The notes under the pieces: model-generated | The model's input: only the letters and a program-made list of their open reading frames with translations | Databases searched by the model: none | What the model was told of the DNA's origin: nothing | Position numbers and translations under genes: made by a program | Source: Candidatus Pacearchaeota archaeon | GTDB lineage: Archaea > Nanobdellota > Nanobdellia > Pacearchaeales > DTIR01 | DNA length: 61,844 bases | Direction: 5' to 3' | NCBI GenBank assembly: GCA_018303805.1 | Contig: JAGVXL010000001.1 | Location: 1-61,844, forward strand | Shown: piece by piece, positions 1-61,844 of the stretch | How positions within the stretch are numbered: position 1 is the first letter of the stretch | Layout of the letters: each line of letters starts with the position of its first letter

Positions 1-275
1 TTGGTTCTGGGACAGATGTAGCAAAAGAGACTGGAGGGATAGTCCTTATAAAGGATGATTTAAGAGATGTTGTTCTTGGAATAAAATTAAGCAGGGCGGC
101 GATGAGAAAAATCAAACAAAATCTATTCTGGGCATTTGCATACAATACCTTGGCAATACCAATAGCTGCATTCGGCTTGCTTAATCCTATAATAGCCGCA
201 GCTGCAATGGCTTTAAGTTCGCTTACAGTAGTTGTAAATTCTGCACTTCTAAAAGGAGTTAAGGTAGAAATATAA
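1..275 (+). CDS. P-type metal-transporting ATPase, C-terminal fragment (5' truncated by window edge)
   Basis: Reading from base 3 gives about 90 codons ending in TAA. The fragment opens with GSGTDVA, the end of the P-domain, then has two hydrophobic helices (around FWAFAYNTLAIPIAA and PIIAAAAMALSSLTVVVN), the usual last two membrane segments of heavy-metal (P1B, CopA-like) ATPases. The metal-binding, actuator and phosphorylation domains lie outside the window, so the metal cannot be assigned from what is visible; copper is the commonest in this family. The start is not present. A second, degenerate ATPase tail follows immediately downstream. Confidence 0.85.
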   Translation, partial: GSGTDVAKETGGIVLIKDDLRDVVLGIKLSRAAMRKIKQNLFWAFAYNTLAIPIAAFGLLNPIIAAAAMALSSLTVVVNSALLKGVKVEI

Positions 276-277
276 AA

Positions 278-361
278 AAAGAAGAAATATCATCAATGGC
301 TTCATCAAGCATAACTATTGTAACAAACGCTAATCTGCTGAGAAGAAGCAGGGAGATATAA
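278..361 (+). pseudogene. Remnant of a second P-type ATPase C-terminus
   Basis: In a frame different from the preceding ATPase, the stretch reads ISSMASSSITIVTNANLLRRS and stops at TAA. This matches the closing membrane helix and basic tail of P1B ATPases (pattern MALSS-[IV]-T-V-V-T-N-A-x-x-L-R-R). No start or upstream domain exists because the frame is closed near 260. It is best read as a leftover of a duplicated ATPase after deletion, or as an assembly join between two paralogues. The similarity is by eye only. Confidence 0.45.
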
Positions 362-398
362 AAAGGAAAGAAATACACCGTCCTGGGGAGAGATTAAA

Positions 399-554
399 AT
401 GAATAATGCGCTTGGCAAGATAGACGAAAAATTTTTTAATAAAGTAATTTACCCAAAGCTCGGAGCAGAAGACGACAAGGTGATTGTGAAGCCGCAGCAT
501 GGTGTTGATTTTGGCGTTGTTGATTTGGGTGAAAAGGTGAAGCAACTGCATTAA
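399..554 (+). pseudogene. AIR-synthase-related protein (HypE/PurM-like), N-terminal fragment
   Basis: This 51-codon ORF starts MNNALGKIDEKFFNKVIYPKLGAE and includes HGVDFGVVDLG, the N-terminal signature of archaeal AIR-synthase-related proteins (PurM/HypE superfamily), which are normally about 330 residues. It stops at TAA 552-554, overlapping the ATG of the next ORF. That ORF carries the C-terminal half of the same family in another frame. Roughly 120 residues between them are missing. I read the two as pieces of one gene with an internal out-of-frame deletion. Confidence 0.6.
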
Positions 555-1078
555 TGGCAAACCAATTCTCAGATTATCTTGAAGCAGAATACGGAAAAGA
601 GTTTACTGAAAGAGCAAAAAATTTGTTTTATAAGATGTCTGTAGTTGAAGATGCTTTGACGATAGCTACTGCAGCAGGAAAAAATGTCACTGCAATGCAT
701 GACGCGACAGAATACGGTGTATTTGGAGCATTATGCGATATAGCCCAAACTGGAAATGTTGGTTTAAAAATAAATCTAGATGACATGATACTCCAAGAAG
801 AGGTTGCAGGAGTCTGCAGATTTTTTAATATGAATCCTTACGAAGCAATAAGTGAGGGAACATTGGTTGCGACTGTAAACAAAGATTATACAAATAAAGT
901 TATTAATGCTCTAAAGCAAAAAGGAATCCAAGGCAGTATAGTCGGAAAAATTGTAGAAAAGAAAGAAGGCCTTAAATACAGCAAGGCTGGTAAAGAGTAT
1001 AACCTTGAAAGGCCAAAATTTGACCCTTACTGGGCAAAATTTGAAGAGTACCTAAAGAAAGCAGAATTCAAATTATAA
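554..1078 (+). CDS. AIR-synthase-related protein, C-terminal domain (truncated gene)
   Basis: The ORF gives 174 residues corresponding to the C-terminal half of PurM/HypE-like proteins: KNLFYKMSVVEDAL, then MHDATEYGVFGAL, then ISEGTLVATV, all typical of the AIRS C-terminal domain. The same frame extends upstream as KGEATAL before a stop at 530, so homology begins before the ATG and this is not a natural start. Without the N-terminal ATP-binding half an enzyme is unlikely, unless it is re-expressed as a split protein. It converges with the sulfur operon, with two bases between the stops. Confidence 0.7.
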   Translation: MANQFSDYLEAEYGKEFTERAKNLFYKMSVVEDALTIATAAGKNVTAMHDATEYGVFGALCDIAQTGNVGLKINLDDMILQEEVAGVCRFFNMNPYEAISEGTLVATVNKDYTNKVINALKQKGIQGSIVGKIVEKKEGLKYSKAGKEYNLERPKFDPYWAKFEEYLKKAEFKL

Positions 1079-1080
1079 TT

Positions 1081-1860
1081 CTAGAAAATAAAATCTATGC
1101 CGGCAGATTTTAAGATTGTTCTCATGCTTAGGAGAATAACAATCAAGCCGACAAATATGCCCAATTTCTTGTGGTTTATTTTTCTTGTCATAAATGCGGC
1201 AATAGGCGCAGCAATCAAGCCGCCTATTATCAAGGGAACAGCAGATGCAAAATCTATCTTTTGCAGTGTAAGGAAAAAAGTTATTGAGATGCTGAGTGTA
1301 ACAAAAAATTCCGCAAAATTGACAGAGCCAATGGCTTTCTTGGGATGTGTGTTTGTTATTATTAACGATGGAGTTGCTATAGGCCCCCAGCCTCCGCCGC
1401 CAATTGCATCAACAAAAGCGGCAAAAAATCCGAGAGGGGCAAGTCTCCTTATTCTTGGCACTTTATAGTTTGTTTCACTGATATCTAACCGAATATTCTT
1501 TAAAATAATCAGGACACCCATCATAAGCAATATTCCAGAAACAAAAGGCCTTATTATTGCAGCATTTTGCAATTTAACTGATAAGTATGCTCCAAGAGCG
1601 CCGCCTATAACGCCTGATACGGCTAAATATTTGAATATTTTTTTGTCAACATTGCCTAATTTGAAATGTGAGATGCCTGATGCAAAGGTGGTGAATATCT
1701 CTGAGAAATGCACAATGGAACTTGCTAATGCTGTGCTGAATCCTACTGACAGAAGCAACGAAGTTGAAGTCACCCCATAGCCCATCCCCAGGCTTCCATC
1801 AACCATTTGCGCAATGAACCCAAAAAGCACAATTAGAATATATCTCAGAATTTTCTCCAT
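1081..1860 (-). CDS. TauE/SafE-family anion permease
   Basis: A 259-residue membrane protein with about eight hydrophobic segments. It carries the TauE/SafE signatures DGSLGMGYG near the N-terminus and IGGGGWGPIATPSL in the middle. Members move sulfite, sulfate, sulfonates or sulfoacetate across the cell membrane. It is the last gene of a five-gene minus-strand run with cysH, thiS-tusA, cysK and an AbrB-like gene, 16 bases after cysH. The operon context argues for an oxidised sulfur anion, with direction of transport unknown. The ATG start is in good context after the cysH stop. Confidence 0.8.
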   Translation of the reverse strand: MEKILRYILIVLFGFIAQMVDGSLGMGYGVTSTSLLLSVGFSTALASSIVHFSEIFTTFASGISHFKLGNVDKKIFKYLAVSGVIGGALGAYLSVKLQNAAIIRPFVSGILLMMGVLIILKNIRLDISETNYKVPRIRRLAPLGFFAAFVDAIGGGGWGPIATPSLIITNTHPKKAIGSVNFAEFFVTLSISITFFLTLQKIDFASAVPLIIGGLIAAPIAAFMTRKINHKKLGIFVGLIVILLSMRTILKSAGIDFIF

Positions 1861-1876
1861 TTTTCACCTGTTTATC

Positions 1877-2617
1877 TTATTTAAGAATTCTGGTATGGAT
1901 GCCACATTCACCGCCGCACTTTGAGGTTCCCTGCCATCTTCCTGCTCTTTCAGGTTCATTGTCAGGAACAATTATTGAGCAGGGCTCACATCCCAAGCTC
2001 CTGTAGCCCTTTTTGTAAAGTGGATTAACCTTTATATTGTTCATGGCAAGATATCTCCAGATATCCAGTTCAGTAAACTGAAGAATAGGATTTATTTTTA
2101 CCAAGCCGCCCTTGACTTCAACTTCCTGATAATCCTCTCTTGTCTGCCCCTCTGTTTTCCTCAATCCAGTAATCCACGCATCCAAATCCTTGACTGCTTC
2201 TTTTGTCGGCTCTACTTTAAGAAGCCTGCAGCATTCATCAGGGTTGGTTTCATAAAGACTTTTCCCTGTTTTTTCTTTTACATAATCAAAATATTTATGA
2301 AAATCGTGTGCCGGCAGCAAAACTGTATTTATTTTATTCTCCTTGAAAATTTCTGGAATTTCATCTGCAACAATGTAAACTGTTGCGTCAAGATTCATTT
2401 CCCTGTTTATTTCAATAAGGTATTCAAGGGTTTCACTAGGTTTGTAAATTGTCATCACGGAAAAGATAGGCAGTTTTGGCTCAATGCTTCTCGAAAGATG
2501 CACAGCAACCATGCTGTCCTTGCCAAAAGAGCATGCCACTGCTATTCTCTTATATTTGCTTGCAGCATCTTTTATTATTAATTTTGCATGCTCTACTTTT
2601 TCATTCAGTGTTCCCAT
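1877..2617 (-). CDS. cysH: Adenylylsulfate/phosphoadenylylsulfate reductase (CysH family)
   Basis: The 246-residue protein has the PAPS-reductase PP-loop SFGKDS at residues 30-35, a Cys pair at 129-130, CEPC at 210-213 and the C-terminal ECGIH at 237-241 carrying the catalytic cysteine. The CC...CxxC set binds a [4Fe-4S] cluster and in the family marks enzymes that usually prefer APS over PAPS. It would reduce activated sulfate to sulfite in the cytoplasm with thioredoxin; a thioredoxin gene lies at 8796. It is 11 bases from the thiS-tusA gene in the same operon. No sulfate adenylyltransferase or sulfite reductase is seen in this window. Confidence 0.88.
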   Translation of the reverse strand: MGTLNEKVEHAKLIIKDAASKYKRIAVACSFGKDSMVAVHLSRSIEPKLPIFSVMTIYKPSETLEYLIEINREMNLDATVYIVADEIPEIFKENKINTVLLPAHDFHKYFDYVKEKTGKSLYETNPDECCRLLKVEPTKEAVKDLDAWITGLRKTEGQTREDYQEVEVKGGLVKINPILQFTELDIWRYLAMNNIKVNPLYKKGYRSLGCEPCSIIVPDNEPERAGRWQGTSKCGGECGIHTRILK

Positions 2618-2628
2618 TTTTTCTTTTC

Positions 2629-3066
2629 TTATTTCTTTTTAGCCTCAATCCCTAAAAGGTAATGCTCCTCCTGTTGTTTTAAGTATAGAATCTTATACCC
2701 TTCATTTTTTATGCTGCCTGTGACATTGCCGCACGATTCCTCATTAAGCAGGATTTCTAAAACTCCATCATCCATCTCTTCAAGTTTCAGTTTTGCCTTA
2801 ACAAAATTTAACGGGCAAGAAGTTTGCCGTAGGTCAAGCACCTCTCTATTGCAGCTTACAGAACCGCCGCCCATATAATAAACAAACTCAAGCCTGTCCC
2901 CATTCTTTATTTTAACATCATCATATTTGTTTTTATCAACAATTTGGGAATTCAATTCAACCGTGACAGTCTCTTTTTTTATATTCCTGTCTTCAAGCAA
3001 ATTTGATAGGGTTATTTCTCCTACCATCTGCTCTTTCTTGCCATTTACAAGAATATCTATTGCCAT
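2629..3066 (-). CDS. Fused ThiS/MoaD-like sulfur carrier and TusA-like sulfurtransferase
   Basis: Residues 1 to about 70 form a beta-grasp ThiS/MoaD-like domain (MAIDILVNGKK, then RLEFVYYMGGG). Residues from about 76 on form a TusA/SirA domain with the DLRQTSCPLNFVKAK helix, whose Cys is the persulfide-carrying position (CPxP is CPLN here). Normally the carrier ends in a free Gly-Gly for thiocarboxylation; here GGG is followed by the TusA part. Either a protease exposes it or the domain only docks partners. Set between cysK and cysH, it probably carries or hands over sulfur. Confidence 0.75.
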   Translation of the reverse strand: MAIDILVNGKKEQMVGEITLSNLLEDRNIKKETVTVELNSQIVDKNKYDDVKIKNGDRLEFVYYMGGGSVSCNREVLDLRQTSCPLNFVKAKLKLEEMDDGVLEILLNEESCGNVTGSIKNEGYKILYLKQQEEHYLLGIEAKKK

Positions 3067-3098
3067 TTTTTCCCCTAAATTTTAATCATTCCTGATTT

Positions 3099-4016
3099 TC
3101 AAAATTTAAACATTTCTGTGCTGAGGTATCTCTCACCTGTATCAGGAATTATCACAACAACCTTCTTGCCTCTGCCTAATTTTTTTGCCACTTGCAATGC
3201 CGCAAAAAGGTTTGCGCCAGAGGAAATACCTGCGAAGATTCCCTCTTTCCTTGCTAGTCTTCTTGCTGTCTGTATTGCTTCTTCATTTGAAACCTGGATT
3301 ATTTCATCAAGAATTCCTGTGTTAAGCACCTTTGGGATGAACCCCGCCCCAATGCCCTGGATTTTGTGCGGCCCTTTAGGGCATCCTGAAAGCACAGCAG
3401 AATCTTTCGGCTCAACAGCGATAATCTTTATGCTCTTGTCTCTTTTTTTCAGAACTTCACCAACTCCTGTTAATGTTCCACCGGTTCCAACACCCGCGAC
3501 AAATGCATCTAAATCAGGCACCTGCTTTAAAATTTCCTTTGCTGTTGTTTTCCGGTGTATTTCAGGGTTTGCAGGATTGTTGAACTGTTGCGGCTGGAAA
3601 TAGCCGTGCTTGTCTGCCAATTCCTGTGCTTTTTCAACTGCACCCGTCATGCCCTTTAGACCTTTTGTCAGCACTATCTCTGCCCCAAATGCCTTAAGAA
3701 TATCCCTTCTCTCAACACTCATTGTTTCAGGCATTGTCAGAATTAATTTATAGCCCTTGTATGCGCATACAAATGCCAAGCCAATTCCTGTATTTCCTGA
3801 TGTTGGTTCGATTATTGTGTCACCTGGCTTTATCTTTCCATCTTTCTCTGCCGTCTCAATCATCGCAAGACATATTCTATCCTTGACAGAACTCATTGGA
3901 TTAAAGGATTCAAGTTTTGCATACACCCCGGCTGAATCTTTCCCCACAATCCTGCTTATTTTGACAACAGGGGTGTCCCCAATCAATTCCAAAATGCTAC
4001 TCACAACCTTTGCCAT
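3099..4016 (-). CDS. cysK: Cysteine synthase (O-acetylserine sulfhydrylase), PLP enzyme
   Basis: At 305 residues this is full length for CysK. It shows the PLP-lysine segment NPMSSVKDR (about residues 39-47), the substrate loop PTSGNTG, the phosphate-binding GTGGTLTG and a C-terminal [10 protein letters not shown]. It makes cysteine from an activated serine and sulfide. Archaeal members may use O-phosphoserine or O-acetylserine, which cannot be separated from sequence alone. It starts six bases after the AbrB-like gene, which makes co-regulation likely. Confidence 0.92.
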
Positions 4017-4022
4017 TTCTTG

Positions 4023-4220
4023 TTAAATTGAATAATTATCAGAGCCTTCTATTGCCTTGACTTTCCTAACTTCAAAGCCCTCCTTTGTCTTTAAAATTTT
4101 AACTTCCTCATTTGCAGCAAGCTGGTATTTCCTTACCAATTCCTTTGGTATTCTCAAGCCAAGATTGAGCCCCCACTTAGTCAGCTTGACAAAAAATGAT
4201 TTTTTTAACTCCCCTACCAT
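4023..4220 (-). CDS. AbrB/MazE-like swapped-hairpin transcription regulator
   Basis: The track ORF begins at 4289, but the ATG at 4220 starts right before the conserved fold and leaves a palindrome upstream, so I prefer it (65 aa). The domain reads KLTKWGLNLGLRIPKELVRKY, a typical AbrB/SpoVT/MazE hairpin (K-W-G-N-S-L-G-L-R-I-P pattern, with LNL replacing NSL). Such proteins dimerise and bind short palindromes. It is the first gene of the sulfur operon, six bases before cysK, so it is a good candidate for operon autoregulation. A toxin partner is not seen. Confidence 0.75.
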   Translation of the reverse strand: MVGELKKSFFVKLTKWGLNLGLRIPKELVRKYQLAANEEVKILKTKEGFEVRKVKAIEGSDNYSI

Positions 4221-4223
4221 TTT

Positions 4224-4239
4224 GATATCAATTGATATC
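4224..4239. promoter_or_regulatory. Perfect 16-bp palindrome, candidate operator of the sulfur operon and/or nadA
   Basis: GATATCAATTGATATC is an exact palindrome four bases upstream of the AbrB-like ATG, in the gap shared with the divergent nadA gene. An A+T-rich TATA-like stretch (TTATATTTA) follows at 4241-4249, about 32-40 bases before the nadA ATG. The position suits a repressor covering both promoters. The assignment of the neighbouring AbrB-like protein as its binder is inference. Confidence 0.55.
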
Positions 4240-4280
4240 TTATATTTAAGCCTTTCGGTTTTAGATTTCCTGTAGCATAA

Positions 4281-5252
4281 ATGCCTCAAAAGAGAAATGT
4301 TTTAAAAGAAGTGAATAAAACTCTTAATAAAATGGAACTTGCTTCTGGTCAAAAATCTCTCATTGCAAAAATAAAAAAGTTAAAGAAAGAAAAGAATGCA
4401 ATATGCCTTGTGCATAATTACCAGAGGCCCGAGATATATGAAGTGGCTGATTTTATAGGGGATTCTTTTGCATTGAGCCAGCAGGCAGGAAAAACTAATG
4501 CGGATATAATTGTTTTCTGCGGTGTCAAGTTCATGGCAGAGTCTGCTAAGATACTAAATCCCAGCAGGAAAGTATTGCTGCCTGTGTTGACTGCGGGCTG
4601 CCCTCTCGCAGAGATGATAAGCATTGAAGAGTTAAGAGAGCTCAAGAAAAAGTATCCAGCAGCAGCAGTTGTAAGCTATGTAAACACAACTGCCGAGATA
4701 AAGGCAGAAAGCGATGTTTGCTGCACTTCTGCAAATGCTGTAAAAGTGGTTGATTCATTGCCAAACAAGAAGGTTATTTTCGTGCCAGACTATAATTTAG
4801 CAAAATGGGTTGAGCTGCAAAGCAGCAAGAAAATAATTGCATGGGGAGGCTATTGCTATATTCATTCAAAAGTGCAATATGAAAACATAATCAAGGCAAA
4901 AAAGGCGCAGCCAGAAGCAAAGATACTTGCCCATCCTGAGTGCGATTTGAAAATATTGGAAATAGCTGATGCTGTTCTCGGAACAGAGGGCATGTTAAAT
5001 TATGCAAGGAACTCTGAAGCAAAAAAGTTTGTTATTGTCACAGAGGAGGGCATGACAACACGACTGCAGAAAGAACTGCCAGACAAAAAATTCTATAGTG
5101 CTGCTGGTGTGTGCATAAACCAGAAAAAGACACATTTAGAAGATGTTTATAACTCCTTAAAGGAAGAAAAATATGAGATTAATCCGGAAAAGGGAATAAT
5201 AAAAAAGGCTGCAATTGCCCTTGGAAAAATGATTGAGGCGGGGAGAGATTAA
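4281..5252 (+). CDS. nadA: Quinolinate synthase
   Basis: The 323-residue protein condenses iminoaspartate with dihydroxyacetone phosphate to quinolinate in NAD biosynthesis and needs a [4Fe-4S] cluster. Visible motifs are HNYQRPEIYEVADFIGDS, FCGVKFMAE, TAGCPLAEM, a Cys pair in SDVCCTSANAV, HPECD and SAAGVCINQKK near the end; family cluster cysteines sit in these segments. It is followed five bases later by the thiolase-like gene, so they are probably co-transcribed. nadB and nadC are not in the window. Confidence 0.93.
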   Translation: MPQKRNVLKEVNKTLNKMELASGQKSLIAKIKKLKKEKNAICLVHNYQRPEIYEVADFIGDSFALSQQAGKTNADIIVFCGVKFMAESAKILNPSRKVLLPVLTAGCPLAEMISIEELRELKKKYPAAAVVSYVNTTAEIKAESDVCCTSANAVKVVDSLPNKKVIFVPDYNLAKWVELQSSKKIIAWGGYCYIHSKVQYENIIKAKKAQPEAKILAHPECDLKILEIADAVLGTEGMLNYARNSEAKKFVIVTEEGMTTRLQKELPDKKFYSAAGVCINQKKTHLEDVYNSLKEEKYEINPEKGIIKKAAIALGKMIEAGRD

Positions 5253-5257
5253 CAAAA

Positions 5258-6106
5258 ATGCAGGATAAAAAGTTCATCAGGAAATTTGAGAAAAAAGTTA
5301 AGGATACTATAAATAAATACAAGCTGCTCAAGAGGGGAGAGAGGATTATCGTCGCAGCATCAGGCGGAAAAGACAGCATAACAATCCTTTATCTTCTCCA
5401 GAAATTTGGCTTTAAGGCTGAGGCACTGCACATAAATCTGCATTTAGGCAAGTATAGCGAGAAATGCCTTGAAAACGTGAGGGAGTTCTGCAAAAGAGGG
5501 GAAATCCGGCTACATGTTGTTGACATGAAAAAGGAATTTGGCAGCAGCATGTGCTACATTAGGGAGGAGATACAATCAAGGAACAAAATCACCAACTGCA
5601 TGGCTTGCGGGGTAATAAAAAAATGGGTATTGAACAGGTATGCAAGAAAACTGAAAGCAGACAAGATTGTTACAGGGCATAACCTTGATGATGAGGCACA
5701 GACAGTTCTTATCAATATAATGAGGGGCAATCCTGCTTTGAGCATTAACCTAGGACCAAAAACAGGCGTCTTGGAAGACAGAAAATTTGTTTCAAGAGTA
5801 AAACCTCTTTACTTTTCTGCTGAAAATGATATCAGAAAATATTCTGAATTGATAAATCTGCCTGTAAGTTATGAAAAATGCCCCTGCGCAATCGGCAGTT
5901 ACAGGGTTGAAACAAGAAAGTTCCTGAATGGCTTGGAAAACGCTGGATTCAAAGTTAAAAAGAATATAATAAGCAATTTTCTTGAAATTCTGCCTAGATT
6001 ACAGAATTATTTTCTTGACAAAACAGAAAAACTTGTTTACTGCAAGGTTTGCGGGGAGCCCTCAAGGAATAATGTGTGCAAGGCATGCCAACTGCTGGAA
6101 AGATAA
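5258..6106 (+). CDS. tRNA 2-thiolation protein, TtuA/Ncs6/TtcA family
   Basis: The 282-residue protein has the PP-loop SGGKDS near residue 35, the CMAC pair (NCMACGVIKKW) and a later KCPC, which in TtuA supply cluster-binding cysteines, plus a C-terminal zinc ribbon CKVCGEP...CKAC. These enzymes adenylate a tRNA uridine (position 34 or 54) and insert sulfur. The usual N-terminal zinc finger of TtuA is absent, and the protein begins directly with the helix before the PP-loop. It sits in an apparent operon with nadA. Confidence 0.82.
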   Translation: MQDKKFIRKFEKKVKDTINKYKLLKRGERIIVAASGGKDSITILYLLQKFGFKAEALHINLHLGKYSEKCLENVREFCKRGEIRLHVVDMKKEFGSSMCYIREEIQSRNKITNCMACGVIKKWVLNRYARKLKADKIVTGHNLDDEAQTVLINIMRGNPALSINLGPKTGVLEDRKFVSRVKPLYFSAENDIRKYSELINLPVSYEKCPCAIGSYRVETRKFLNGLENAGFKVKKNIISNFLEILPRLQNYFLDKTEKLVYCKVCGEPSRNNVCKACQLLER

Positions 6107-6235
6107 ATTTTTATAATCAACAGCTTTATGATTTTTTTAATCTTTTTGCAATGCAGATAACATTTAAAAATTGTAATAGGATAACTATCGTTATCATGGT
6201 TATGGATATCTAAATCTAAAAAAGGGTGAGATGAG

Positions 6236-6763
6236 ATGAACAAACCAAAACTTGTTGGAAAACGAATAATATTAAGAAAAGCAATAGCGAAAGATATTAA
6301 AGATATAGTTGAGAATGCAAAAGACTTAGCAGTTGCTAAATATATGTATCTGCCACACCCTTACAAAACAAAAAATGCAAAAAAATGGGTAGCCAACCAA
6401 AATAAAAAAGATAGTTATGATTTTACAATAACTATTAAAAAAACAGGCAAGATTATTGGTGGAGTTGGTTTGTTTATTGATAAAAAAGAAAAAGGGAGAG
6501 CAGAGATAGGTTACTGGCTTGGCAAGAAATACTGGAGACAAGGCTATGGTAAAGAGGCTGCCACTCTCTTAATTGATTTTGGTTTCCAAAAACTTAAATT
6601 ACACAAAATAACTGCAGATGTTTTTATAATTAATAGAGCATCACAAAAATTATTAGAAGGCCTTGGCTTTAAGAAAGAAGGAAAATTGAGAGAACATTAC
6701 AAAAATCGTTTTGGTAAGGGTTATTTTGATGCTATACCTTTTGGTTTACTTAGGAAAGAATGA
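6236..6763 (+). CDS. GNAT N-acetyltransferase, RimJ/RimL type
   Basis: A 175-residue single-domain GNAT protein. It shows the acetyl-CoA site pattern GYWLGKKYWRQGYGKEA and the C-terminal GFKKEGKLREHYKNRFGKGYFDA typical of RimJ/RimL-like N-terminal protein acetyltransferases or amine acetylases. The substrate cannot be told. A ribosome site GGTGAGATG precedes the ATG. A short inverted repeat (ATAAC-TATC-GTTAT) lies upstream at about 6180. It is 21 bases from the CO-dehydrogenase-like gene, possibly one transcript. Confidence 0.85.
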   Translation: MNKPKLVGKRIILRKAIAKDIKDIVENAKDLAVAKYMYLPHPYKTKNAKKWVANQNKKDSYDFTITIKKTGKIIGGVGLFIDKKEKGRAEIGYWLGKKYWRQGYGKEAATLLIDFGFQKLKLHKITADVFIINRASQKLLEGLGFKKEGKLREHYKNRFGKGYFDAIPFGLLRKE

Positions 6764-6784
6764 AAAAAAGGGGTGAGATGAAAA

Positions 6785-8314
6785 ATGGCTGAGATGATTA
6801 ATGACAGGCTTCAAAGCAAGCCATGCATGATTGGATTGCTTGGAAAATGCTGCAAGCATTGCTTGATGGGGCCATGCATTCTTGCGAAACCAAATGATAA
6901 AGGTGTATGCGGGGCAAACATTGATGTTGTTACAGCAAGGAACATTTTAAGATTTGTTGCAGGAGGGGCTGCTGCACATTGCGGGCATGCCTATCACATG
7001 CTTGAATATTCAGACAGGAAGTATTCTGCGAGATATATAGAGAAAAAAGCTCCAAGATATTTATATAAATTATGGGAAAGACTTGGAATTGTGCCAAAAA
7101 TCCATTTTGAGCATTTCAAGGACATTTCTGAAGCGCTTCATGCAAGCACCATGGGTGTTGATGCTAATTACGGGCATATTCTTGGTAATGCCATAAAGCT
7201 TGGCATAATTGACGGATACTTTGGCATGTATCTTGCAACAGAGCTTGAAGAAATGGAGTTTGGCCTGCCCTCCATCAGGAAGGGGATTGTTGATTTAGGC
7301 GTTATAAAGCCGGAAAAAATTAATATTGCTGTGCATGGGCATTTCCCGCCATTGGCAGAAGCTCTTGCCAAAGAAGTGAAGAAAAAGGAAAATTCTGACA
7401 TTAATTTGATAGGGGTGTGCTGCACAGGAACGGCATTGCTTGCAAGGCATGGAATTCCTCTTGCGGGGAATTTCATACTGCAGGAGCAGGTGATTGTTTC
7501 AGGGTGTGTTGATGTTCTTGCTGTTGACATGCAATGCATTATGCCTTCCTTGTCTGACTTGGCTGAATGCTATCACACAAAAATTGTAACTACAAACGAG
7601 CTTTGTAGGATTCCAAAGGCAATGCATCTCCCTGTCTCTGGCAGGAAGAGTGCCTCAGATGTTGCAAAAAGAATTATCGCCCTTGCAAGAATAAACAGGC
7701 ACAACAGGAATAAGGGAAAGATGAAGTTAAGCAATAATAAAACAGAGGCAGTTGTCGGATTTTCTGAAAATAATCTGCCTCTTGCAGAGTGGGCAAAGAT
7801 GCTTTCTGAGGGAAAGATAAAGGGAGTTGTTGCCGCAATCGGCTGCGAAAATCCTAGAGTGAAGGAAAACTGGGTTGATTTTTACAGGGAATTAAGCAAG
7901 GATTACATAATCCTAACGACTGGATGCATTGCCTTTAAACTGGCAGCTGCTGGACTGCTTGATGGAAAAAGATTTTTCCATCTTGGAAGCTGTGTGAATA
8001 ACTCGAGAGTTGCTGAAGTGTTCAGGAAAATAGCGGAAATCATTGACAAGCAGATAACAGAACTGCCTTTCTTGATATCCTGCCCAATGCCTATAACAGA
8101 AAAAGCCATAGCGATTGGCTTTTTTTTCGCAGCTTTGGGTGTTGATGTGCATTTTGGATATCCCTTCCTGCTGACTTCTGACACGAAGATCGCAGATTTT
8201 CTCAAAAATCTGCTCAAGAAAGATTTCAGAAGCAAGATTTTTGTTGAAACAAATCCAGAAATGTTGATTGCAAGAATAAGGAAAGAAGGGCTGAGCGATA
8301 AGGTAAAAAATTAA
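6785..8314 (+). CDS. cooS: Short CooS-type Ni-Fe carbon monoxide dehydrogenase catalytic subunit
   Basis: The protein is 509 residues, about 120 shorter than the usual CooS of 630 or so. All cluster ligands appear present. C14 and C22 match the D-cluster pair, and C23, C26, C31 and C42 match the B-cluster. C-cluster ligands are matched by H186 (VHGH), C213 (GVCCTG), C251 (DMQC), C354 (GCENP), C381 (TTGC) and C403 (LGSC), and TEKAIAIG holds the acid-base Lys region. It would interconvert CO and CO2 in the cytoplasm. No CooF, CooC or Acs gene lies nearby, so the electron partner is unknown. Confidence 0.85.
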   Translation: MAEMINDRLQSKPCMIGLLGKCCKHCLMGPCILAKPNDKGVCGANIDVVTARNILRFVAGGAAAHCGHAYHMLEYSDRKYSARYIEKKAPRYLYKLWERLGIVPKIHFEHFKDISEALHASTMGVDANYGHILGNAIKLGIIDGYFGMYLATELEEMEFGLPSIRKGIVDLGVIKPEKINIAVHGHFPPLAEALAKEVKKKENSDINLIGVCCTGTALLARHGIPLAGNFILQEQVIVSGCVDVLAVDMQCIMPSLSDLAECYHTKIVTTNELCRIPKAMHLPVSGRKSASDVAKRIIALARINRHNRNKGKMKLSNNKTEAVVGFSENNLPLAEWAKMLSEGKIKGVVAAIGCENPRVKENWVDFYRELSKDYIILTTGCIAFKLAAAGLLDGKRFFHLGSCVNNSRVAEVFRKIAEIIDKQITELPFLISCPMPITEKAIAIGFFFAALGVDVHFGYPFLLTSDTKIADFLKNLLKKDFRSKIFVETNPEMLIARIRKEGLSDKVKN

Positions 8315-8366
8315 GAGATAAGATTTAAAAATAAGATTTTTATAAGGGATTAATAAGAGGCAAAAA

Positions 8367-8738
8367 ATGGTATTATTTTTATTATGCATTCCATGCCTGA
8401 CATTGATAGTGTATTTCCTTGTTCTGGGCATTTTTATCCCCCATTACCGTGTTTATATCAAAGAGGCATGGAGATGCTTTCTTGACAAGTTGAGAGGAAA
8501 AAGATGCTCTGTGAGCTTTGACAACAAGATGCATAAGGCATTTGTTTTATGGCTTGCAAAGCACAACAAAATCAAGATGGCAAGATTTTTCAACAAGAAA
8601 AGGAACTTTGATGTTTTTCTGGTGATTGTAATCGTGTTATTCACAATATTAACAACATGGCTTGCATGGCTCTTGTATAAGTTTTTGTTTATCAAGTCGC
8701 CTTGCGAAGGAAGCACACAGCCAATTTGCATTGGCTAA
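8367..8738 (+). CDS. Hypothetical two-helix membrane protein
   Basis: I do not recognise a family. The 123-residue protein has a hydrophobic N-terminal helix (about residues 2-26), a basic cytoplasmic-looking middle (CFLDKLRGKRCSVSF...), a second hydrophobic helix at about 84-110 and a short tail ending with two Cys (SPCEGSTQPICIG). A TATA-like TTTTTATAAG precedes it by about 25 bases, suggesting its own short-leader transcript. It lies between cooS and thioredoxin; the Cys-bearing tail could be a redox partner, but that is speculation. Confidence 0.7.
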   Translation: MVLFLLCIPCLTLIVYFLVLGIFIPHYRVYIKEAWRCFLDKLRGKRCSVSFDNKMHKAFVLWLAKHNKIKMARFFNKKRNFDVFLVIVIVLFTILTTWLAWLLYKFLFIKSPCEGSTQPICIG

Positions 8739-8795
8739 TGCAAAGAAAAATTTTAAATACAGGCTAAACAGCATAATAGGATAAAAGAAGTGAAA

Positions 8796-9182
8796 ATGGC
8801 AAAAAAAACCGAAAAAATTAAGGAGAAAACAGGCAAGGCTAAAAATGAAGAAAAATCAGGCAGTGGTGAAGTGAAAGAGATAACTGATGCTGAGTTTGAG
8901 CCCCTCCTGAAGGAGAATGATGCTATCTTGGTGGATTTTTTTGCAGAGTGGTGCATGCCATGCGTGATGATGGTGCCTGTTATGGATGAGCTTGCAAAAG
9001 ATTTTGCAGGCAGGGTTGTGTTTGCAAAAATGAATGTTGATGAGAACCATAACACCCCTGCAAAATTCAAGATTATGTCTATCCCAACCCTGCTGATTTT
9101 CAAGAAAGGTGAGCTTGTCCAGAGATTTACCGGAGCATTGTCTTATGACATGCTGAAAGAGAAAATAGATTCATGTTTGTAA
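8796..9182 (+). CDS. trxA: Thioredoxin
   Basis: I start at ATG 8796 rather than the upstream GTG 8790, because an AAGTGA ribosome-like site fits the ATG; both are possible. After a charged Lys/Glu-rich extension of about 30 residues comes a thioredoxin fold: VDFFAEWCMPC (active-site CMPC), then the cis-Pro loop MSIPTLLIF and GALSYDMLKEKI. It reduces disulfides and could serve the CysH-type reductase at 1877. The stop is one base before the GDH-like ATG, so the two are surely co-transcribed. A TTTAAATA box lies about 40 bases upstream. Confidence 0.9.
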   Translation: MAKKTEKIKEKTGKAKNEEKSGSGEVKEITDAEFEPLLKENDAILVDFFAEWCMPCVMMVPVMDELAKDFAGRVVFAKMNVDENHNTPAKFKIMSIPTLLIFKKGELVQRFTGALSYDMLKEKIDSCL

Positions 9183-9183
9183 A

Positions 9184-10539
9184 ATGGCTGAAATTAGTGA
9201 CGAGGACATAGGGCATATTGTAAGCAGCTTAAATGTGGAGGATTTGAAACCGCAGGAGCAATTTGAAGAGGTGGAGCCATACAGTTTTATCCTTGGGAAG
9301 ATTTTTATCCTTGCAAGAAATCTGAAAATTTCTCCAGGAATTGTTGATAGAATCTCCTTAAATGACAAGATTATTGAGATAGATGTCCCAGTTGTGCTGG
9401 AAAGTAAAGCCGGAGGCAAGGAGCTTGTGAAAATTTTTCCTGGTTTTTGGGTTGAGCACAACAGCGTGTTAGGCAAGTATAAGGGCAATGTAGATTACCT
9501 GTCTGGCTTAACCATGGAAAAAGCCAAGTTAAATGCGCTGAATGCAACACTGCAAAATTCATTGCTTGACCTGCCTTTCGGAGGCGCCTCTGGGGGGGTA
9601 TGTGTTGACAAGAAAATTTTAACGCCAAAAGAAACTGAAAGACTAGCAAAAAATTACGCAAACAGCCTTCGTAGAGCTGTCGGCTTTGACAAGAATATCC
9701 TGAGTTCAGGAGCTGGCTGTGATGAGAGATTAATGTCAATTATGTATAACCTATGCAAGGAGATGGGAAAAGAAACAAAAAAATCAAGCTTCTTGGGCAA
9801 GCAGATGCAGGATGGGGGGATAAAAGCAAGAAGCAATGCCGTTGCAGCTGGCATTTTTAATCTTATTAACGAGGCATTAAAAGGAATGGAAGTCAGCGGG
9901 ATTCCAGGCCTCCAGAAGCATGAAGACATAATTAAGAAATCACAAAAAGAGATGAATGTTGTTTTGATAGGATTCAATGCTGTTGAGAAAGAACTCGCAT
10001 TCCTGCTTTCTTCTGCAGGCTACAAGCTCCTTGCGGTATCAGATGCATTGGGGGGGGCAGCTTCTTCAACAGGAGTTCACGCAGAAGACGCAGCAAGATG
10101 GCAGCGCAATCATACAAGTGTTGTAGGGCTGCCTAAAACAGTAAAGGTAACAAATGAGCAGATGCTGCAGATAAAGGCAGATGTTCTTATTCTCGCCTCT
10201 GATGTCCGCATAAGCAGAAACAGCATGGGCAAGATAAAAGCCCCATTAATTGTTGAGCTTCTGCCTGCGATAAATCCAATGATTTTTGAAGAGCTTTCCA
10301 AAAAAAGGATGATTATACCTTATATCCTCACAAGTTCTGTAAGCGCTTATGTAGATTATCTTGAGTTTTTGCAGAACCAGGCAGACAAATATCTCGAAAG
10401 AAAAGAAATAGACAAGAGGATTGAAGAAAAATCAAAGGAGATTTTCCAGGTGATTTACAACACATCAAGGCAGTATGCAGTAAATCTGCATGATGCGTCC
10501 TATATTCTTGCCTTGCAGAATCTTGCCAGGCGTGTTTAA
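9184..10539 (+). CDS. Glutamate dehydrogenase-like protein with catalytic and nucleotide motifs lost
   Basis: The 451 residues align throughout with GluDH: VEHNSVLGKYKG, LLDLPFGGASGG, a Rossmann part beginning NVVLIGFNAVEKE and a C-terminal VDYLEFLQN. Key residues are altered. GGxKGG is GGASGG (S136 for the catalytic Lys), the preceding MTxK lysine is Q124, PAPD is replaced by SSGAG, the GxGxxG loop is GFNAVE, and the V-S-Y-F-E-W serine is Asp. So glutamate deamination is unlikely. It may be a regulatory or structural paralogue, possibly redox-linked since it is coupled to thioredoxin. Confidence 0.8.
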   Translation: MAEISDEDIGHIVSSLNVEDLKPQEQFEEVEPYSFILGKIFILARNLKISPGIVDRISLNDKIIEIDVPVVLESKAGGKELVKIFPGFWVEHNSVLGKYKGNVDYLSGLTMEKAKLNALNATLQNSLLDLPFGGASGGVCVDKKILTPKETERLAKNYANSLRRAVGFDKNILSSGAGCDERLMSIMYNLCKEMGKETKKSSFLGKQMQDGGIKARSNAVAAGIFNLINEALKGMEVSGIPGLQKHEDIIKKSQKEMNVVLIGFNAVEKELAFLLSSAGYKLLAVSDALGGAASSTGVHAEDAARWQRNHTSVVGLPKTVKVTNEQMLQIKADVLILASDVRISRNSMGKIKAPLIVELLPAINPMIFEELSKKRMIIPYILTSSVSAYVDYLEFLQNQADKYLERKEIDKRIEEKSKEIFQVIYNTSRQYAVNLHDASYILALQNLARRV

Positions 10540-10578
10540 CGATAGCTTTTTATATTCTTGAAATTTTCCTTGGAAAGC

Positions 10579-10654
10579 GGACCCGTAGCTCAGCTTGGTT
10601 TAGAGCGCTAGCCTTTTAAGCTAGATGTCGCGCGTTCAAATCGCGTCGGGTCCA
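10579..10654 (+). tRNA. tRNA-Lys (TTT)
   Basis: The acceptor GGACCCG pairs with CGGGTCC and is followed by discriminator A. The D-arm is GCTC...GAGC, the anticodon stem CTAGC/GCTAG encloses CTTTTAA with anticodon TTT, and the T-arm loop is TTCAAAT. CCA is not encoded. No intron. Confidence 0.95.
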
Positions 10655-10990
10655 TTGAACCCCTGGTTCGTATCGCGGATTTAATATAGAAGGAAAGGCA
10701 AAAAACTACAAATTTTTTTGCAAAAAAGTTTCACTCTTCTCTATGCCTAAATAAGGGAGAAAGAGATCCCCCTGCTTTTCGTAATTAAAGCCAAAAATTG
10801 ACTTAATATTCTTGCCTAGAATCATTTAAACTAATTGCTTACGCTACTATAAATATCGGGATCTTATATGACTCAATTAAATATTCTTTAAAATAGGATA
10901 TAAGAGAAGCAGCCCAAACCCAAGTAAATTAAACTTCCAAAGCAGAAGGAGATAAGAAAACCTTTTATACATGTTTTTCCTGCTGCAATT
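10655..10990. other. Gene-poor gap between tRNA-Lys and enolase
   Basis: This 336-base A+T-rich stretch has no ORF in the track. On the minus strand a 39-codon ORF (10706-10825, MILGKNIKSIFGFNYEKQGDL...) with a TTTAAATG box upstream has protein-like composition but could be a decayed fragment. An enolase TATA candidate, CTTTTATAC, lies at about 10960-10970, some 26 bases before the enolase ATG, so that message may be nearly leaderless. Confidence 0.4.
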
Positions 10991-12226
10991 ATGATTGTGA
11001 AGGATGTGCAGGCAAGGACAATAAAAAATTCAAGAAGAGAGGACACAATAGAGGTTTCTGTTTTTAGTGATAAAGGCAAGTTTGTTGCATCTGCCCCAAG
11101 CGGAAAAAGCAAGGGCAGGCATGAAGCCAGAGATTTTTCTGTAAACGGCATAAACTTCAGCGTTAATTTTGTCACAGCCATAGGCAGAAAAATAGCCTCG
11201 GAACTTTTGCAATTGGATGATTTTTCTGACCTGGAGAAAATTGAAAAACTTGTAAGAAAAATTGACAAAACCCCCACATGGAGCCTGATAGGGGCGAATG
11301 CCCTTTATGCCCTCGAAGCAGCCTTATTGAAGGCAATTGCCGCTTCCTATGAGCAGGAATTGTGGCAGTTTTTCTGCGAGAAGCCAAAATTTACCCCAAT
11401 GCCCTTAGGAAATGCTATTGGCGGGGGCAAGCATGTGAAACAGGAAACAAAAACAGATTTCCAGGAATTCCTGTTTTTGCCGCAGACAAAAAATTTCTTT
11501 GATGCTTATTTTATGAATATGCAGGCATACAAGATTGCAAAGCAATTATTGATAGGGAAAGACAAAAGGTATGATGGGAATCTGACAGATGAGAATTCAT
11601 TTGCGGCAACGCTGTCAAATCTTGAAGTCCTGCAGATTATGAAAGAAACAAGGCAGATTGCACATGACAAATTCAATGTGGAAATACAAATCGGGATAGA
11701 TGCCGCAGCTTCTTCTTTTTTTAGGAATGATAAATATCATTACAACAATCCGGAGAAAAAACTTTCAAAGGATGAGCAGATAATGTTCATGATTAACCTG
11801 ATTAACGAGTATGGCCTGAATTATGTTGAAGACCCATTCCATGAAGACGATTTCGCAAGTTTCTCAGTCCTCATGAAAAAAATTTCCTCACATAACATGA
11901 AATGCCTGCTTGCAGCAGATGACTTGACTGCAACGCAGTTCAAAAGAGTGGAGATGGCTGTCAAGGAGAAGTGCATTAATGCCCTCATAGTCAAGCCAAA
12001 CCAAAACGGCTCCCTGCTTGAAACAAAAAGGATTGTTGATTTTGCAAAAGACAATAATATCACGCCGATTATTTCACATCGTTCAGGCGAGACAATGGAC
12101 AATACAATCGCACATCTCGCAGTAGGATGGCAATGCCCTATAATCAAAGCAGGAATTCTTGGAAAAGAAAGATTTGCCAAGCTGAATGAGATTCTAAGGA
12201 TAGAAAGGAAAGCAGCTGGCAAATGA
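10991..12226 (+). CDS. eno: Enolase
   Basis: The 411-residue protein interconverts 2-phosphoglycerate and phosphoenolpyruvate. Motifs include SGKSKGRHEA at the N-terminal lid, QEFLFLP, the metal Asp in GIDAAAS, YVEDPFHEDD, AADDLTAT, the catalytic Lys in LIVKPNQNGSL and SHRSGETMD near the end. The archaeal GDDL is ADDL here. Length is slightly short of the usual 420-430. It precedes rpsB, a pairing common in archaea. The ATG is preceded by a TATA-like TTTTATAC. Confidence 0.95.
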   Translation: MIVKDVQARTIKNSRREDTIEVSVFSDKGKFVASAPSGKSKGRHEARDFSVNGINFSVNFVTAIGRKIASELLQLDDFSDLEKIEKLVRKIDKTPTWSLIGANALYALEAALLKAIAASYEQELWQFFCEKPKFTPMPLGNAIGGGKHVKQETKTDFQEFLFLPQTKNFFDAYFMNMQAYKIAKQLLIGKDKRYDGNLTDENSFAATLSNLEVLQIMKETRQIAHDKFNVEIQIGIDAAASSFFRNDKYHYNNPEKKLSKDEQIMFMINLINEYGLNYVEDPFHEDDFASFSVLMKKISSHNMKCLLAADDLTATQFKRVEMAVKEKCINALIVKPNQNGSLLETKRIVDFAKDNNITPIISHRSGETMDNTIAHLAVGWQCPIIKAGILGKERFAKLNEILRIERKAAGK

Positions 12227-12287
12227 CCATCAGATTCTTGAATTTTTATCAAAAACATTTAAAAACGCCCTATTCTAAAAATTGAAC

Positions 12288-13046
12288 ATGCCACGCAAGA
12301 AAAAAACTGAAATAGCTGAAAATACAGAAAAGGAAACAGGGCAATCTGCAGAAGGGGCAGATATTCAAGAAGAGCAAACAGGAAAGCATGAAGAAAAAAT
12401 AGAGAATAAATTAAGTAATCTTTTTGGGGAACTGAAGATGGAATTAGAGCCCCCAAAAAAGCAATTGCTTATCCCCCTTGAGGAATATGTGAAAGCAGGG
12501 GTTCATCTTGGCACCAAAATCATTTCTGGGGACATGAGGAAATATATTTACAGAAGGCGTGCAGACGGCTTGGCGATTCTGAATACAAATTTAATTGATG
12601 AAGGATTCAGGGAAGCTGTTAAATTGATGTCGAAATATAGCCCTGAGGAAATAATACTCGTTTGCAAGAGAGAAGCTGGATGGCGGGCAGCAAATCTCCT
12701 CTCAGAAACAACCGGCATAAGGGCCTTCCCAAAAAAATATCCCGCGGGTATAATGACAAATCCCGCATTAAAAGACTTTTTTCAGCCATCCCTGGTGATT
12801 GTCTGTGACCCATGGATCGACAGAAATGCAATGAACGATTCAAGTATAATAAATATCCCCGTTATTGGATTATGCGATACAAACAACTTAGTAAAAAATA
12901 TAGATTTAGTTGTGCCATGCAATAACAAGAGCAACAAAACTCTTGGCCTGGCAATGTACATTCTAGCTTCAGAATATTGCAAGGCAAGAGGCGTGCCTTT
13001 CAAGGCAAGAATTTCTGATTTTACCGGAGAGGAGGTTAAGGAATAG
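12288..13046 (+). CDS. rpsB: 30S ribosomal protein S2 (uS2), with N-terminal extension
   Basis: The track starts at TTG 12282; I choose ATG 12288. About 55 acidic and lysine-rich residues precede the uS2 core, which shows YVKAGVHLGTKI, IYRRRADGLAILN, FPKKYPAGIMTNP, CDPWIDRNA and VIGLCDTNN. It binds 16S rRNA in the small subunit platform. The core is complete; the low-complexity extension (Glu, Lys, Gln rich) is unusual for archaeal S2, which is generally near 200 residues. It lies 61 bases downstream of eno. Confidence 0.93.
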   Translation: MPRKKKTEIAENTEKETGQSAEGADIQEEQTGKHEEKIENKLSNLFGELKMELEPPKKQLLIPLEEYVKAGVHLGTKIISGDMRKYIYRRRADGLAILNTNLIDEGFREAVKLMSKYSPEEIILVCKREAGWRAANLLSETTGIRAFPKKYPAGIMTNPALKDFFQPSLVIVCDPWIDRNAMNDSSIINIPVIGLCDTNNLVKNIDLVVPCNNKSNKTLGLAMYILASEYCKARGVPFKARISDFTGEEVKE

Positions 13047-13116
13047 TAAGTCAATCTTAGAGATTCTTAGAAATCCAAAAATATAAAAATAGCAGATTTC
13101 TATCTTTTTGGTAAAA

Positions 13117-13716
13117 ATGAAGAAGAATATATTGATTGCAGCCCTGTTAATATGCGTCATTGTTGCAGTAATTATCGTAACATCTGCTTTTTCTTTTAGA
13201 TATGCTTTGCCATTTTTCGGCGGTGTAATAGTTCAAAAAGCCGCAACGATGTGCAGCGAGAGCGATAATGGAGTTTTATTCTATACCAAAGGGACAATTT
13301 CCCTTTGCACAGGGAAAGATTGTGTTGTCAAAGGAGAAGACAATTGCAAAGATAGCAGCGCCTTAACTGAATATTATTGCACAGAAAAAAATGAGATAAA
13401 AACCGTTGAATTAAATTGCCCTTATGGCTGTGATGACGGCGCATGCATGACAAGAGGGCAAATACCAAAACCAAAAGTTCAGGAACAACCTTCCCTAGAA
13501 ATAGAACAGCCAGCAGAAAAAACTGCAGAAGAACAGGTTAAAGAGATTATCTGCGACGAGGGCTGGCAGTGCACAGGCAAGTCAAAAATTTACCAGAATT
13601 TGGATTGCTCATTAGCAAAAGAAACATACTGCAAGTATGGCTGTAATCAAGGAGACTGCAAGACTCCTGCATTCTGGGAGAAATTTCTGCTGTGGCTGAA
13701 TGGGCAGATAAAATAA
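13117..13716 (+). CDS. Secreted/anchored Cys-rich protein
   Basis: The start is ATG 13117; the track TTG at 13108 is less likely. A signal-anchor helix (ILIAALLICVIVAVIIV) is followed by about 170 extracellular residues. These have two Cys modules of the form ...C-x-K-...-YC...CPYGCDDGACM and ETYCKYGCNQGDC, separated by a Pro/Gln/Glu-rich linker (KPKVQEQPSLEIEQP). The pattern suggests disulfide-stabilised repeats at the cell surface. The family is unknown to me; similar C-x-x-G-C-x-x-G-x-C endings appear in small archaeal surface proteins. Confidence 0.75.
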   Translation: MKKNILIAALLICVIVAVIIVTSAFSFRYALPFFGGVIVQKAATMCSESDNGVLFYTKGTISLCTGKDCVVKGEDNCKDSSALTEYYCTEKNEIKTVELNCPYGCDDGACMTRGQIPKPKVQEQPSLEIEQPAEKTAEEQVKEIICDEGWQCTGKSKIYQNLDCSLAKETYCKYGCNQGDCKTPAFWEKFLLWLNGQIK

Positions 13717-13745
13717 ATTCATCATCTGGTTTTCTTTGTGTAGAA

Positions 13746-13961
13746 ATGGTAGAAGAAATTAAGCTTGGCAGGTATAGGCACTTTAAAGGCAAAGATTATG
13801 AAGTTATAGGCATGGCAAAACATTCCGAGACATTAGAAAAATTTGTTGTTTATCGTGCTTTATATGGCAATAGGGAACTGTATATAAGGCCTAAGAAAAT
13901 GTTTCTTGAAAAAGTTGGGAAGGAAGGCAAACTTGTTAAGAGATTTGAATACACTGACTAG
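13746..13961 (+). CDS. DUF1653-family protein
   Basis: I start at ATG 13746 (MVEEIKLGRYRHFKGKDYEV) because the family begins there; the track start at 13692 lies inside the preceding gene. The 71 residues contain the DUF1653 hallmarks YRHFKGKDYEV, AKHSETLEKFVVYRALYG and IRPKKMF. This is a small beta-rich fold found widely in bacteria and of unknown function. It overlaps nothing and is probably translated from the upstream transcript. Confidence 0.85.
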   Translation: MVEEIKLGRYRHFKGKDYEVIGMAKHSETLEKFVVYRALYGNRELYIRPKKMFLEKVGKEGKLVKRFEYTD

Positions 13962-14000
13962 AAAAATTAGAAATTTATATTCGGAAAAATTATAGCAAGA

Positions 14001-14010
14001 TTTATAAACC
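14001..14010 (+). promoter_or_regulatory. Candidate distal rRNA promoter (TATA box)
   Basis: TTTATAAACC preceded by purine-rich CAAGA looks like an archaeal BRE/TATA. Transcription would begin near 14030, giving a leader that includes the hairpin at 14081-14108 before the 16S gene. Confidence 0.45.
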
Positions 14011-14080
14011 TCTAAATGATAAATTTTTTACTCAAAATGATTATTGTCATTAGGATGAGTGCTCTAAATTTTAATGTTAG

Positions 14081-14108
14081 AGTATGATGTATGTAGGGCA
14101 GTCATACT
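14081..14108 (+). other. Hairpin in rRNA leader
   Basis: AGTATGA and TCATACT form a 7-bp stem with a 14-base loop about 100 bases before 16S, followed by a T-run. It may mark leader processing or attenuation; nothing further can be claimed. Confidence 0.35.
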
Positions 14109-14150
14109 AGTGATAGCAAATTTTTTTTAGATAGTGATTTTAAGTGAATT

Positions 14151-14160
14151 TTTATAATAT
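14151..14160 (+). promoter_or_regulatory. Candidate proximal rRNA promoter (TATA box)
   Basis: TTTATAATAT lies 44-53 bases before the 16S 5' end, so a start near 14180 would leave only about 20 leader bases. It is an alternative or addition to the distal box at 14001. Confidence 0.35.
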
Positions 14161-14203
14161 GTGCTAAACCAATTCATAAGTTTATAGGAGTGGCTTTATT
14201 TCA

Positions 14204-15645
14204 ATTCTAGTTTATCCTGCTAGAGGCTGCTGCTCTTTGGTTTGGGCTAAGCCATGCAAGTTCCTCGTAAGAGTGCGAACTGCTCAGTAACACGTAGCTA
14301 ACCTACCTTCAAGCCGGGAATACCCTCGGGAAACTGAGGCTAAGTCCTGATAGGATATGGATACTGGAACGTTCCATATTTCAAACGCAAGGCTTAAAGA
14401 TGGGGCTGCGGCCGATTAGGTAGTTGTTGAGGTAATGGCCCAACAAGCCTGTTATCGGTAGGGGCTCTTAGTGGAGTTGCCCCGAGAAGGAATCTGAGAC
14501 ACTATTCCTAGCTCTATGGAGTGCAGCAGGCGCGAAACTTCTGCAATGCCCGCAAGGGTGACAGAGCAAACCAAAGTGTTTTCTCGCGAGAGAAAACTTT
14601 TCTCTATTGTAAAAAGACAGAGGAATAAGGACTGGGCAAGACTGGTGCCAGCCGCCGCGGTAATCCCAGCAGTCCGAGTAGCAGCCACATTTATTTGGTC
14701 TAAAACATTCGTAGCTAGTTGAGACAGTTTCCTGTCAAATCTTTCTGCTTAACAGAAAGGCGTGCAAGAAATACTACTCAACTTGAGACCGGAAGATGTG
14801 AGAAGAACAGCTGAAGTAGTAGTAAAATATGTTAATCTTAGCTGGACTAACAATAGCGAAGGCATCTCACAAGAACGGATCTGACAGTGAGGAATGAAAG
14901 CTAGGGGCGCAAAATGGATTAGATACCCATGTAGTCCTAGCCGTAAACACTGCTTACTAGACATTGTCTTCTCCTCGAGAGAAGGCAGTGCCGCAGAGAA
15001 GTCGAAGAGTAAGCTACCTGGGGAGTATAGCCGCAAGGCCGAAACTTAAAGGAATTGGCGGGGGGGCACTACCAGGAGTGACGCGTGCGGTTCAATTAGA
15101 TTCTACACCGTGAACCTTACCAGGAGCGACAGCAGAATGAAGGTCAGTCTAAAGGGCTTACCTAACACGCTGAGAGGAGTTGCATGGCCGTCGTCAGCCT
15201 GTGCCGTGAGGTGACCAGTTAAATCTGATAACAGGCGAGACCTACGTCTATAGTTGCTACGTTAAGAGCACACTATAGAGACTGCATTCGTAAGAATGAG
15301 GAGGGTGTAGGCTACGACAGGTGAGTACGGCCCGAATCCCCTGGGCTACACGCGCGCGGCAATGGCAGAAACAATGAGATGCGACTCCGAAAGGAGAAGC
15401 CAATCCCTTAAATTCTGTCTCAGTCCAGATTGAAGTCTGCAACCCGACTTCATGACGCCGGAATTCCTAGTAATCGTTCGTTAGCAGCGAACGGTGAATG
15501 AGTCCCCGCCCCTTGCACACACCGCCCGTCAAACCAACCGAGTTATATCTTGGTGAAACTCTTCTTGAGGTGAACCTCGGTATGACAAGGTAGGTTAAGT
15601 CGACACAAGGTATCCGTAGGGGAACCTGCGGATGGATCACCTCCT
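14204..15645 (+). rRNA. 16S ribosomal RNA
   Basis: The gene begins with ATTCTAGTTTATCCTGCTAG, a divergent form of the archaeal TTCCGGTTGATCCTGCCGGA start, and ends with GGATCACCTCCT, the anti-Shine-Dalgarno. The 530 loop GTGCCAGCCGCCGCGGTAA, AAACTTAAAGGAATTGGCGG and the decoding-site CACACCGCCCGTC are intact. About 1,442 bases, with no evident intron. The 5' stem has A/T pairs where G/C is usual, which could defeat some standard primers. Ends are placed to a few bases. Confidence 0.95.
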
Positions 15646-15772
15646 AAATTTAAATTGGCAAAATTTCAGAAACTGAGTTTCTGATTGGCACATATATATA
15701 TATATCACCGACGAGAAAAGCAGCAACCGCCCAACAAAAGATATAAAAACAATCTAACAGTAAAAACAGAGT
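15646..15772 (+). other. 16S-to-tRNA-Ala spacer
   Basis: It contains an 8-bp hairpin TCAGAAAC-TGA-GTTTCTGA (15666-15684), an alternating ATATATATAT tract near 15693-15704, and ATATAAAA (15741-15748). The last sits about 25-30 bases before the tRNA and could be an internal tRNA promoter. The CCAATT at about 14169 before 16S and AATTGG at about 15653 after it could start a 16S processing helix, but only six bases match. Confidence 0.4.
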
Positions 15773-15920
15773 GGGCCCATAGCTCATCTGGTAGAGCGCT
15801 GCCCCTGCATACAGCTTTCTTTCTTTAGAAAAGAAAGAAACCTTGCTTGGGGAAGAAAGAAACTACAATTCCCCCTGTAATGAAAGGCAGAGGTATCGGG
15901 TTCGATCCCCGATGGGTCCA
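15773..15920 (+). tRNA. tRNA-Ala (TGC) with a 75-nt intron
   Basis: Exon 1 is 15773-15809 and exon 2 is 15885-15920. The acceptor GGGCCCA pairs with TGGGTCC (one G-T), and discriminator A follows. The anticodon stem CTGCC/GGCAG encloses CCTGCA plus A after splicing, anticodon TGC. Position 33 is C instead of the near-universal T. The intron holds two hairpins (TTTCTTTCTTT with AAAGAAAGAAA; GGGGAA with TTCCCC) and an ACAG/CTGT helix next to the splice region. The splice point after base 37 is inferred from the canonical position. No CCA is encoded. Confidence 0.88.
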
Positions 15921-16220
15921 TCAACCTTTCTTTCTCAAAGAAATAAATCTTGGCGAAAGAAAGATAAAATACTTCTGCCCCGAATCATTTTGGAGTTCAC
16001 AAGATCATATTCACAAATAAGGGCAAGCCCTTATCAACCCCTGTTTAAAACAGGATATGTGAAAATTATGACGCGAGTGTGCGAGGCACATTTGCCGACG
16101 CTGATAAACATATGCAAATTCAAATGAAAGTTGATAACCACGAAAATCTTCCAGATTTTCGGGGCATAGGAAATTATCAGATTTCCTCTGGAAAACCTTG
16201 GGTTTGCTTATATTCATATG
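15921..16220 (+). other. tRNA-Ala-to-23S spacer with several hairpins
   Basis: No gene is seen. Short stems include ATAAGGGC-AA-GCCCTTAT (16017-16034), CGAAAATCT-TCC-AGATTTTCG (16141-16161) and GGAAAT/ATTTCC (16169-16186). Purine-rich CTTTCTTTCTC...GAAAGAAAG and an AAACCTTGGG element resemble stretches in both tRNA introns. No 5S rRNA was recognised here or after 23S. Confidence 0.5.
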
Positions 16221-16233
16221 AGGCAACATAGTG

Positions 16234-19053
16234 TAAAGATCCTAAAGAAGCTGCCAGATGGATAGCTTGGTTTGGGTTGCGAGGAAGGACGTGGCAAGCT
16301 GCGATAAGCTTTGGGGAGCTGCATGCAAGCTTTGATCCGAAGATTTCCGAATTTGAAACATTTCACAAGAAATTCTTCGTAAGAAGAAAGTATACGCGGT
16401 AAATTGAAACATCTTAGTAGCCGCAGGAAAAGAAAGCAATAGCGATGCCCTTAGTAACAGCGAGTGAAAAGGGCGCAAGGCAAGCCGAATTCTTTTCTGA
16501 AAAGAAGAGAAGATGTGGTGCTGCTTATCCTAAGCTCACGAGTCAAACTTCCCTGGAACGGGAGGCCATAGAGCATGATAGCTGCGTAGATTAAGTGGGT
16601 ATGGATTGCAGTAAAGAGAGTAGTGTCTTCTGAATAGAAGGCATGAATACGGCAGAATTAACTGCCAACCTTAAACATGAGCCCAAGTCCGATAGCGAAA
16701 TAGTACCGTGAGGGAAAGCTGAAAAGTATCTCTGGCGAGAGGTTAAAAGACTTGAAATCTGGCAGCGATAATTGGTTACGGCGTTAGTCGTAACGTACGT
16801 TTCGAAGAACGGGCCAGGGAGTTTATTTTTGTGGCGAGGTTAACCAACTTTGTTGGGCAGCCGGAGCGAAAGCGAGTCTGAAAAGGCGTGAGTCACAGGG
16901 ATAAGACCCGAAGCCAGATGATCTATTCCTGGGCAAGGTGAAGTCTCCCTAACGGGGGATGGAAGCCTGAACAAACTCTGCGTGCATACGTGTTGATGAC
17001 CTGGGAATAGGGGTGAAAAGCCAATCTAATCTGGCGATAGCTGGTTCCTGTTGAAATATGCCATAGTATAGTCTTGCGTTAGATGCCTACGGGGTACAGT
17101 ACGGATTGAACTTGCAGAGCGTTTTTGCTACGGAGTTTTTTCCAACTCAGAATCTGTAGGTTTCATAGCAGGAAGCAGGGGCGCGGGGTAAGCTCGTGCT
17201 CCGAGACCGGAACAACGGAGCCTGAGGTTAAGGTCCTTAAATATCTGTTAAGTGCAAATCAAGTTAGTCTGGAATCTGAGACAGCAGGGATGTAGGCTCA
17301 GAAGCAGCCACCATTTAAAGAAAGCGTAACAGCTCACCTGTCGAGATTTTAGGCGACGTAAATGGACGGGGCTAAACAGATTACCGATACCTCAGTCATG
17401 CTCGGTAGAGCATTGAAGTAAACAGGCGTTCTGTCTGCGTAGAAGTTTTTTCGTAAGAAAGAATGGAGCGGGCAGGAATGAGAATCCTGGCGTTAGTAGG
17501 ATCAGACTTTTCTGAGAGAGAAAAGCGCCGCAAGAGCACGGTTTCCTTGGCAATGTAGATCAGCCAAGGGTTAGTCAGTATCTAAGCCATGCCTTAACTG
17601 AGCATGGCGACGAACAGATGGTTAATACTCCATCACCATACTGCTGTGTATCTGCTGCATACGCCTTGCGATAAGTATAATCTCGCAAGAGATTTGTGCA
17701 TATAAGCATATGGATTGTAATGAGATGAAGCATGCCAAAATGCATGACGAAGGTTTGCTGAATCGCAGGGCCAGTGAAAATTGCATCAGAATGCAGTGTG
17801 CCTGTACCTAGAATCGACACTGGTGCTCTGGCTTAGTAGGCTAAGGCGTGAAAGGACAAACCAGTTTAGGGAACTCGGCAATTTAGCCCTGTATCTTAGG
17901 TATAAGGGGTGCCTATATTCGTGTTTTGTCGAAAGGTGGAATGCGAAAGTAGGTTTCAATAACAAGGACTGCCGGACTGTTTACCAAAAACGTAGCCAAG
18001 TGCTGTGCCGAAAGGCAATGTATACTTGGTGAAACCTGCCCAGTCGTGGTGTTTCAAACTTCATTCCAATGAGGCTAAGACCCATGAAACGGCGGGCTTA
18101 ACTGTGAGGCTCTTAAGGTAGCGTAATACCTTGTCGTCTGAATGGCGACTCGCACGAATGGTGTAACTAGGTAGTCACTGTCCCAAACTGGGGCCTTCTG
18201 AATCCATTGTCTGGTGAAAAGACCAGAAACTTCTTATGGGAAGCGGAGACCTTGTGGAACTTTACTGCAACTTGTCATTGTAAACTAAAATTAGGTGCAT
18301 AGTGTAGGTAGGAGAATACGCGTAGTTTTGGCGAGGCGGCTCAACAATGTAACACTACCTATCTGTTTTTAGCTTACTCATCTCGCAAGAGAAACAGTGG
18401 CATGCGGGCAGTTCGGCTGGGGCGGCCCCCTCCCGAAAAGATATCGGGAGGGCTCAAAGACGAGCTCATCCCCTTCGGAAATGGGGAGTGGAGCGCAAAG
18501 GCAAAAGCTCGTCTGACTGTATTCCTAACAACACGGAATGCAGATGTGAAAGCAGGACTTAGCGAACCAACAAGCAGCTTTAATGGCCGCTGTTGATGTC
18601 AGAAAAGTTACCCCAAGGATAACAGGCTTGTCGCACCCGATAGTCCATATTGACGGTGCGGTTTGGTACATCGCCGTCGGCTCTTCCTATCCCGGCTGTG
18701 CATAAGCAGCCAAGGGTGTCGGAGTTCACGCATTAAAAGGGATCGTTAGCTGGGTTAAGAACGTCGTGAGACAGTTTGTATGATATCTATAAGAAGTGTC
18801 TTTGTGTGAGTGGAATGATTCGCTAGTACGAGAGGAACGCGAATTAGCAGCCTCTAGTGAGCTGTTCTCAAGTGGGAGGCAGCACAGCCACGCTGTATGC
18901 TGATAAGAGCTGAACGCATCTAAGCTCGAAGCAGCCCGCAAAAATACACAAAAAAGGCCGTCAAAAAACATGACGTTGATAGAGTTGGGGTGTAAGGTCC
19001 GAGGCAACGAGGATTTCAGCCCGCAACTACTAAAAGCCTTTTCAGGATATTTG
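16234..19053 (+). rRNA. 23S ribosomal RNA
   Basis: About 2,820 bases between a 13-bp processing stem: AGGCAACATAGTG at 16221-16233 pairs exactly with CACTATGTTGCCT at 19054-19066. Recognisable parts are GGACGTGGCAAGCTGCGATAAGC near the start, GGCGACTCGCACGAATGG, TAACTGTGAGGCTCTTAAGG, CCCCAAGGATAACAGGCTTG in the peptidyl transferase centre, and the sarcin-ricin loop CTAGTACGAGAGGAAC. No intron is evident. The mature ends lie a few bases inside the stem and are approximate. Confidence 0.95.
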
Positions 19054-19105
19054 CACTATGTTGCCTTTGTGATACTTTTTTAGAAATCCTTTCAAGGCTT
19101 TTAGT
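19029..19105 (+). terminator. Long hairpin over the 23S 3' end, possible terminator
   Basis: ACTAAAAGCCTT (19029-19040, still in 23S) is perfectly complementary to AAGGCTTTTAGT (19094-19105), with AGGAT/ATCCT extending inward. T-rich sequence follows. This fold would compete with the 23S processing stem, because it encloses that stem's 3' arm (19054-19066). It could serve as the operon terminator. Confidence 0.5.
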
Positions 19106-19157
19106 AATCTTTTATTCTTCAGGATAATTTTAAATAATTCTTTTTACTGAGTAGCAT

Positions 19158-19918
19158 ATGCCATACCCCCGCGGAAAAAAGCGCCCTAAGAGCTACAGGC
19201 AGAAAATGAGAAAGTCCATGCTCTCTTTCTACAGAAACAAAACCAAGAGCAAGTCTGCAAGGCAGAGAATAAGCAGCTCACTGAAAAAATACGCAGGGCA
19301 GTTGCCAGATACTACAGAAAGAATCCCCAAGCCAAAAAGAGGATATCTGAAAGGGCAAAAGATAGATACAGGGCGAATCCTGAAATAAAAAAGAAAATAG
19401 ACAAATCAATGACAAACTGGTGGAAAGAGCATCCTTCTGCGAAAAAGGCAATGGCGGAGAAGATAAAGCGGTTTTTTATAGCTAATCCAAAAGCCCTTGA
19501 AGAGTTCATCAAGCACGGCAAAAACCTATTAAAAAAGCACCTCAGGACAAACCAGAAATTCCTCGTCAGAAGCAAAGGGGAACAGAAAATAGCCAATTTT
19601 CTTTATGAAAATAAAATCCCCTGCTCTTATGAATCAATCTCCCTGCCTATAACAACCAAGCCATATGCAGGAAACATCTGCCCCCCTGATTTTTACATCC
19701 CGAAATGGAATATCTTCATTGAGTTTTACGGCGGCTATCCCTCTGCATGGAAAAAGAAAGTCCTGAAGAACAAGCTCTATCCCGCCCATAAAATTCCTGT
19801 TCTTGCAATCACGCCTGCTGAACTCAAAAATCTGGGATATTACCCTCTGAAACAAGGAAAAACCCTTGGCGAAACCCCTATGGCTATGAAGTTTGAGATT
19901 GGGAAGTGGATAAAATGA
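19158..19918 (+). pseudogene. PD-(D/E)XK-type nuclease with N-terminal modular repeats, frameshifted
   Basis: Two ORFs (19158-19388 and 19409-19918) are parts of one gene. Frame 1 gives basic repeats (YRQKMRKSMLSFYRN...ARQRISSSLKK); in the next frame, homologous repeats continue upstream of the second ATG as RRAVARYYRKNPQAKKRISE. Adding one A to the A6 run at 19284-19289 joins them. The C-terminal part has GEQKIANFL...YE, PPDFYIP, then IFIEFYGGY, a nuclease-like D...ExY core similar to Vsr-like or homing nucleases with NUMOD-like repeats. About 250 residues when joined. It lies just behind the 23S gene. Confidence 0.6.
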
Positions 19919-19923
19919 AAATT

Positions 19924-20265
19924 TCAGTCCAGAACAATTACCTCTTTGCCTTTCAAAATCATGCCCTTTTTCATTCCATTCTTTAGAAAATTAATAATCT
20001 TGTCAGCAGTTTTCTTGTTGTGAGAATATGCAATTTTTACTTCCTCAATGACTGATTTTGTCGTTACCTCATCAAGAATTGCAAAACCACATTTCTTGCA
20101 CACACATCTTACTGATTTCAACTGGCAATGGTCTATATTGATTGTATCGCATTTCAAAATACCGCCGCAAAACCGGCATTTAAAGCCTTTCTTTTTAAAC
20201 CATCTTTCCATGTCTTTAGCTATACTCTCTTCAAATCCTTTTTGCATCTTTATTTTAGTGCTCAT
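19924..20265 (-). CDS. Small zinc-ribbon protein of unknown function
   Basis: The 113-residue protein has two Cys pairs typical of a zinc ribbon: CRFCGG (about residues 30-35) and VRCVCKKCGFAIL (about 53-65), with a Cys and His between (LKCDTINIDHC). An amphipathic C-terminal part follows. I do not recognise a family. It is convergent with the frameshifted nuclease and divergent from radC, and its composition resembles the A+T-rich island to its right. Confidence 0.7.
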   Translation of the reverse strand: MSTKIKMQKGFEESIAKDMERWFKKKGFKCRFCGGILKCDTINIDHCQLKSVRCVCKKCGFAILDEVTTKSVIEEVKIAYSHNKKTADKIINFLKNGMKKGMILKGKEVIVLD

Positions 20266-20302
20266 TTCCTTTTAAGTTTTATCCCCAAATTCTAACTTAG
20301 TT

Positions 20303-20333
20303 AACTTTATAATATTCTATAGTTCATAAAGTT
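20303..20333. promoter_or_regulatory. Inverted repeat in front of radC
   Basis: AACTTTAT and ATAAAGTT form 8-bp arms separated by 15 bases, ending one base before the radC ATG and containing TATA-like TATAATATTC. It could be an operator covering the radC start; the binder is unknown. Confidence 0.35.
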
Positions 20334-20334
20334 T

Positions 20335-20994
20335 ATGAAAATAAAAGAAATGAATGAAGATTCTAGACCGAGGGAGAGGTTAGTTAAATTCGGTGTTGAA
20401 AACTTAAGTGATGCTGAACTTTTAGCTCTAATCTTGGAAAAGGGCACAAAACAAGAGAATGTTATTGAAATGTCTAATCGCTTGATAAACAAACATGGTT
20501 TAAACAAACTTTCTGATTGCTCATTAAAGGAATTACAAGAAATAAAGGGCATAGGTTTTGCCAAAGCTTGCCAAATACTAGCTTTATTTGAGATAAATAA
20601 AAGAAATGTTCTCTCTGAAAAGCCTAGAACCTTCATTTCCTCTGCTAAATCTGTTTTTGATTTAATGAATGAAAAGCTAAAAGATGAAAAACAAGAACAT
20701 TTTATAGCAATTTTGTTGAATAATAGAAATTATTTTATTAAAGAACAACTTTTAACTAAAGGTGTTTTAGATGCTTCAATAATAGACCCGAGGGAAGTCT
20801 TTAAGCCAGCAATTAAAAATTCTGCATCAAGGATCATCTTAGTACATAATCATCCTTCAGGCAATCCCGAGCCAAGTAAGGAAGATTTAGAAGTAACAAA
20901 AAAACTCTTTGAGGCAGGAGAGCTTTTAGGAATAAAAGTTCTTGATCATGTTATAATTGGCAGAGATAAGTATTGGAGTTGGAAAGAACATTAA
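20335..20994 (+). CDS. radC: RadC family JAB/MPN protein
   Basis: The 219 residues start with the UPF0758 segment SRPRERLVKFGVENLSDAELLALIL, then a helix-hairpin-helix (LQEIKGIGFAKA), then the JAB1/MPN metal site HNHPSGNPEPSKED (H-x-H-x7-S-x2-D complete). The family was linked to DNA repair by an old genetic assignment; its activity is not settled, and members are frequent in mobile and defence islands. Here it converges with hsdM, the stops overlapping by four bases. Confidence 0.92.
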   Translation: MKIKEMNEDSRPRERLVKFGVENLSDAELLALILEKGTKQENVIEMSNRLINKHGLNKLSDCSLKELQEIKGIGFAKACQILALFEINKRNVLSEKPRTFISSAKSVFDLMNEKLKDEKQEHFIAILLNNRNYFIKEQLLTKGVLDASIIDPREVFKPAIKNSASRIILVHNHPSGNPEPSKEDLEVTKKLFEAGELLGIKVLDHVIIGRDKYWSWKEH

Positions 20995-22439
20995 ACAATC
21001 TTTTCAAGCTCTTCAAAACCTTCTAATAACTCTTTAATTTCTTTTTTAGCTTCTTTTATTATCTCTTTGCTGTCTCTATAAATTGTTTCTTCGTGTTTTT
21101 CTTTCCTGTATTTATTTATCGATAAATCCCAATCATTGTCCTTTATCTCTTGAATTGACACAAAAAAATGTTTTTTGGCCTTATCTTCATTATTTTCCTT
21201 TAATCGATTATTAAACCCTTTCAAAATGTCAGGTATATCATTTTGCTGAATTTCGTTTCTCTTGTCATCTAAGCTAAATCCGTCCGCTTCCATATCATAA
21301 AACCAGACTTTTTCTGTTGGTTCTCCTTTTGTGAAATATAAAACTGCTGTTGAAACTCCTGCATAAGGCTTGAATATTCCTGAAGGCATAGAAATAATCA
21401 TATCAAGCCTGCATTTTTCTAATAATAACTTTCTTACTGATTTATGGGCATTAGAATTGCCAAACAATACCCCATCTGGAACGATTACAGCACATCTCCC
21501 TCCAACAGATAGAGAATTATAGATTAATTCTAAGAATAATAATTCTGTCTTGCTTGTGCTTATTGTAAATTCGTCCGACTTCTCGCTTTCATTTATAGAA
21601 CCCTTGAAAGGAGGATTAGTTAAGATTAGGTCATAAGTTCCATTTTCATTATATCTCTTAGATAATGTATCCTCGCCCTTAATTTGAGGATCGGTTATTC
21701 CATGCATCATCAAGTTCATGACTGCAATTCTAACCATTGTTCGGTCTATATCATATCCATATAAGGATTCTTCATCAAGTATCTTCTTTTTCTGGGGAGT
21801 TAATGTGCTGACTCCATTTTTTTGATTAATTTTGAGAATGTGTTCATAAGCGTTTACTAAAAAGCCAGCAGTTCCACAAGCAGGATCTAAAATTCTATCG
21901 CCTAATTCAGGTTTTGCTAATTCAACCATCATTTTAATTATGTGTCTGGGAGTTCTAAATTGACCATTCTTACCCGCAGTTGTTAATTCAGATAGCAAAT
22001 ACTCATAGATATCTCCTTGTGTATCTTGGTTTTGTTCTTTGATATGCAAATCATTGATTATGTTTACCGCCTCAATTAAAAGAGAAGCTGTTGGCAGGGA
22101 GAAGCTTGCGTCTTTCATATATTTAGAATATAGGGAGTCTTCTTCTCCTAACCCCCTCATAAATGGAAATACTACATCTCTTACATGTGATAAGATTCTA
22201 TCTGAAGAATACTCGCTCCAAACAGACCATCTGCAGTTTTCATGTCCTGCAAATATAGATTTAAACTTAATGCCTTTTAAGGTTGCATTTTGCTGTTGCA
22301 AAACATCTTTATCTTGCATCTTTTTCATAAAGATTAAGTAGGATATTTGTTCAATTGCCTGCAGGGGATTAGAAATTCCTCCGCTCCAAAACTTATCCCA
22401 TAACTTTCTAATCTTTGATTTGAGTTCCGCGTGTAACAT
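20991..22439 (-). CDS. hsdM: Type I restriction-modification methyltransferase subunit M
   Basis: The 482-residue protein has the HsdM N-terminal helical domain (LRKIWDKFWSGG-like opening, here SKIRKLWDKFWSGG) and an N6-adenine methyltransferase core with AdoMet motif DPACGTAGFLV and catalytic NPPF (LILTNPPFKGS). It methylates adenine in the bipartite site set by HsdS. It is the last gene of the operon, three bases after the membrane-protein gene. Full length for the shorter HsdM class. Confidence 0.95.
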   Translation of the reverse strand: MLHAELKSKIRKLWDKFWSGGISNPLQAIEQISYLIFMKKMQDKDVLQQQNATLKGIKFKSIFAGHENCRWSVWSEYSSDRILSHVRDVVFPFMRGLGEEDSLYSKYMKDASFSLPTASLLIEAVNIINDLHIKEQNQDTQGDIYEYLLSELTTAGKNGQFRTPRHIIKMMVELAKPELGDRILDPACGTAGFLVNAYEHILKINQKNGVSTLTPQKKKILDEESLYGYDIDRTMVRIAVMNLMMHGITDPQIKGEDTLSKRYNENGTYDLILTNPPFKGSINESEKSDEFTISTSKTELLFLELIYNSLSVGGRCAVIVPDGVLFGNSNAHKSVRKLLLEKCRLDMIISMPSGIFKPYAGVSTAVLYFTKGEPTEKVWFYDMEADGFSLDDKRNEIQQNDIPDILKGFNNRLKENNEDKAKKHFFVSIQEIKDNDWDLSINKYRKEKHEETIYRDSKEIIKEAKKEIKELLEGFEELEKIV

Positions 22440-22441
22440 GT

Positions 22442-23125
22442 TTATTGTTGTGAAGCCTCCTTTTTAGAGTGTTGTTTGTATCCTAGTTTTTCGAAAATCC
22501 AATCTGCACTTTGCGAAGCGGATTCTACTAAAACAGTTTTAATCGTCCAGTAAGCTCCGGACATAATCGTAGATGCACATGTTGGACATTTTAAAGCAAG
22601 GGAACCTATCCCAAGGGAATTAAAGACTCCCCCCACTAATCCAAATGTAACTTGATGAAATAATGTGGCAGATATAAAAGTTGCTTCTAAAGAAAATTTA
22701 CCCATTTCTTGATAGAATTTTTGATAGCTTTCATTTATGTGTTGTCTTTTATGATCTTTGGCACTTAGTATGACTGAGTTATAATTGTTAATTAGAGGGC
22801 TGTATTTTGTTATTGCCTTAGATGCCTTTGACCAATCTTCCTGAGCGGTTTTTAGTTTAGGAATATTTGTTCTCGTTTGCTCATTAACTATTGAAATAAA
22901 ATTATTTATATTATCTGCAAAATTTTTGTAATCTTCATAACTCTCTACCGAACTAAGATTTAGAGGTTTTAGAGTAGATATTTTGTCAACAAAAACATCG
23001 TTCTCCTTATTTTCACCAATTATAGAATAACCCGAGAATTTTGCAAAGAATAATCCGAAAACCACTAAGAGAATAATACCCACAACAATTAGCGGAGCCA
23101 TTGCTTTTTTGTTCTTCATCTTCAT
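22442..23125 (-). CDS. Membrane-anchored protein of unknown function inside the hsd operon
   Basis: The 227-residue protein has an N-terminal membrane helix (APLIVVGIILLVVFGLFFAKF) and an alpha-helical domain of about 120 residues. A second mildly hydrophobic, Gly/Ala-rich segment follows near residues 160-205, containing LKCPTCAST, then a polar tail. Its ATG overlaps the hsdS stop (ATGA) and a GGGGGG-AG ribosome site sits just before it, so it is translationally coupled. No family recognised. The position between hsdS and hsdM is unusual. Confidence 0.75.
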   Translation of the reverse strand: MKMKNKKAMAPLIVVGIILLVVFGLFFAKFSGYSIIGENKENDVFVDKISTLKPLNLSSVESYEDYKNFADNINNFISIVNEQTRTNIPKLKTAQEDWSKASKAITKYSPLINNYNSVILSAKDHKRQHINESYQKFYQEMGKFSLEATFISATLFHQVTFGLVGGVFNSLGIGSLALKCPTCASTIMSGAYWTIKTVLVESASQSADWIFEKLGYKQHSKKEASQQ

Positions 23126-24321
23126 AACTCCCCCCTAAACGCTTTCTGCGTCAAAGAATTAAATAACTCTTCTGAGTTCTGCTGAGTTTTCTTGATATCT
23201 TCTTTCATTTTTTCTACATGTTCAACAATTTTTGCAAATTTTTGCTGGAGAGGAAGAGGCGGAAGAGGGATTTTAAGGGAAGAATATTGTTTTGCATTAA
23301 TATTTGGCTGTGCAACTACTTTTTGTTTTGAATTTATCCATGCCAAATACAATGGGGTTTTAGTAAAATAATAAATGTATTCTGGAATAATTTTATGATT
23401 AAATCTATATCTAATTAAATATCCTGCATATTGATAATTAATTTTATCTGAATTATATAAATAAGTTTTCCCAACAGTAGCCCCTGAACGTGCAAACAAT
23501 AAATCTCCTTTCTGTAACAAATATTTTTCTTCCGTCTTAGAAGGAGAAACTTTTTCTTTTTTTAGAGTTCCATTTTCAGTTATATCGGTTATTCTTATAT
23601 ACCTTGTTTTTCCGTCATAATTTATCGCACTTGCTCCAGAACCATACTCTCCAGAGACAATGCAAATTTTCTTATCTCCCAATTCAATTTCTTCAAACCC
23701 TTTATTATAAAACATCTCATTAAACACACTCTTCAAGTACTCATCAAGTAAATCATTAGCATTCTTGCCTCTTTCCTTAAGTTTTTCTGCTTTTTCTAAG
23801 ATTTTGATGATTCTTTCTTGTTCTTTTAAATTTGGGGTGCCGTCTCGGAGGAATGGGAGGAGGATTTTTATTTTAATTATAAAAGAATTATTGATTCCTC
23901 TTTGAGTTGAACCAGTGCATAATTTATCTTTCTCTAAATTAAATCGCTTTGTAGTAAAATAAAGTCTGATATAATCTGGGGAAATGTTTTTGTTTAAACC
24001 AATTCCTGCAAAGCCTGTAGAAAGAATATATTGCTTTACTTCTTGATCATTATTTTTTGTAAAAGCATAAACCTTTAATGTTGCTTGCATTTTAGCAAAC
24101 CAGATAGAATTTATAACTGGTTGCATATTTGCTCTTGAAGGTCGATTATTATACTTAATTTTACATTCTATTTTTTCTATTTTTGTTCCTTTAATTGATT
24201 CTGTAGAAAGATAATCTTTTTCTCCTTCAAACTCTTTTATACCGCTTCCTAAAATTTTAAAATAATTTTTATTTCCGAGTTCTATCTCTTTCCAATTATT
24301 TGTTATTAGTTTAGTTTTCAT
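23122..24321 (-). CDS. hsdS: Type I restriction-modification specificity subunit S
   Basis: The 399-residue protein has two target-recognition domains separated and followed by conserved helices. The first conserved part is LPFLRDGTPNLKEQERIIKILEKAEKL and the second IPLPPLPLQQKFAKIVEHVEKM, ending in the usual SLTQKAFRGEL. It sets the DNA site for both HsdM and HsdR. It overlaps the PIN-domain gene by 11 bases at its 5' end and the membrane-protein gene by four bases at its 3' end. Confidence 0.95.
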   Translation of the reverse strand: MKTKLITNNWKEIELGNKNYFKILGSGIKEFEGEKDYLSTESIKGTKIEKIECKIKYNNRPSRANMQPVINSIWFAKMQATLKVYAFTKNNDQEVKQYILSTGFAGIGLNKNISPDYIRLYFTTKRFNLEKDKLCTGSTQRGINNSFIIKIKILLPFLRDGTPNLKEQERIIKILEKAEKLKERGKNANDLLDEYLKSVFNEMFYNKGFEEIELGDKKICIVSGEYGSGASAINYDGKTRYIRITDITENGTLKKEKVSPSKTEEKYLLQKGDLLFARSGATVGKTYLYNSDKINYQYAGYLIRYRFNHKIIPEYIYYFTKTPLYLAWINSKQKVVAQPNINAKQYSSLKIPLPPLPLQQKFAKIVEHVEKMKEDIKKTQQNSEELFNSLTQKAFRGEL

Positions 24322-24835
24322 TTTTATTTAAATTACTTAGAATTTTATAGATATCATCTTTTAATAAATAAATTTTAATTCTTTTGTATCTTTTTTGTAG
24401 TCTATTTTTAAAATCTTTATCTTCTGTCACAACAATATCTATTTGATCTTTATAAGTTTCAATAGAGTGTGTCTGTAGGGTATCACTAAAATCTGTGCCA
24501 AATTTCAAAGCTATTTCTATTAATTCTTTTATAAAATCTCCAATTTTAAATTTTTCTTTAGGATTTGGAGGGATAGGTATAAAAATATTCTCCCAAGCAG
24601 ATTCTTTTTTAAATAAAAAAGCTTCGGCATCTTTTCTTGATTTTTTTCTTCTTAGAGCTGATGCGGTTTCAACCCCTGAAAATCTTGAAACGAAAAATCT
24701 TAGATTTTTCTTCTTTGAAAAATCTTTTACAATTTTATCTATAAATTTTTTACATTCGTTATGATTGTTATCTTTTTTAGAATAACTAACAAAAATGTTA
24801 GAATCTATAAAGATACCCTTAAAATTTTTATTCAT
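24311..24835 (-). CDS. PIN-domain protein, probable toxin-type RNase
   Basis: The 174-residue protein shows PIN signatures: FIDSNIFVSY near the N-terminus (first Asp), SGVETASALRR (Glu), GTDFSDTLQTHS (Asp) and VVTEDKDFKNRL (last Asp). The four acidic residues would bind metal for RNA cleavage. Many such proteins are VapC-type toxins; its antitoxin could be the 55-aa gene just upstream, whose stop overlaps this ATG (ATGA). It lies in the type I operon and overlaps hsdS. Confidence 0.8.
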   Translation of the reverse strand: MNKNFKGIFIDSNIFVSYSKKDNNHNECKKFIDKIVKDFSKKKNLRFFVSRFSGVETASALRRKKSRKDAEAFLFKKESAWENIFIPIPPNPKEKFKIGDFIKELIEIALKFGTDFSDTLQTHSIETYKDQIDIVVTEDKDFKNRLQKRYKRIKIYLLKDDIYKILSNLNKNEN

Positions 24836-24999
24836 CTAAATCTCCTGCTCTTTTTTATTGCCCAGAAACTTACCTTTACCCTTCTTGGAACCTTTTTTGT
24901 ACCTGTAAAAGAAACTCTTCTTCCATATTTATCTCTAAAGCTAACTCTAACTCTTTTAGGGACTTTTTTCGTAGCCCAAAAACTTACTCTTCTAGCCAT
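24832..24999 (-). CDS. 55-aa basic protein with internal repeats (not in ORF track)
   Basis: ATG 24999 follows a strong GGAGG ribosome site seven bases upstream, and the stop TGA overlaps the PIN gene ATG. The protein starts MARRVSFWATKKVPKRVRVSF and contains three related units, R-V-S-F-x-x-T/I-K-K-V-P-x-R-V-x-V-S-F. It is rich in Arg, Lys, Val and Phe in alternating beta-like order, so a small beta-hairpin nucleic-acid binder is plausible. No family is known to me. It could act as antitoxin to PIN; that is inference. Confidence 0.7.
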   Translation of the reverse strand: MARRVSFWATKKVPKRVRVSFRDKYGRRVSFTGTKKVPRRVKVSFWAIKKSRRFR

Positions 25000-25000
25000 C

Positions 25001-25660
25001 TTAATCCTCCGCCTCCAAAATTTTAATCAATTCTGTATCTATAAGATCTATTTTGTTTACACTTCTTATAGTAATATCAACTTTTCCGCCAGTTCTCGGA
25101 TTAATAACTATATCTAAAGGTTCTTTTTTTCCGGTAATTTTATTATCAAAAATTTGTTTTTTCCACAACACTGCATTTTTATCTATAATAATTATCTTAT
25201 TGCCCAATACTTTTTCTGGGACTGAAATTATTCTATATCTATAATCTAATCTTGGATATTTTTCCTCATAATCAATTCTGTTCATTAATTTAGTAAATAT
25301 TTCTACATAAAACTTCGTAGAGATTAGAATACAAGCGTCATTAAATTCTATGTGCTTTGGAAATTCTTCAATATCCTCTCTTATTTCAGTCTTGTTTATC
25401 TCTTTTTTGTTCAAAAGAACATCGATTAAAAAATCTCTTTCTCCAATTGCTACTATTCTACCCGCACCAGGAAGCTCTGGATGAAAATTTGGCAAAATTA
25501 ACATATCATCATCAACTAATGGTCTTATTCCTATTTGAGTAAAAGACCTGTCTGTTTTTTCAGTCGCATCAACTTTTACAATGTCTTCAATAACTAAACT
25601 TCTACTATACTCCTCTATAGTATATTTATGAAATTGTTCGATTTTTTCTTTGTTATACAT
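25001..25660 (-). CDS. Unknown 219-aa protein in the hsd operon
   Basis: I do not recognise a family. The protein has mixed alpha/beta composition and no membrane segments. Strands such as GNKIIIIDKNAVLW and a C-terminal DIVINPRTGGKVDITIRSV look like a compact beta domain. Its ATG lies inside the end of the RHH gene (eight-base overlap), a spacing typical of toxin-antitoxin pairs with the RHH protein first. The stop is one base from the start of the 55-aa gene. Confidence 0.7.
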   Translation of the reverse strand: MYNKEKIEQFHKYTIEEYSRSLVIEDIVKVDATEKTDRSFTQIGIRPLVDDDMLILPNFHPELPGAGRIVAIGERDFLIDVLLNKKEINKTEIREDIEEFPKHIEFNDACILISTKFYVEIFTKLMNRIDYEEKYPRLDYRYRIISVPEKVLGNKIIIIDKNAVLWKKQIFDNKITGKKEPLDIVINPRTGGKVDITIRSVNKIDLIDTELIKILEAED

Positions 25661-25940
25661 TATCCTTTTTCCTATTTATTTTAAAATTCCATTCTTTTTG
25701 TTTTAATCTTATTTTTTCCTCAGCCATTTCTTCATCTTCTTTCTTTTTTATCAATATATTTTTATTGAATGACTCTGGATTTTTTTCTATTTCTTCTCTA
25801 ATCATCTCTCTAAGTTTAGTATTAACTGTTTTATTTTCTGTTTGACATATTTTTATAAAATTAGCAAATTCACTTCTATATACTCTTGTAGAAACAATCT
25901 TTCTTTCTTCGCCTCTCAAGGGGTTTTTCTTAGTCATCAA
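25653..25940 (-). CDS. Ribbon-helix-helix-like small protein, possible antitoxin
   Basis: The 95 residues begin with a basic stretch and a segment RKIVSTRVYRSEFANFIKICQTENKTVNTKLREMIREEIEK that fits a ribbon (strand) followed by two helices, as in Arc/MetJ repressors. The C-terminal half is charged and probably coiled (EDEEMAEEKIRLKQKEW). ATG 25940 is followed at once by another ATG, either usable. It overlaps the 219-aa gene and could regulate the local promoter between 25941 and 25998. Confidence 0.65.
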   Translation of the reverse strand: MMTKKNPLRGEERKIVSTRVYRSEFANFIKICQTENKTVNTKLREMIREEIEKNPESFNKNILIKKKEDEEMAEEKIRLKQKEWNFKINRKKDNV

Positions 25941-25998
25941 ATCTGCAAGAATTCTGGCTTTTTAAAGTTTACTGAAAAAAGGTGTATACACCTTTTTG

Positions 25999-26355
25999 TT
26001 AATTATATACTAAAACTTCTGTTCTTGGCGACTTATGCCCTAAATCTAAGGTTAAAGGAATAGGCATATTAACCTCTTTATCTCCTTCTTTAAAGGCAAT
26101 TATAAGCAAAACGTAAACATGATTTGTTTTGTATGTAACAGACATTTTCATGCTTTGGATATGTTTTAGAACTTCTTTGTTAATCCCTAGGTTTTCGCTG
26201 GCATCCATAACTTCAATACCACAAATAAGGTTATTATGGCTTACATCTAAAACAAAATCTCCAATATCTAAAGAAGCCTTTACCTTTTCTCCATCAGATA
26301 TAAATAATATGTCACTATTTACATCATAATCTATTGTTTTAATTGGTCTTGCCAT
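25999..26355 (-). CDS. DUF2283 family protein, likely antitoxin-side partner
   Basis: The N-terminal part IDYDVNSDILFISDGEKVKASLDIGDFVLDVSHNNLICGIEVMDASE is the DUF2283 pattern (D-x-x-x-D-x-L-Y-I, then G-x-E-I-x-x-A-S). The protein of 118 residues is longer than the usual 65-75 and has an extra C-terminal domain of beta character. DUF2283 genes are commonly paired with DUF4258 genes in putative toxin-antitoxin loci, and exactly that gene precedes it with a 25-base overlap. Confidence 0.75.
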   Translation of the reverse strand: MARPIKTIDYDVNSDILFISDGEKVKASLDIGDFVLDVSHNNLICGIEVMDASENLGINKEVLKHIQSMKMSVTYKTNHVYVLLIIAFKEGDKEVNMPIPLTLDLGHKSPRTEVLVYN

Positions 26356-26639
26356 TTTCTATCAGCATTCCAAGCACTGATTACTTTTAAACCTTTTGAG
26401 AGTTCAATCTCAATTATCAAAACTAAGGAATATTTTCTGCTCATTTTGAACCATAATTTAAACCTATCTTTTCCCTTTCCTTGTTCGATCCTCTCTAATT
26501 TGTCGATTTGCGATAAAAAGCTTCTGATCATACTCTCATTTACTGGTCTTTCTTCACTTCTTTTATAGAAATGAGAATCAAAAATAATGCTGTCTTGATT
26601 TAACTTTTCAAGAAACCCCTTAATTTCCTTTAATTCCAT
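26331..26639 (-). CDS. DUF4258-like protein, putative toxin
   Basis: The 102-residue protein carries IFDSHFYKRSEERPVNESMI, similar to the H-x-x-x-R-x-x-x-R core of DUF4258. After it come a strand KDRFKLWFKMSRKYSLVLIIE and a closing KVISAWNADRKW, matching the usual V-I-T-A-W/Y-x. The family resembles RelE/MqsR-like toxins. It follows hsdR by one base and overlaps the DUF2283 gene, so the pair is embedded in the restriction operon. Confidence 0.7.
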   Translation of the reverse strand: MELKEIKGFLEKLNQDSIIFDSHFYKRSEERPVNESMIRSFLSQIDKLERIEQGKGKDRFKLWFKMSRKYSLVLIIEIELSKGLKVISAWNADRKWQDQLKQ

Positions 26640-26640
26640 C

Positions 26641-29388
26641 TTATTTCCACTTTAGCTTATTGCACTTTTGCACAATTACCTCCAGCTGTTCCTTAGTAAA
26701 AACATCTAAGGGTCTACCTTCTGCTAAAGGATGTTCTGCAAAGTTCTTTAACTCAACATGCTTCGCTCGGATAAAGACCTGCTCTAACAATCTCAAAAAC
26801 TTAAGTTGTTCAGAATTATAATGCTTATTTTTACTCGCTACAAATTTATCAAATTCCCATTTAATCATCTCTTGAGGATCGGGTAATCCCTTAATCTCTA
26901 CTAATTCTCTTAAAAACAAGACAAAATCCTTAGTTTGTTGAATATTCTCTATTGTGAAAGAAGGATTTAATTCTTTCAGTTGCTTTTCAATTTCTAAAAG
27001 TTCTTCAGAAGTAACTCCCTCACCATCTTTAATCTTCTTTAATAATTTGTTACTATTTATGAAATATTGATAGTCTGGATCTTCTTTTACTTGCATTATT
27101 TCTTTTTCTACTTTCAAAACAATATCTGGAGCATTAATTTTTATCATGTTCTTTCTATCAGGTTCATAGAAAATCATTAAGGGAGCAATCTCTCTAATCA
27201 AAAAATCAGCATCTTCAAAGGTAATTTCTTCCCAAAATGGCTCTTGCTGAATTTTTATTAAATCCTCTTGCTTTTGTTTTATTGCATCTAAATTTTTATC
27301 CCAGATTGATTCTACTTTGTTAACTACAAATTCTTCTATCTTCCCAATTTTTTCTTTATCATTTTCTTTAATATAATCAAATAGTTTAACACATTTAGAA
27401 ATAAATCCATAAACTTTGGCATTTTGAGAAGGGGCATAAATTAATAGGGGAGCAATTTCTTCTCTTAATTCTTTAACATGTTCCTTTAAATCAAACTTAG
27501 AAGAAACAATTTTTTTTATAATTTCTTTTTTTTCAATAACTAAGGGAGATTCTATATCAATCTCTTTAATTGTATCTCTAATTTGTTTTTCAACAATCTT
27601 TTTTTCTTTTTCATCTAATTTCCTTTCTAAAGTATCTACTTGTTCTAAAAATATTCTCGTCTTGGCATCTGTCCCAGAAGATTTTTGTTTTGAAGCATTT
27701 AATTTATGCATTAAGACATTAGACCAATCCCCAAACTTAAAATCTAATATCAAGAAATCTTCTTTTGTATGTTGCCCATCTTGATTAGTTGGGAGCCATT
27801 CTTTATATTTACAAGCAGAAATACTCCTTGTTCCTCTTCCAAGCATTTGCCAAAACCTTATTGGAGAAATAACTGGTTTAACAAAAACTAAATTCATTAT
27901 TTCAGGAATATCTATCCCTGTATCTAAAACACCAACAGATAAAGCGATTCTTGGACTATCTCTCTTTCCAAATCTTTTTACTTCATCCATATAACGAGAT
28001 TTATCTGAAGTAATTACTTTTACATCTTTAGCTAAAGTGGGATAAATTTTTTGAAAAAGTAATTCTAATGCCTCTGCATGTTTTACACTTGCACAGAAAA
28101 ATATGCTTTTGCATGGGCGATCGTCATCAGATTTATAGCATCTCTCAACAAACTCTCTTATGATTAATTCATTAGTTTTCTCATCTGTAAAAAATCTTTC
28201 AAATTTAGAGCCCGGTGTCTGGAATTTTTCAGGTTCTTCTTCTTGTAATCTTAAGGATTGTTGTAACTCCCTGCTTAATTTTTTTCCTTCAATCCCTAAT
28301 GATAAAACTTTGGTTTCAATAATATCTGAAACGTAAGGAACTAAAACCTTGTCATTTACGGCAGAGTCATAGTCATACTTAACAGTTGGTTCTCTCCCCT
28401 CACAGTTAAAGAGGTCAAAAGTGTCTCTTGTTTCTACTGTTGAGGGTGTGGCAGTCAATCCTATTTTAAGAGCATCAAAATATTTGAATATATCATTGTT
28501 CTTGTCATAGTAAGACCTGTGGGCTTCATCAAAGATAATTAAATCAAATGCTCCTGTTCCGAATTTTTCGTAGAATTTTCCTCTTGGTTTTTGAGGAGAC
28601 ATTAAAGTTTGAATAGTTGACACATAAAGCCTTGCAGTATCTGAATAACCTTCCTCATTTAATTCACAAACAGGATCATCTGGAAAAAATTCCTTGAAAC
28701 CTTTTTCTTTAGCCTGATTTCCTAAGGAAATTCTGTCAGTTACAAATAGCACTTTTTGAATATAATCTGCTTTTCTAAGTGCTTCAATAACTGCCATCGC
28801 AACTCTTGTTTTACCTGTTCCGGTCGCCATATTGATTAATGCTTCTCTGTAACCTTTAGAAAAATGTTCTAATACACCTTTTGCTGCTTCAACACCCCTT
28901 CTTCTGTCTACTATTCTTAAATTAATTTTAATTTTAGCAGGATCTCTTCTTTTTTGCATTAAACTAACAATTCTATGCAGATCTTTCTGAGAAAATGGAA
29001 GTTTTACTTGTCTTCTTCTATCCAGATCATCAACATAATACCAATTTGTTCCATTTGTCAAGAAAATAGGTATTTTTATTTTAATTTGTTTTTCAATATC
29101 CTCTCGGTAGGTTCTTGCTTGTATCTCTCCTTTTTCAACACTAACTGAAGTTTTCTTTGATTCTATTATTGCAATAGGGCTTCTATCTTCATCTAAAAGC
29201 AAGTAATCTATAAAACGGTCTACCCCTCTTTCAATTCCTGCTTCACGACCGATATATTCTTTAAGTTGAAATTTAGATCTGACTGGATTAACTTCTTCTT
29301 TAACATAATGCCCTCCAACTTTCCATCCTACCCTTTCTAAAACTGGATTAATCAGTTTTGTTCTTGTATCTGCTTCATTTAGACTCAT
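26641..29388 (-). CDS. hsdR: Type I restriction endonuclease subunit R
   Basis: I choose ATG 29388 (MSLNEADTRTKLI) over the track TTG at 29418, because a small gene ends at 29402 and the family starts here; 915 residues. The nuclease domain has AIIESKKTSVSVEKGEIQARTY (E-x-K), the motor has Walker A TGTGKT, DEAHRSYY, GLTATP and QMLGRGTR, and the C-terminal helical part has EELLEIEKQLKEL and binds HsdM/S. It cuts unmodified DNA after ATP-driven translocation. First large gene of the operon. Confidence 0.94.
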   Translation of the reverse strand: MSLNEADTRTKLINPVLERVGWKVGGHYVKEEVNPVRSKFQLKEYIGREAGIERGVDRFIDYLLLDEDRSPIAIIESKKTSVSVEKGEIQARTYREDIEKQIKIKIPIFLTNGTNWYYVDDLDRRRQVKLPFSQKDLHRIVSLMQKRRDPAKIKINLRIVDRRRGVEAAKGVLEHFSKGYREALINMATGTGKTRVAMAVIEALRKADYIQKVLFVTDRISLGNQAKEKGFKEFFPDDPVCELNEEGYSDTARLYVSTIQTLMSPQKPRGKFYEKFGTGAFDLIIFDEAHRSYYDKNNDIFKYFDALKIGLTATPSTVETRDTFDLFNCEGREPTVKYDYDSAVNDKVLVPYVSDIIETKVLSLGIEGKKLSRELQQSLRLQEEEPEKFQTPGSKFERFFTDEKTNELIIREFVERCYKSDDDRPCKSIFFCASVKHAEALELLFQKIYPTLAKDVKVITSDKSRYMDEVKRFGKRDSPRIALSVGVLDTGIDIPEIMNLVFVKPVISPIRFWQMLGRGTRSISACKYKEWLPTNQDGQHTKEDFLILDFKFGDWSNVLMHKLNASKQKSSGTDAKTRIFLEQVDTLERKLDEKEKKIVEKQIRDTIKEIDIESPLVIEKKEIIKKIVSSKFDLKEHVKELREEIAPLLIYAPSQNAKVYGFISKCVKLFDYIKENDKEKIGKIEEFVVNKVESIWDKNLDAIKQKQEDLIKIQQEPFWEEITFEDADFLIREIAPLMIFYEPDRKNMIKINAPDIVLKVEKEIMQVKEDPDYQYFINSNKLLKKIKDGEGVTSEELLEIEKQLKELNPSFTIENIQQTKDFVLFLRELVEIKGLPDPQEMIKWEFDKFVASKNKHYNSEQLKFLRLLEQVFIRAKHVELKNFAEHPLAEGRPLDVFTKEQLEVIVQKCNKLKWK

Positions 29389-29401
29389 TTTAAATCCTGC
29401 T

Positions 29402-29575
29402 TTACTTAATAACCCCAATCTCCTTTAATAAATTTAGCCTCTTCTGATGCTCTTCCTCACTAATCTCCTTCCCTTTCTCTTTTTCTCTTTGGTCTTGAAT
29501 AGCTTTGTTAACTCTTATCTCCCTTCCTCTAATAATATTAGCAATCATCTGCTTCTTTCTTCCCATTACAGCCAT
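29402..29575 (-). CDS. 57-aa charged small protein upstream of hsdR (not in ORF track)
   Basis: ATG 29575 (or ATG 29566) opens a 57-codon frame starting MAVMGRKKQMIANIIRGREIRV, ending EIGVIK and stopping 13 bases before the hsdR ATG. It is helical and highly charged with a probable coiled coil (REKEKGKEISEEEHQKRLNLL). The same strand, tight spacing and protein-like composition support it as first gene of the operon. Family unknown; a regulator or small helper is possible. The plus-strand track ORF over it is its shadow. Confidence 0.55.
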   Translation of the reverse strand: MAVMGRKKQMIANIIRGREIRVNKAIQDQREKEKGKEISEEEHQKRLNLLKEIGVIK

Positions 29576-29634
29576 AATAAAGATAGAAATAAAGAATTTT
29601 TAACCCTTTTCCCACCCAACCTGCCAAACTTCGC

Positions 29635-31374
29635 CTAATCAAGCCCTGCCTGTAATCTATAAAGCTGGCAGTATTTTCCCTTTTTCTTCAGCAAATCCTT
29701 GTGATTTCCGACTTCAGCAATCTTCCCTTTGTCAAGCACAACTATTTTGTCTGCATCCCTCACTGTTGAGAATCTGTGAGCTATTATTATTGTCGTCCTT
29801 CCCTTTATCAGCCTTTTTATTCCCTGCTGGACTTTCCTCTCTGATTCAGCGTCAAGTGCGGAAGTAGGCTCGTCAAGAACAAGTATTTTTGGATTTTTTA
29901 GGAAAGCCATTGTCAATGCTATTCTCTGCTTCTGCCCGACTGAAAGCTTTATTCCCCTTTCGCCCACAACACTATTATACTTCTTCGGCAAAGAGATTAT
30001 GAAGTCATGGGCATTTGCAGCTTTTGCGGCATTTACAATCTCCTTGAAGCTTGAATTTGGGCTTGCATATTTTATGTTGTTTATCAAAGTGTCATTGAGA
30101 ATGCTTATTTCCTGAGGGACAATCGCAATCTGCTCCCTAAGCCATTGCAGCTTCAGTTTGGAAATTTCATCATTATCTAAATAAATTTTTCCCTTGGATG
30201 GCTTGTAATAGCCAAGAATCAGCTCTGAAAGTGTTGTTTTGCCAACTCCACTTTTCCCCACCAGCGCAACACTCTCCCCAGCATTAATTTTCAGGTTTAT
30301 GCCCCTTAAAGTTTTCTTGTTTCTTATATAGCCAAAATCAACTTTCTTGAATTCAATTTTGCCATTGAAATTTTCAATTGTTTTATTCCCATGCTTCATC
30401 GCCTCGGGAACTATTTTCTTCAGCCACATAAGCCTCTTGATTGCAATCATCGAGCGCCTGTACTGCTTGTAAACTGTGCTCAGCCTGAAAAAAGGGCTGA
30501 ATGACAGGTTGATATAGCCAAAAAACATCACAAACTCCCCCTGGGTAATTTGCCCGTTTCTCAAAAATAAAATCGCAATACCAAGAACAGCGACAAAGCT
30601 TATATTATAAATTATGCCCTGAATATGCGAAAGCCTTGCCGATTTATTGGCGCTTTCCCTGTATGACGGCGCTGCTTTTTTAATCAATGAATTGAAAAAA
30701 TTCTTCTTCTCGCTCTCCTCCATAGTGAAATTTTTTATGAGAAACACATTGTACAGCTTGTCATATATTGTTCCGTATTCCCTCTCAAACACCTTGTGCA
30801 TCTTTTGCTGGGCTTTAAGTATCGCAGGCGTCATCTTCAACGTTATCAGGCCGTATACCAAAAATGTAAACACGACAATCAATGCAAGCTGCCATTGTAT
30901 CAATGTCATTGCAATCAATGCAAAGGCAAGGAAGAGGATGGATGGCATGATATCCGAGGCAATCTCTATCATTGACTGCAGGTTCCATGAGCCTCTTGAA
31001 ACCTTCTCAAGAATCTCCCCTGTTTTCTTGGTTTTATGGAAAGATATAGGTAGTGTAAGAAAGTGGGAATATGCCTCTGCCTCTGACTGCAGGGAAACCT
31101 TCGCGCCAAGGGCATCGCCAATCGTGGCGGTTTTTGTTGAAGTGTAATTTGACACAAGCCCAAAAAAAGCCCACACGAAGATAAGTGATGCAAGAAGGGA
31201 TACTGTTGTGTTTGGGATAAGCGCAAGGTCAAACATCCTGCCATAAATGTAGGGGACAAACGCCGCGAGAATGGAGCCGAAGGCGGCTATCGCTATCATT
31301 GAGGACAATTCCTGTTTATAGTCCCTGAACAGCCCAAAAAAAAATTTGAGTGCTGGCCCCTCCTTCACTTTCAT
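29635..31374 (-). CDS. ABC exporter, fused membrane and ATPase domains (MsbA/multidrug type)
   Basis: I start at ATG 31374 (MKVKEGPALKFFFGLF), because the upstream 27 codons lie in a repeat-bearing leader. The 579 residues hold six membrane helices then an ATPase with Walker A GKSGVGKTT, signature LSVGQKQR, Walker B LVLDEPTSALD and switch His in IIAHRFSTV. One half-transporter that would act as a homodimer exporting a lipid, drug or peptide; substrate unknown. Its codon style returns to that of the left part of the window, so the island seems to end between this gene and hsdR. Confidence 0.92.
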   Translation of the reverse strand: MKVKEGPALKFFFGLFRDYKQELSSMIAIAAFGSILAAFVPYIYGRMFDLALIPNTTVSLLASLIFVWAFFGLVSNYTSTKTATIGDALGAKVSLQSEAEAYSHFLTLPISFHKTKKTGEILEKVSRGSWNLQSMIEIASDIMPSILFLAFALIAMTLIQWQLALIVVFTFLVYGLITLKMTPAILKAQQKMHKVFEREYGTIYDKLYNVFLIKNFTMEESEKKNFFNSLIKKAAPSYRESANKSARLSHIQGIIYNISFVAVLGIAILFLRNGQITQGEFVMFFGYINLSFSPFFRLSTVYKQYRRSMIAIKRLMWLKKIVPEAMKHGNKTIENFNGKIEFKKVDFGYIRNKKTLRGINLKINAGESVALVGKSGVGKTTLSELILGYYKPSKGKIYLDNDEISKLKLQWLREQIAIVPQEISILNDTLINNIKYASPNSSFKEIVNAAKAANAHDFIISLPKKYNSVVGERGIKLSVGQKQRIALTMAFLKNPKILVLDEPTSALDAESERKVQQGIKRLIKGRTTIIIAHRFSTVRDADKIVVLDKGKIAEVGNHKDLLKKKGKYCQLYRLQAGLD

Positions 31375-31411
31375 AGCATAAAAACCAAAAAGAAATTTAA
31401 AAACCTTCGCT

Positions 31412-31444
31412 AAGGGGCTGATGCCCCTTCCGAACCCCCAGAAC
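31412..31444. repeat. 33-bp dispersed hairpin repeat, copy 1
   Basis: AAGGGGC-TGAT-GCCCCTT (7-bp stem) followed by CCGAACCCCCAGAAC. It matches copy 2 at 33080-33112 with two differences. It lies in the leader of the ABC exporter. Confidence 0.75.
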
Positions 31445-31491
31445 CCCCCCTGCACATCAAACAGAACCTTGATTAGAAACCTAAACTCCCT

Positions 31492-31683
31492 TCACTCTTC
31501 CTGCTCTTCTTCAAGCCTCTCAATCTCATCACTCATCCTGGCAACTTCTTTTCTCCAGTAGTCTTTTGTTGTGTCTTTTCTTCCTTCAAGAGTTTCTATT
31601 TTTTCAAGATGCTTCTCTCTTTGCTTTTTCAGCCCCTCAATTCTCTTTTCTATCTGCTTTCTTCGCTTTTTGCTTTTAACCAT
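31492..31683 (-). CDS. 63-aa coiled-coil protein
   Basis: Highly charged and wholly helical, it starts MVKSKKRRKQIEKRIEGLKK and ends IERLEEEQEE. No family. It overlaps the end of the AbrB-MNT-HEPN-like gene by 34 bases in another frame, so it is translated downstream of it and may be a partner, for example a neutralising small protein; that is speculative. Confidence 0.55.
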   Translation of the reverse strand: MVKSKKRRKQIEKRIEGLKKQREKHLEKIETLEGRKDTTKDYWRKEVARMSDEIERLEEEQEE

Positions 31684-32453
31684 TCTTCCTGCTCCTTTAT
31701 CTTTTTGTTAACATAACTATAAATCTTTCTTGCCTGTTCTGTGCTTATTCTCTTTAAGCCGCTGGATTTTTCTTTTGATCTCTTGTAGGCATAATACGCT
31801 TCTTTGTCGCCAGAAAGCCTTACTATGAGCTTTAACAGCTCTTTTGTTGCAGGAATCTTATTCTTTGCCATGCAATCAACAATATGAACCTCCCTCAACC
31901 TCAAAATCAGGGAATACGCTATATTATCTGATATTTTATGCCTTCCTGTTTTTTTATCCTCTTCTAATTCTATAAACTTTTCAACAATCTTCATAGCAGA
32001 TTTTGTTGTTTTTATATGCCATTTGAGGTTCTTTTTGTTCAAATTCCATTTTGCATATTCCTTTATCAAATCCCCGTTGATTATTGCTTGGGCTTCTTTT
32101 ATCATTGGCAGAATTGGAAGCGCATTCTCGCTTAATTGCCTTTCAACCTCCCCCTTAGAAATGTAGGTTATATCATATTTCCCTTTCTTGATTTTCTTGT
32201 TTACATTCTCGGTTATTACCAATACATCAACATCACTGCCCTCTTCCTGCTCGTTTCTGGCGTAACTTCCTGCAACATAAACTCCTGCAATCCTGCTTAG
32301 ATAGCCCCCCACAATTCCCAGTATATCTCCTTTCAAATCAAGCGGTTTTTTAATTAGCTCTATCTTGGCATTGCCATTCAGCCAGTCCCTTGGCAGCAGA
32401 ACTCCCGCGGAATTCCCGACTTTTATTATGGGCTTAATCAACTCCTGTTTCAT
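31650..32453 (-). CDS. AbrB-like domain fused to MNT nucleotidyltransferase and HEPN-like domain
   Basis: Residues 1-45 carry PIIKVGNSAGVLLPRDWL, an AbrB/MazE DNA-binding hairpin. Residues 50-120 form a minimal nucleotidyltransferase with GS at 62-63 and D74-V-D76, exactly the GSx10DxD motif of MntA antitoxins that AMPylate HEPN toxins. The rest is helical with RLREVH at 185-190, matching the HEPN Rx4H RNase motif. So antitoxin, toxin and regulator parts appear in one 267-residue chain. The HEPN call rests on a short motif and helical content. Confidence 0.65.
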   Translation of the reverse strand: MKQELIKPIIKVGNSAGVLLPRDWLNGNAKIELIKKPLDLKGDILGIVGGYLSRIAGVYVAGSYARNEQEEGSDVDVLVITENVNKKIKKGKYDITYISKGEVERQLSENALPILPMIKEAQAIINGDLIKEYAKWNLNKKNLKWHIKTTKSAMKIVEKFIELEEDKKTGRHKISDNIAYSLILRLREVHIVDCMAKNKIPATKELLKLIVRLSGDKEAYYAYKRSKEKSSGLKRISTEQARKIYSYVNKKIKEQEEWLKAKSEESR

Positions 32454-32454
32454 A

Positions 32455-32473
32455 GTTATAACAATGTTATAAC
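32455..32473. promoter_or_regulatory. 19-bp palindrome, candidate operator
   Basis: GTTATAACA-A-TGTTATAAC has perfect 9-bp arms and sits one base upstream of the ATG of the AbrB-MNT-HEPN gene, downstream of its TTTAAATG box on the minus strand. A protein bound here would block transcription or start. Autorepression by the AbrB part is likely but inferred. Confidence 0.65.
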
Positions 32474-32617
32474 ATTTAAAAACCTTTCGTCCTAGTTACC
32501 AAGAGATTAGCCCCTGCCAACCCTAACCCAATCCAAAATCTATCTCAAACCAAAAGAAATCCTTAAGCAAATCCATCCTGCAGAACCAATCCCTTCATAT
32601 ATCTGCTGAACTATTTT

Positions 32618-32995
32618 TTATTTCACGCACTTGCATGGCTTGTAGCCCTCATTCAGGGCTTTTGCCCTTGACTTGAATATAATCTTGTTCTTCGGCTTTA
32701 TGTTTTGTGCGAAAGGGCAGTTCTTTTCATGGAATAACTTTCCTCCGCGCTGCGCAACAAATGTTTTTCGCTTCTTTTTATGCACAGAAACAGAAGCAAT
32801 TTTTTTAACAGCCTTAATAACTTTCTTTTTTGTTTTCTTGACTTTCTTTGGCTTTATCTTTACTTTCCTGCTTACTTTTTTAAGAATCTCATCCTGCTTA
32901 CTTTTTATGGTTTCCAATTCGGCTATTATCTTGCTTACATCAAGCCTTACATTATTGAACGACTTGATAACATTCTTCTCAAGTTCCTTGTCCAT
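32618..32995 (-). CDS. Coiled-coil protein with C-terminal Ada-like Cys/His metal-binding motif
   Basis: The first 45 residues are helical and charged (FNNVRLDVSKIIAELETIKSK). A Lys/Val/Ala-rich linker follows (KIKPKKVKKTKKK). The C-terminal 40 residues have GGKLFHEKNCPFAQNIKPKNKIIFKSRAKALNEGYKPCKC, the small zinc site pattern C-P-x-A/V-x-x-I...F-x-x-x-x-x-A-x-x-x-G-x-x-P-C-x-x-C seen in Ada-type metal-binding and nuclease-associated proteins. It may bind nucleic acid through the basic linker. Exact function unknown. Confidence 0.7.
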   Translation of the reverse strand: MDKELEKNVIKSFNNVRLDVSKIIAELETIKSKQDEILKKVSRKVKIKPKKVKKTKKKVIKAVKKIASVSVHKKKRKTFVAQRGGKLFHEKNCPFAQNIKPKNKIIFKSRAKALNEGYKPCKCVK

Positions 32996-33079
32996 TCTCT
33001 CCCCATTACTATTATATAATTACAATACCCCCCTTATTTAAATCTTTCTGAAATAATTTTTGAACTGTCTGCCCTCACC

Positions 33080-33112
33080 AAGGGGCTGATGCCCCTTCCA
33101 AACCCCTAGAAC
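33080..33112. repeat. 33-bp dispersed hairpin repeat, copy 2
   Basis: AAGGGGC-TGAT-GCCCCTT with trailing CCAAACCCCTAGAAC, 31 of 33 bases identical to 31412-31444. It lies in the intergenic region before the 33200 ORF. Confidence 0.75.
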
Positions 33113-33199
33113 TCGTGCCTGATGGCACTCGCCCTAACCCGCCTGCCAGGAAAAAACGCTGCCGAGACCTTTAGATATACCTTGCCAATATTTAGGTGT

Positions 33200-33388
33200 A
33201 TGGAAATTAGTAAGGAAGTTCCGTTCATGGTAAACAGGGGATTTGGCGGCAACCTGAGAAGCGGCTCAAGCATTGATTTTGCCTTGGACCTGCAGAAGAG
33301 CAAAAAGCTGGGGGAATACAAGAAACTGGCTTACTTGATAAAAATCATGAGCATAATTCCCAGAATAAAAAACCCAATATGCCTATGA
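33200..33388 (+). CDS. Hypothetical 62-aa protein
   Basis: I take ATG 33200 with AGGTG just before it instead of the track start at 33122, which lies close to the repeat. The protein reads MEISKEVPFMVNRGFGGNLRSGSSIDFALDLQKSKKLGEYKKLAYLIKI... and ends in a basic tail. No family recognised. A GATATACC box lies about 30 bases upstream. Moderate confidence that it is real. Confidence 0.45.
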   Translation: MEISKEVPFMVNRGFGGNLRSGSSIDFALDLQKSKKLGEYKKLAYLIKIMSIIPRIKNPICL

Positions 33389-33556
33389 ACGAGACAAGGC
33401 TTACAACAAACGTGCTGAGCAGTATCCATGCAAGGGCATTAATCATCCTTAAATTAAAATCCAGGAATATAAAAAGCTAACTGCGGAGAAAAATCTTTCC
33501 CTGCTTCTGAACTTTTCCCTAGAAAATTATTTATACAACCCACGCTTATTATTAAG

Positions 33557-33874
33557 ATGCCCAGAAAAATTGTTGATTATCAAAGCCTGAGAAAATTATT
33601 AGATATAAGTGTTGTTGAGATAGCAACCGCTGTTGGCGTTACAGTCCCCTATCTGGAGAAACATCCAAAATCAGAGAAAATCCAGCAGGAGTTAAAGAAG
33701 ATATTCCGCATTTATGAAACGCTGAGCAAATTCGGCAATAAGGATATTTCTGTATGGTTAAGAAAGCCCAATGAGGATTATGAAGGCAAGTCCCTTCTTG
33801 AAATTATCTTGGCAGGCAAGGCAGAAAGTGTAGGGGGATATATAGACGAAATGAATAAAGGGGCGTTGTCTTGA
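33557..33874 (+). CDS. Xre/MbcA/ParS-type antitoxin-like protein (orphan)
   Basis: The 105-residue protein has a helical N-terminal part, then GNKDISVWLRKPNEDYEGKSLLEIILAGKAESVGGYIDEM. This fits the C-terminal toxin-binding domain of ParS/MbcA antitoxins (W-L-x-x-P-N-x-x-L-x-G-x-x-P-x-x-L-L). The usual RES/ParT toxin gene would be next door but is not there, because the next gene is on the other strand and unrelated. A TTTATACA box lies about 25 bases before the ATG. Confidence 0.65.
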   Translation: MPRKIVDYQSLRKLLDISVVEIATAVGVTVPYLEKHPKSEKIQQELKKIFRIYETLSKFGNKDISVWLRKPNEDYEGKSLLEIILAGKAESVGGYIDEMNKGALS

Positions 33875-33888
33875 ATATTCCCTAAGAA

Positions 33889-34167
33889 CTATTTATGGAT
33901 AAAAAATTCTGAAGGCATATAATATTCCATTCTTGCCTTATTTAGGAAAACCCTCTTCTCATTTACAATCAATGATTCCAAGTCCTTTGATTCCTGCTCG
34001 CTCAATCCAACAAGGCTGAGCACCTTATCTTTATGGACAGTAGGGACTTCTTTTAACTTGTCTATTGCATGAACCGCATTTTTGGCGTAAACATAAAGAT
34101 GAATCTCCCTTGCCTTACCTTTGCCGAAGTGCCCCTGAAGCGTTTGAATCTTATACCAGCATTCCAT
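33889..34167 (-). CDS. Hypothetical 92-aa protein next to the sigma-like gene
   Basis: No family recognised. The protein has a beta-alpha pattern (WYKIQTLQGHFGKGKAREIHLYVYAKNAVHAIDKLKEVP) that suggests a ferredoxin-like fold, and a C-terminal EYYMPSEFF. It is 11 bases downstream of the Xre-sigma4 gene on the same strand, so the two are likely co-transcribed and might work together. Confidence 0.65.
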   Translation of the reverse strand: MECWYKIQTLQGHFGKGKAREIHLYVYAKNAVHAIDKLKEVPTVHKDKVLSLVGLSEQESKDLESLIVNEKRVFLNKARMEYYMPSEFFIHK

Positions 34168-34178
34168 TTTGCTTTTGT

Positions 34179-34790
34179 TTAAACAAATTCTCTTAATTTT
34201 CTTGATCTAGAAGGGTGCCTTGAATTTCTTAATGCCCTTGCTTCTATCTGCCTTATTCTTTCTCTGCTTACCCCCATAACCTTTCCTGCCTCTTTAAGAG
34301 TGAGGGGTTTATTTCCATTCAAACCAAATCTAAGTTCCAAAACTTCTTTTTCCCTTATTGGCAGCGTGTTTAAGATGTTTTCTATAATACTCTTCCTGTC
34401 TAAATCCTCAGCCTGAGCCGGTTCATAAACCGGAAGCAGCTTCCTATCAATATAGCTCAAGGAAACAAGCTTTTCTTTTGGGATCTCTTTTTCAGCAATC
34501 ATCTTTTTGGTTTTTAGGTATCTTATCTCTTCAGGAAAAACATCCTCGTCCAGCATGAAATACCCTTTTTGCCTGTAAAATTCACATATTTTATTTTGGG
34601 TTTCCTCGCTAGGGTACATTCTGAGACTTTCGTAATGCAAAAAAACCCCGTAAGAAATACCAAGCTCTTCTGCAACCTGTTTAGCACTTAAACCAAGGCT
34701 TTCCCTTGCTCTAACAAGCTCTGCATTCTTTAATCTGGCTTCAAGCCGGAGATTAAAGCCGCCTTTTGTCCGGTATTCTTTAGTTTCCAT
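34179..34790 (-). CDS. Xre-type HTH fused to sigma-70 region 4 (chimeric transcription factor)
   Basis: I start at ATG 34790 (METKEYRTKGGF); a TTTAAAAG box sits about 30 bases upstream. An Xre HTH (ESLGLSAKQVAEELGISYGVFLHYE) is followed by a linker. The last 65 residues are bacterial-looking sigma-70 region 4: LPIREKEVLELRFGLNG, then LTLKEAGKVMGVSRERIRQIEARAL and RHPSRSRKLREFV. In bacteria this part binds the -35 box and the RNAP beta flap. Regions 1-3 are absent, so it cannot melt a promoter by itself. Archaeal RNAP normally uses TBP and TFB, so this is likely an acquired regulator. Confidence 0.85.
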   Translation of the reverse strand: METKEYRTKGGFNLRLEARLKNAELVRARESLGLSAKQVAEELGISYGVFLHYESLRMYPSEETQNKICEFYRQKGYFMLDEDVFPEEIRYLKTKKMIAEKEIPKEKLVSLSYIDRKLLPVYEPAQAEDLDRKSIIENILNTLPIREKEVLELRFGLNGNKPLTLKEAGKVMGVSRERIRQIEARALRNSRHPSRSRKLREFV

Positions 34791-34938
34791 AAAATAGAAT
34801 ATCAATCTTTGCTTTTAAACCTTTCTATCTGTAACCACTTATGAGTAACATATTATGCTAGAAGTACATACAGGAACCCAAAAGAAACAGTAAACTTCTT
34901 AAATCCCCATTGCCCTGAAACTGGAGAGGTGATTTCTG

Positions 34939-34955
34939 CTCAGGGAATTCCTGAG
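34939..34955 (+). other. Short hairpin in mRNA leader
   Basis: CTCAGG-GAATT-CCTGAG, preceded by GGTGATT and followed by ATTTTTA, lies 9 bases before the next ATG. A similar leader occurs at 47600-47617. Confidence 0.35.
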
Positions 34956-34964
34956 GATTTTTAA

Positions 34965-35228
34965 ATGAAAGATAATCTAGAATCAGGGCTTGAAACAGAA
35001 TCAGAATGCGGACTGGAATTTGATGTGCCTATTAATGCTTACAATGTGGCTGAAGCTCTTGAAAAAGACATAAAAAGGAAGAAGGCAAAATATTTCACAG
35101 GGCTGCCATTTCGAATTACAGGCTATAATGTCTCCCTGAACACTCTAGGAATCCATTGCAGAAAGCAGGATGAGGCAAAACTCAAGGAAATTCTCACAAA
35201 ATATTTTTCCATGCTCAAGGAAACCTGA
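34965..35228 (+). CDS. Hypothetical 87-aa protein
   Basis: An acidic N-terminus (MKDNLESGLETESECGLEF) precedes an alpha/beta domain with DVPINAYNVAEALEKDIKRKKAKYFTGLPFRITGYNVSLNTLGIHC and a final helix. The strand-helix order is loosely like Pcc1-type KEOPS subunits, but I see no convincing signature. It stands before the VIT transporter with 38 bases between them. Confidence 0.6.
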   Translation: MKDNLESGLETESECGLEFDVPINAYNVAEALEKDIKRKKAKYFTGLPFRITGYNVSLNTLGIHCRKQDEAKLKEILTKYFSMLKET

Positions 35229-35266
35229 AGAATTAACTTTTTATATTATAATTTCCTTGTAAAATC

Positions 35267-35980
35267 ATGCATGCAGGCATTATGAAAAAAAGAGAGATGA
35301 TGGAGCAGCATAAAAAAGGCGCTGCTTTGTTCAGGGAGTTTATTCTAGGCGGGCAGGACGGGCTTGTAAATGTTCTTGGCATTATCCTGGGATTGGCAAT
35401 TGCAACGCATGACGCCAAAATTGTTATAATAGCAGGGCTGGCAGCTGCATTTGCAGAATCAATTTCTATGGGCGCTGTTGCATTCACATCAACAAGAGCC
35501 ATGGAGGATTATTACAGCAGCGAAGAGGCAAGAGAGAAATATGAAATGAAGCATTATCCAGAAGTTGAAAAATCTGAGATTTATGACATCTACAGGCAGA
35601 AAGGTTTCAAGGGAAAATTACTGGGTGATATTGTAAGGCATATAACCTCTAATAAGAAAAGATGGCTTGGCATAATGATGAAGGAAGAGCTGAACTTGAC
35701 AAAGGAACTTTTAAGCCCTGTAAAAGCTTCATTAATTGTTCTTGTGTCAGCGCTTGTCGGCTCATTCATCCCGCTCATGCCTTTTTTCTTCCTGCAGATA
35801 AAATTAGCAATAATCCTGTCATTGCTAATTTCTGCGATTGCCTTGTTTGTAACAGGGGCAATAGAGGCAAAATTGACAGTTGGAAATTTTGTAGCAAAGG
35901 GCACGCAGCTTATGTTTATAGGAATGCTTGCCGCCTTCGTTGGCTTTATTGTAGGCAAAATTTTTGGCTTTGCAGGCTGA
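35267..35980 (+). CDS. VIT1/CCC1-family iron/manganese transporter
   Basis: The 237-residue membrane protein shows the VIT signature REFILGGQDGLVNVLGIILGLA in the first helix and AAFAESISMGAVAFTSTRAMEDYY in the second. A cytoplasmic Glu-rich helical region at about 75-145 (the metal-binding domain in VIT1) and three further helices follow. It would move Fe2+ or Mn2+ out of the cytoplasm. ATG 35267 or 35282 are both possible; a TTTATATTATA box lies about 30 bases upstream. Confidence 0.88.
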   Translation: MHAGIMKKREMMEQHKKGAALFREFILGGQDGLVNVLGIILGLAIATHDAKIVIIAGLAAAFAESISMGAVAFTSTRAMEDYYSSEEAREKYEMKHYPEVEKSEIYDIYRQKGFKGKLLGDIVRHITSNKKRWLGIMMKEELNLTKELLSPVKASLIVLVSALVGSFIPLMPFFFLQIKLAIILSLLISAIALFVTGAIEAKLTVGNFVAKGTQLMFIGMLAAFVGFIVGKIFGFAG

Positions 35981-36082
35981 ACATTGTGACATAAACATAT
36001 CCAAGAGACAATAATTAACAGCTAGAGATGTGCAAAGCCCTGAACAGAAAATTTTATTAATCCCCACAGCATAGTAATATCA

Positions 36083-36340
36083 ATGAGGATTTCATTTTTT
36101 ATGTCAGGATTTCTTGTCTTCTCTTTTGGCATATTGCTGATGCTCCCATCCATTGTCATGAACGCATCAGCTACAGAAATCAAGACAACAAACCAGGCAT
36201 TAAGCACAATAACAGGCAGGGTGATAAGGGAGGTTGGCAGCATAAACGCAGATGCCTCCACATTCAGCAAAATCTCTGCGTGGCTTGTTATAATTGGCTT
36301 AATTCTGATGGCAGTCTCCCTATTGTTTAAATTTGTCTAG
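36083..36340 (+). CDS. Small two-helix membrane protein
   Basis: The 85 residues have a membrane helix at about 5-27, an outside-facing polar middle (TEIKTTNQALSTITGRVIREVGSINADASTF) and a second helix near 62-83. No family recognised. A TTTTATTAA box lies about 30 bases upstream, pointing to a short-leader message. Confidence 0.6.
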   Translation: MRISFFMSGFLVFSFGILLMLPSIVMNASATEIKTTNQALSTITGRVIREVGSINADASTFSKISAWLVIIGLILMAVSLLFKFV

Positions 36341-36370
36341 GATTTTATCTTTTTGCAGATAAATTAAATC

Positions 36371-36616
36371 TTACTCTAAAATTGTTTCGAGAAATCTTGG
36401 GACTTCTGCCCAGATATCCTTGGCATTGCCAATGAAAAAAAATCTCTTGTTGTAATGAACAAAAAAGAAAAAGCTTTCATCCTTGCCGCCGAAGAAAAAC
36501 GGCTCTTGAATCCTTAAACCATAATCAGGAAGCAGGAGCCTGCCTTTTTTTATGGCATCTTTCCTGTCTATTTTTAGCTCAGAGCTTCTTACTTGGCAGC
36601 TAAACTCATCTTTCAA
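36371..36616 (-). CDS. Hypothetical 81-aa protein
   Basis: The protein is beta-rich with many Phe: LRIQEPFFFGGKDESFFFFVHYNKRFFFIGNAKDIW. No family recognised. It lies 21 bases downstream of the GTPase gene on the same strand, hence probably in its transcript. Confidence 0.5.
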   Translation of the reverse strand: MKDEFSCQVRSSELKIDRKDAIKKGRLLLPDYGLRIQEPFFFGGKDESFFFFVHYNKRFFFIGNAKDIWAEVPRFLETILE

Positions 36617-36637
36617 GCCATTCTTGTCTATTTCTGC

Positions 36638-37486
36638 CTAAATCCTTACTTTGCCTTCCTGCCAATCCCTTAAGATTTTTCTGGCTGTCTTGTCAACGTC
36701 AACAAGATTTCCCTTGCTTATGAAATTCATTTTTCTTCCAAGCTTTTCAATCAGCATCTCCATATCGCCTGCAGAATCAATCCCGTAAAACTCCTCAAAT
36801 TCCCCTGGATATTTTTTAATTAAGCCAAAGACAGTTATATTTGGGTCTTTGACTTTGTCCCATGTTCTCACCCCAATTTGCGTATGTTTTTCCAGATTTC
36901 TCTTTTCAGAGCCTGTTTCCTTTTCAGGAATAACTCCTGGAGTGTCTAGAAGAAGCACGCCTTTTGCCAGCCTTATTTTTTGCATGCCTCTTGTGAATCC
37001 CGCCTCTGCGGCGGTTCTCGCGACAGGCCTTCCCACAAGCATGTTTATGACAGAACTTTTGCCTGTGTTAGGGTATCCTATCACGCCAACCTGAGCCCTT
37101 TCGTAATTCCTATCTGTTTCCCTGCCTGTTTTTTTCACTTCTATCTTTATCCTGTCCCTTAAGCCAGAAACCCCCTCTCTGCTTTTGCAGGACACAAAGA
37201 CATAGGGCTGCATGTGCTGCAGTTCAATTTTGCTTTTGGCTTCATTGACATCAATCAAGTCAGACTTGTTCAGGACATATATTATTTTCTTTCCGCTTTT
37301 TATTATGAGGTCTTCAAACTCCTTGTTCCTTGTTTCCTCAATGAATCTTGCATCCAGAATTTCAAGGACTATGTCAGAGATTCTTATAACTTCTCTTGCA
37401 ACAAGCGGATAGGATTTCCTGTGCTTGTTGGTGCCTTCAATCCTTCCTGTCCTTCTAGAAGAAAAAATATATTTCACCCGCATCAC
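36638..37486 (-). CDS. Circularly permuted GTPase, YlqF/RbgA-type (MMR1/HSR1)
   Basis: G motifs occur in permuted order: G4 NKSD (VLNKSDLID) first, then G5-like FVSCKSREG, then G1 GYPNTGKSS, G2 Thr in AGFTRGMQ and G3 DTPG. This is the signature of ribosome-assembly GTPases that help mature the large subunit. The C-terminal part is the short helical domain seen in RbgA relatives. The 282 residues are complete; ATG 37486 or the next codon may be the start. Confidence 0.9.
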   Translation of the reverse strand: MMRVKYIFSSRRTGRIEGTNKHRKSYPLVAREVIRISDIVLEILDARFIEETRNKEFEDLIIKSGKKIIYVLNKSDLIDVNEAKSKIELQHMQPYVFVSCKSREGVSGLRDRIKIEVKKTGRETDRNYERAQVGVIGYPNTGKSSVINMLVGRPVARTAAEAGFTRGMQKIRLAKGVLLLDTPGVIPEKETGSEKRNLEKHTQIGVRTWDKVKDPNITVFGLIKKYPGEFEEFYGIDSAGDMEMLIEKLGRKMNFISKGNLVDVDKTARKILRDWQEGKVRI

Positions 37487-37548
37487 TAAAGAAACAAAAT
37501 AAGGTTTAAAATTCTACCTAATCTGCGCTGTGCCGTGTGCAGGAGAAT

Positions 37549-37570
37549 AGTTTCAAACAGGATTGAAACT
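37549..37570. promoter_or_regulatory. Inverted repeat directly upstream of TATA, candidate activator/operator site
   Basis: AGTTTCAA-N6-TTGAAACT has 8-bp arms and lies about ten bases before the TATA box (37580-37589) of the HTH-propeller gene. A site placed just upstream of BRE/TATA suits an activator. It resembles CRISPR repeat ends but occurs once. Confidence 0.5.
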
Positions 37571-37579
37571 TAAACAGAG

Positions 37580-37589
37580 TTTATAAATA
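37580..37589 (+). promoter_or_regulatory. TATA box of the HTH-propeller gene
   Basis: TTTATAAATA lies 20-29 bases before ATG 37609, the spacing expected for a leaderless or nearly leaderless archaeal message. Confidence 0.6.
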
Positions 37590-37608
37590 AGTTCTTTCTT
37601 ATTTGAAC

Positions 37609-40032
37609 ATGGATGATAAATTCATTATAAGTTCCTTGAATGATGACAAATCAAGGGAGATAGCAGAAATTCTCGCAAACAAAACCGCAAGGAAGATTCT
37701 TGACTTCTTGTCAGAGCATGAGTCATCGGAAACAGACATTGCAAAATCTTTGAACTTGCCTATCTCAACAGTCCATTACAATATGCAAAAGCTTCTGAAA
37801 ACAAGGATAGTAGAAATCAAAGACCATTTCTGGAGCGAGAAAGGCAACAGAATAAATATTTATAGTGTTGCAAGGAAGATGATTGTCATTGCCCCAAAAT
37901 ACGCAAGAGGCTATAATGTTCTTAAAAGTATTATTCCCGTGATTATTGTTGCGATATTTGCAATAACACTTATTACTCTTATGTATAATACAAAAATACC
38001 GCCCTTGCCAGGCATCCAAAACTCTGCAGAGGAGATTTCAGATTTGAAGAAATTCTCCTCTCTAGGGGAGTTAAGGGATTTTGTAAGGAAAAATGCCGAA
38101 TTCAAATATTTTGGCTTGTATTATGCAAGAGAACTTACTACCGCTACAGGAACTACTGCTTCAGAATCAGAACCACAAAAAGCAACAGAATTCTCAACAA
38201 CAAACATACAGGTTGAGGGGGTTGATGAAGCCGATATAGTTAAGAATGATGGCAAATATATCTACACACTTTCTGGAAACAGCATTGTGATTGTTGATGC
38301 ATATCCGACTGAAAATGCAAAAATAGTTTCAAGGATAAATTTCACAGGAACAGCAAGTGAAATTTTCATAAACAACAACAAGCTTGTTGTTTTTGGCTTT
38401 GAGCAGGAGAGTTATGCATATATTGCTGGTTCAGAAGAGATAAAGACAGCAGAAGCAACCCAAAGCATGATTCCTCCGATTTACAGTTCCCCAACAACAT
38501 TTATGGAAATCTACAATGTTGAAGACAGGGCAAACCCGGTACTTGAAAGAAACCTTTCGTTCAGGGGAAGCTATTATGACTCGAGGATGATAGGGAATTA
38601 TGTTTATGCAGTGGTTAATCTGCCAGTTATAAACTATAACAATATAATAATGCCGGCATATGCTGAAACTGGCTTGATAAGAGAGGCAAAAGCAACAGAC
38701 ATATATTATTTTGACATTCCAGATGCATCATACAACTTTGTGACAGTTGCAGCAATAAACTTGCAGGATGAAGAAGAAATTTCAACTAAGGTCTTTATGA
38801 TGGGCAATACGCAGAATATGTATGTTTCTACCGATAACATTTATGTGACATACCAAAAAATCCTTGATGCAAAACACTATAATGAAAAACTCATTGCTGA
38901 TGTTTATCTTGTTGTTGCTCCAGATGAAATAGCAGACGAGATTCTTAAGGTAAAAGAATCAAATGAAACATATAGCAATAAAGTAGGGAAGATAGGCAAT
39001 ATTCTACAGGGATATATTGAAACTCTTGACACAGAAAATAGATATAAACTCCAGACAAAATTTGAAGAAAAGATGCAGGGATTCAATGAGGAAATAGAGA
39101 AGGAGAGGCAGAAAACAGTAATTCATAGAATTTCAGTCAATAAAAATAACATAGAACATGAGGCAGAAGGCGAAGTTCCAGGAAATGTGCTTAACCAGTT
39201 CTCAATGGATGAATACAACAATCATCTTAGGATTGCAACGACAACAAGCGGAAGATGGGGAGATAAACAGAGCAACAATGTGTATGTTCTCAATATGGAT
39301 TTGGAAATTACCGGTAAAATTGAAGGGCTTGCAGAAGGCGAGAAAATATACTCGGCAAGGTTCCTGCAGGACAGGGCATATCTTGTGACTTTCAAGAAAA
39401 TAGACCCTTTGTTTGTGATAAACCTTGAAAATCCTGAAAGTCCAGAAGTTCTTGGCTACCTAAAAATCCCCGGTTACTCAGATTACTTGCATCCTTATGA
39501 TGAGAATCATTTAATTGGAATAGGGAAGGAGACAGCAGAGGCAGAGTCAGGCAATTTTGCATGGTATCAAGGTGTAAAAATTTCATTGTTTGATGTGAGT
39601 AACGTATCAAATCCTGTTGAAATAGACAAATATGAAGTGGGGGACAGAGGAACAGATTCTTATGCATTGCATGAGCACAAGGCATTTTTGTTCAGCAAAT
39701 CAAAGAATCTGCTTGTATTGCCTATATTGCTTGCCGAGATAGATAAAAGTCAATACTCCGGTGAGATTTCAGCATGGGCGTATGGTAGGTATGTCTGGCA
39801 GGGGGCTTATGTTTTCAGCATCTCAGCAGAGGATGGAATAAAAGTAAAAGGCAGAATCACACATGAAGACAACAAAACAGCAGATTCAAGCAGATATTAT
39901 TACTGGAATTCAAATTTTGCAGTCAAAAGAAGCTTATACATGGAAAATACACTCTACACCATTTCAGACAGCATGATAAAGGCAAACAATCTGGAGTATC
40001 TTGAAGAGATTAACAAAGTCCAGATTTCTTAG
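37609..40032 (+). CDS. Membrane-tethered regulator: N-terminal winged HTH, TM helix, external beta-propeller
   Basis: I start at ATG 37609 (track TTG 37603). Residues 15-85 form an ArsR-like winged helix (KTARKILDFLSEHESSETDIAKSLNLPISTVHYNMQKLL). A membrane helix follows near 105-127 (SIIPVIIVAIFAITLITLMY). About 680 extracellular residues belong to the beta-propeller family of secreted archaeal/bacterial proteins (TTNIQVEGVDEADIVKNDGKYIYTLSGN is its hallmark), with N-glycosylation sequons. It would sense outside and bind DNA inside, a one-component design like CadC. Ligand and targets unknown. Confidence 0.85.
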   Translation: MDDKFIISSLNDDKSREIAEILANKTARKILDFLSEHESSETDIAKSLNLPISTVHYNMQKLLKTRIVEIKDHFWSEKGNRINIYSVARKMIVIAPKYARGYNVLKSIIPVIIVAIFAITLITLMYNTKIPPLPGIQNSAEEISDLKKFSSLGELRDFVRKNAEFKYFGLYYARELTTATGTTASESEPQKATEFSTTNIQVEGVDEADIVKNDGKYIYTLSGNSIVIVDAYPTENAKIVSRINFTGTASEIFINNNKLVVFGFEQESYAYIAGSEEIKTAEATQSMIPPIYSSPTTFMEIYNVEDRANPVLERNLSFRGSYYDSRMIGNYVYAVVNLPVINYNNIIMPAYAETGLIREAKATDIYYFDIPDASYNFVTVAAINLQDEEEISTKVFMMGNTQNMYVSTDNIYVTYQKILDAKHYNEKLIADVYLVVAPDEIADEILKVKESNETYSNKVGKIGNILQGYIETLDTENRYKLQTKFEEKMQGFNEEIEKERQKTVIHRISVNKNNIEHEAEGEVPGNVLNQFSMDEYNNHLRIATTTSGRWGDKQSNNVYVLNMDLEITGKIEGLAEGEKIYSARFLQDRAYLVTFKKIDPLFVINLENPESPEVLGYLKIPGYSDYLHPYDENHLIGIGKETAEAESGNFAWYQGVKISLFDVSNVSNPVEIDKYEVGDRGTDSYALHEHKAFLFSKSKNLLVLPILLAEIDKSQYSGEISAWAYGRYVWQGAYVFSISAEDGIKVKGRITHEDNKTADSSRYYYWNSNFAVKRSLYMENTLYTISDSMIKANNLEYLEEINKVQIS

Positions 40033-40097
40033 AAATTAAAATAATCTTATCTTATTCTCATCTTGCTAATCGGAACCGCCTTGCCTCAAAACTTTGA

Positions 40098-40292
40098 TTA
40101 TATCTTCCCAGTCTCAATATCCCCGCCAACCCTGCCGAGCTCAAGATTCCCCTTTGCCTTCTCTTCATTCATCCTTGACACAATCACATTGGTCATCTTT
40201 TTGCCCCAAACGCCGTGCATGCATCTCTCGCACATGTCAACAACAGAATTGGAATCAACATCTGCCTTGCAGTAAACGCATCTCTTTGCCAT
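40098..40292 (-). CDS. Small zinc-ribbon protein
   Basis: The 64-residue protein starts MAKRCVYCKADV and has a second pair in VVDMCERCMHGVWG, so four Cys likely bind zinc. The remainder is basic then Gly/Glu containing. It looks like a conserved archaeal small protein, function unknown. An AGGAGTG ribosome-like site lies a few bases before the ATG on the minus strand. Confidence 0.7.
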   Translation of the reverse strand: MAKRCVYCKADVDSNSVVDMCERCMHGVWGKKMTNVIVSRMNEEKAKGNLELGRVGGDIETGKI

Positions 40293-40396
40293 TTTTCACT
40301 CCTTTTGATTTTTTAACTTTTAAATTCCTAATTTCAAATTTACGATTAAATCTCTCAACTCTCCCAGAAGTCTTTTGGTTTATTTTCCAAAGAAAA

Positions 40397-40445
40397 GGAC
40401 TTTTTAAATTTATTTGTTCTGGGCTATAATAAATTTAAAAAGTCC
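40397..40445. other. Perfect 18-bp hairpin in the 307-base gap 40293-40599
   Basis: GGACTTTTTAAATTTATT (40397-40414) pairs exactly with AATAAATTTAAAAAGTCC (40428-40445) around a 13-base loop TGTTCTGGGCTAT. Further right, GGGCTTTT (40462) pairs with AAAAGCCC (40499), and AAGGGC (40460) could alternatively pair with GCCCTT (40523). No ORF is present. It could be a structured RNA, a bidirectional terminator, or a small mobile palindrome. Confidence 0.6.
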
Positions 40446-40599
40446 ATTAAATAAACAGCAAGGGCTTTTTTATGAAAATTATTGCAATAGGAATTATTAA
40501 AAGCCCTGCAAAATTATAAAAGGCCCTTGTAAGAGCCCACTTCTGCTGAAGCTTCGGCTTATGGAAACCCTTAAATTCTGATATTTCTCTTATATAAAT

Positions 40600-41829
40600 A
40601 TGAAAATAATTCCCATATTATTCTTTTCAATATCTATCCTCCTTCTTACTATCGGGGTTATAGACATCCCCCTATTAAAAAAATCTATATCCCTGCCAGA
40701 AGAGAACGCAACAAACATAACCATTAAACAGGATATAACAAATCTAACAGAAGAAAATAAAATAATAGCATTGCCAATTATAGAATATGAATGCCTGAAT
40801 GACTCTCATTGCAATGATTCAGAGATATGTGTTTACAATAAATGCAAGAATCTAACCTGCGAATTTCCTTATTACGCGCAGGACCATAAGTGCGAGAGAT
40901 TAGAGTGCATAATCAATGAGGAATGCAGATCAAACCAGTATTGCTCAAAACTCTACAATGTATGCATGAAATTGTATTGCGGTTTTTGCCAATACCCAGA
41001 GGATCACCATTGCAAAAGATATTTTTGCTGTGCTGATTATGAGTGTGGCACTAATGCTACTTGTTTTTATCATAAATGCCTGCAGAATCCCTCTGTTATA
41101 AAATTCCAAACATTGCTTGCAGGCAACAGGCGCACAACATACAGAACGATATTAGATTACAGCATATTAAGAAATTTTGACATTGGCTTGCTTTTAATCC
41201 AAAATCAGAAGGAACTTGACAATGTAAACAAAAATATTCTTTACCTGAATGACATGATTTTTGAAGATTTTCAAAATTATACTATTTTGGCGGTCGCCCA
41301 ACACGGCAAGATGCCTGCAGATGTCAATTTTAATAGGATATACCAGATTGATAATGTAGTTTATGTAAAGATTGACACTTCAGAAGGCGAGCAAGGATTT
41401 ACAGATGATGCCTGGCATGTGGTTAAGGTGAGAAGGGATGATTTTACAGAAAAAAACAATCTTATTTTCAAAATCACGCCAACTGGCAAGATGATTGTTG
41501 GGGGGGAGGAAATCACTTATACAAGTATCCTCTATCCTGCGGATAAAGATGGCGGGCCATATAGATGCACCAATATAACCCTCTATGAAGGAGAAAGCAA
41601 AACAATCAACCTTTACAATAGGGATTACACAATACAATTACTTTGGGTGGAGTCTGCTGGTGGCAAAGAATATGCTACAATTTCTCTAGATGGTAGTCCT
41701 AATGTAAGGATGGGAGAAGGCAACAGCACTAAAATAAATAACCTCCAAATTTATGCAGGGGAAATATTCTATACTGGAAAAGAGATACGTCTGTGGGCAA
41801 CATTAGGCTTATGCTATGAAGATCTTTAG
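40600..41829 (+). CDS. Secreted Cys-rich surface protein
   Basis: A signal-anchor helix (IIPILFFSISILLLTIGVI) precedes about 140 residues with some 20 Cys in repeating modules such as CLNDSHCNDSEICVYNKCKNLTC and CCADYECGTNATCFYHKC, like disulfide-knotted EB or disulfide-rich modules. A 240-residue beta-rich C-terminal region follows without Cys clusters except near the end (GLCYEDL). Sequons (NAT, NIT, NLT) suggest glycosylation outside the cell. The family is unknown. A TATATAAAT box is right at the start; TAAATTCTG upstream is an alternative. Confidence 0.7.
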   Translation: MKIIPILFFSISILLLTIGVIDIPLLKKSISLPEENATNITIKQDITNLTEENKIIALPIIEYECLNDSHCNDSEICVYNKCKNLTCEFPYYAQDHKCERLECIINEECRSNQYCSKLYNVCMKLYCGFCQYPEDHHCKRYFCCADYECGTNATCFYHKCLQNPSVIKFQTLLAGNRRTTYRTILDYSILRNFDIGLLLIQNQKELDNVNKNILYLNDMIFEDFQNYTILAVAQHGKMPADVNFNRIYQIDNVVYVKIDTSEGEQGFTDDAWHVVKVRRDDFTEKNNLIFKITPTGKMIVGGEEITYTSILYPADKDGGPYRCTNITLYEGESKTINLYNRDYTIQLLWVESAGGKEYATISLDGSPNVRMGEGNSTKINNLQIYAGEIFYTGKEIRLWATLGLCYEDL

Positions 41830-41863
41830 AAACCTTTAAATATCACAAATCCCTGATAAAATC

Positions 41864-42268
41864 ATGAATCTAAAAAGGGGCATTGCAGCAGGCATTTTGC
41901 TCTGGGTTTTGATTTTTTTTGAAGTCAGCATCCTGATGTTTGGCTTCAGGTTGAGCGCAGGAACTACCTACTACACAATCCACTACCTTCTGTTGGCAGT
42001 GATTGCATATCTTGCAGCATTGTTCTATTTCAAAGGCAAAGTGAAGAGAAGCGCAAAAGAAGGTTTCTTGGCAGGCATAATCATGCTTGTAACAAGTATC
42101 ATTCTTGATGCAGCCATAACAGTGCCTTTATTTGTCAAGAGCTATGCGTTTTTCCTTGACAAGTATTTGATTGCAGGGCTTGCTGAGACACTTGTGATAG
42201 CAATAATTGCCGGCGCAATAAAGCCAAAGAAAGCAAAGAAAACCCCAGCAAGAAAGAAGAGGAAATAG
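41864..42268 (+). CDS. Four-helix membrane protein
   Basis: The 134 residues have four hydrophobic helices and a Lys/Arg-rich C-terminal tail (KPKKAKKTPARKKRK) likely in the cytoplasm. It resembles small DUF5367-type membrane proteins, weakly. No functional residues seen. It is separated by 34 bases from the preceding surface protein gene. Confidence 0.65.
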   Translation: MNLKRGIAAGILLWVLIFFEVSILMFGFRLSAGTTYYTIHYLLLAVIAYLAALFYFKGKVKRSAKEGFLAGIIMLVTSIILDAAITVPLFVKSYAFFLDKYLIAGLAETLVIAIIAGAIKPKKAKKTPARKKRK

Positions 42269-42420
42269 AGAGGTTAATCTCCATAATCTTAGGGATTTTG
42301 GGCAGTTTTATCTTTCATAATCTCCATGTATGTCACTTTCCCCCTGATTCTGGATTTTACTGCTTAATTTTTAGCTGAGTCTTTATATCCCAACCCTGCT
42401 TCATTGAAGGATTCTCCTAA

Positions 42421-42765
42421 TTATGCCCTTGTTTTCATTTCTTTAAAATATTTGTCCCTGCTCATCTCTTCATAATATTTTTTTTCCCTGTCCCTGAAGA
42501 ACTTGCATGCAATTCCCTTAACGCCATAAAAAACTCCTGCAGACAAGATGGCAAGAAACCCCCCTCTTTCTGGTTCAGAGAGGCTCATTTTATTCATGTA
42601 GTGAAAGTGATTTTCAGCATATGAGGAAACACCAATGGTTGCAAGGTAGGTTAATAGCAGCCCAGAGCCATCCCACACAACCTTGTTTGCGAAACTGTAA
42701 ATCTTTTCCTGCAATATTTCTGCCTTTGTAGGCTCTTTATCTAACCTCTTTTCAAGCCCTTCCAT
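42421..42765 (-). CDS. Hypothetical membrane-associated 114-aa protein
   Basis: Two hydrophobic segments (about 34-52 and 70-88) lie between charged ends. The N-terminus is acidic-basic (MEGLEKRLDKEPTKAEILQEKIYSF), and the C-terminal part is a charged helix (FFRDREKKYYEEMSRDKYFKEM). No family recognised. Confidence 0.6.
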   Translation of the reverse strand: MEGLEKRLDKEPTKAEILQEKIYSFANKVVWDGSGLLLTYLATIGVSSYAENHFHYMNKMSLSEPERGGFLAILSAGVFYGVKGIACKFFRDREKKYYEEMSRDKYFKEMKTRA

Positions 42766-42810
42766 CAGGAATTCACAGAACCCTAGTATAAATATATTTC
42801 TAAAAGAAAG

Positions 42811-43050
42811 CTATCTTCCTTTTTTCCTGCCTGTCCTCATCAGAACAAGCAGCGCCGCAATCAAGCTTGCCAAGTCCATCCATGGATTCTTGCCGCCGTT
42901 AACCAAGCCATTGACAACAAGAACCGCAACACCGATTATGTAAAGCAAGAGGAACAATGGCTTTATGTCTTTATTTCCCTTCCATGAATAAAAAAGCTGG
43001 ACGAGCCATGCCAGAACTATGACACTCAAGCCAATAGATGAAAGCTCCAT
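42811..43050 (-). CDS. Three-helix membrane protein, possibly SemiSWEET/PQ-loop-like
   Basis: The 79-residue protein has three hydrophobic helices and the first-helix pattern GLSVIVLAWLVQLFYSWKGNKD, then PLFLLLYIIGVAVLVVNG. Helix number and length fit a SemiSWEET-like sugar transporter subunit, in which P-Q is the usual turn motif; here it is V-Q, so the assignment is weak. It ends in a basic tail. A small archaeal membrane protein of unknown role is the safer call. Confidence 0.55.
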   Translation of the reverse strand: MELSSIGLSVIVLAWLVQLFYSWKGNKDIKPLFLLLYIIGVAVLVVNGLVNGGKNPWMDLASLIAALLVLMRTGRKKGR

Positions 43051-43149
43051 TCTGCCTCTTTTTAACTCTCTATAAAATCAGTAAGGATATTTAAATTTTC
43101 TCTTTTAGAGATTACAAAAATTTTTATATCAACTTGTCCTGTTTGATAT

Positions 43150-45150
43150 ATGGCAGCAGGCAGGAAAAAGCAGAAAGGGGGGATTGTAAACAACTCTGTG
43201 AAAATTTATAAGAAACACACAGCCATCCATGCCTTTGCATACCTCCTAGGGGCAATGCTCCTCTCATTGCTGGCAGTCCAGGCCTTTTTGTACATCCGTT
43301 TTGTGCTTGGAAATGACATTGTCCTGAGTTTGAGCGCAGACAAGAACGATATCTCACTTGAGCATGGCCAAAATGCAACTCTCAATCTGGACATAAAAGG
43401 CATCGCTAATCCCTTGTGCAGGATAGAGTGCAATTCAGAATTCTTTGACATAAGCGGGAATAAGAGTGTTGAGGCAGAGCAATTCAGGACAATCTCCCAG
43501 GTTGCCAGAAAAAAGGCATATACCCTGAAGGAAATGCCTATAGGAACAGGGCAGAAACTTTATAGGTTCAGCATTACGTGCGGCACTATAAAGGGCTTTC
43601 TCTGCCATACTAGGGGAATGCCAACAACGAGAAGCATTCTTGTTACAGCAGAATACAGCTTGAATGAAGAAGAAAAGGCAGTTAAGAACAAGCTGAAAAA
43701 AGAAATAGAAAGCAAGGCAGTTCTTTTTCTTGATGCAAATGAGAGCCTTGAAAAACTTGATTCTGAGATTGGCAGATACAGCAATACCTTGACAATAGCC
43801 GGCTTTGGAAAATCACTTGAAGAAGCAAGGGGCAGGGCAAGACAAACAGCAGAATTCCTTGACGATTTGCCTGGATTATGGCAGCAGCAGGACTTTTCAG
43901 CATTAAGCGGCAAAATCATCCAATTGATAAGCAGGATAAATGAATTCCAGTCAGCATCCACAGAATTGAATGAAATTTTTATTGCAAATATCTCCCTTTA
44001 CAATGCACTTGCTGAAAAACTTTTCCTGCAAAAGCAAAAACTTGAGATTTTGAAAGAGAAAGAGCTCAATGAGACGCATGCTTTGGAGCTTGCAGGAATC
44101 ATAAGGGATTTCAACCAGAATATCATTAGATTTGCATCTGAAACGGGCTTAGCAGAAAAAGGGAAAATAGCTGGAGATATCTCAGGAATCAATCTGCAGA
44201 AATTCAGCGATGCAGTTTATGGAAACGAAACCAAAGAAAAGGCAAATGAAACCATTATTTTCGGGATAGAAAAGATAACCCTGAACCTGACAGCAGAAAA
44301 ACAGCAATTCGTTCTTGAAGAGCCAAAAACAGAATGCTGCGTTTTTGGCAAGTGCAGGGAGTGCAGTTTCAGCAAAAAGGCATATCCTGTAATTTTCCTG
44401 CATGGGCATGATTTCAACAAGGGTGTTTCTGCATTCTACAGCCTGAATGCATTTTCAGAGCTGCAGAAAAAGCTTGAGGAAAATGGCTATATCAATGCTG
44501 GAGAAATCTCCCTCTCAACAGCAAAAAGAAAAGATTCTGGAATGCTTGGCTTGAGCGGGATGCCTGTAACATTCAGGGCAAGCTATTATTTTGATGTTTT
44601 CAAGATGAGGGGGACATACATCCCTGTGCAGACAAAAAGCGAGAGCATTGAGACATATTCAATAAAGCTGAGGGATATAATCGAGAATGTGAAATATGAA
44701 ACATCGCAGCAGAGGGTTATAATCATTGCCCACAGCATGGGCGGCTTGGTTGCAAGGAAATACATGCAGCTTTTTGGCAATTCCAGCATAGAGAAGCTTG
44801 TTCTTGTCAATGTCCCTAATAAGGGAATAACAGGCAACGCAGCAAAATATTGCTCAATGTTCGGGGCTGATTTGGAATGCAGGGACATGAATTCAGACAG
44901 TCTGTTCCTCAACAAGCTCAATGCAGAGGCAACAGAGGCGGGGATTTACAATATTATCGGAACGGGGTGCAAGATGGAAGAAAGCATTGGCGATGGAATT
45001 GTTCTTGAGGAGAATGCTTTTCTTGAAAATGCAGATAACTACATGATAAAAGGAACTTGTTCAGGCACAAACCTGCTGCATGGCGAGCTGCTTGATATAA
45101 GCAAGCATCAGGAATTCTATGACTTGATCCTTGACATATTAAAGGGCTGA
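43150..45150 (+). CDS. Membrane-anchored lipase/esterase-like alpha/beta hydrolase
   Basis: The 666-residue protein has an N-terminal membrane helix (about 27-50), a beta-like domain of about 120 residues, and long coiled-coil regions (about 170-400). A hydrolase domain starts at YPVIFLHGHDFNKG, with nucleophile motif IIAHSMGGLVARKY (AHSMGG where GxSxG is usual), a later NVPNKG (lipase-like) and a closing HGELL that may hold the His. It should face outside the cell. The coiled-coil stalk would hold the enzyme away from the membrane. Substrate unknown. Confidence 0.78.
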   Translation: MAAGRKKQKGGIVNNSVKIYKKHTAIHAFAYLLGAMLLSLLAVQAFLYIRFVLGNDIVLSLSADKNDISLEHGQNATLNLDIKGIANPLCRIECNSEFFDISGNKSVEAEQFRTISQVARKKAYTLKEMPIGTGQKLYRFSITCGTIKGFLCHTRGMPTTRSILVTAEYSLNEEEKAVKNKLKKEIESKAVLFLDANESLEKLDSEIGRYSNTLTIAGFGKSLEEARGRARQTAEFLDDLPGLWQQQDFSALSGKIIQLISRINEFQSASTELNEIFIANISLYNALAEKLFLQKQKLEILKEKELNETHALELAGIIRDFNQNIIRFASETGLAEKGKIAGDISGINLQKFSDAVYGNETKEKANETIIFGIEKITLNLTAEKQQFVLEEPKTECCVFGKCRECSFSKKAYPVIFLHGHDFNKGVSAFYSLNAFSELQKKLEENGYINAGEISLSTAKRKDSGMLGLSGMPVTFRASYYFDVFKMRGTYIPVQTKSESIETYSIKLRDIIENVKYETSQQRVIIIAHSMGGLVARKYMQLFGNSSIEKLVLVNVPNKGITGNAAKYCSMFGADLECRDMNSDSLFLNKLNAEATEAGIYNIIGTGCKMEESIGDGIVLEENAFLENADNYMIKGTCSGTNLLHGELLDISKHQEFYDLILDILKG

Positions 45151-45190
45151 ATTGGGCAAAATATATAAAATGCAGGAATGGCATTCCTGA

Positions 45191-46219
45191 ATGGCTTCAT
45201 GCAGGAAAGTAGCTTTGGTTAAGGGGGAAAACAGATACAGCAATACATATAATGCATTAAACCTCATCAAGCCGGATTTGGAAAAACTGAAAAACGCAAA
45301 AAAAATCCTAATCAAGCCGAACCTTACTGCAAGTTCTAACGAATATGCCAACACTAACGCAAGGACTATTGAGGCAGTAATAGATTTCATAAATGAAAAT
45401 TTTCATGGAAAGGAAATTTCAGTATTTGAGGGCAGCGGAAGCGCGTATTACGAGCATATAACAACAAGAGACGTGTTTGAAAAATTTGGGTACGCTGAAC
45501 TTGAGAAAAAATACAAGAATGTAAGGGTTGAGGCAATTGAGGACTTTTCAGAATATGCGCCTCTTGAGATAAATTCAATTGCAGGAAAGGAAACTGTTAA
45601 TATTGTGAAGCATCTTTCTGATTTTGATTACAGGGTTTCTGTTGCAATCCCCAAGACGCATAATTATGCAATAGCCACTTTCGGCATAAAGAACATGGCT
45701 GGTCTGATAAGGCAGCAGGACAAGTCACTGATGCATGGGCTGAGAACTCCGAGCGCACCAAATGCCAAGACAATATTCACCTATGTTCCCACATCAGCAA
45801 TCTCGTGGATGAGAAGGAGGATGCCCGGGCTTGTAAACCTGCTTTTCAAGAACTCAATGTCTTATCTGAAGGCAACGAAGGTTATTCACCATAACATCGC
45901 TGCAATGGCAAAAATGACATGGCCTGACTTGGTTGTTCTTGATGGCTTATACTGCATGGACGGCAATGGCCCTGTTGACGGCTTTCCTGTAAAAATGGAT
46001 TTTGCAATAGCATCTGCAGATGCACTCAAGGCAGATTGTCTTGGAGCAAGAATAATTGGCTTGAATCCAGATAATATTGGCTATCTGCACTACTTAAGCA
46101 AGGAAAATCTTGGGGACATGTCACTTGAAGGGCTTGTAGGCAGCAAAATTGAAGATGTCAGGAAAAAATTCAAGATGCATCCAACATACCCAATCCAGAA
46201 AAGGTGGAATGAGCTGTAA
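45191..46219 (+). CDS. DUF362 domain protein
   Basis: The 342-residue protein has VALVKGEN, KKILIKPNLTA, SVFEGSGSAYYEH and the core AIPKTHNYAIATFGIKNMAGLI, with later LVVLDGLYCMDGNGP. These are hallmarks of DUF362 proteins, which are often iron-sulfur-linked; no ferredoxin-type CxxCxxC cluster is present here. Function in archaea is not defined. It is 40 bases from the lipase-like gene. Confidence 0.85.
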   Translation: MASCRKVALVKGENRYSNTYNALNLIKPDLEKLKNAKKILIKPNLTASSNEYANTNARTIEAVIDFINENFHGKEISVFEGSGSAYYEHITTRDVFEKFGYAELEKKYKNVRVEAIEDFSEYAPLEINSIAGKETVNIVKHLSDFDYRVSVAIPKTHNYAIATFGIKNMAGLIRQQDKSLMHGLRTPSAPNAKTIFTYVPTSAISWMRRRMPGLVNLLFKNSMSYLKATKVIHHNIAAMAKMTWPDLVVLDGLYCMDGNGPVDGFPVKMDFAIASADALKADCLGARIIGLNPDNIGYLHYLSKENLGDMSLEGLVGSKIEDVRKKFKMHPTYPIQKRWNEL

Positions 46220-46222
46220 AAT

Positions 46223-46531
46223 TCAGCTTTTCGGGTATGCAATTGTCAAAAGTTCTTTCAGCATTTCTGTATTCTCCTCTCTCAGCTCTGAAATATGATA
46301 TGCAATATCCTTGAATTTCTTGTCTGAGAAAACATCCTCATAGGCATCAAGAAGGCATTTTAACTCAGTTATCTTGCAGTAGTTGGAAAGGAGGAAATCT
46401 GCAGTAAAACTGTCAATCTTCCCTGTTTTATAAATGCCGGCTGTTATAGATTTCCTTAGTTCCTGGTTCTGCTCCATCTCGCCAACAAGCCTTAATATTT
46501 TTTCATCCAGATTTTTTTGGCAGTCTGTCAT
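46223..46531 (-). CDS. Hypothetical 102-aa helical protein
   Basis: An all-helical, acidic protein (starts MTDCQKNLDEKILRLVGEMEQNQELRKS) with no recognisable domain. It lies between the convergent DUF362 gene and the divergent HPr-domain gene. Confidence 0.55.
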   Translation of the reverse strand: MTDCQKNLDEKILRLVGEMEQNQELRKSITAGIYKTGKIDSFTADFLLSNYCKITELKCLLDAYEDVFSDKKFKDIAYHISELREENTEMLKELLTIAYPKS

Positions 46532-46663
46532 CTTGTCCCTTTCTCCTTTGGCATTAGCTCTGTGATTATATCCCCTATTTTTTCAATGCAAAATAACATT
46601 CCAAATCTTTATAAACCACCAAAATCCCCCCTTAATACTTCTTTTAGACAATTGGAGATCAGA

Positions 46664-47518
46664 ATGAAGGTTTTTAAGGAATATTTGTCAAAGCTCGAAC
46701 ACAAGACGGAGTATGCAGAGGAGATTTTTCTAGAGGAGCATGTGCTTAATATGACTCCGGACATAAACAGGAAATTCTATAAACTTGCGCAGGCAGACAA
46801 AAAGCTGGCAGTTGCAATTGAGCATCTACATAATTATAATGATATCAAGGAGAATAAGTCCTTGACAGAACTGCTGCATATTGTTCTCTTGCCTTACAAC
46901 AACAGGACAATCCATATAGATAACAGGGAGCGTGATTATTCCGGACTTGCGAAAATGCTTTCATCCTGCAGGAACATGGATTTTGTCGCGGGATACAAGC
47001 ACAATCTCTTTGAGCCATTAAGCATTGAGATGTGGGAGAAATATAACCCATCAGTTGAGGAAAGGATGGTTTTGTATGCATTGGACACAAGAAACAAGGG
47101 AACGGAAAAAAATAAAAGGGAAATAGAGGCAATAGAAAATGCAACAGAAATGCTCGGCACTCTCGTAGCAAAGAAAAGGAAAAGATACAGCCAGTATGCT
47201 GCAAGGGATTATATTCTAGCAAGCAAAGACGGACTTCACGCAAGGCCTGCATCTTATATAGCAAACTTCATGAAAAAACTGCAAGGAGATGCATGGATAA
47301 GGACAGATAACATGGAAGTCAATGCAAGAAGCATTATGGGGCTGTTAATGCTTGCAGCAACAAAAGATAAGATGGTTACAATCCTTTACAAGCCAAAGCA
47401 GAATGCAGGAGAATTCTACAGAAAGTTTGAATCCGCACTGGTTGGCAGTTTGCTGAGAGAAGCAGATTGCAAACCCAGCACAACCCTGCTTGTTCCAGCT
47501 AAGATTGGGCAGGAATAA
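46664..47518 (+). CDS. HPr-domain protein with N-terminal helical domain
   Basis: I start at ATG 46664 (MKVFKEYLSKLEHK) with GGAGA six bases upstream and a TTTATAAACC box near 46607; the track start 46517 lies in another gene. Residues 1-185 are helical and unknown. The last 100 residues are a PTS phosphocarrier HPr-like fold with active-site His192 in DGLHARPAS and the regulatory-type Ser in NARSIMGLLML. HPr carries phosphate from Enzyme I. No PTS enzyme is in this window, and archaeal HPr proteins are uncommon, so a stand-alone regulatory role is possible. Confidence 0.82.
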   Translation: MKVFKEYLSKLEHKTEYAEEIFLEEHVLNMTPDINRKFYKLAQADKKLAVAIEHLHNYNDIKENKSLTELLHIVLLPYNNRTIHIDNRERDYSGLAKMLSSCRNMDFVAGYKHNLFEPLSIEMWEKYNPSVEERMVLYALDTRNKGTEKNKREIEAIENATEMLGTLVAKKRKRYSQYAARDYILASKDGLHARPASYIANFMKKLQGDAWIRTDNMEVNARSIMGLLMLAATKDKMVTILYKPKQNAGEFYRKFESALVGSLLREADCKPSTTLLVPAKIGQE

Positions 47519-47599
47519 ACTCATTTTTGCTATCATTAACGCAATTCCGCAATCTTTTTAAACAACAAGTGCATTTTAAGGATGAGGGGTGATTAGACA

Positions 47600-47617
47600 C
47601 CTCAGCGATTTCTGAGG
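47600..47617 (+). other. Short hairpin in mRNA leader
   Basis: CCTCAG-CGATTT-CTGAGG, preceded by GGTGATT and followed by AATTTTATT, is 27 bases before ATG 47645. It resembles the leader hairpin at 34939. Confidence 0.35.
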
Positions 47618-47644
47618 AATTTTATTGAGCAAGGAGAGAAGAAA

Positions 47645-47887
47645 ATGAAGCCAGCAAAAGAAAACAAGGCAAAACTCGGCAAGAAAACAATTCTCGAAGC
47701 AATCAGGGGGAAAGTGACATACATGGACAGCATAAAGCCAAAACTCCAGGCATACAAAACAGGAACAAACAGGAAAGCAGACAAGATACTAAAAGAGACA
47801 TATGAGCTTGTTTCCAACTATGAGATGCAGATGCCAAGGAGAATAAAAATAGAGGAAGGCATACTTGGGCTCGAGGGCTTGCTGTAG
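47645..47887 (+). CDS. Hypothetical 80-aa protein
   Basis: Basic and helical, it starts MKPAKENKAKLGKKTILEAIRGKVTYMDSIK and ends KIEEGILGLEGLL. An AAGGAGAGAAGAAA ribosome site precedes it. No family known to me. It is followed 46 bases later by the nucleotidyltransferase gene. Confidence 0.65.
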   Translation: MKPAKENKAKLGKKTILEAIRGKVTYMDSIKPKLQAYKTGTNRKADKILKETYELVSNYEMQMPRRIKIEEGILGLEGLL

Positions 47888-47933
47888 GCATTTATTAATG
47901 GTAAATCCTTGGGAGAGAAAATAAAATCTAAAA

Positions 47934-48848
47934 ATGATAAAGGCCGTTGTTCTTGCAGGCGGAAAAAGCAAAGCAACCCTGGACGACCTGCTTAACAGGA
48001 TTATAGAATACCCTTTCTATCATGAGTGGTACCTATTCGGCAAATACAAGCCATTAATAAAAGTGGGTGGGGAAATTGACGGGATTAAAAAAAGGCGCCC
48101 AGTGATAGAATACACACTGCATTCATTGACAGCATCAAGGAATGTTGACGGCATAATTGTTGTTGGCGACAAGGAAAAACTTGAAAGAGGATTGGATATA
48201 AGCCTGAAAACCTATGCGGAGAAATGCAGGTTTGTGCAGCAGGTTGGGACATTAAAGCAGAATGCATATCATGCCTACAACGCAGCAGGCAGGGCGGGGC
48301 ATACCCTTTTCATAACTGCAGATGCTCCATTGTCAACAAGGCAGGGCATTGACAATTTTATTAATGCATGTGAAAAAGATTCTGGAAATTATGACTTATT
48401 CTATCCAATAATAAGCAGAAAACATCTTCATAAATATGAAAAACTCTATAAATTGAGGGCATATTTTTGGGTTACTGACGACATAACAAACAATAAAGAT
48501 GAATTTATGATCAAGGGCATGAGGGGATTCAGGATTTCAAACATGGTTATCGCAAACCCTGAAAAAATACAAAATCCAGAGTTCATGGATTTTGCATACA
48601 GTGCGAGAAAATTAAGAAATCCGCTGAATGCGTGCAAGCTGGGCTTGCTGTGCTGGCGGGAAATTTTTAAATATGCAAAAGGCAAGCTGAAGCTGTCAGA
48701 CATACAGGAAAAAGTTTCGCAGGTTTTGGGCACAAGGTTCAAATTTGTAGAGATAGAAGATGCACTCTCCTCCCTTGATGTTGATGCCGAAGGCGATGAG
48801 AAAAATATAGAGCAGATAAACGGCTTCAAGGAGCCGCAATCATTTTAA
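47934..48848 (+). CDS. NTP-transferase (MobA/GlmU-like nucleotidyltransferase)
   Basis: The 304-residue protein has the nucleotidyltransferase opening VVLAGGKS, then FGKYKPLIKVGG (K-P-L), VIEYTLHSL, and a metal Asp at FITADAPLS. Family members activate sugars or cofactors such as GlcNAc-1-P or molybdopterin. The usual G-G-x-G-T-R-L loop is altered (GGKSKATLDDLLN), and the C-terminal part is a helical extension, so the substrate is unclear. A second strand, GIIVVGDKEKL, supports the Rossmann-like fold. Confidence 0.75.
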   Translation: MIKAVVLAGGKSKATLDDLLNRIIEYPFYHEWYLFGKYKPLIKVGGEIDGIKKRRPVIEYTLHSLTASRNVDGIIVVGDKEKLERGLDISLKTYAEKCRFVQQVGTLKQNAYHAYNAAGRAGHTLFITADAPLSTRQGIDNFINACEKDSGNYDLFYPIISRKHLHKYEKLYKLRAYFWVTDDITNNKDEFMIKGMRGFRISNMVIANPEKIQNPEFMDFAYSARKLRNPLNACKLGLLCWREIFKYAKGKLKLSDIQEKVSQVLGTRFKFVEIEDALSSLDVDAEGDEKNIEQINGFKEPQSF

Positions 48849-48870
48849 ATCCCCATGCATTATTGCAAAT

Positions 48871-50070
48871 ATGCCCCTGATAAATATTGAGCAGGCAATA
48901 GAAGATTTCAGAAAAGGAGGATTTCTTATTCTTGTGGATGATAAAAGCAGGGAAAATGAAGGCGATTTTGTTTTGGCAGCGGAATATGCAACAGCAGAAA
49001 AAATAAATTTCCTGACAAAGCATGCAAGAGGCTTGATCTGTGTGCCTGTTGAACAGGAAAGGGCGGCAAAACTCTGCCTGGAACAGATGGTTGAGAGAGA
49101 GAAGAACACATCAATGCATCATTCTGCATTTACTGTTTCTGTTGATGCAAGGCAAGGAACAACGACAGGCATTTCAGCATATGACAGGGCAGAAACAATT
49201 CTCAAGCTTGCAGACAAAAATGCAAAGCCAGAGGATTTCACAAAACCAGGGCACATTTTCCCATTGCAGGCAGAGAAAGGGGGTGTCCTGAAAAGGGCAG
49301 GGCACACAGAAGCGGCAGTTGACTTGGCAAACCTTGCCGGCTTGAAGCTGGCAGCAGTTATCTGCGAGATTTTAGCTGAAAATGGCAGAATGGCAAGGAT
49401 GCCTGAATTAAAAAAAATAAGCAGCAAGCACAACATTAAAATTGTTGCAATAGCCGATTTGATAAAATATCGCCTGAACAATCAAACACTTATTTACAGA
49501 ACTGCTGAAGGCATAAATTTTCCAACTAAATACAGCAAAGATTTCAAGTTAATGGCATATGGCACGACAATCGATGACAATATTCATTTTGCGTTGATAC
49601 ACAAGAAAAGCAATCTTGAAAATGCCCTTGTCAGGGTGCATTCAGAGTGTTTTACAGGCGAGACATTAAAGTCAGAAAGATGCGACTGCGGCAGGCAGCT
49701 TGAAATTGCCATGAATAACATTGCAAAGGAAAAAGGAATTCTATTATACATGAGGCAGGAGGGCAGAGGCATTGGCTTGTTAAACAAGTTAAAGGCATAC
49801 AAACTGCAGGATGCAGGCATGGACACAGTTGAAGCCAACAAGCATCTTGGCTTTGAGGCAGACTTGAGGGATTATGGAATTGGCGCTCAAATTTTAAAGG
49901 ACATAGGAGTTAAAAAAATCAGATTGCTGACAAACAATCCAAAAAAGATAGTTGGATTGGAGGGCTATGGCATTGAAATCACAGAGAGGATACCCTTAAC
50001 AACCAAGCCAAACAAATTTAACCGGGCATATCTTGAAACAAAAAAGAAAAAGATGGGGCATTTATTATAA
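48871..50070 (+). CDS. ribBA: Bifunctional DHBP synthase/GTP cyclohydrolase II
   Basis: Residues 1 to about 200 are RibB: VDDKSRENEGD, STSMHHSAFTVSVD-like region and GVLKRAGHTEAAVDL. Residues 205-399 are RibA: VRVHSECFTGETLKSERCDCG with Zn-binding Cys and RQEGRGIGLLNKL. It makes the two starting compounds of riboflavin. Most archaea use a separate RibB and an ArfA-type GTP cyclohydrolase III, so this bacterial-type fusion suggests transfer. Length is normal for RibBA. Leaderless-like context (AAATATG). Confidence 0.9.
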   Translation: MPLINIEQAIEDFRKGGFLILVDDKSRENEGDFVLAAEYATAEKINFLTKHARGLICVPVEQERAAKLCLEQMVEREKNTSMHHSAFTVSVDARQGTTTGISAYDRAETILKLADKNAKPEDFTKPGHIFPLQAEKGGVLKRAGHTEAAVDLANLAGLKLAAVICEILAENGRMARMPELKKISSKHNIKIVAIADLIKYRLNNQTLIYRTAEGINFPTKYSKDFKLMAYGTTIDDNIHFALIHKKSNLENALVRVHSECFTGETLKSERCDCGRQLEIAMNNIAKEKGILLYMRQEGRGIGLLNKLKAYKLQDAGMDTVEANKHLGFEADLRDYGIGAQILKDIGVKKIRLLTNNPKKIVGLEGYGIEITERIPLTTKPNKFNRAYLETKKKKMGHLL

Positions 50071-50125
50071 CCCCCTAAAAACAATTTTCATCCAAAAATC
50101 TTGCAAGAGATTTTCTGATACACAG

Positions 50126-50632
50126 ATGGCAGATAAAAAAAGGAGTGAGGATATAGGTGACATGAGTGCAGGAAACATTATCCAATTTCTCAAAGAGAAT
50201 AATATAGATGATTTTGAGTATTGCGAAAATGACAGGAAAATTGCAGTAAAATATCAGGCTGCTGGAAAAACAGCCCAGAAAGAACAGGCAAAACAGCAGG
50301 AGACAAAACCAGAAAAGATGCAGGCAGAAACAAAAAACCTTCCTGAATTTTACATCCTGAAATCCCTGCATGTTGGCTACTGCCATCTTCAAGGCAGAAG
50401 TAAGGGCAGTGAGGAAATTGAGCAATTTGCAGAGCCATGCAAAAAGGGGGGCTTAGAGGATATTCTTGGGATAGTAAAATGCATGAAAGGGCAAATCCAA
50501 TATGAAATCAAACTTTGCGATTATAAAGATTTTTCAGGCAGTTATGGAATAGTTGAGGAAATTTTTGTTGAACATGAACAGGCAGTTGAATACGGAATGC
50601 CATTGATGAAAATCAAGCCATGCTTGGAATAG
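50126..50632 (+). CDS. Biotin carboxyl carrier protein-like (AccB-like), divergent
   Basis: I start at ATG 50126 (MADKKRSEDIG); the upstream track codons overlap ribBA, and ATG 50162 is another choice. The N-terminal IIQFLKENNIDDFEYCENDRKIAVKY resembles the AccB leader. A Gln/Lys/Ala linker leads to a barrel-like domain with VGYCHLQ, CKKGGLEDILGIVKCMKGQIQ and YGIVEEIFVEHEQAVEYGMPLMKI. The biotin attachment motif A-M-K-M is CMKG here: the Lys is kept, but the flanks are altered. It may be a lipoyl/biotinyl-fold relative with a new role. Confidence 0.6.
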   Translation: MADKKRSEDIGDMSAGNIIQFLKENNIDDFEYCENDRKIAVKYQAAGKTAQKEQAKQQETKPEKMQAETKNLPEFYILKSLHVGYCHLQGRSKGSEEIEQFAEPCKKGGLEDILGIVKCMKGQIQYEIKLCDYKDFSGSYGIVEEIFVEHEQAVEYGMPLMKIKPCLE

Positions 50633-50642
50633 TTAATCTTTC

Positions 50643-50903
50643 TTATTTTCTTGTGGCAAGAGCATATAATGCATGCCCTTGGCATAAGCCAGTGTCATAA
50701 ATTGCCTTTCCCACCCTTTCTTTTATTGTGTATGTTGTTTTACACACCCAACAGTCATCTTTACAAAAAACAGGATGTCTTATCAGATGCAGGGCTCTTT
50801 TATGCTCTTCTTTGGTCAGCCCAATTTCAATATAGGCATTCTTATAAAGAATCTTTTCAAGTTCAGAATTCTCCTCTTTGACAAGTATAGGATTGATTGG
50901 CAT
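50643..50903 (-). CDS. Hypothetical Cys-containing 86-aa protein
   Basis: It starts MPINPILVKEENSELEKILYKNAYIEIGLTKEEHKRAL and has HPVFCKDDCWVCKTTY and LCQGHALYAL, so four Cys and two His could bind a metal. No family recognised. It converges with the BCCP-like gene. Confidence 0.6.
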   Translation of the reverse strand: MPINPILVKEENSELEKILYKNAYIEIGLTKEEHKRALHLIRHPVFCKDDCWVCKTTYTIKERVGKAIYDTGLCQGHALYALATRK

Positions 50904-50997
50904 TTTTAATCTCCGAAGATTTTATTTCTTAGTCTTAAGATCTTTATTAATCTTGTGGAATAGTTAATCTTTTAAATGATCAATTCCTGCTTTTTTA

Positions 50998-51472
50998 GGC
51001 AAGCGGGTTAGCTGGCTTTCGGAGCCCTGCTGTAACAGGCAAGTTTTTCCTTGAATGAAAAACGGGTTTCTGAGGAAGGTCCGCCCACACTGTCTCTGCG
51101 GAGACAGCAGCAGCCAATCATTAAATGGTGTGGGGGTGATTTCACATCGTGAGGGATATGCCGTGAGGTATGGCTCTGGCACAGAAACGGCACAGCTGCT
51201 TTTGAGCAATGAACCTGAAGTGAGCAAAGAAAAGGCAGAATTGATGAAACGGCCACCCTTGGCTTGTGCAAGTGCGAAGCACGCTCAGTCAAATGTCAGC
51301 AATAAAGAACCAAGGTTCCCAAGAAAATCCAAGGGATTTTCTGGGCCCGAAAATCAGGCAAGGCTCACCGAGGTGAGAATCACAAGATTTTCGTGGCTTT
51401 AGAATTCCTAGATACAGGAGTTCTTTAGAACTCCTATTCTTTATACAAAAGGCGGCCTATTGCCCGCTTGCC
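50998..51472 (+). ncRNA. rnpB: RNase P RNA (archaeal)
   Basis: The 5' GGCAAGCGGG pairs with the 3' CCCGCTTGCC (stem P1, 10 bp). Conserved region I is GAGGAAGGTCCGCCCAC near 51072, ACAGAAAC follows near 51181, and the 3' conserved region is ATACAAAAGGCGGCCTATTG. A TTTAAATGA box is about 24 bases upstream. At 475 bases it is longer than many archaeal forms. The extra length appears to lie at about 51290-51440, where several AT-rich hairpins occur. The gene catalyses tRNA 5' maturation. Confidence 0.9.
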
Positions 51473-51473
51473 C

Positions 51474-51485
51474 TTTTTTTCTTTT
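51474..51485 (+). terminator. T-run terminator of RNase P RNA
   Basis: TTTTTTTCTTTT directly after the P1 3' strand is the usual archaeal transcription stop. Confidence 0.6.
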
Positions 51486-51556
51486 ATGCGGGAGAATTGT
51501 TAACTTATAATTTTCCAGATAAAAATATTTTTATACCATCCTGCCATGCAAAAAAC

Positions 51557-52015
51557 ATGAAATTAGCAAAAATAATTAGAAGCCAGGGCATAACGAGCGC
51601 GGTTGCGATAGGGCTGTTGCTTTCCTCATACCTGTTCACGGTTGCCTATAACATCTCAGCGGGCAAGTTCGGAGAGATATCTGCAATGGCAAGAACCTTC
51701 ATGTTTCTCACAATCCTTTTTTTATTCCTCTTTCTGATAGGATTTATAGCATTTCTGGTTTCTGTTTTCAAGCTCAATGAAGTCAGCGATATATTCATGA
51801 ATCCCGGCAAGGTAAGCACAATATCCATAATCCTCCTTTTATGCTCCTACCTTTCAACAGTGATGAACAATTTCACAGCCAGGATTTTTGGGGAGCTCTC
51901 GTCACTAGCCCAGATTTTCTTCTATTTAGGCATAGTTTTTATTGTCTTTTTTGTTGTGGCTTTCTTGGCAATGCTTGTCTCTCTTTCAAACAAGTTCCTG
52001 TACAGGAAGATATAA
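51557..52015 (+). CDS. Four-helix membrane protein with internal duplication
   Basis: I start at ATG 51557 (MKLAKIIRSQGITSAVAIGLLL); a TTTTTATACC box lies about 25 bases upstream. The 153 residues hold two similar halves, each with two helices: AIGLLLSSYLFTVAYNISAGKFGEISAMARTFMF and IILLLCSYLSTVMNNFTARIFGELSSLAQIFFYL. The repeated S-Y-L-x-T-V...N-x-x-A-x-x-F-G-E-x-S-x-x-A is notable. No family known to me. Confidence 0.7.
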   Translation: MKLAKIIRSQGITSAVAIGLLLSSYLFTVAYNISAGKFGEISAMARTFMFLTILFLFLFLIGFIAFLVSVFKLNEVSDIFMNPGKVSTISIILLLCSYLSTVMNNFTARIFGELSSLAQIFFYLGIVFIVFFVVAFLAMLVSLSNKFLYRKI

Positions 52016-52024
52016 AGAATCAGC

Positions 52025-52348
52025 TTACAGCAGATGGTTTTCAGCCAGGTAATTCTTCACTGCCCTGTCAAAAGATTCAGCCAATTTTTCCTCTCTCCTT
52101 TTCTCCCTTCTTTTTATAGAATCGCAGTTAGGAATAAGGGAGAATTCCACCCCTTCATAAAAAGCAACGGCAAATTTTGAATTCCTGCACAATGAAGAGC
52201 CAATCTTATACTCAAAAATCCCAGCAGAACCGAGATATTGTTTTACATCCTTCAGATTGGGGAGAACTCTCTCATCGCTCTTGGCAATGTTTTTGCAAAT
52301 ATTAAATATATCCTCAAGTATTTCCTGTGTCAATTCATCAATCCTCAT
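52025..52348 (-). CDS. Hypothetical 107-aa protein
   Basis: A helical N-terminal segment (IDELTQEILEDIFNICKNIAKSDERVLPNLKDVKQYL), a short beta part with YKIGSSLCRNSKFAVAFYEGVEFSLI, and a charged C-terminal helix. No family recognised. Confidence 0.6.
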   Translation of the reverse strand: MRIDELTQEILEDIFNICKNIAKSDERVLPNLKDVKQYLGSAGIFEYKIGSSLCRNSKFAVAFYEGVEFSLIPNCDSIKRREKRREEKLAESFDRAVKNYLAENHLL

Positions 52349-52488
52349 CTTAATCAGTCAGAAATTGTCAAGAAACTAAAAGTTATAAACCTTCTTGATT
52401 AATGTTCAATTTGATAAATTCAAGCAATCCTCAGGAATATCTTTAAATTAGGAAGATTTAAAACTTTATTCTCTCTGATTTTTTAGAT

Positions 52489-52605
52489 GGAGCAGTAGCT
52501 CAATGGGAGAGCACATGGCTGAAGCTTTCTCTTGACAAGAGAAACCTTGGAAAGAGAACATAAGCAGATACCATGGGGTTCGGGGTTCGATCCCCCGCTG
52601 CTCCA
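52489..52605 (+). tRNA. tRNA-Phe (GAA) with a 45-nt intron
   Basis: The acceptor GGAGCAG pairs with CTGCTCC, discriminator A. D-arm GCTC...GAGC, anticodon stem CATGG/CCATG, loop CTGAAG plus A with anticodon GAA. The T-arm is CGGGG TTCGATC CCCCG. The intron 52525-52569 lies after base 37 and contains TTTCTCT-TGAC-AAGAGAAA. The position is canonical; the bulge-helix-bulge is partial (CTG/CAG, GCTT/AAGC). A TTTAAAAC box is about 27 bases upstream. CCA not encoded. Confidence 0.9.
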
Positions 52606-53174
52606 TATTTATATGCTCATTTCTCCAGGATTTAATAACCAGTGTGCTTTCCTTGATTTCAGCCTTCAATTCCTGCCCCTCTTTTCACTTCAATCTTTCT
52701 ACAATGTTTGGATGTACAACCAAGACCGGCTTTGCGTATTCTACCTCACCTACTTTTCTAGAAAGTTGTATCAGCTTACCAATCAGCCTATATCCTCTTT
52801 CTGATGAAAGCATCTTGTCTTCACCCCCATAGCCATTATAATAATAGAAAATAATAACACAAAAAGTATGTAAAATCTCGCTTTCTATACCAAATCTTGC
52901 TATAAAACGAATGTTTATCTCGCTTAATAGTTGTTAAACTCAATCGTGAGCCAAAGATAAAGAGTAAAAAGTTAGTAAAGAGGACACTTTAAATTAATAT
53001 GGCTCACAACTTTGATTTTTTGCCTTCGGCATCGTTGCACTAAAACTCAATCCCCAAGTATTCTGGAGAAACTAACAGCTACGCATATGTTATCCCAGAC
53101 GCTAACTTTACAGCCCAGGATTTAGCAAATTTTATAAACACCATTTTCCTTCAAGAGGAAGAAAAAGAGGGAAA
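52606..53174. other. 569-base gap after tRNA-Phe, mostly non-coding
   Basis: Apart from the small minus-strand ORF at 52685-52813, it is A+T-rich and gene-free. At about 53059-53160 a frame reads YSGETNSYAYVIPDANFTAQDLANFINTIF, protein-like but without a start and in a frame different from the next gene. It looks like the relic of a coding region. No repeats or RNA were recognised. Confidence 0.45.
52685..52813 (-). CDS. Possible 42-aa protein (not in ORF track)
   Basis: ATG 52813 with GGGGGTGA eight bases before it opens MLSSERGYRLIGKLIQLSRKV...AKPVLVVHPNIVERLK. The good ribosome site and protein-like composition support it; the size argues for caution. No family. Confidence 0.4.
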   Translation of the reverse strand: MLSSERGYRLIGKLIQLSRKVGEVEYAKPVLVVHPNIVERLK

Positions 53175-53963
53175 ATGGCAGACTATAAGGCGCTTGCAGA
53201 AAGAGTGGATTTATCTAAGTTAAGGTGGCTTGAAAGGAGATTTCTGCAGCTTGCCGATCCTGTAAATCTCTTTTTGCATCTTATTGGCATAATAATCATT
53301 GTATATGGATTGTGGATAAATGTTTTGTGGTGGGTTGTTATAGGCATAATCATCCTTCTTATCGGGCATGCATATGTAGAAAGTAAAAGGAAACAACCAG
53401 CAAAAAAAGGCAAGAAAGCTGCATTAGAACTCAGTATAAGCACAATTGTTATAATAGTTATGGCAGTGACAATGCTGATTTTAGGCCTGGTTCTTATAAG
53501 GACAATAATGTGCGGGGCATTAGTCACATCTTTGGATTTGACGCAGAAAATGAAGGACCAAATCAACAAGCTGTTCCAGGAGACAGGGAATGATGTTATA
53601 TTGCTGCAAGGGCCAAACAATCTTGTCAGCATCCCTCCAGGAGAGCCATCTGCGGTGTGGTTTGCATTCAAGCCAAGTGTAGAGACAGAATACAATTACA
53701 GGTTTGAGATAACCCTGCCTGATAGATACAAGAGAGCCCCTTATAACCTCAGGGAAACAACAGTAGAATCCTGGTTTACTACGCCTTTATCTGGAAAAGA
53801 TGTCGTGGGTGTTCTTGGAAAGGAAAAGAACCTGATGATAAAGCCGCCAAAAGACACCCCTAGCTTTGAATTCACCTTAAAGCTTAAGGTAGGCAACCTT
53901 GACAGGGTAGAAACCCAGATTGAAGTCAAGAAGCAGGACTGGGCTTATAAGGCATTCTGCTAA
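53175..53963 (+). CDS. Membrane protein with pilin-like segment
   Basis: The 262 residues start with a soluble stretch and two membrane helices (about 33-70). Then KKGKKAALELSISTIVIIVMAVTMLILGLVLIRTIM follows, a hydrophobic helix closely resembling the class III/pilin segments of many DPANN surface proteins, here internal instead of N-terminal. The last 140 residues are a beta-rich external domain (SIPPGEPSAVWFAFKP, then YRFEITLPDRYKR). A GAGGGAAA ribosome-like site precedes the ATG. Possibly a surface filament or S-layer-related component. Confidence 0.7.
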   Translation: MADYKALAERVDLSKLRWLERRFLQLADPVNLFLHLIGIIIIVYGLWINVLWWVVIGIIILLIGHAYVESKRKQPAKKGKKAALELSISTIVIIVMAVTMLILGLVLIRTIMCGALVTSLDLTQKMKDQINKLFQETGNDVILLQGPNNLVSIPPGEPSAVWFAFKPSVETEYNYRFEITLPDRYKRAPYNLRETTVESWFTTPLSGKDVVGVLGKEKNLMIKPPKDTPSFEFTLKLKVGNLDRVETQIEVKKQDWAYKAFC

Positions 53964-54038
53964 ATCATGCCTTGTAAATTCTAGGATTTTATTCTTCAAT
54001 CAGCTAACATTTTTAAATAAATTTAGATTAACAGCAGT

Positions 54039-54866
54039 ATGAAAATTCTCGCAATCGGCGATTTCCATGGAAAATTTCCTGCAAAATTGAAAGCAAGAAT
54101 CAGGAAGCTGGATTATGATTTAGTTTTATGCACAGGAGATTTAGCAGACACAAACAAGTTGAGAGATTTAATATTCAAAAATTGGGATACACTTAAAGAT
54201 AAAGAGCTTGAGGACATTTTACCAAAAAAATTCTTTAAACAGATAACGGTAAAAGCGATAAACTCAATGCAGCCAATAATAAACCAGCTTTCCTCCCTTA
54301 AAAAACCAGTTTATCTTGTCTATGGCAATGGGGATTACCCTTCATCCAAAACAGGCAAATTCAAAGCTAAGTCATTGAATTCAAGGTTAAAAAAGAGCAG
54401 AAAAATAACCCTTCTTACCAGAAAATTGCTGGTTATTAGCAATTACGGAATTTTAGGCTTTAGCGGATACAAACCCTTTGAGGCTGAAAAGAAAAAGAGA
54501 AAATCAAAAAAAGAGAAAATCAGGATTAAGAGAGCAAAAAAAGAATTTGAAAATCTATTTAAGAAATTCAATAATAAGAGAAGATTAATAGTTCTTTTTC
54601 ACGACCCGCCATATAATTGCAAGCTAGACAAGATTACAAACAAAAAAAGCCCGCGTTACGGGAAGCATTATGGCGACAGAATATTAAAAAAAGCAATCAG
54701 GAAATACCATCCATTGATTGTAATCTGCGGGCACATGCATGAATATCAAGGAAAATGCAAAATAGGAAAAACAACAGTGATAAATCCTGGAGTGGCCTAT
54801 GAAGGCAAGGCTGCATTGATAGAACTGGAAAATGAAAGGATTAAAAATATAAAATTCCTCAAATAA
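54039..54866 (+). CDS. Metallophosphoesterase
   Basis: The 275-residue calcineurin-like phosphoesterase has the five blocks: IGDFHGKF (D-x-H), CTGDLAD (G-D), VYGNGDYP (in place of G-N-H-D/E), LFHDPPYN and ICGHMHEYQGK (G-H-x-H). The last block binds the second metal. GNGD replaces the catalytic GNH-D/E His, which may change activity toward monoesters or diesters. Basic insert at about 145-175 (KKKRKSKKEKIRIKRAKK). Substrate unknown. Confidence 0.85.
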   Translation: MKILAIGDFHGKFPAKLKARIRKLDYDLVLCTGDLADTNKLRDLIFKNWDTLKDKELEDILPKKFFKQITVKAINSMQPIINQLSSLKKPVYLVYGNGDYPSSKTGKFKAKSLNSRLKKSRKITLLTRKLLVISNYGILGFSGYKPFEAEKKKRKSKKEKIRIKRAKKEFENLFKKFNNKRRLIVLFHDPPYNCKLDKITNKKSPRYGKHYGDRILKKAIRKYHPLIVICGHMHEYQGKCKIGKTTVINPGVAYEGKAALIELENERIKNIKFLK

Positions 54867-54874
54867 AATCTTTT

Positions 54875-55192
54875 CTATGCAACAATCTTCTCTGCAAGCA
54901 TCTTGTCAGTTTCTCTTGAAATGACTTTCCAGTACAGTTTCATAAAAATCTGAATTTCGGGATTTTCTGCATTCAGCTTGAACATCTTCGCCTTTCCCAC
55001 AACACGGGTTTGTTTTACTATTCCTCTCTTCACAAACTCCTGCCAGAATTGTTTTAGCGTTGTGTAGCCTATTTCAGAGTTCTTTGCTATTTCTTTCATA
55101 CTGTAGTCATACTCCTGAAATGTTATAAGAAAATCCAGAACCCTGAGTTTGGGATTGTCCCCATATACCTGCAAGAATATTGATTTTGCCAT
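54875..55192 (-). CDS. Winged helix-turn-helix protein
   Basis: The 105-residue protein has KLRVLDFLITFQEYDYSMKEIAKNSEIGYTTLKQFWQEFVKRGIV, a clear winged HTH, followed by a wing with KQTRVVGKAKMFKLN and a helical tail. Divergent from another small HTH-like gene at 55283, with a near-palindrome between them. Probably a regulator of this gap. Confidence 0.78.
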   Translation of the reverse strand: MAKSIFLQVYGDNPKLRVLDFLITFQEYDYSMKEIAKNSEIGYTTLKQFWQEFVKRGIVKQTRVVGKAKMFKLNAENPEIQIFMKLYWKVISRETDKMLAEKIVA

Positions 55193-55232
55193 ATTTTCTA
55201 TAAAAAACAGGAGTTTATAAAGTTTTTGGTAA

Positions 55233-55248
55233 TGTCCCTTAAAGGACA
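55233..55248. promoter_or_regulatory. Inverted repeat in the divergent HTH-HTH gap
   Basis: TGTCC-CTTAAA-GGACA, 5-bp arms with a nearly symmetric centre, lies between TTTATAAAG and TTTATATG boxes that would serve the minus and plus genes. A good operator candidate for either HTH protein. Confidence 0.5.
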
Positions 55249-55282
55249 GTTAGATTTATATGCCAAAAAACCATAAAATCTT

Positions 55283-55570
55283 ATGGTTAAAATATTAAGG
55301 AGTGAATATATAAATATCTCGAGGGTTCTCATCAGAAAGCTTTACAAATCTGGATGCTGGGGCAAAGGCTCTCTTTATGAGGATGAACTTAAAGACGGCT
55401 TTCCGCAAGAAGAAAAGGGCAAGGTGCTTGTTGTTGCACATGCTCTCATCAAGCAGGGAATCCTATGCAAAAAACCAAAAAAGTATGGCTTTAAGTATTA
55501 TCTTAATATGGAAAGAAAAAATAAAATAGATGAAATTTTAGGTTTGAGGAAGATGCAAGGAAAAGAATAA
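55283..55570 (+). CDS. Small HTH-like protein
   Basis: The 95-residue protein has INISRVLIRKLYKSGCWGKGSLYEDELKDGF, then KGKVLVVAHALIKQGILCKKPKKYGFKYYLN, a winged-helix-like order of helix, helix and wing. It starts 90 bases from the divergent HTH gene. The C-terminal tail is charged. The assignment is by pattern only. Confidence 0.65.
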   Translation: MVKILRSEYINISRVLIRKLYKSGCWGKGSLYEDELKDGFPQEEKGKVLVVAHALIKQGILCKKPKKYGFKYYLNMERKNKIDEILGLRKMQGKE

Positions 55571-55595
55571 AAAAGGTTAAATTCCTTAAATAAAA

Positions 55596-57080
55596 ATGCC
55601 CAAATTAACAGAAAAGAAAAAGACAAGCCAGAAATTGCCAAAGGAAGCGAGAAACTCCCTGAATAAAAGGCAGGAGGAAATAAAGCAGCTTTCAAAAGCA
55701 ACAGAGAAAAAAGAATTAATTTATCTCTACAACACGCTGACAAGAAAAAAACAGCCATTCAAGCCAATCCAGAAAGGCAAGGTGGGGGTGTATTCATGCG
55801 GGCCGACTGTCTATGATTACGCCCATATAGGCAATTTAAGGACATACATCTTCAACGACATCCTCAAAAGGGTCCTGGCTTACAATGGCTATGAAGTGAA
55901 GCATGTCATGAACATAACAGATGTTGATGACAAGATAATCAAGAAAGTCCAGGAAGAAAAAATTTTCCTGCAGGAGCTTACCCATAAATATGAAACAAGC
56001 TTCTTCAATGATTCAGCAGAATTGAATATCGTAACCCCGGACATAAAGCCAAGAGCCACAGAGCACATTCACGAAATGGCAGAACTGATAAAAAAACTCC
56101 TAAAGAAGGGCTATGCATACAAGACAGATGACGGAATATATTATTCTATTTCAAAATTCAAGAAGTATGGCAAGCTCTCAAACCTGAAATTGAAAAATCT
56201 CAAGGCAACATCAAGGATAGAAGCAGACACTTATGAAAAAGAGCAGGCAAATGATTTTGCATTATGGAAATTTTTCCAGGAAAAAGACGGCAATATCTCC
56301 TGGAACACAGAATTTGGAAAAGGCAGGCCAGGCTGGCATATTGAATGCTCGGCAATGTCAATGCGCTATTTAGGGGAGCATTTTGACATCCATACCGGAG
56401 CAGTAGACTTGGCATTTCCCCATCATGAAAATGAAATTGCGCAGAGTGAAGCTGCTACTGGAAAAAAATTTGTGAATTACTGGCTGCATGCAGGATTTTT
56501 GAAACTTGCAGAAGGCAAGATGTCAAAATCTCTGGGCAATATAATAACACTGCAAATACTGAAGGACAAGAATTTTGAGCCCCTGCATTACAGATACCTC
56601 TGTTTGACGACACATTATAGGGATGAGCTTGCGTTCACATTTGAAAACCTGCAGAATGCAAAAAATTCATATAACAGCATTAAGAATAAAATCAAGGAAA
56701 TCAAGAGAAACATGGATATAACAGGAATAAGAAGCCAGGAAGTGCAGAAATCCAAGCAGGAATTTTTGAGAGTGATAAACAATGATTTGGACATGCCAAA
56801 AGCAATTGCATTGCTTCATGCAATGCTTAAAAATGAGAACTTAAAAAATTCAGAAAAATATGCCCTGCTTCTTGATTTTGACAAGGTTTTTGGCTTGCAG
56901 CTTGACAAGGAGGAAAAACCAATAACAGTCCCGGATGAAATCAAGAAGATTGTTGAGGACAGGGAAAAATCAAGAAAGGCGGGGATGTGGCAGGTTGCGG
57001 ATTCTCTCAGAGAAAAACTCAGGGAAAAGGGCTATGCTGTTGATGATACTGAAAAAGGGCCTGAAATAAGGAAGGTGTAA
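55596..57080 (+). CDS. cysS: Cysteinyl-tRNA synthetase
   Basis: The 494-residue enzyme charges tRNA-Cys. Class I motifs are [12 protein letters not shown] (HIGH) and [10 protein letters not shown] (KMSKS). Zn ligands are Cys in VYSCGP, Cys in WHIECSAMS, and His/Glu in [13 protein letters not shown]. About 45 charged residues precede the canonical start and are unusual. The C-terminal part is short. It lies 25 bases after the small HTH gene and precedes a small heat shock gene by 14 bases. Confidence 0.94.
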
Positions 57081-57094
57081 AACAAGAAAGAAAA

Positions 57095-57460
57095 ATGGAG
57101 GAAGATAAAGAGAAAAAAGAGCTGGAAATTTACCAAGGGAAAAATCTGCTTAGGGAGAAAGTGCTTTACAAGTCTAGGGGGATTATTGTGACTGAATTGA
57201 AAGATAGCTATTTAGCAAGGGTTCATATATTGCCTGAAGCAAAAAATAATTTTAAGTTTAAGACGAGGAAGAACAGTTTGGAAGTAAGTATCAGCAAGAA
57301 GGCAGAGAGAAAGGAAGAGGATGATGGCTATCTTTTTATGGAAAGGATAGAAGGAGGCATGAGCAGCAGTATTTATCTTGATAGGGATATTAATGTGGAA
57401 AAAGTAAAGTCAGATTACAGAAATGACATTATGACAATAACAATGCCAAAGAAAAAATGA
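57095..57460 (+). CDS. Hsp20/alpha-crystallin-like protein
   Basis: The 121-residue protein contains a beta-sandwich like Hsp20: YLARVHILPEAKNNFKFKTRKNSLEVSISKKA, then MERIEGGMSSSIYLDRDINVEKVKSDYRNDIMTITMPKK, which fits the F-x-R-x-x-x-L-P...I-A-x-Y-x-x-G-V-L-x-I-x-x-P-K pattern of the family in divergent form. The usual C-terminal I-x-I is absent. Probable chaperone. The stop overlaps the next ATG (ATGA). Confidence 0.7.
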   Translation: MEEDKEKKELEIYQGKNLLREKVLYKSRGIIVTELKDSYLARVHILPEAKNNFKFKTRKNSLEVSISKKAERKEEDDGYLFMERIEGGMSSSIYLDRDINVEKVKSDYRNDIMTITMPKKK

Positions 57461-57876
57461 ACTGGCTGAAGCATATTTTAATAAGTTTTATTTTTGCATT
57501 TTTATATTCACTAATTTCATGGAGCATAAATCCAAAAGCGATTTTTATCCTGATTTTTGGTGCAATACTAATTGATGCAGACCACATAATAAATGATATT
57601 GCCGCAGGCAGAATCAAGAAGCCAAGAAAGATGATTAAAAGATGGTTTAGGAATGCAGACAGGCACACAGGGGAGTTCCATTTCCTGCACAACATAGAGT
57701 TTCTTCTAGCAATCTTCATGCTTGCCCTATACAGCAGGATATTCCTCTATTTTTTCCTTTCCTTTGCCTTGCACATAGCAGCAGATTACTACATGAAAGT
57801 CAGGCAGACAAAATCTTTCGGCATCAAGGATTTTTCAGTAGTTCTCCGGCTTCTTAATATGGAAAACAAGAAATAA
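57457..57876 (+). CDS. Membrane protein, YdjM-like/metal-dependent hydrolase-like
   Basis: The 139-residue protein has three or four membrane helices and the conserved polar motifs ILIDADHIIND, RHTGEFHFLHNIE and LHIAADYYMK. The D-x-D-H...H-x-x-H...H-x-x-x-D set resembles YdjM-type membrane-bound metal-dependent hydrolases. It overlaps the heat shock gene by four bases. Substrate unknown. Confidence 0.7.
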   Translation: MNWLKHILISFIFAFLYSLISWSINPKAIFILIFGAILIDADHIINDIAAGRIKKPRKMIKRWFRNADRHTGEFHFLHNIEFLLAIFMLALYSRIFLYFFLSFALHIAADYYMKVRQTKSFGIKDFSVVLRLLNMENKK

Positions 57877-57894
57877 TAGAAAAATACCCCTTGT

Positions 57895-58191
57895 CTATAA
57901 TTTCCCTTCCAAACCTTTGTCAATCTTTTCTAACTTTTCTTTTGCATAATTTATTACTCTCTTGCTTATATCCTTAAACCCGAGCTTGGATGCAACCCAT
58001 GTAATGCCAGCTAATGCTGTTGACGTCTTGGGATGTTGCTGGAACATTCCGCTTTCAATGCTGCCGGAAGGAATGTGGTTCATTCCCCAAAGCAAAATGT
58101 CATAGGATTTGTTAAGCAGAAAGGGATAAATGCCGCTTCCAGCATTCGCGAGTTCAATAATTTTCTTAGGGATATAATCGTCTATATTCAT
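57895..58191 (-). CDS. Hypothetical 98-aa protein
   Basis: I start at ATG 58191 (MNIDDYIPKKIIELANAG). The middle WGMNHIPSGSIESGMFQQHPKTSTALAGITWVASKLG is weakly hydrophobic, and a charged helix ends it. No family known. Confidence 0.6.
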   Translation of the reverse strand: MNIDDYIPKKIIELANAGSGIYPFLLNKSYDILLWGMNHIPSGSIESGMFQQHPKTSTALAGITWVASKLGFKDISKRVINYAKEKLEKIDKGLEGKL

Positions 58192-58226
58192 ATAAACATA
58201 AAGCAAACAACCTTTAAAAAAACTTT

Positions 58227-58267
58227 CTTAGAGCCTTCTTGGAAAGAAGCCTCTGGAAGAAACGAAA
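58227..58267. other. Purine-rich hairpin between genes
   Basis: TTTCTT-AGAGCCTTCTTGGAAAGAAGCCTCTGG-AAGAAA folds into a long stem (TTTCTT/AAGAAA, AGA/TCT, CTTCTT/AAGAAG with GGA loop). It is followed by GAAAGAAACCTTGGAAAGAAAG, a motif also in the tRNA introns. Confidence 0.45.
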
Positions 58268-58334
58268 GAAACCTTGGAAAGAAAGAAAAATAATTCACAA
58301 GAATTAAAAAGAACACTTTTTCTAACCTTTTATT

Positions 58335-59114
58335 ATGAAGCTTGGGGCAAAAATATTCTTGAAAAGGGACATAGATTTTCTTGAAAAGGTAATAGACCAA
58401 ATTGATTTCATAGAGACAATAGCCATCCACAGCCAGGATTACAGCTTTCTAAAAAAATACGGCAAGAAGATTGTTATCCACGCAGAGCACCAGAGCTTTG
58501 GCCCAAATCCTGCAGACAGCATGAAATCCAAGAGGAATTTAGAATCAATCACCTTTGCTTTGGAACTTGCGGATGAATTAAAAGCAAGCAAGGTAATATG
58601 CCATCCGGGGATTATATCAAATAAAAACTGCAATGAAAAAACCGCAATAAATTTTTTTAAGAAAATAAATGATGAGAGAATCCTTATAGAAAATCTGCCC
58701 TTGCTTGATTACAGAGGCAGGGCAATAGATGCTTTATGCTCTTTGCCAGAACCAACTGCAGCATTCTTGGAAAAAAGCAGCAAAAAACTCTGTTTTGATA
58801 TTTCACATGCGATAATATCAGCTCTTGCAAAAAACAGGGCAGATTACAATGAATTTTTAACTCCCTACCTTGCCCTTAACCCTTCACATTTCCACTTTTC
58901 AGATATTCTATTAAACAAAAAGAGAGACCACCTGCATTTTGGTGAAGGCAATCTCGACACAGATTATTACAGGAAACTCTTTCAAAATAATGCAGAAGTA
59001 ACGCTTGAAACGAGAAATAACGCAGCAAAATTGCTTGACGACATAAAAATCCTAAATCCTAGGGAAATCAGCAACCGTCTATATATACACGAGATTCTCC
59101 CAGATAGTTCTTAA
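58335..59114 (+). CDS. TIM-barrel protein, AP endonuclease/sugar isomerase family
   Basis: The 259-residue protein has the barrel-strand pattern of the xylose isomerase-like/endonuclease IV superfamily: IETIAIHSQDY, IVIHAEHQSFGPNP, VICHPG, ILIENLP, LCFDISHAI, HFHFSD and HLHFGEGNLD, which supply metal-binding His, Glu and Asp. Whether it is a nuclease or a sugar-phosphate isomerase cannot be told. It overlaps kamA convergently by 47 bases. Confidence 0.8.
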   Translation: MKLGAKIFLKRDIDFLEKVIDQIDFIETIAIHSQDYSFLKKYGKKIVIHAEHQSFGPNPADSMKSKRNLESITFALELADELKASKVICHPGIISNKNCNEKTAINFFKKINDERILIENLPLLDYRGRAIDALCSLPEPTAAFLEKSSKKLCFDISHAIISALAKNRADYNEFLTPYLALNPSHFHFSDILLNKKRDHLHFGEGNLDTDYYRKLFQNNAEVTLETRNNAAKLLDDIKILNPREISNRLYIHEILPDSS

Positions 59115-60174
59115 ATGATATCTCCCCTGTCTTTTTGTTGTAATCTTGCATATACTGGGGCAGAACAGGAACCTTCCCCCCCCCTTCAGGCAAATCAACG
59201 ACATAATGGGGAACAGCCATTCCAGAGATATACCCCCTCAGACCCCCCATAATCTCCATCCCATCCCTGACTTTTGTCCTGAAATGATTTGTGCCCCTTG
59301 TCAAATCTGCCTGGTAGATGTAGTAGGGCTTTACCCTCATCACGAGCAGTTTTTTCATTAATTTAGCCATGATTTTCCCATTATCATTGACGCCTTTCAA
59401 CAGCACAGTCTGATTTCCAAGCGGGATTCCAGCATCAGCAAGCATCTCGCATGCTTTCCTGCTTGCTTCAGTTATTTCGTTTGGATGATTAAAATGCGTG
59501 TTGATGTATAGGGGGTGATATTTTTTCAGCATCTCGCATAGAGAGGAAGTTATTCTTTGCGGCAGGGTGCAAGGCACTCTTGTGCCTATACGAATAATCT
59601 CAATGTGCCTTATTTCCCTTAAGCTTTTCAGTATCCATTCCAACTCATCGTCTTTGAGCAGCAGTGGGTCTCCTCCAGAAAGGATAACATCCCTCACTTC
59701 AGGATGCTCCCTGATGTAATCTATCCCTTTAAGTATCTGTTCTCTTGTCATTGTCATATAAGGCCTGCCAACCTTTCTTTTTCTTGTGCAGAATCTGCAA
59801 TACATCGCGCATTTATTTGATACGAGCATTAGTACCCTATCAGGATATCTGTGAGTCAAACCAGGAAAAGGAGAAAATTTCCTGTCATCTTCATGAAGCG
59901 GGTCATCAAATCCAAAGTCATCCTCAACCTCAAGAATGTTCGGGATGCATTGTTTCCAGACCGCATCATTCTTCCTCCTTACAAGGGAGAGATAGTAAGG
60001 GTTGATAAACAGGGGATATTTTTTTGAAACAACATCAATTTGCTGCTTATCAATCTCTATCTTGCATATTTTTACAAGCTCTTCGCTATTGCTGATTCCT
60101 TCTTCTAGAATTTCCTCCCAAAATTCCTTCTCTATAGAAACTTGTTTGTGAGAAAAACTTCTGCTATCCTTCAT
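59068..60174 (-). CDS. KamA family radical SAM aminomutase (lysine 2,3-aminomutase-like)
   Basis: The 368-residue protein has the radical-SAM cluster motif CAMYCRFCTRKRKVG (C-x3-C-x2-C), the following DVILSGGDPLLL, GNQTVLLKGVNDN, and the PLP-region HYVVDLPEGGGKVP. KamA moves an amino group between lysine C2 and C3, but family members also serve other substrates. Length is a little below the 400-420 of bacterial enzymes. The next genes on the strand are ATP-grasp ligases. Confidence 0.9.
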   Translation of the reverse strand: MKDSRSFSHKQVSIEKEFWEEILEEGISNSEELVKICKIEIDKQQIDVVSKKYPLFINPYYLSLVRRKNDAVWKQCIPNILEVEDDFGFDDPLHEDDRKFSPFPGLTHRYPDRVLMLVSNKCAMYCRFCTRKRKVGRPYMTMTREQILKGIDYIREHPEVRDVILSGGDPLLLKDDELEWILKSLREIRHIEIIRIGTRVPCTLPQRITSSLCEMLKKYHPLYINTHFNHPNEITEASRKACEMLADAGIPLGNQTVLLKGVNDNGKIMAKLMKKLLVMRVKPYYIYQADLTRGTNHFRTKVRDGMEIMGGLRGYISGMAVPHYVVDLPEGGGKVPVLPQYMQDYNKKTGEISFKNYLGESRVYIDGC

Positions 60175-60364
60175 TGGTGAGTATACTGGCCCTGGAAAAA
60201 CAAAGAACCATTAATGGTAAATTCATTTTTTATTTGATTATGATATCTTTATTCTATTGATTAGAGCTATTTTTTAAATCTTTTTCAATTATAATCGGAA
60301 ATAAAATGCATAACTTATATATAAACTTTGTTTTTTAACTTTGCAATGATTAAAACAAGGATTT
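60175..60364. other. A+T-rich intergenic region between kamA and the ATP-grasp genes
   Basis: No ORF or RNA seen. ACTTATATATAAAC (about 60308-60322) is a self-complementary TATA-like element that could drive kamA on the minus strand at a distance or an unseen plus transcript. Confidence 0.35.
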
Positions 60365-60935
60365 TTATTTCTTTTTATAAATTTTCTTCAATTTCTGGTA
60401 TCTTTCAGCTGCAGAATCAACGATTGTGTTGATTAAATCAGCATATGTCATGCCTGCGAGGTTTGCCTGCCTTGGCAGGATATATGAAGGGTCAATGCCT
60501 GCGATTGGATTCAGCTCAAGGACATATGGCTTTCCTGTCTTTTTATTCACCCTTATTTCCATTCTGCACCAGTCCCTGCAATTGCATGCATTGTATGATG
60601 CAACCGCCATGTTTTCCAATTTAGCTTTAAGTTCATCTGAAATCTGCGCCAATCTTGCGCCGCCCTTACCAGCGCGCTCTACATTGTATTTCCTGTGCAT
60701 TTTCTTCAGCAGGGGAATAACTGCCTCATCAGGCTCAAACAATGCAATCCCCTTGGGATCGAGATAAAATCTTTCCATTATAGGGAGAACTTTACTCCGG
60801 CTGCCATTGCCTAATATCCCGATTGAATATTCTGTCCCTTCAATGAACTCCTCAACCAGAACTTCCTGCCCGTATTCCCTGACAAGAAACGCAGCCTGCT
60901 TTCTCAGTTCAGATTTATTATACACAACAGATTTT
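60365..60935 (-). CDS. ATP-grasp ligase (D-Ala-D-Ala ligase-like) 1, C-terminal part
   Basis: The frame reads KSVVYNKSELRKQAAFLVREYGQEVLVEEFIEGTEYSIGILGN, then CRMEIRVNKKTGKPYVLELNPIAGIDP, which is the ATP-grasp catalytic half with metal-binding E/N residues (VLELNP). Its N-terminal half lies just upstream in a different frame (60934-61314), ending at GIPTPR. About 40-50 residues of the central domain, including the glycine loop, are missing between them. So this is either a deleted gene or an assembly join. Shares a 99-nt exact repeat with the paralogue at 61746. Confidence 0.75.
60837..60935. repeat. 99-nt exact repeat, copy 1
   Basis: This copy is identical to 61746-61844 over 99 bases, inside the two ligase genes (5'-CCTTCAATGAACTCCTC...CAACAGATTTT-3' on the plus strand). 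Flanks differ on the left; the right side of copy 2 is the window end. Confidence 0.9.
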
Positions 60936-61314
60936 ATCTGGGAGTTGGAATGCCATGATACAACAAAACTCTCTTAGTCATAATCTTATCAAGGCACAAA
61001 GCTAAGGAAAGGGGGTCAGAGCCAGTGTAGGGAATCTGCATCATCTCAAGCATAGAGGGAATCTCTGATTCCCTTGACTCTCCATGCAAGCCCTCAAAAA
61101 TATTAAACACCATGTCTATTTTGCCCCTCATATTGTATAATTTTCCATAGGCATTCTTATTGCAGTTTACCGCAAATGCTTTATGCCCCATTGATTCCAG
61201 GGACTTTTTAATTGCGTTTATTGTTGTCATGTTGTCCAGCTCGGCAATTACATCTATCTTGCTGCCCTTGAGCAATCTGCCTGTTATCAGATTAAAAGTT
61301 ATGGCTACTCTCAT
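60934..61314 (-). CDS. ATP-grasp ligase (D-Ala-D-Ala ligase-like) 1, N-terminal part
   Basis: The 126 residues begin MRVAITFNLITGRLLKG and contain VFNIFEGLHGESRESEIPSMLEMMQIPYTGSDPLSLALCLDKIMTKRVLLYHGIPTP, the N-terminal domain of D-Ala-D-Ala ligase-like enzymes (E-G-x-x-G-E-x-G-x-x-Q pattern as EGLHGESRES). The frame is closed right at the edge of the 99-nt repeat. It begins seven bases after the stop of paralogue 2. Confidence 0.75.
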   Translation of the reverse strand: MRVAITFNLITGRLLKGSKIDVIAELDNMTTINAIKKSLESMGHKAFAVNCNKNAYGKLYNMRGKIDMVFNIFEGLHGESRESEIPSMLEMMQIPYTGSDPLSLALCLDKIMTKRVLLYHGIPTPR

Positions 61315-61321
61315 TTTTTAA

Positions 61322-61844
61322 TTAAATTTTTATTCCACACCTCTTTAGTGAAACCTCAACCATCTTTTTTATCAGCTCATTGTAAGAAATTCCAGCGAGT
61401 CTTGCTGCCTTTGGAAACAGCGAAATGCTCTCCATGCTTGGCGAGAGCCCGGGTAAGGGATTTAATTCAAGAACATATGGCTTTCCATTCTTGTCAAGCC
61501 TGAAGTCAATCCTGCAGAAATCCCTGCACTTGGTTGCCCTGAATGCCCTGCCTGCAATCTCATAAATCTTTCTGCGTGCAGAGGCACCAATAGCCGCATG
61601 CCCGAAATATGCATCATCCTGCCCTATGTTTTTGGCCTCATAAGTTAAAACCCTGAACTTTTTAGGATACCTGTGAAGATAGGTTTCGAGGATAGGAAGG
61701 AACTCAAGTTTTTCATTCCCAATTACCGCAACAGTCAGGTCCTTGCCTTCAATGAACTCCTCAACCAGAACTTCCTGCCCGTATTCCCTGACAAGAAACG
61801 CAGCCTGCTTTCTCAGTTCAGATTTATTATACACAACAGATTTT
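61322..61844 (-). CDS. ATP-grasp ligase (D-Ala-D-Ala ligase-like) 2, C-terminal part cut by window edge
   Basis: The frame opens with the same SVVYNKSELRKQAAFLVREYGQEVLVEEFIEG as copy 1, then diverges: GKDLTVAVIGNEKLEFLPILETY, DDAYFGHAA and CRIDFRLDKNGKPYVLELNPLPGLSP. Metal-binding DFR and ELNP are intact. The rest lies beyond the window. The tandem pair could make peptide-like bonds; D-alanine is only the family name, since no peptidoglycan genes are visible. Confidence 0.8.
   Translation of the reverse strand, partial: KSVVYNKSELRKQAAFLVREYGQEVLVEEFIEGKDLTVAVIGNEKLEFLPILETYLHRYPKKFRVLTYEAKNIGQDDAYFGHAAIGASARRKIYEIAGRAFRATKCRDFCRIDFRLDKNGKPYVLELNPLPGLSPSMESISLFPKAARLAGISYNELIKKMVEVSLKRCGIKI
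61746..61844. repeat. 99-nt exact repeat, copy 2, at the window end
   Basis: This copy is identical to 60837-60935. That the sequence stops exactly where the match stops is typical of a de Bruijn contig end. Confidence 0.9.

Follow-up and report, generated by a model that had tools for sequence, protein, structure and literature searches.

A glutamate dehydrogenase-fold protein lacking the catalytic lysine and aspartate, most likely a maintained pseudoenzyme, in a Candidatus Pacearchaeota archaeon

What becomes of a glutamate dehydrogenase (GDH) gene that keeps a full-length reading frame while the catalytic lysine and aspartate of the family are gone from its product: is it decaying, does it encode an enzyme with new chemistry or is it maintained as a protein without catalysis? 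This question is raised by an open reading frame (ORF) found in the window, i.e., the whole stretch of 61,844 nucleotides analysed here, and the evidence presented below indicates that its product is most likely a real GDH pseudoenzyme that has been maintained. The genes of immediate concern are the following:

6785–8314, + strand: CooS-like short protein (Prismane/CODH; PF03063, E 6e-104), with a 64% identical orthologue in a sister genus
8367–8738, + strand: small membrane-like protein, no Pfam match, with a syntenic 59% identical orthologue in the sister genus
8790–9182, + strand: thioredoxin (WCMPC; PF00085, E 4e-28), whose 55% identical orthologue lies beside an intact GDH in the sister genus
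9184–10539, + strand: most likely a GDH-fold pseudoenzyme of 451 amino acids, as judged from homology, residue losses, AlphaFold2 and Foldseek

The GDH-like gene and its counterpart in a sister genus

The intact, full-length frame described in the earlier note is confirmed, the ORF having an ATG start and zero in-frame stops. Both the N- and the C-terminal Pfam ELFV domains are present at full length and are matched above the cut-offs (78.9 and 73.4 bits), and the best match in the PDB is the P. furiosus GDH 1gtm (E 5e-46, residues 29–447); the score with NF040817, the NCBIfam equivalog for archaeal GDH, is 185 bits vs a cut-off of 750. The structure prediction that the note had proposed returned a GDH fold, the monomer being modelled by AlphaFold2 with a mean pLDDT of 91.0 and a pTM of 0.89, and the top Foldseek match of this model being the T. 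profundus GDH 8xcr (TM 0.84). The input alignment (79 sequences, namely the window protein and 78 others) was built from active GDHs and favours the GDH fold, so that the model is consistent with this fold rather than decisive. The window protein has in common with the archaeal hexameric GDHs (1gtm, 8xcr, NF040817) the two-domain full-length fold, the synteny and the phylogeny, and differs from them by the absence of the catalytic Lys and Asp, of two substrate residues (one Lys and the Ser) and of two glycines of the Rossmann motif.

The only other genome of the same family in the comparison, a Candidatus Pacearchaeota of a sister genus (record JACRHU010000002.1), displays the same gene order, consisting of PP-loop, mini-CooS, membrane protein, thioredoxin and GDH. 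The identities between the two genomes are 54% for the PP-loop protein, as listed above for the three genes that follow it, and 34% for the GDH, which in the sister genus has all its catalytic residues. In a maximum-likelihood tree of 30 GDHs the two proteins form a sister pair with a UFBoot of 100, the terminal branch measuring 1.60 substitutions per site for the window protein vs 0.376 for that of the sister genus. The collinear locus and the sister position in the tree indicate that one GDH gene was inherited here and that its active site was lost on the window branch; the window gene is the orthologue of the intact GDH, presumably inactivated along one long branch.

The coupling of the gene to thioredoxin, which the earlier note had mentioned, is real, the thioredoxin stop and the GDH-like ATG being separated by 1 base (115 bases in the sister genus), but it is not peculiar to the altered protein. 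Indeed, a same-strand thioredoxin occurs within ~1.5 kb of the GDH at 8 of the 49 phylum GDH loci, the window and the sister genus included, and this recurrent proximity suggests a functional pairing. Since thioredoxin is also found beside the intact GDH of the sister genus and at 6 more loci, the pairing predates the loss of catalysis; the linkage is ancestral and makes thioredoxin a candidate partner, without constituting evidence for a new function.

As to the other genes of the region, the CooS-like protein, encoded in a tiny genome, is 509 amino acids long and scores 322.6 bits vs the CooS equivalog cut-off of 478. Sulfur-related genes are found on the opposite strand (1084–4016, − strand), encoding a TauE/SafE exporter, a PAPS-reductase domain protein and a PALP-family PLP enzyme, the latter two having orthologues in the sister genus (62% and 79% identity, respectively), and a tRNA-Lys gene (anticodon ttt, 10579–10654) is located directly downstream of the GDH-like gene.

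Active-site residues lost and retained

The window protein was compared with 128 other GDHs, comprising 1gtm, 19 sequences of the same order, 79 taken from named genomes and 29 representing the phylum. Five key columns, i.e., the lysines K-γ and K-α, the catalytic Lys, the catalytic Asp and the substrate Ser, are invariant in 128/128 of these sequences; the window protein keeps only K-γ and loses the other four, being the sole exception among the aligned GDHs at each of these as well as at the Asn of the ANGP motif, which is replaced by P361. The altered motifs are the following:

9553–9555, + strand: codon of Q124, in place of the α-carboxylate Lys (K-α; Lys in 128/128 others)
9580–9597, + strand: GGASGG, with S136 for the catalytic Lys of GG(A/G)KGG (Lys in 128/128 others)
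9700–9711, + strand: LSSG, with G176 for the catalytic Asp of PAPD (Asp in 128/128 others)
9967–9987, + strand: IGFNAVE, aligned with QG(F/Y)GNAG; Rossmann glycine loop without its second and third Gly
10333–10356, + strand: SSVSAYVD, in place of NAGGVTVS, with D391 for the substrate Ser (Ser in 128/128 others)

In the phmmer alignment it is N125, and not Q124, that falls in the K-α column, neither residue being a Lys. Within GFNAVE the first glycine of the Rossmann motif is retained, the second is N265 and the third E268, so that the GxGxxG/A pattern is absent. Also retained are K206, R216, D287 and K100, the latter being the Lys of the YKG motif (K-γ) and corresponding to K89 in C. symbiosum numbering. 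The new D391, lying opposite the kept K100, could neutralise it. Roles of K89 and S380 of GDH in side-chain specificity are mentioned in one source (PMC2723916).

Altogether, 42 of the 79 near-invariant columns (90% threshold) are affected, vs 24 in the next worst rows and a median of 1. The statement of the earlier note that at least five positions defining GDH are changed together is correct for each of the motifs that it named. A protein in which the catalytic Lys and Asp are absent, as are K-α and Ser among the substrate residues, while K-γ is present, would not be expected to have GDH activity.

Decay or maintenance of the gene

The window belongs to a one-contig assembly of 575 kb, estimated to be 77% complete, in which one ELFV protein is encoded, that of the window itself, and in which neither another GDH nor a GOGAT domain nor a glutamine synthetase was found. 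The genome of the sister genus has a GOGAT domain, and a glutamine synthetase was not found there. Glutamate or glutamine is probably imported by the cell, and with such an import catalysis by GDH would no longer have been needed. With the glutamate-forming genes missing from the genome, relaxed selection is plausible, and it could be argued that the gene has lost its function recently and drifts towards loss, being intact only for want of time; the occurrence of the altered protein in one species only, its long branch and its low profile log-odds would all fit this explanation.

Selection on the gene was assessed from this one genome and from simulations. Stops, frameshifts and loss of coding bias, the marks of a pseudogene, are all absent, and the coding score (0.335) is mid-range among the 32 other window ORFs of at least 200 amino acids (0.05–0.46). 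A broken-frame pseudogene is thus rejected by the stop-free frame and an assembly error by the dozens of independent codon changes accommodated within it. How many stops should be expected under neutrality is indicated by a simple simulation, in which 250 replacements were accompanied by ~15 stop-creating mutations, and by a two-phase model, in which the sequence first diverged normally until its nominal identity was 60, 50, 45 or 42% (the 42% start having actually stopped at 45%) and then drifted neutrally to 34%. The two-phase runs required about 144–294 replacements and entailed 8.8–17.7 stop-creating mutations, 0/400 runs remaining stop-free; the actual gene contains no stop. Furthermore, its coding score was reached by no neutral run from the 60% start.

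The nature of the replacements was analysed separately inside and outside the active site, using a list of active-site columns based on GDH structures. Away from the active site, the residues introduced at changed positions conform to the hydropathy pattern of the family (r = 0.64), compared with 0.00 ± 0.065 in permutations and 0.22 ± 0.06 in one-phase neutral runs; in the two-phase model this value was reached by 0, 2, 17 and 24 runs per 100 with starts at 60, 50, 45 and 42%, respectively. Since drift from a ~45% start attains it in 17–24 of 100 runs, the case for maintenance would, with such a start, rest mainly on the missing stops. On the other hand, the active-site replacements resemble permuted ones, the observed log-odds being reached by 505 of 1000 permutations, whereas the remaining sites are far from permuted. 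For the changed sites beyond the active site, the profile log-odds is −0.30 vs 0.66 to 1.96 in seven active controls, which implies that constraint has been relaxed, weakened or altered to some degree, and it was reached by 21/100 neutral runs from the 60% start and by 100/100 from each lower start. Taken alone, profile log-odds do not separate decay from maintenance, nor does hydropathy alone when drift begins at ~45%.

A recent decay is nevertheless disfavoured by the zero stops found where neutral drift implies 9–18, by the normal coding bias and by a hydropathy that is conserved elsewhere in the protein but not in the active site, and we consider it unlikely. These same observations, i.e., coding bias, missing stops and fold-conserving replacements restricted to sites outside the active site, speak for the view taken in the earlier note that the protein is a maintained non-enzyme and not the product of a decaying gene.

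Possible roles and significance of the protein

The whole pocket has changed together, with D391 standing where the γ-carboxylate-binding Ser was and with K100, K206, R216 and D287 kept, and these features could belong to an enzyme with new chemistry, operating in a remodelled cleft without NAD(P). However, the active-site replacements appear haphazard and give no indication that a particular new set has been selected, and no second sequence conserving a new residue set was found; this explanation is accordingly held to be quite improbable.

Two GDH-fold proteins devoid of catalysis are already known, one of which provides the precedent for a further possibility. In Thermus thermophilus, GdhA is described as an inactive regulatory GDH subunit forming a mixed hexamer with GdhB (PMC9570180), and both GdhA and the window protein have the GDH fold without catalysis. 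Yet GdhA has an active partner, whereas no partner GDH is encoded in the present one-contig assembly, admittedly estimated to be only 77% complete, where the window gene is the one ELFV match. A mixed hexamer with another GDH was thus rejected, and a dead regulatory subunit of this type is very unlikely here. The second precedent is S. aureus YwlG, described as a GDH-like hexamer that is inactive when purified alone and has the hibernation factor HPF as a binding partner (PMC9522360). Both proteins would be non-catalytic GDH-like proteins; unlike the window protein, YwlG is about half the size, without the N-terminal domain and 11% identical to GudB, and it is not an orthologue of GDH at the GDH locus, which the window protein is. 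A dead GDH in these archaea was not found described in the titles and abstracts of the literature searched.

That the protein might still be a working GDH whose catalytic residues have migrated, as the kept K100 and the presence of other Lys and Asp residues nearby could suggest, is hardly credible, for the motifs are ungapped, the nearest Lys to S136 is at +6/+7, the Asp closest to G176 (+4) has an aligned counterpart in the active sister-genus GDH, next to the true catalytic Asp of that enzyme, and is thus ancestral, and the Rossmann loop is also broken; a shifted active site, which the earlier note had named as a possible objection, was accordingly rejected, no shift restoring the catalytic Lys or Asp.

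How rare such proteins are was investigated by several searches. Protein searches with the window sequence gave matches in 20 of 200 genomes of the order and in 191 of 371 genomes sampled from the phylum. The loci inspected were the 20 of the order and the 29 best phylum matches, followed by 112 further listed phylum stretches and 16 loci from the family of a second genome, G200; these two added sets overlap in a few genomes, and the phylum part covers the matches listed. Among the 128 added loci an ORF with all five columns is present in 119, 118 being canonical and one not, and the remaining 9 offer only fragments or masked sequence, one fragment (L159, half of a split gene) having Arg in the catalytic Lys column. 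At the DNA level, a pattern P-F/Y/L/S-GG-A/G-x-GG, in which the codon of x has A/T followed by C/G and can therefore never specify Lys, was found in 2 of 378 genomes of the class (the window genome and G200) and in 1 of 352 of the order of G200 (G200 itself); a reversed control pattern was found in one genome of each set. No close relative of the altered protein was confirmed in genome contigs (38 pattern matches) or viral contigs (11 pattern matches), and a second species with the altered window protein was not found in these order, phylum, genome-contig and viral-contig searches.

The case of G200, a genome rated 100% complete, is a parallel one:

L198:12432-13664, − strand: dead GDH of G200, 410 amino acids, full-length frame

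This homologue also has GGASGG, a catalytic Asp changed to Gly and three Lys replaced by Ser. It resembles the window protein in the first two of these changes, in the loss of K-α, in the full-length frame, in the long branch and in the fold-conserving changes, its replacements outside the active site following family hydropathy (0.65); it differs in having kept the Rossmann GFGNVG and the substrate Ser and in having lost K-γ as well. The two proteins stand apart in the tree, both on long branches (1.19 and 1.50), and the dead GDH of G200, which comes from another family of the class, is of independent origin. No thioredoxin was found beside it in the 29 kb examined around it.

The reading that we favour, and hold with moderate confidence to be probable, is that the window protein is a former GDH whose fold is under purifying selection and which is now a non-catalytic binding/scaffolding or regulatory protein, its role having outlived catalysis after glutamate synthesis lapsed. 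On the window branch, purifying selection would have kept the fold while the residues for catalysis and substrate binding disappeared, as did the dinucleotide loop. A side job of the active ancestor, scaffolding or regulatory, would probably have predated the loss of catalysis and have outlived it once the cell no longer made its own glutamate. The protein is predicted to assemble into an oligomer, probably a hexamer as in GDH, and this role may be carried by its surfaces or by the rebuilt pocket, the co-directional, almost overlapping thioredoxin being the first candidate partner; oligomeric state, binding role and thioredoxin partnership are all predictions.

More tentatively, and with some doubt, it may be imagined that in host-dependent archaea an unrecognised non-catalytic job of GDH, perhaps exerted with thioredoxin, has outlived catalysis in at least two lineages, giving rise to convergent GDH-fold pseudoenzymes that share GGASGG and the replacement of Asp by Gly. 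Textbooks present GDH as a housekeeping enzyme. A single-copy orthologue that has lost catalysis and kept the fold, while its intact sister occupies the corresponding locus, represents a clean natural separation of a metabolic enzyme from any second role, and hidden non-catalytic functions of GDH can be tested directly with it. Annotated by its Pfam domains, the window protein would be called a GDH, and the organism would be assigned a glutamate metabolism that is probably absent; the gene also shows what reduced, partner-dependent archaea retain on dropping a pathway.
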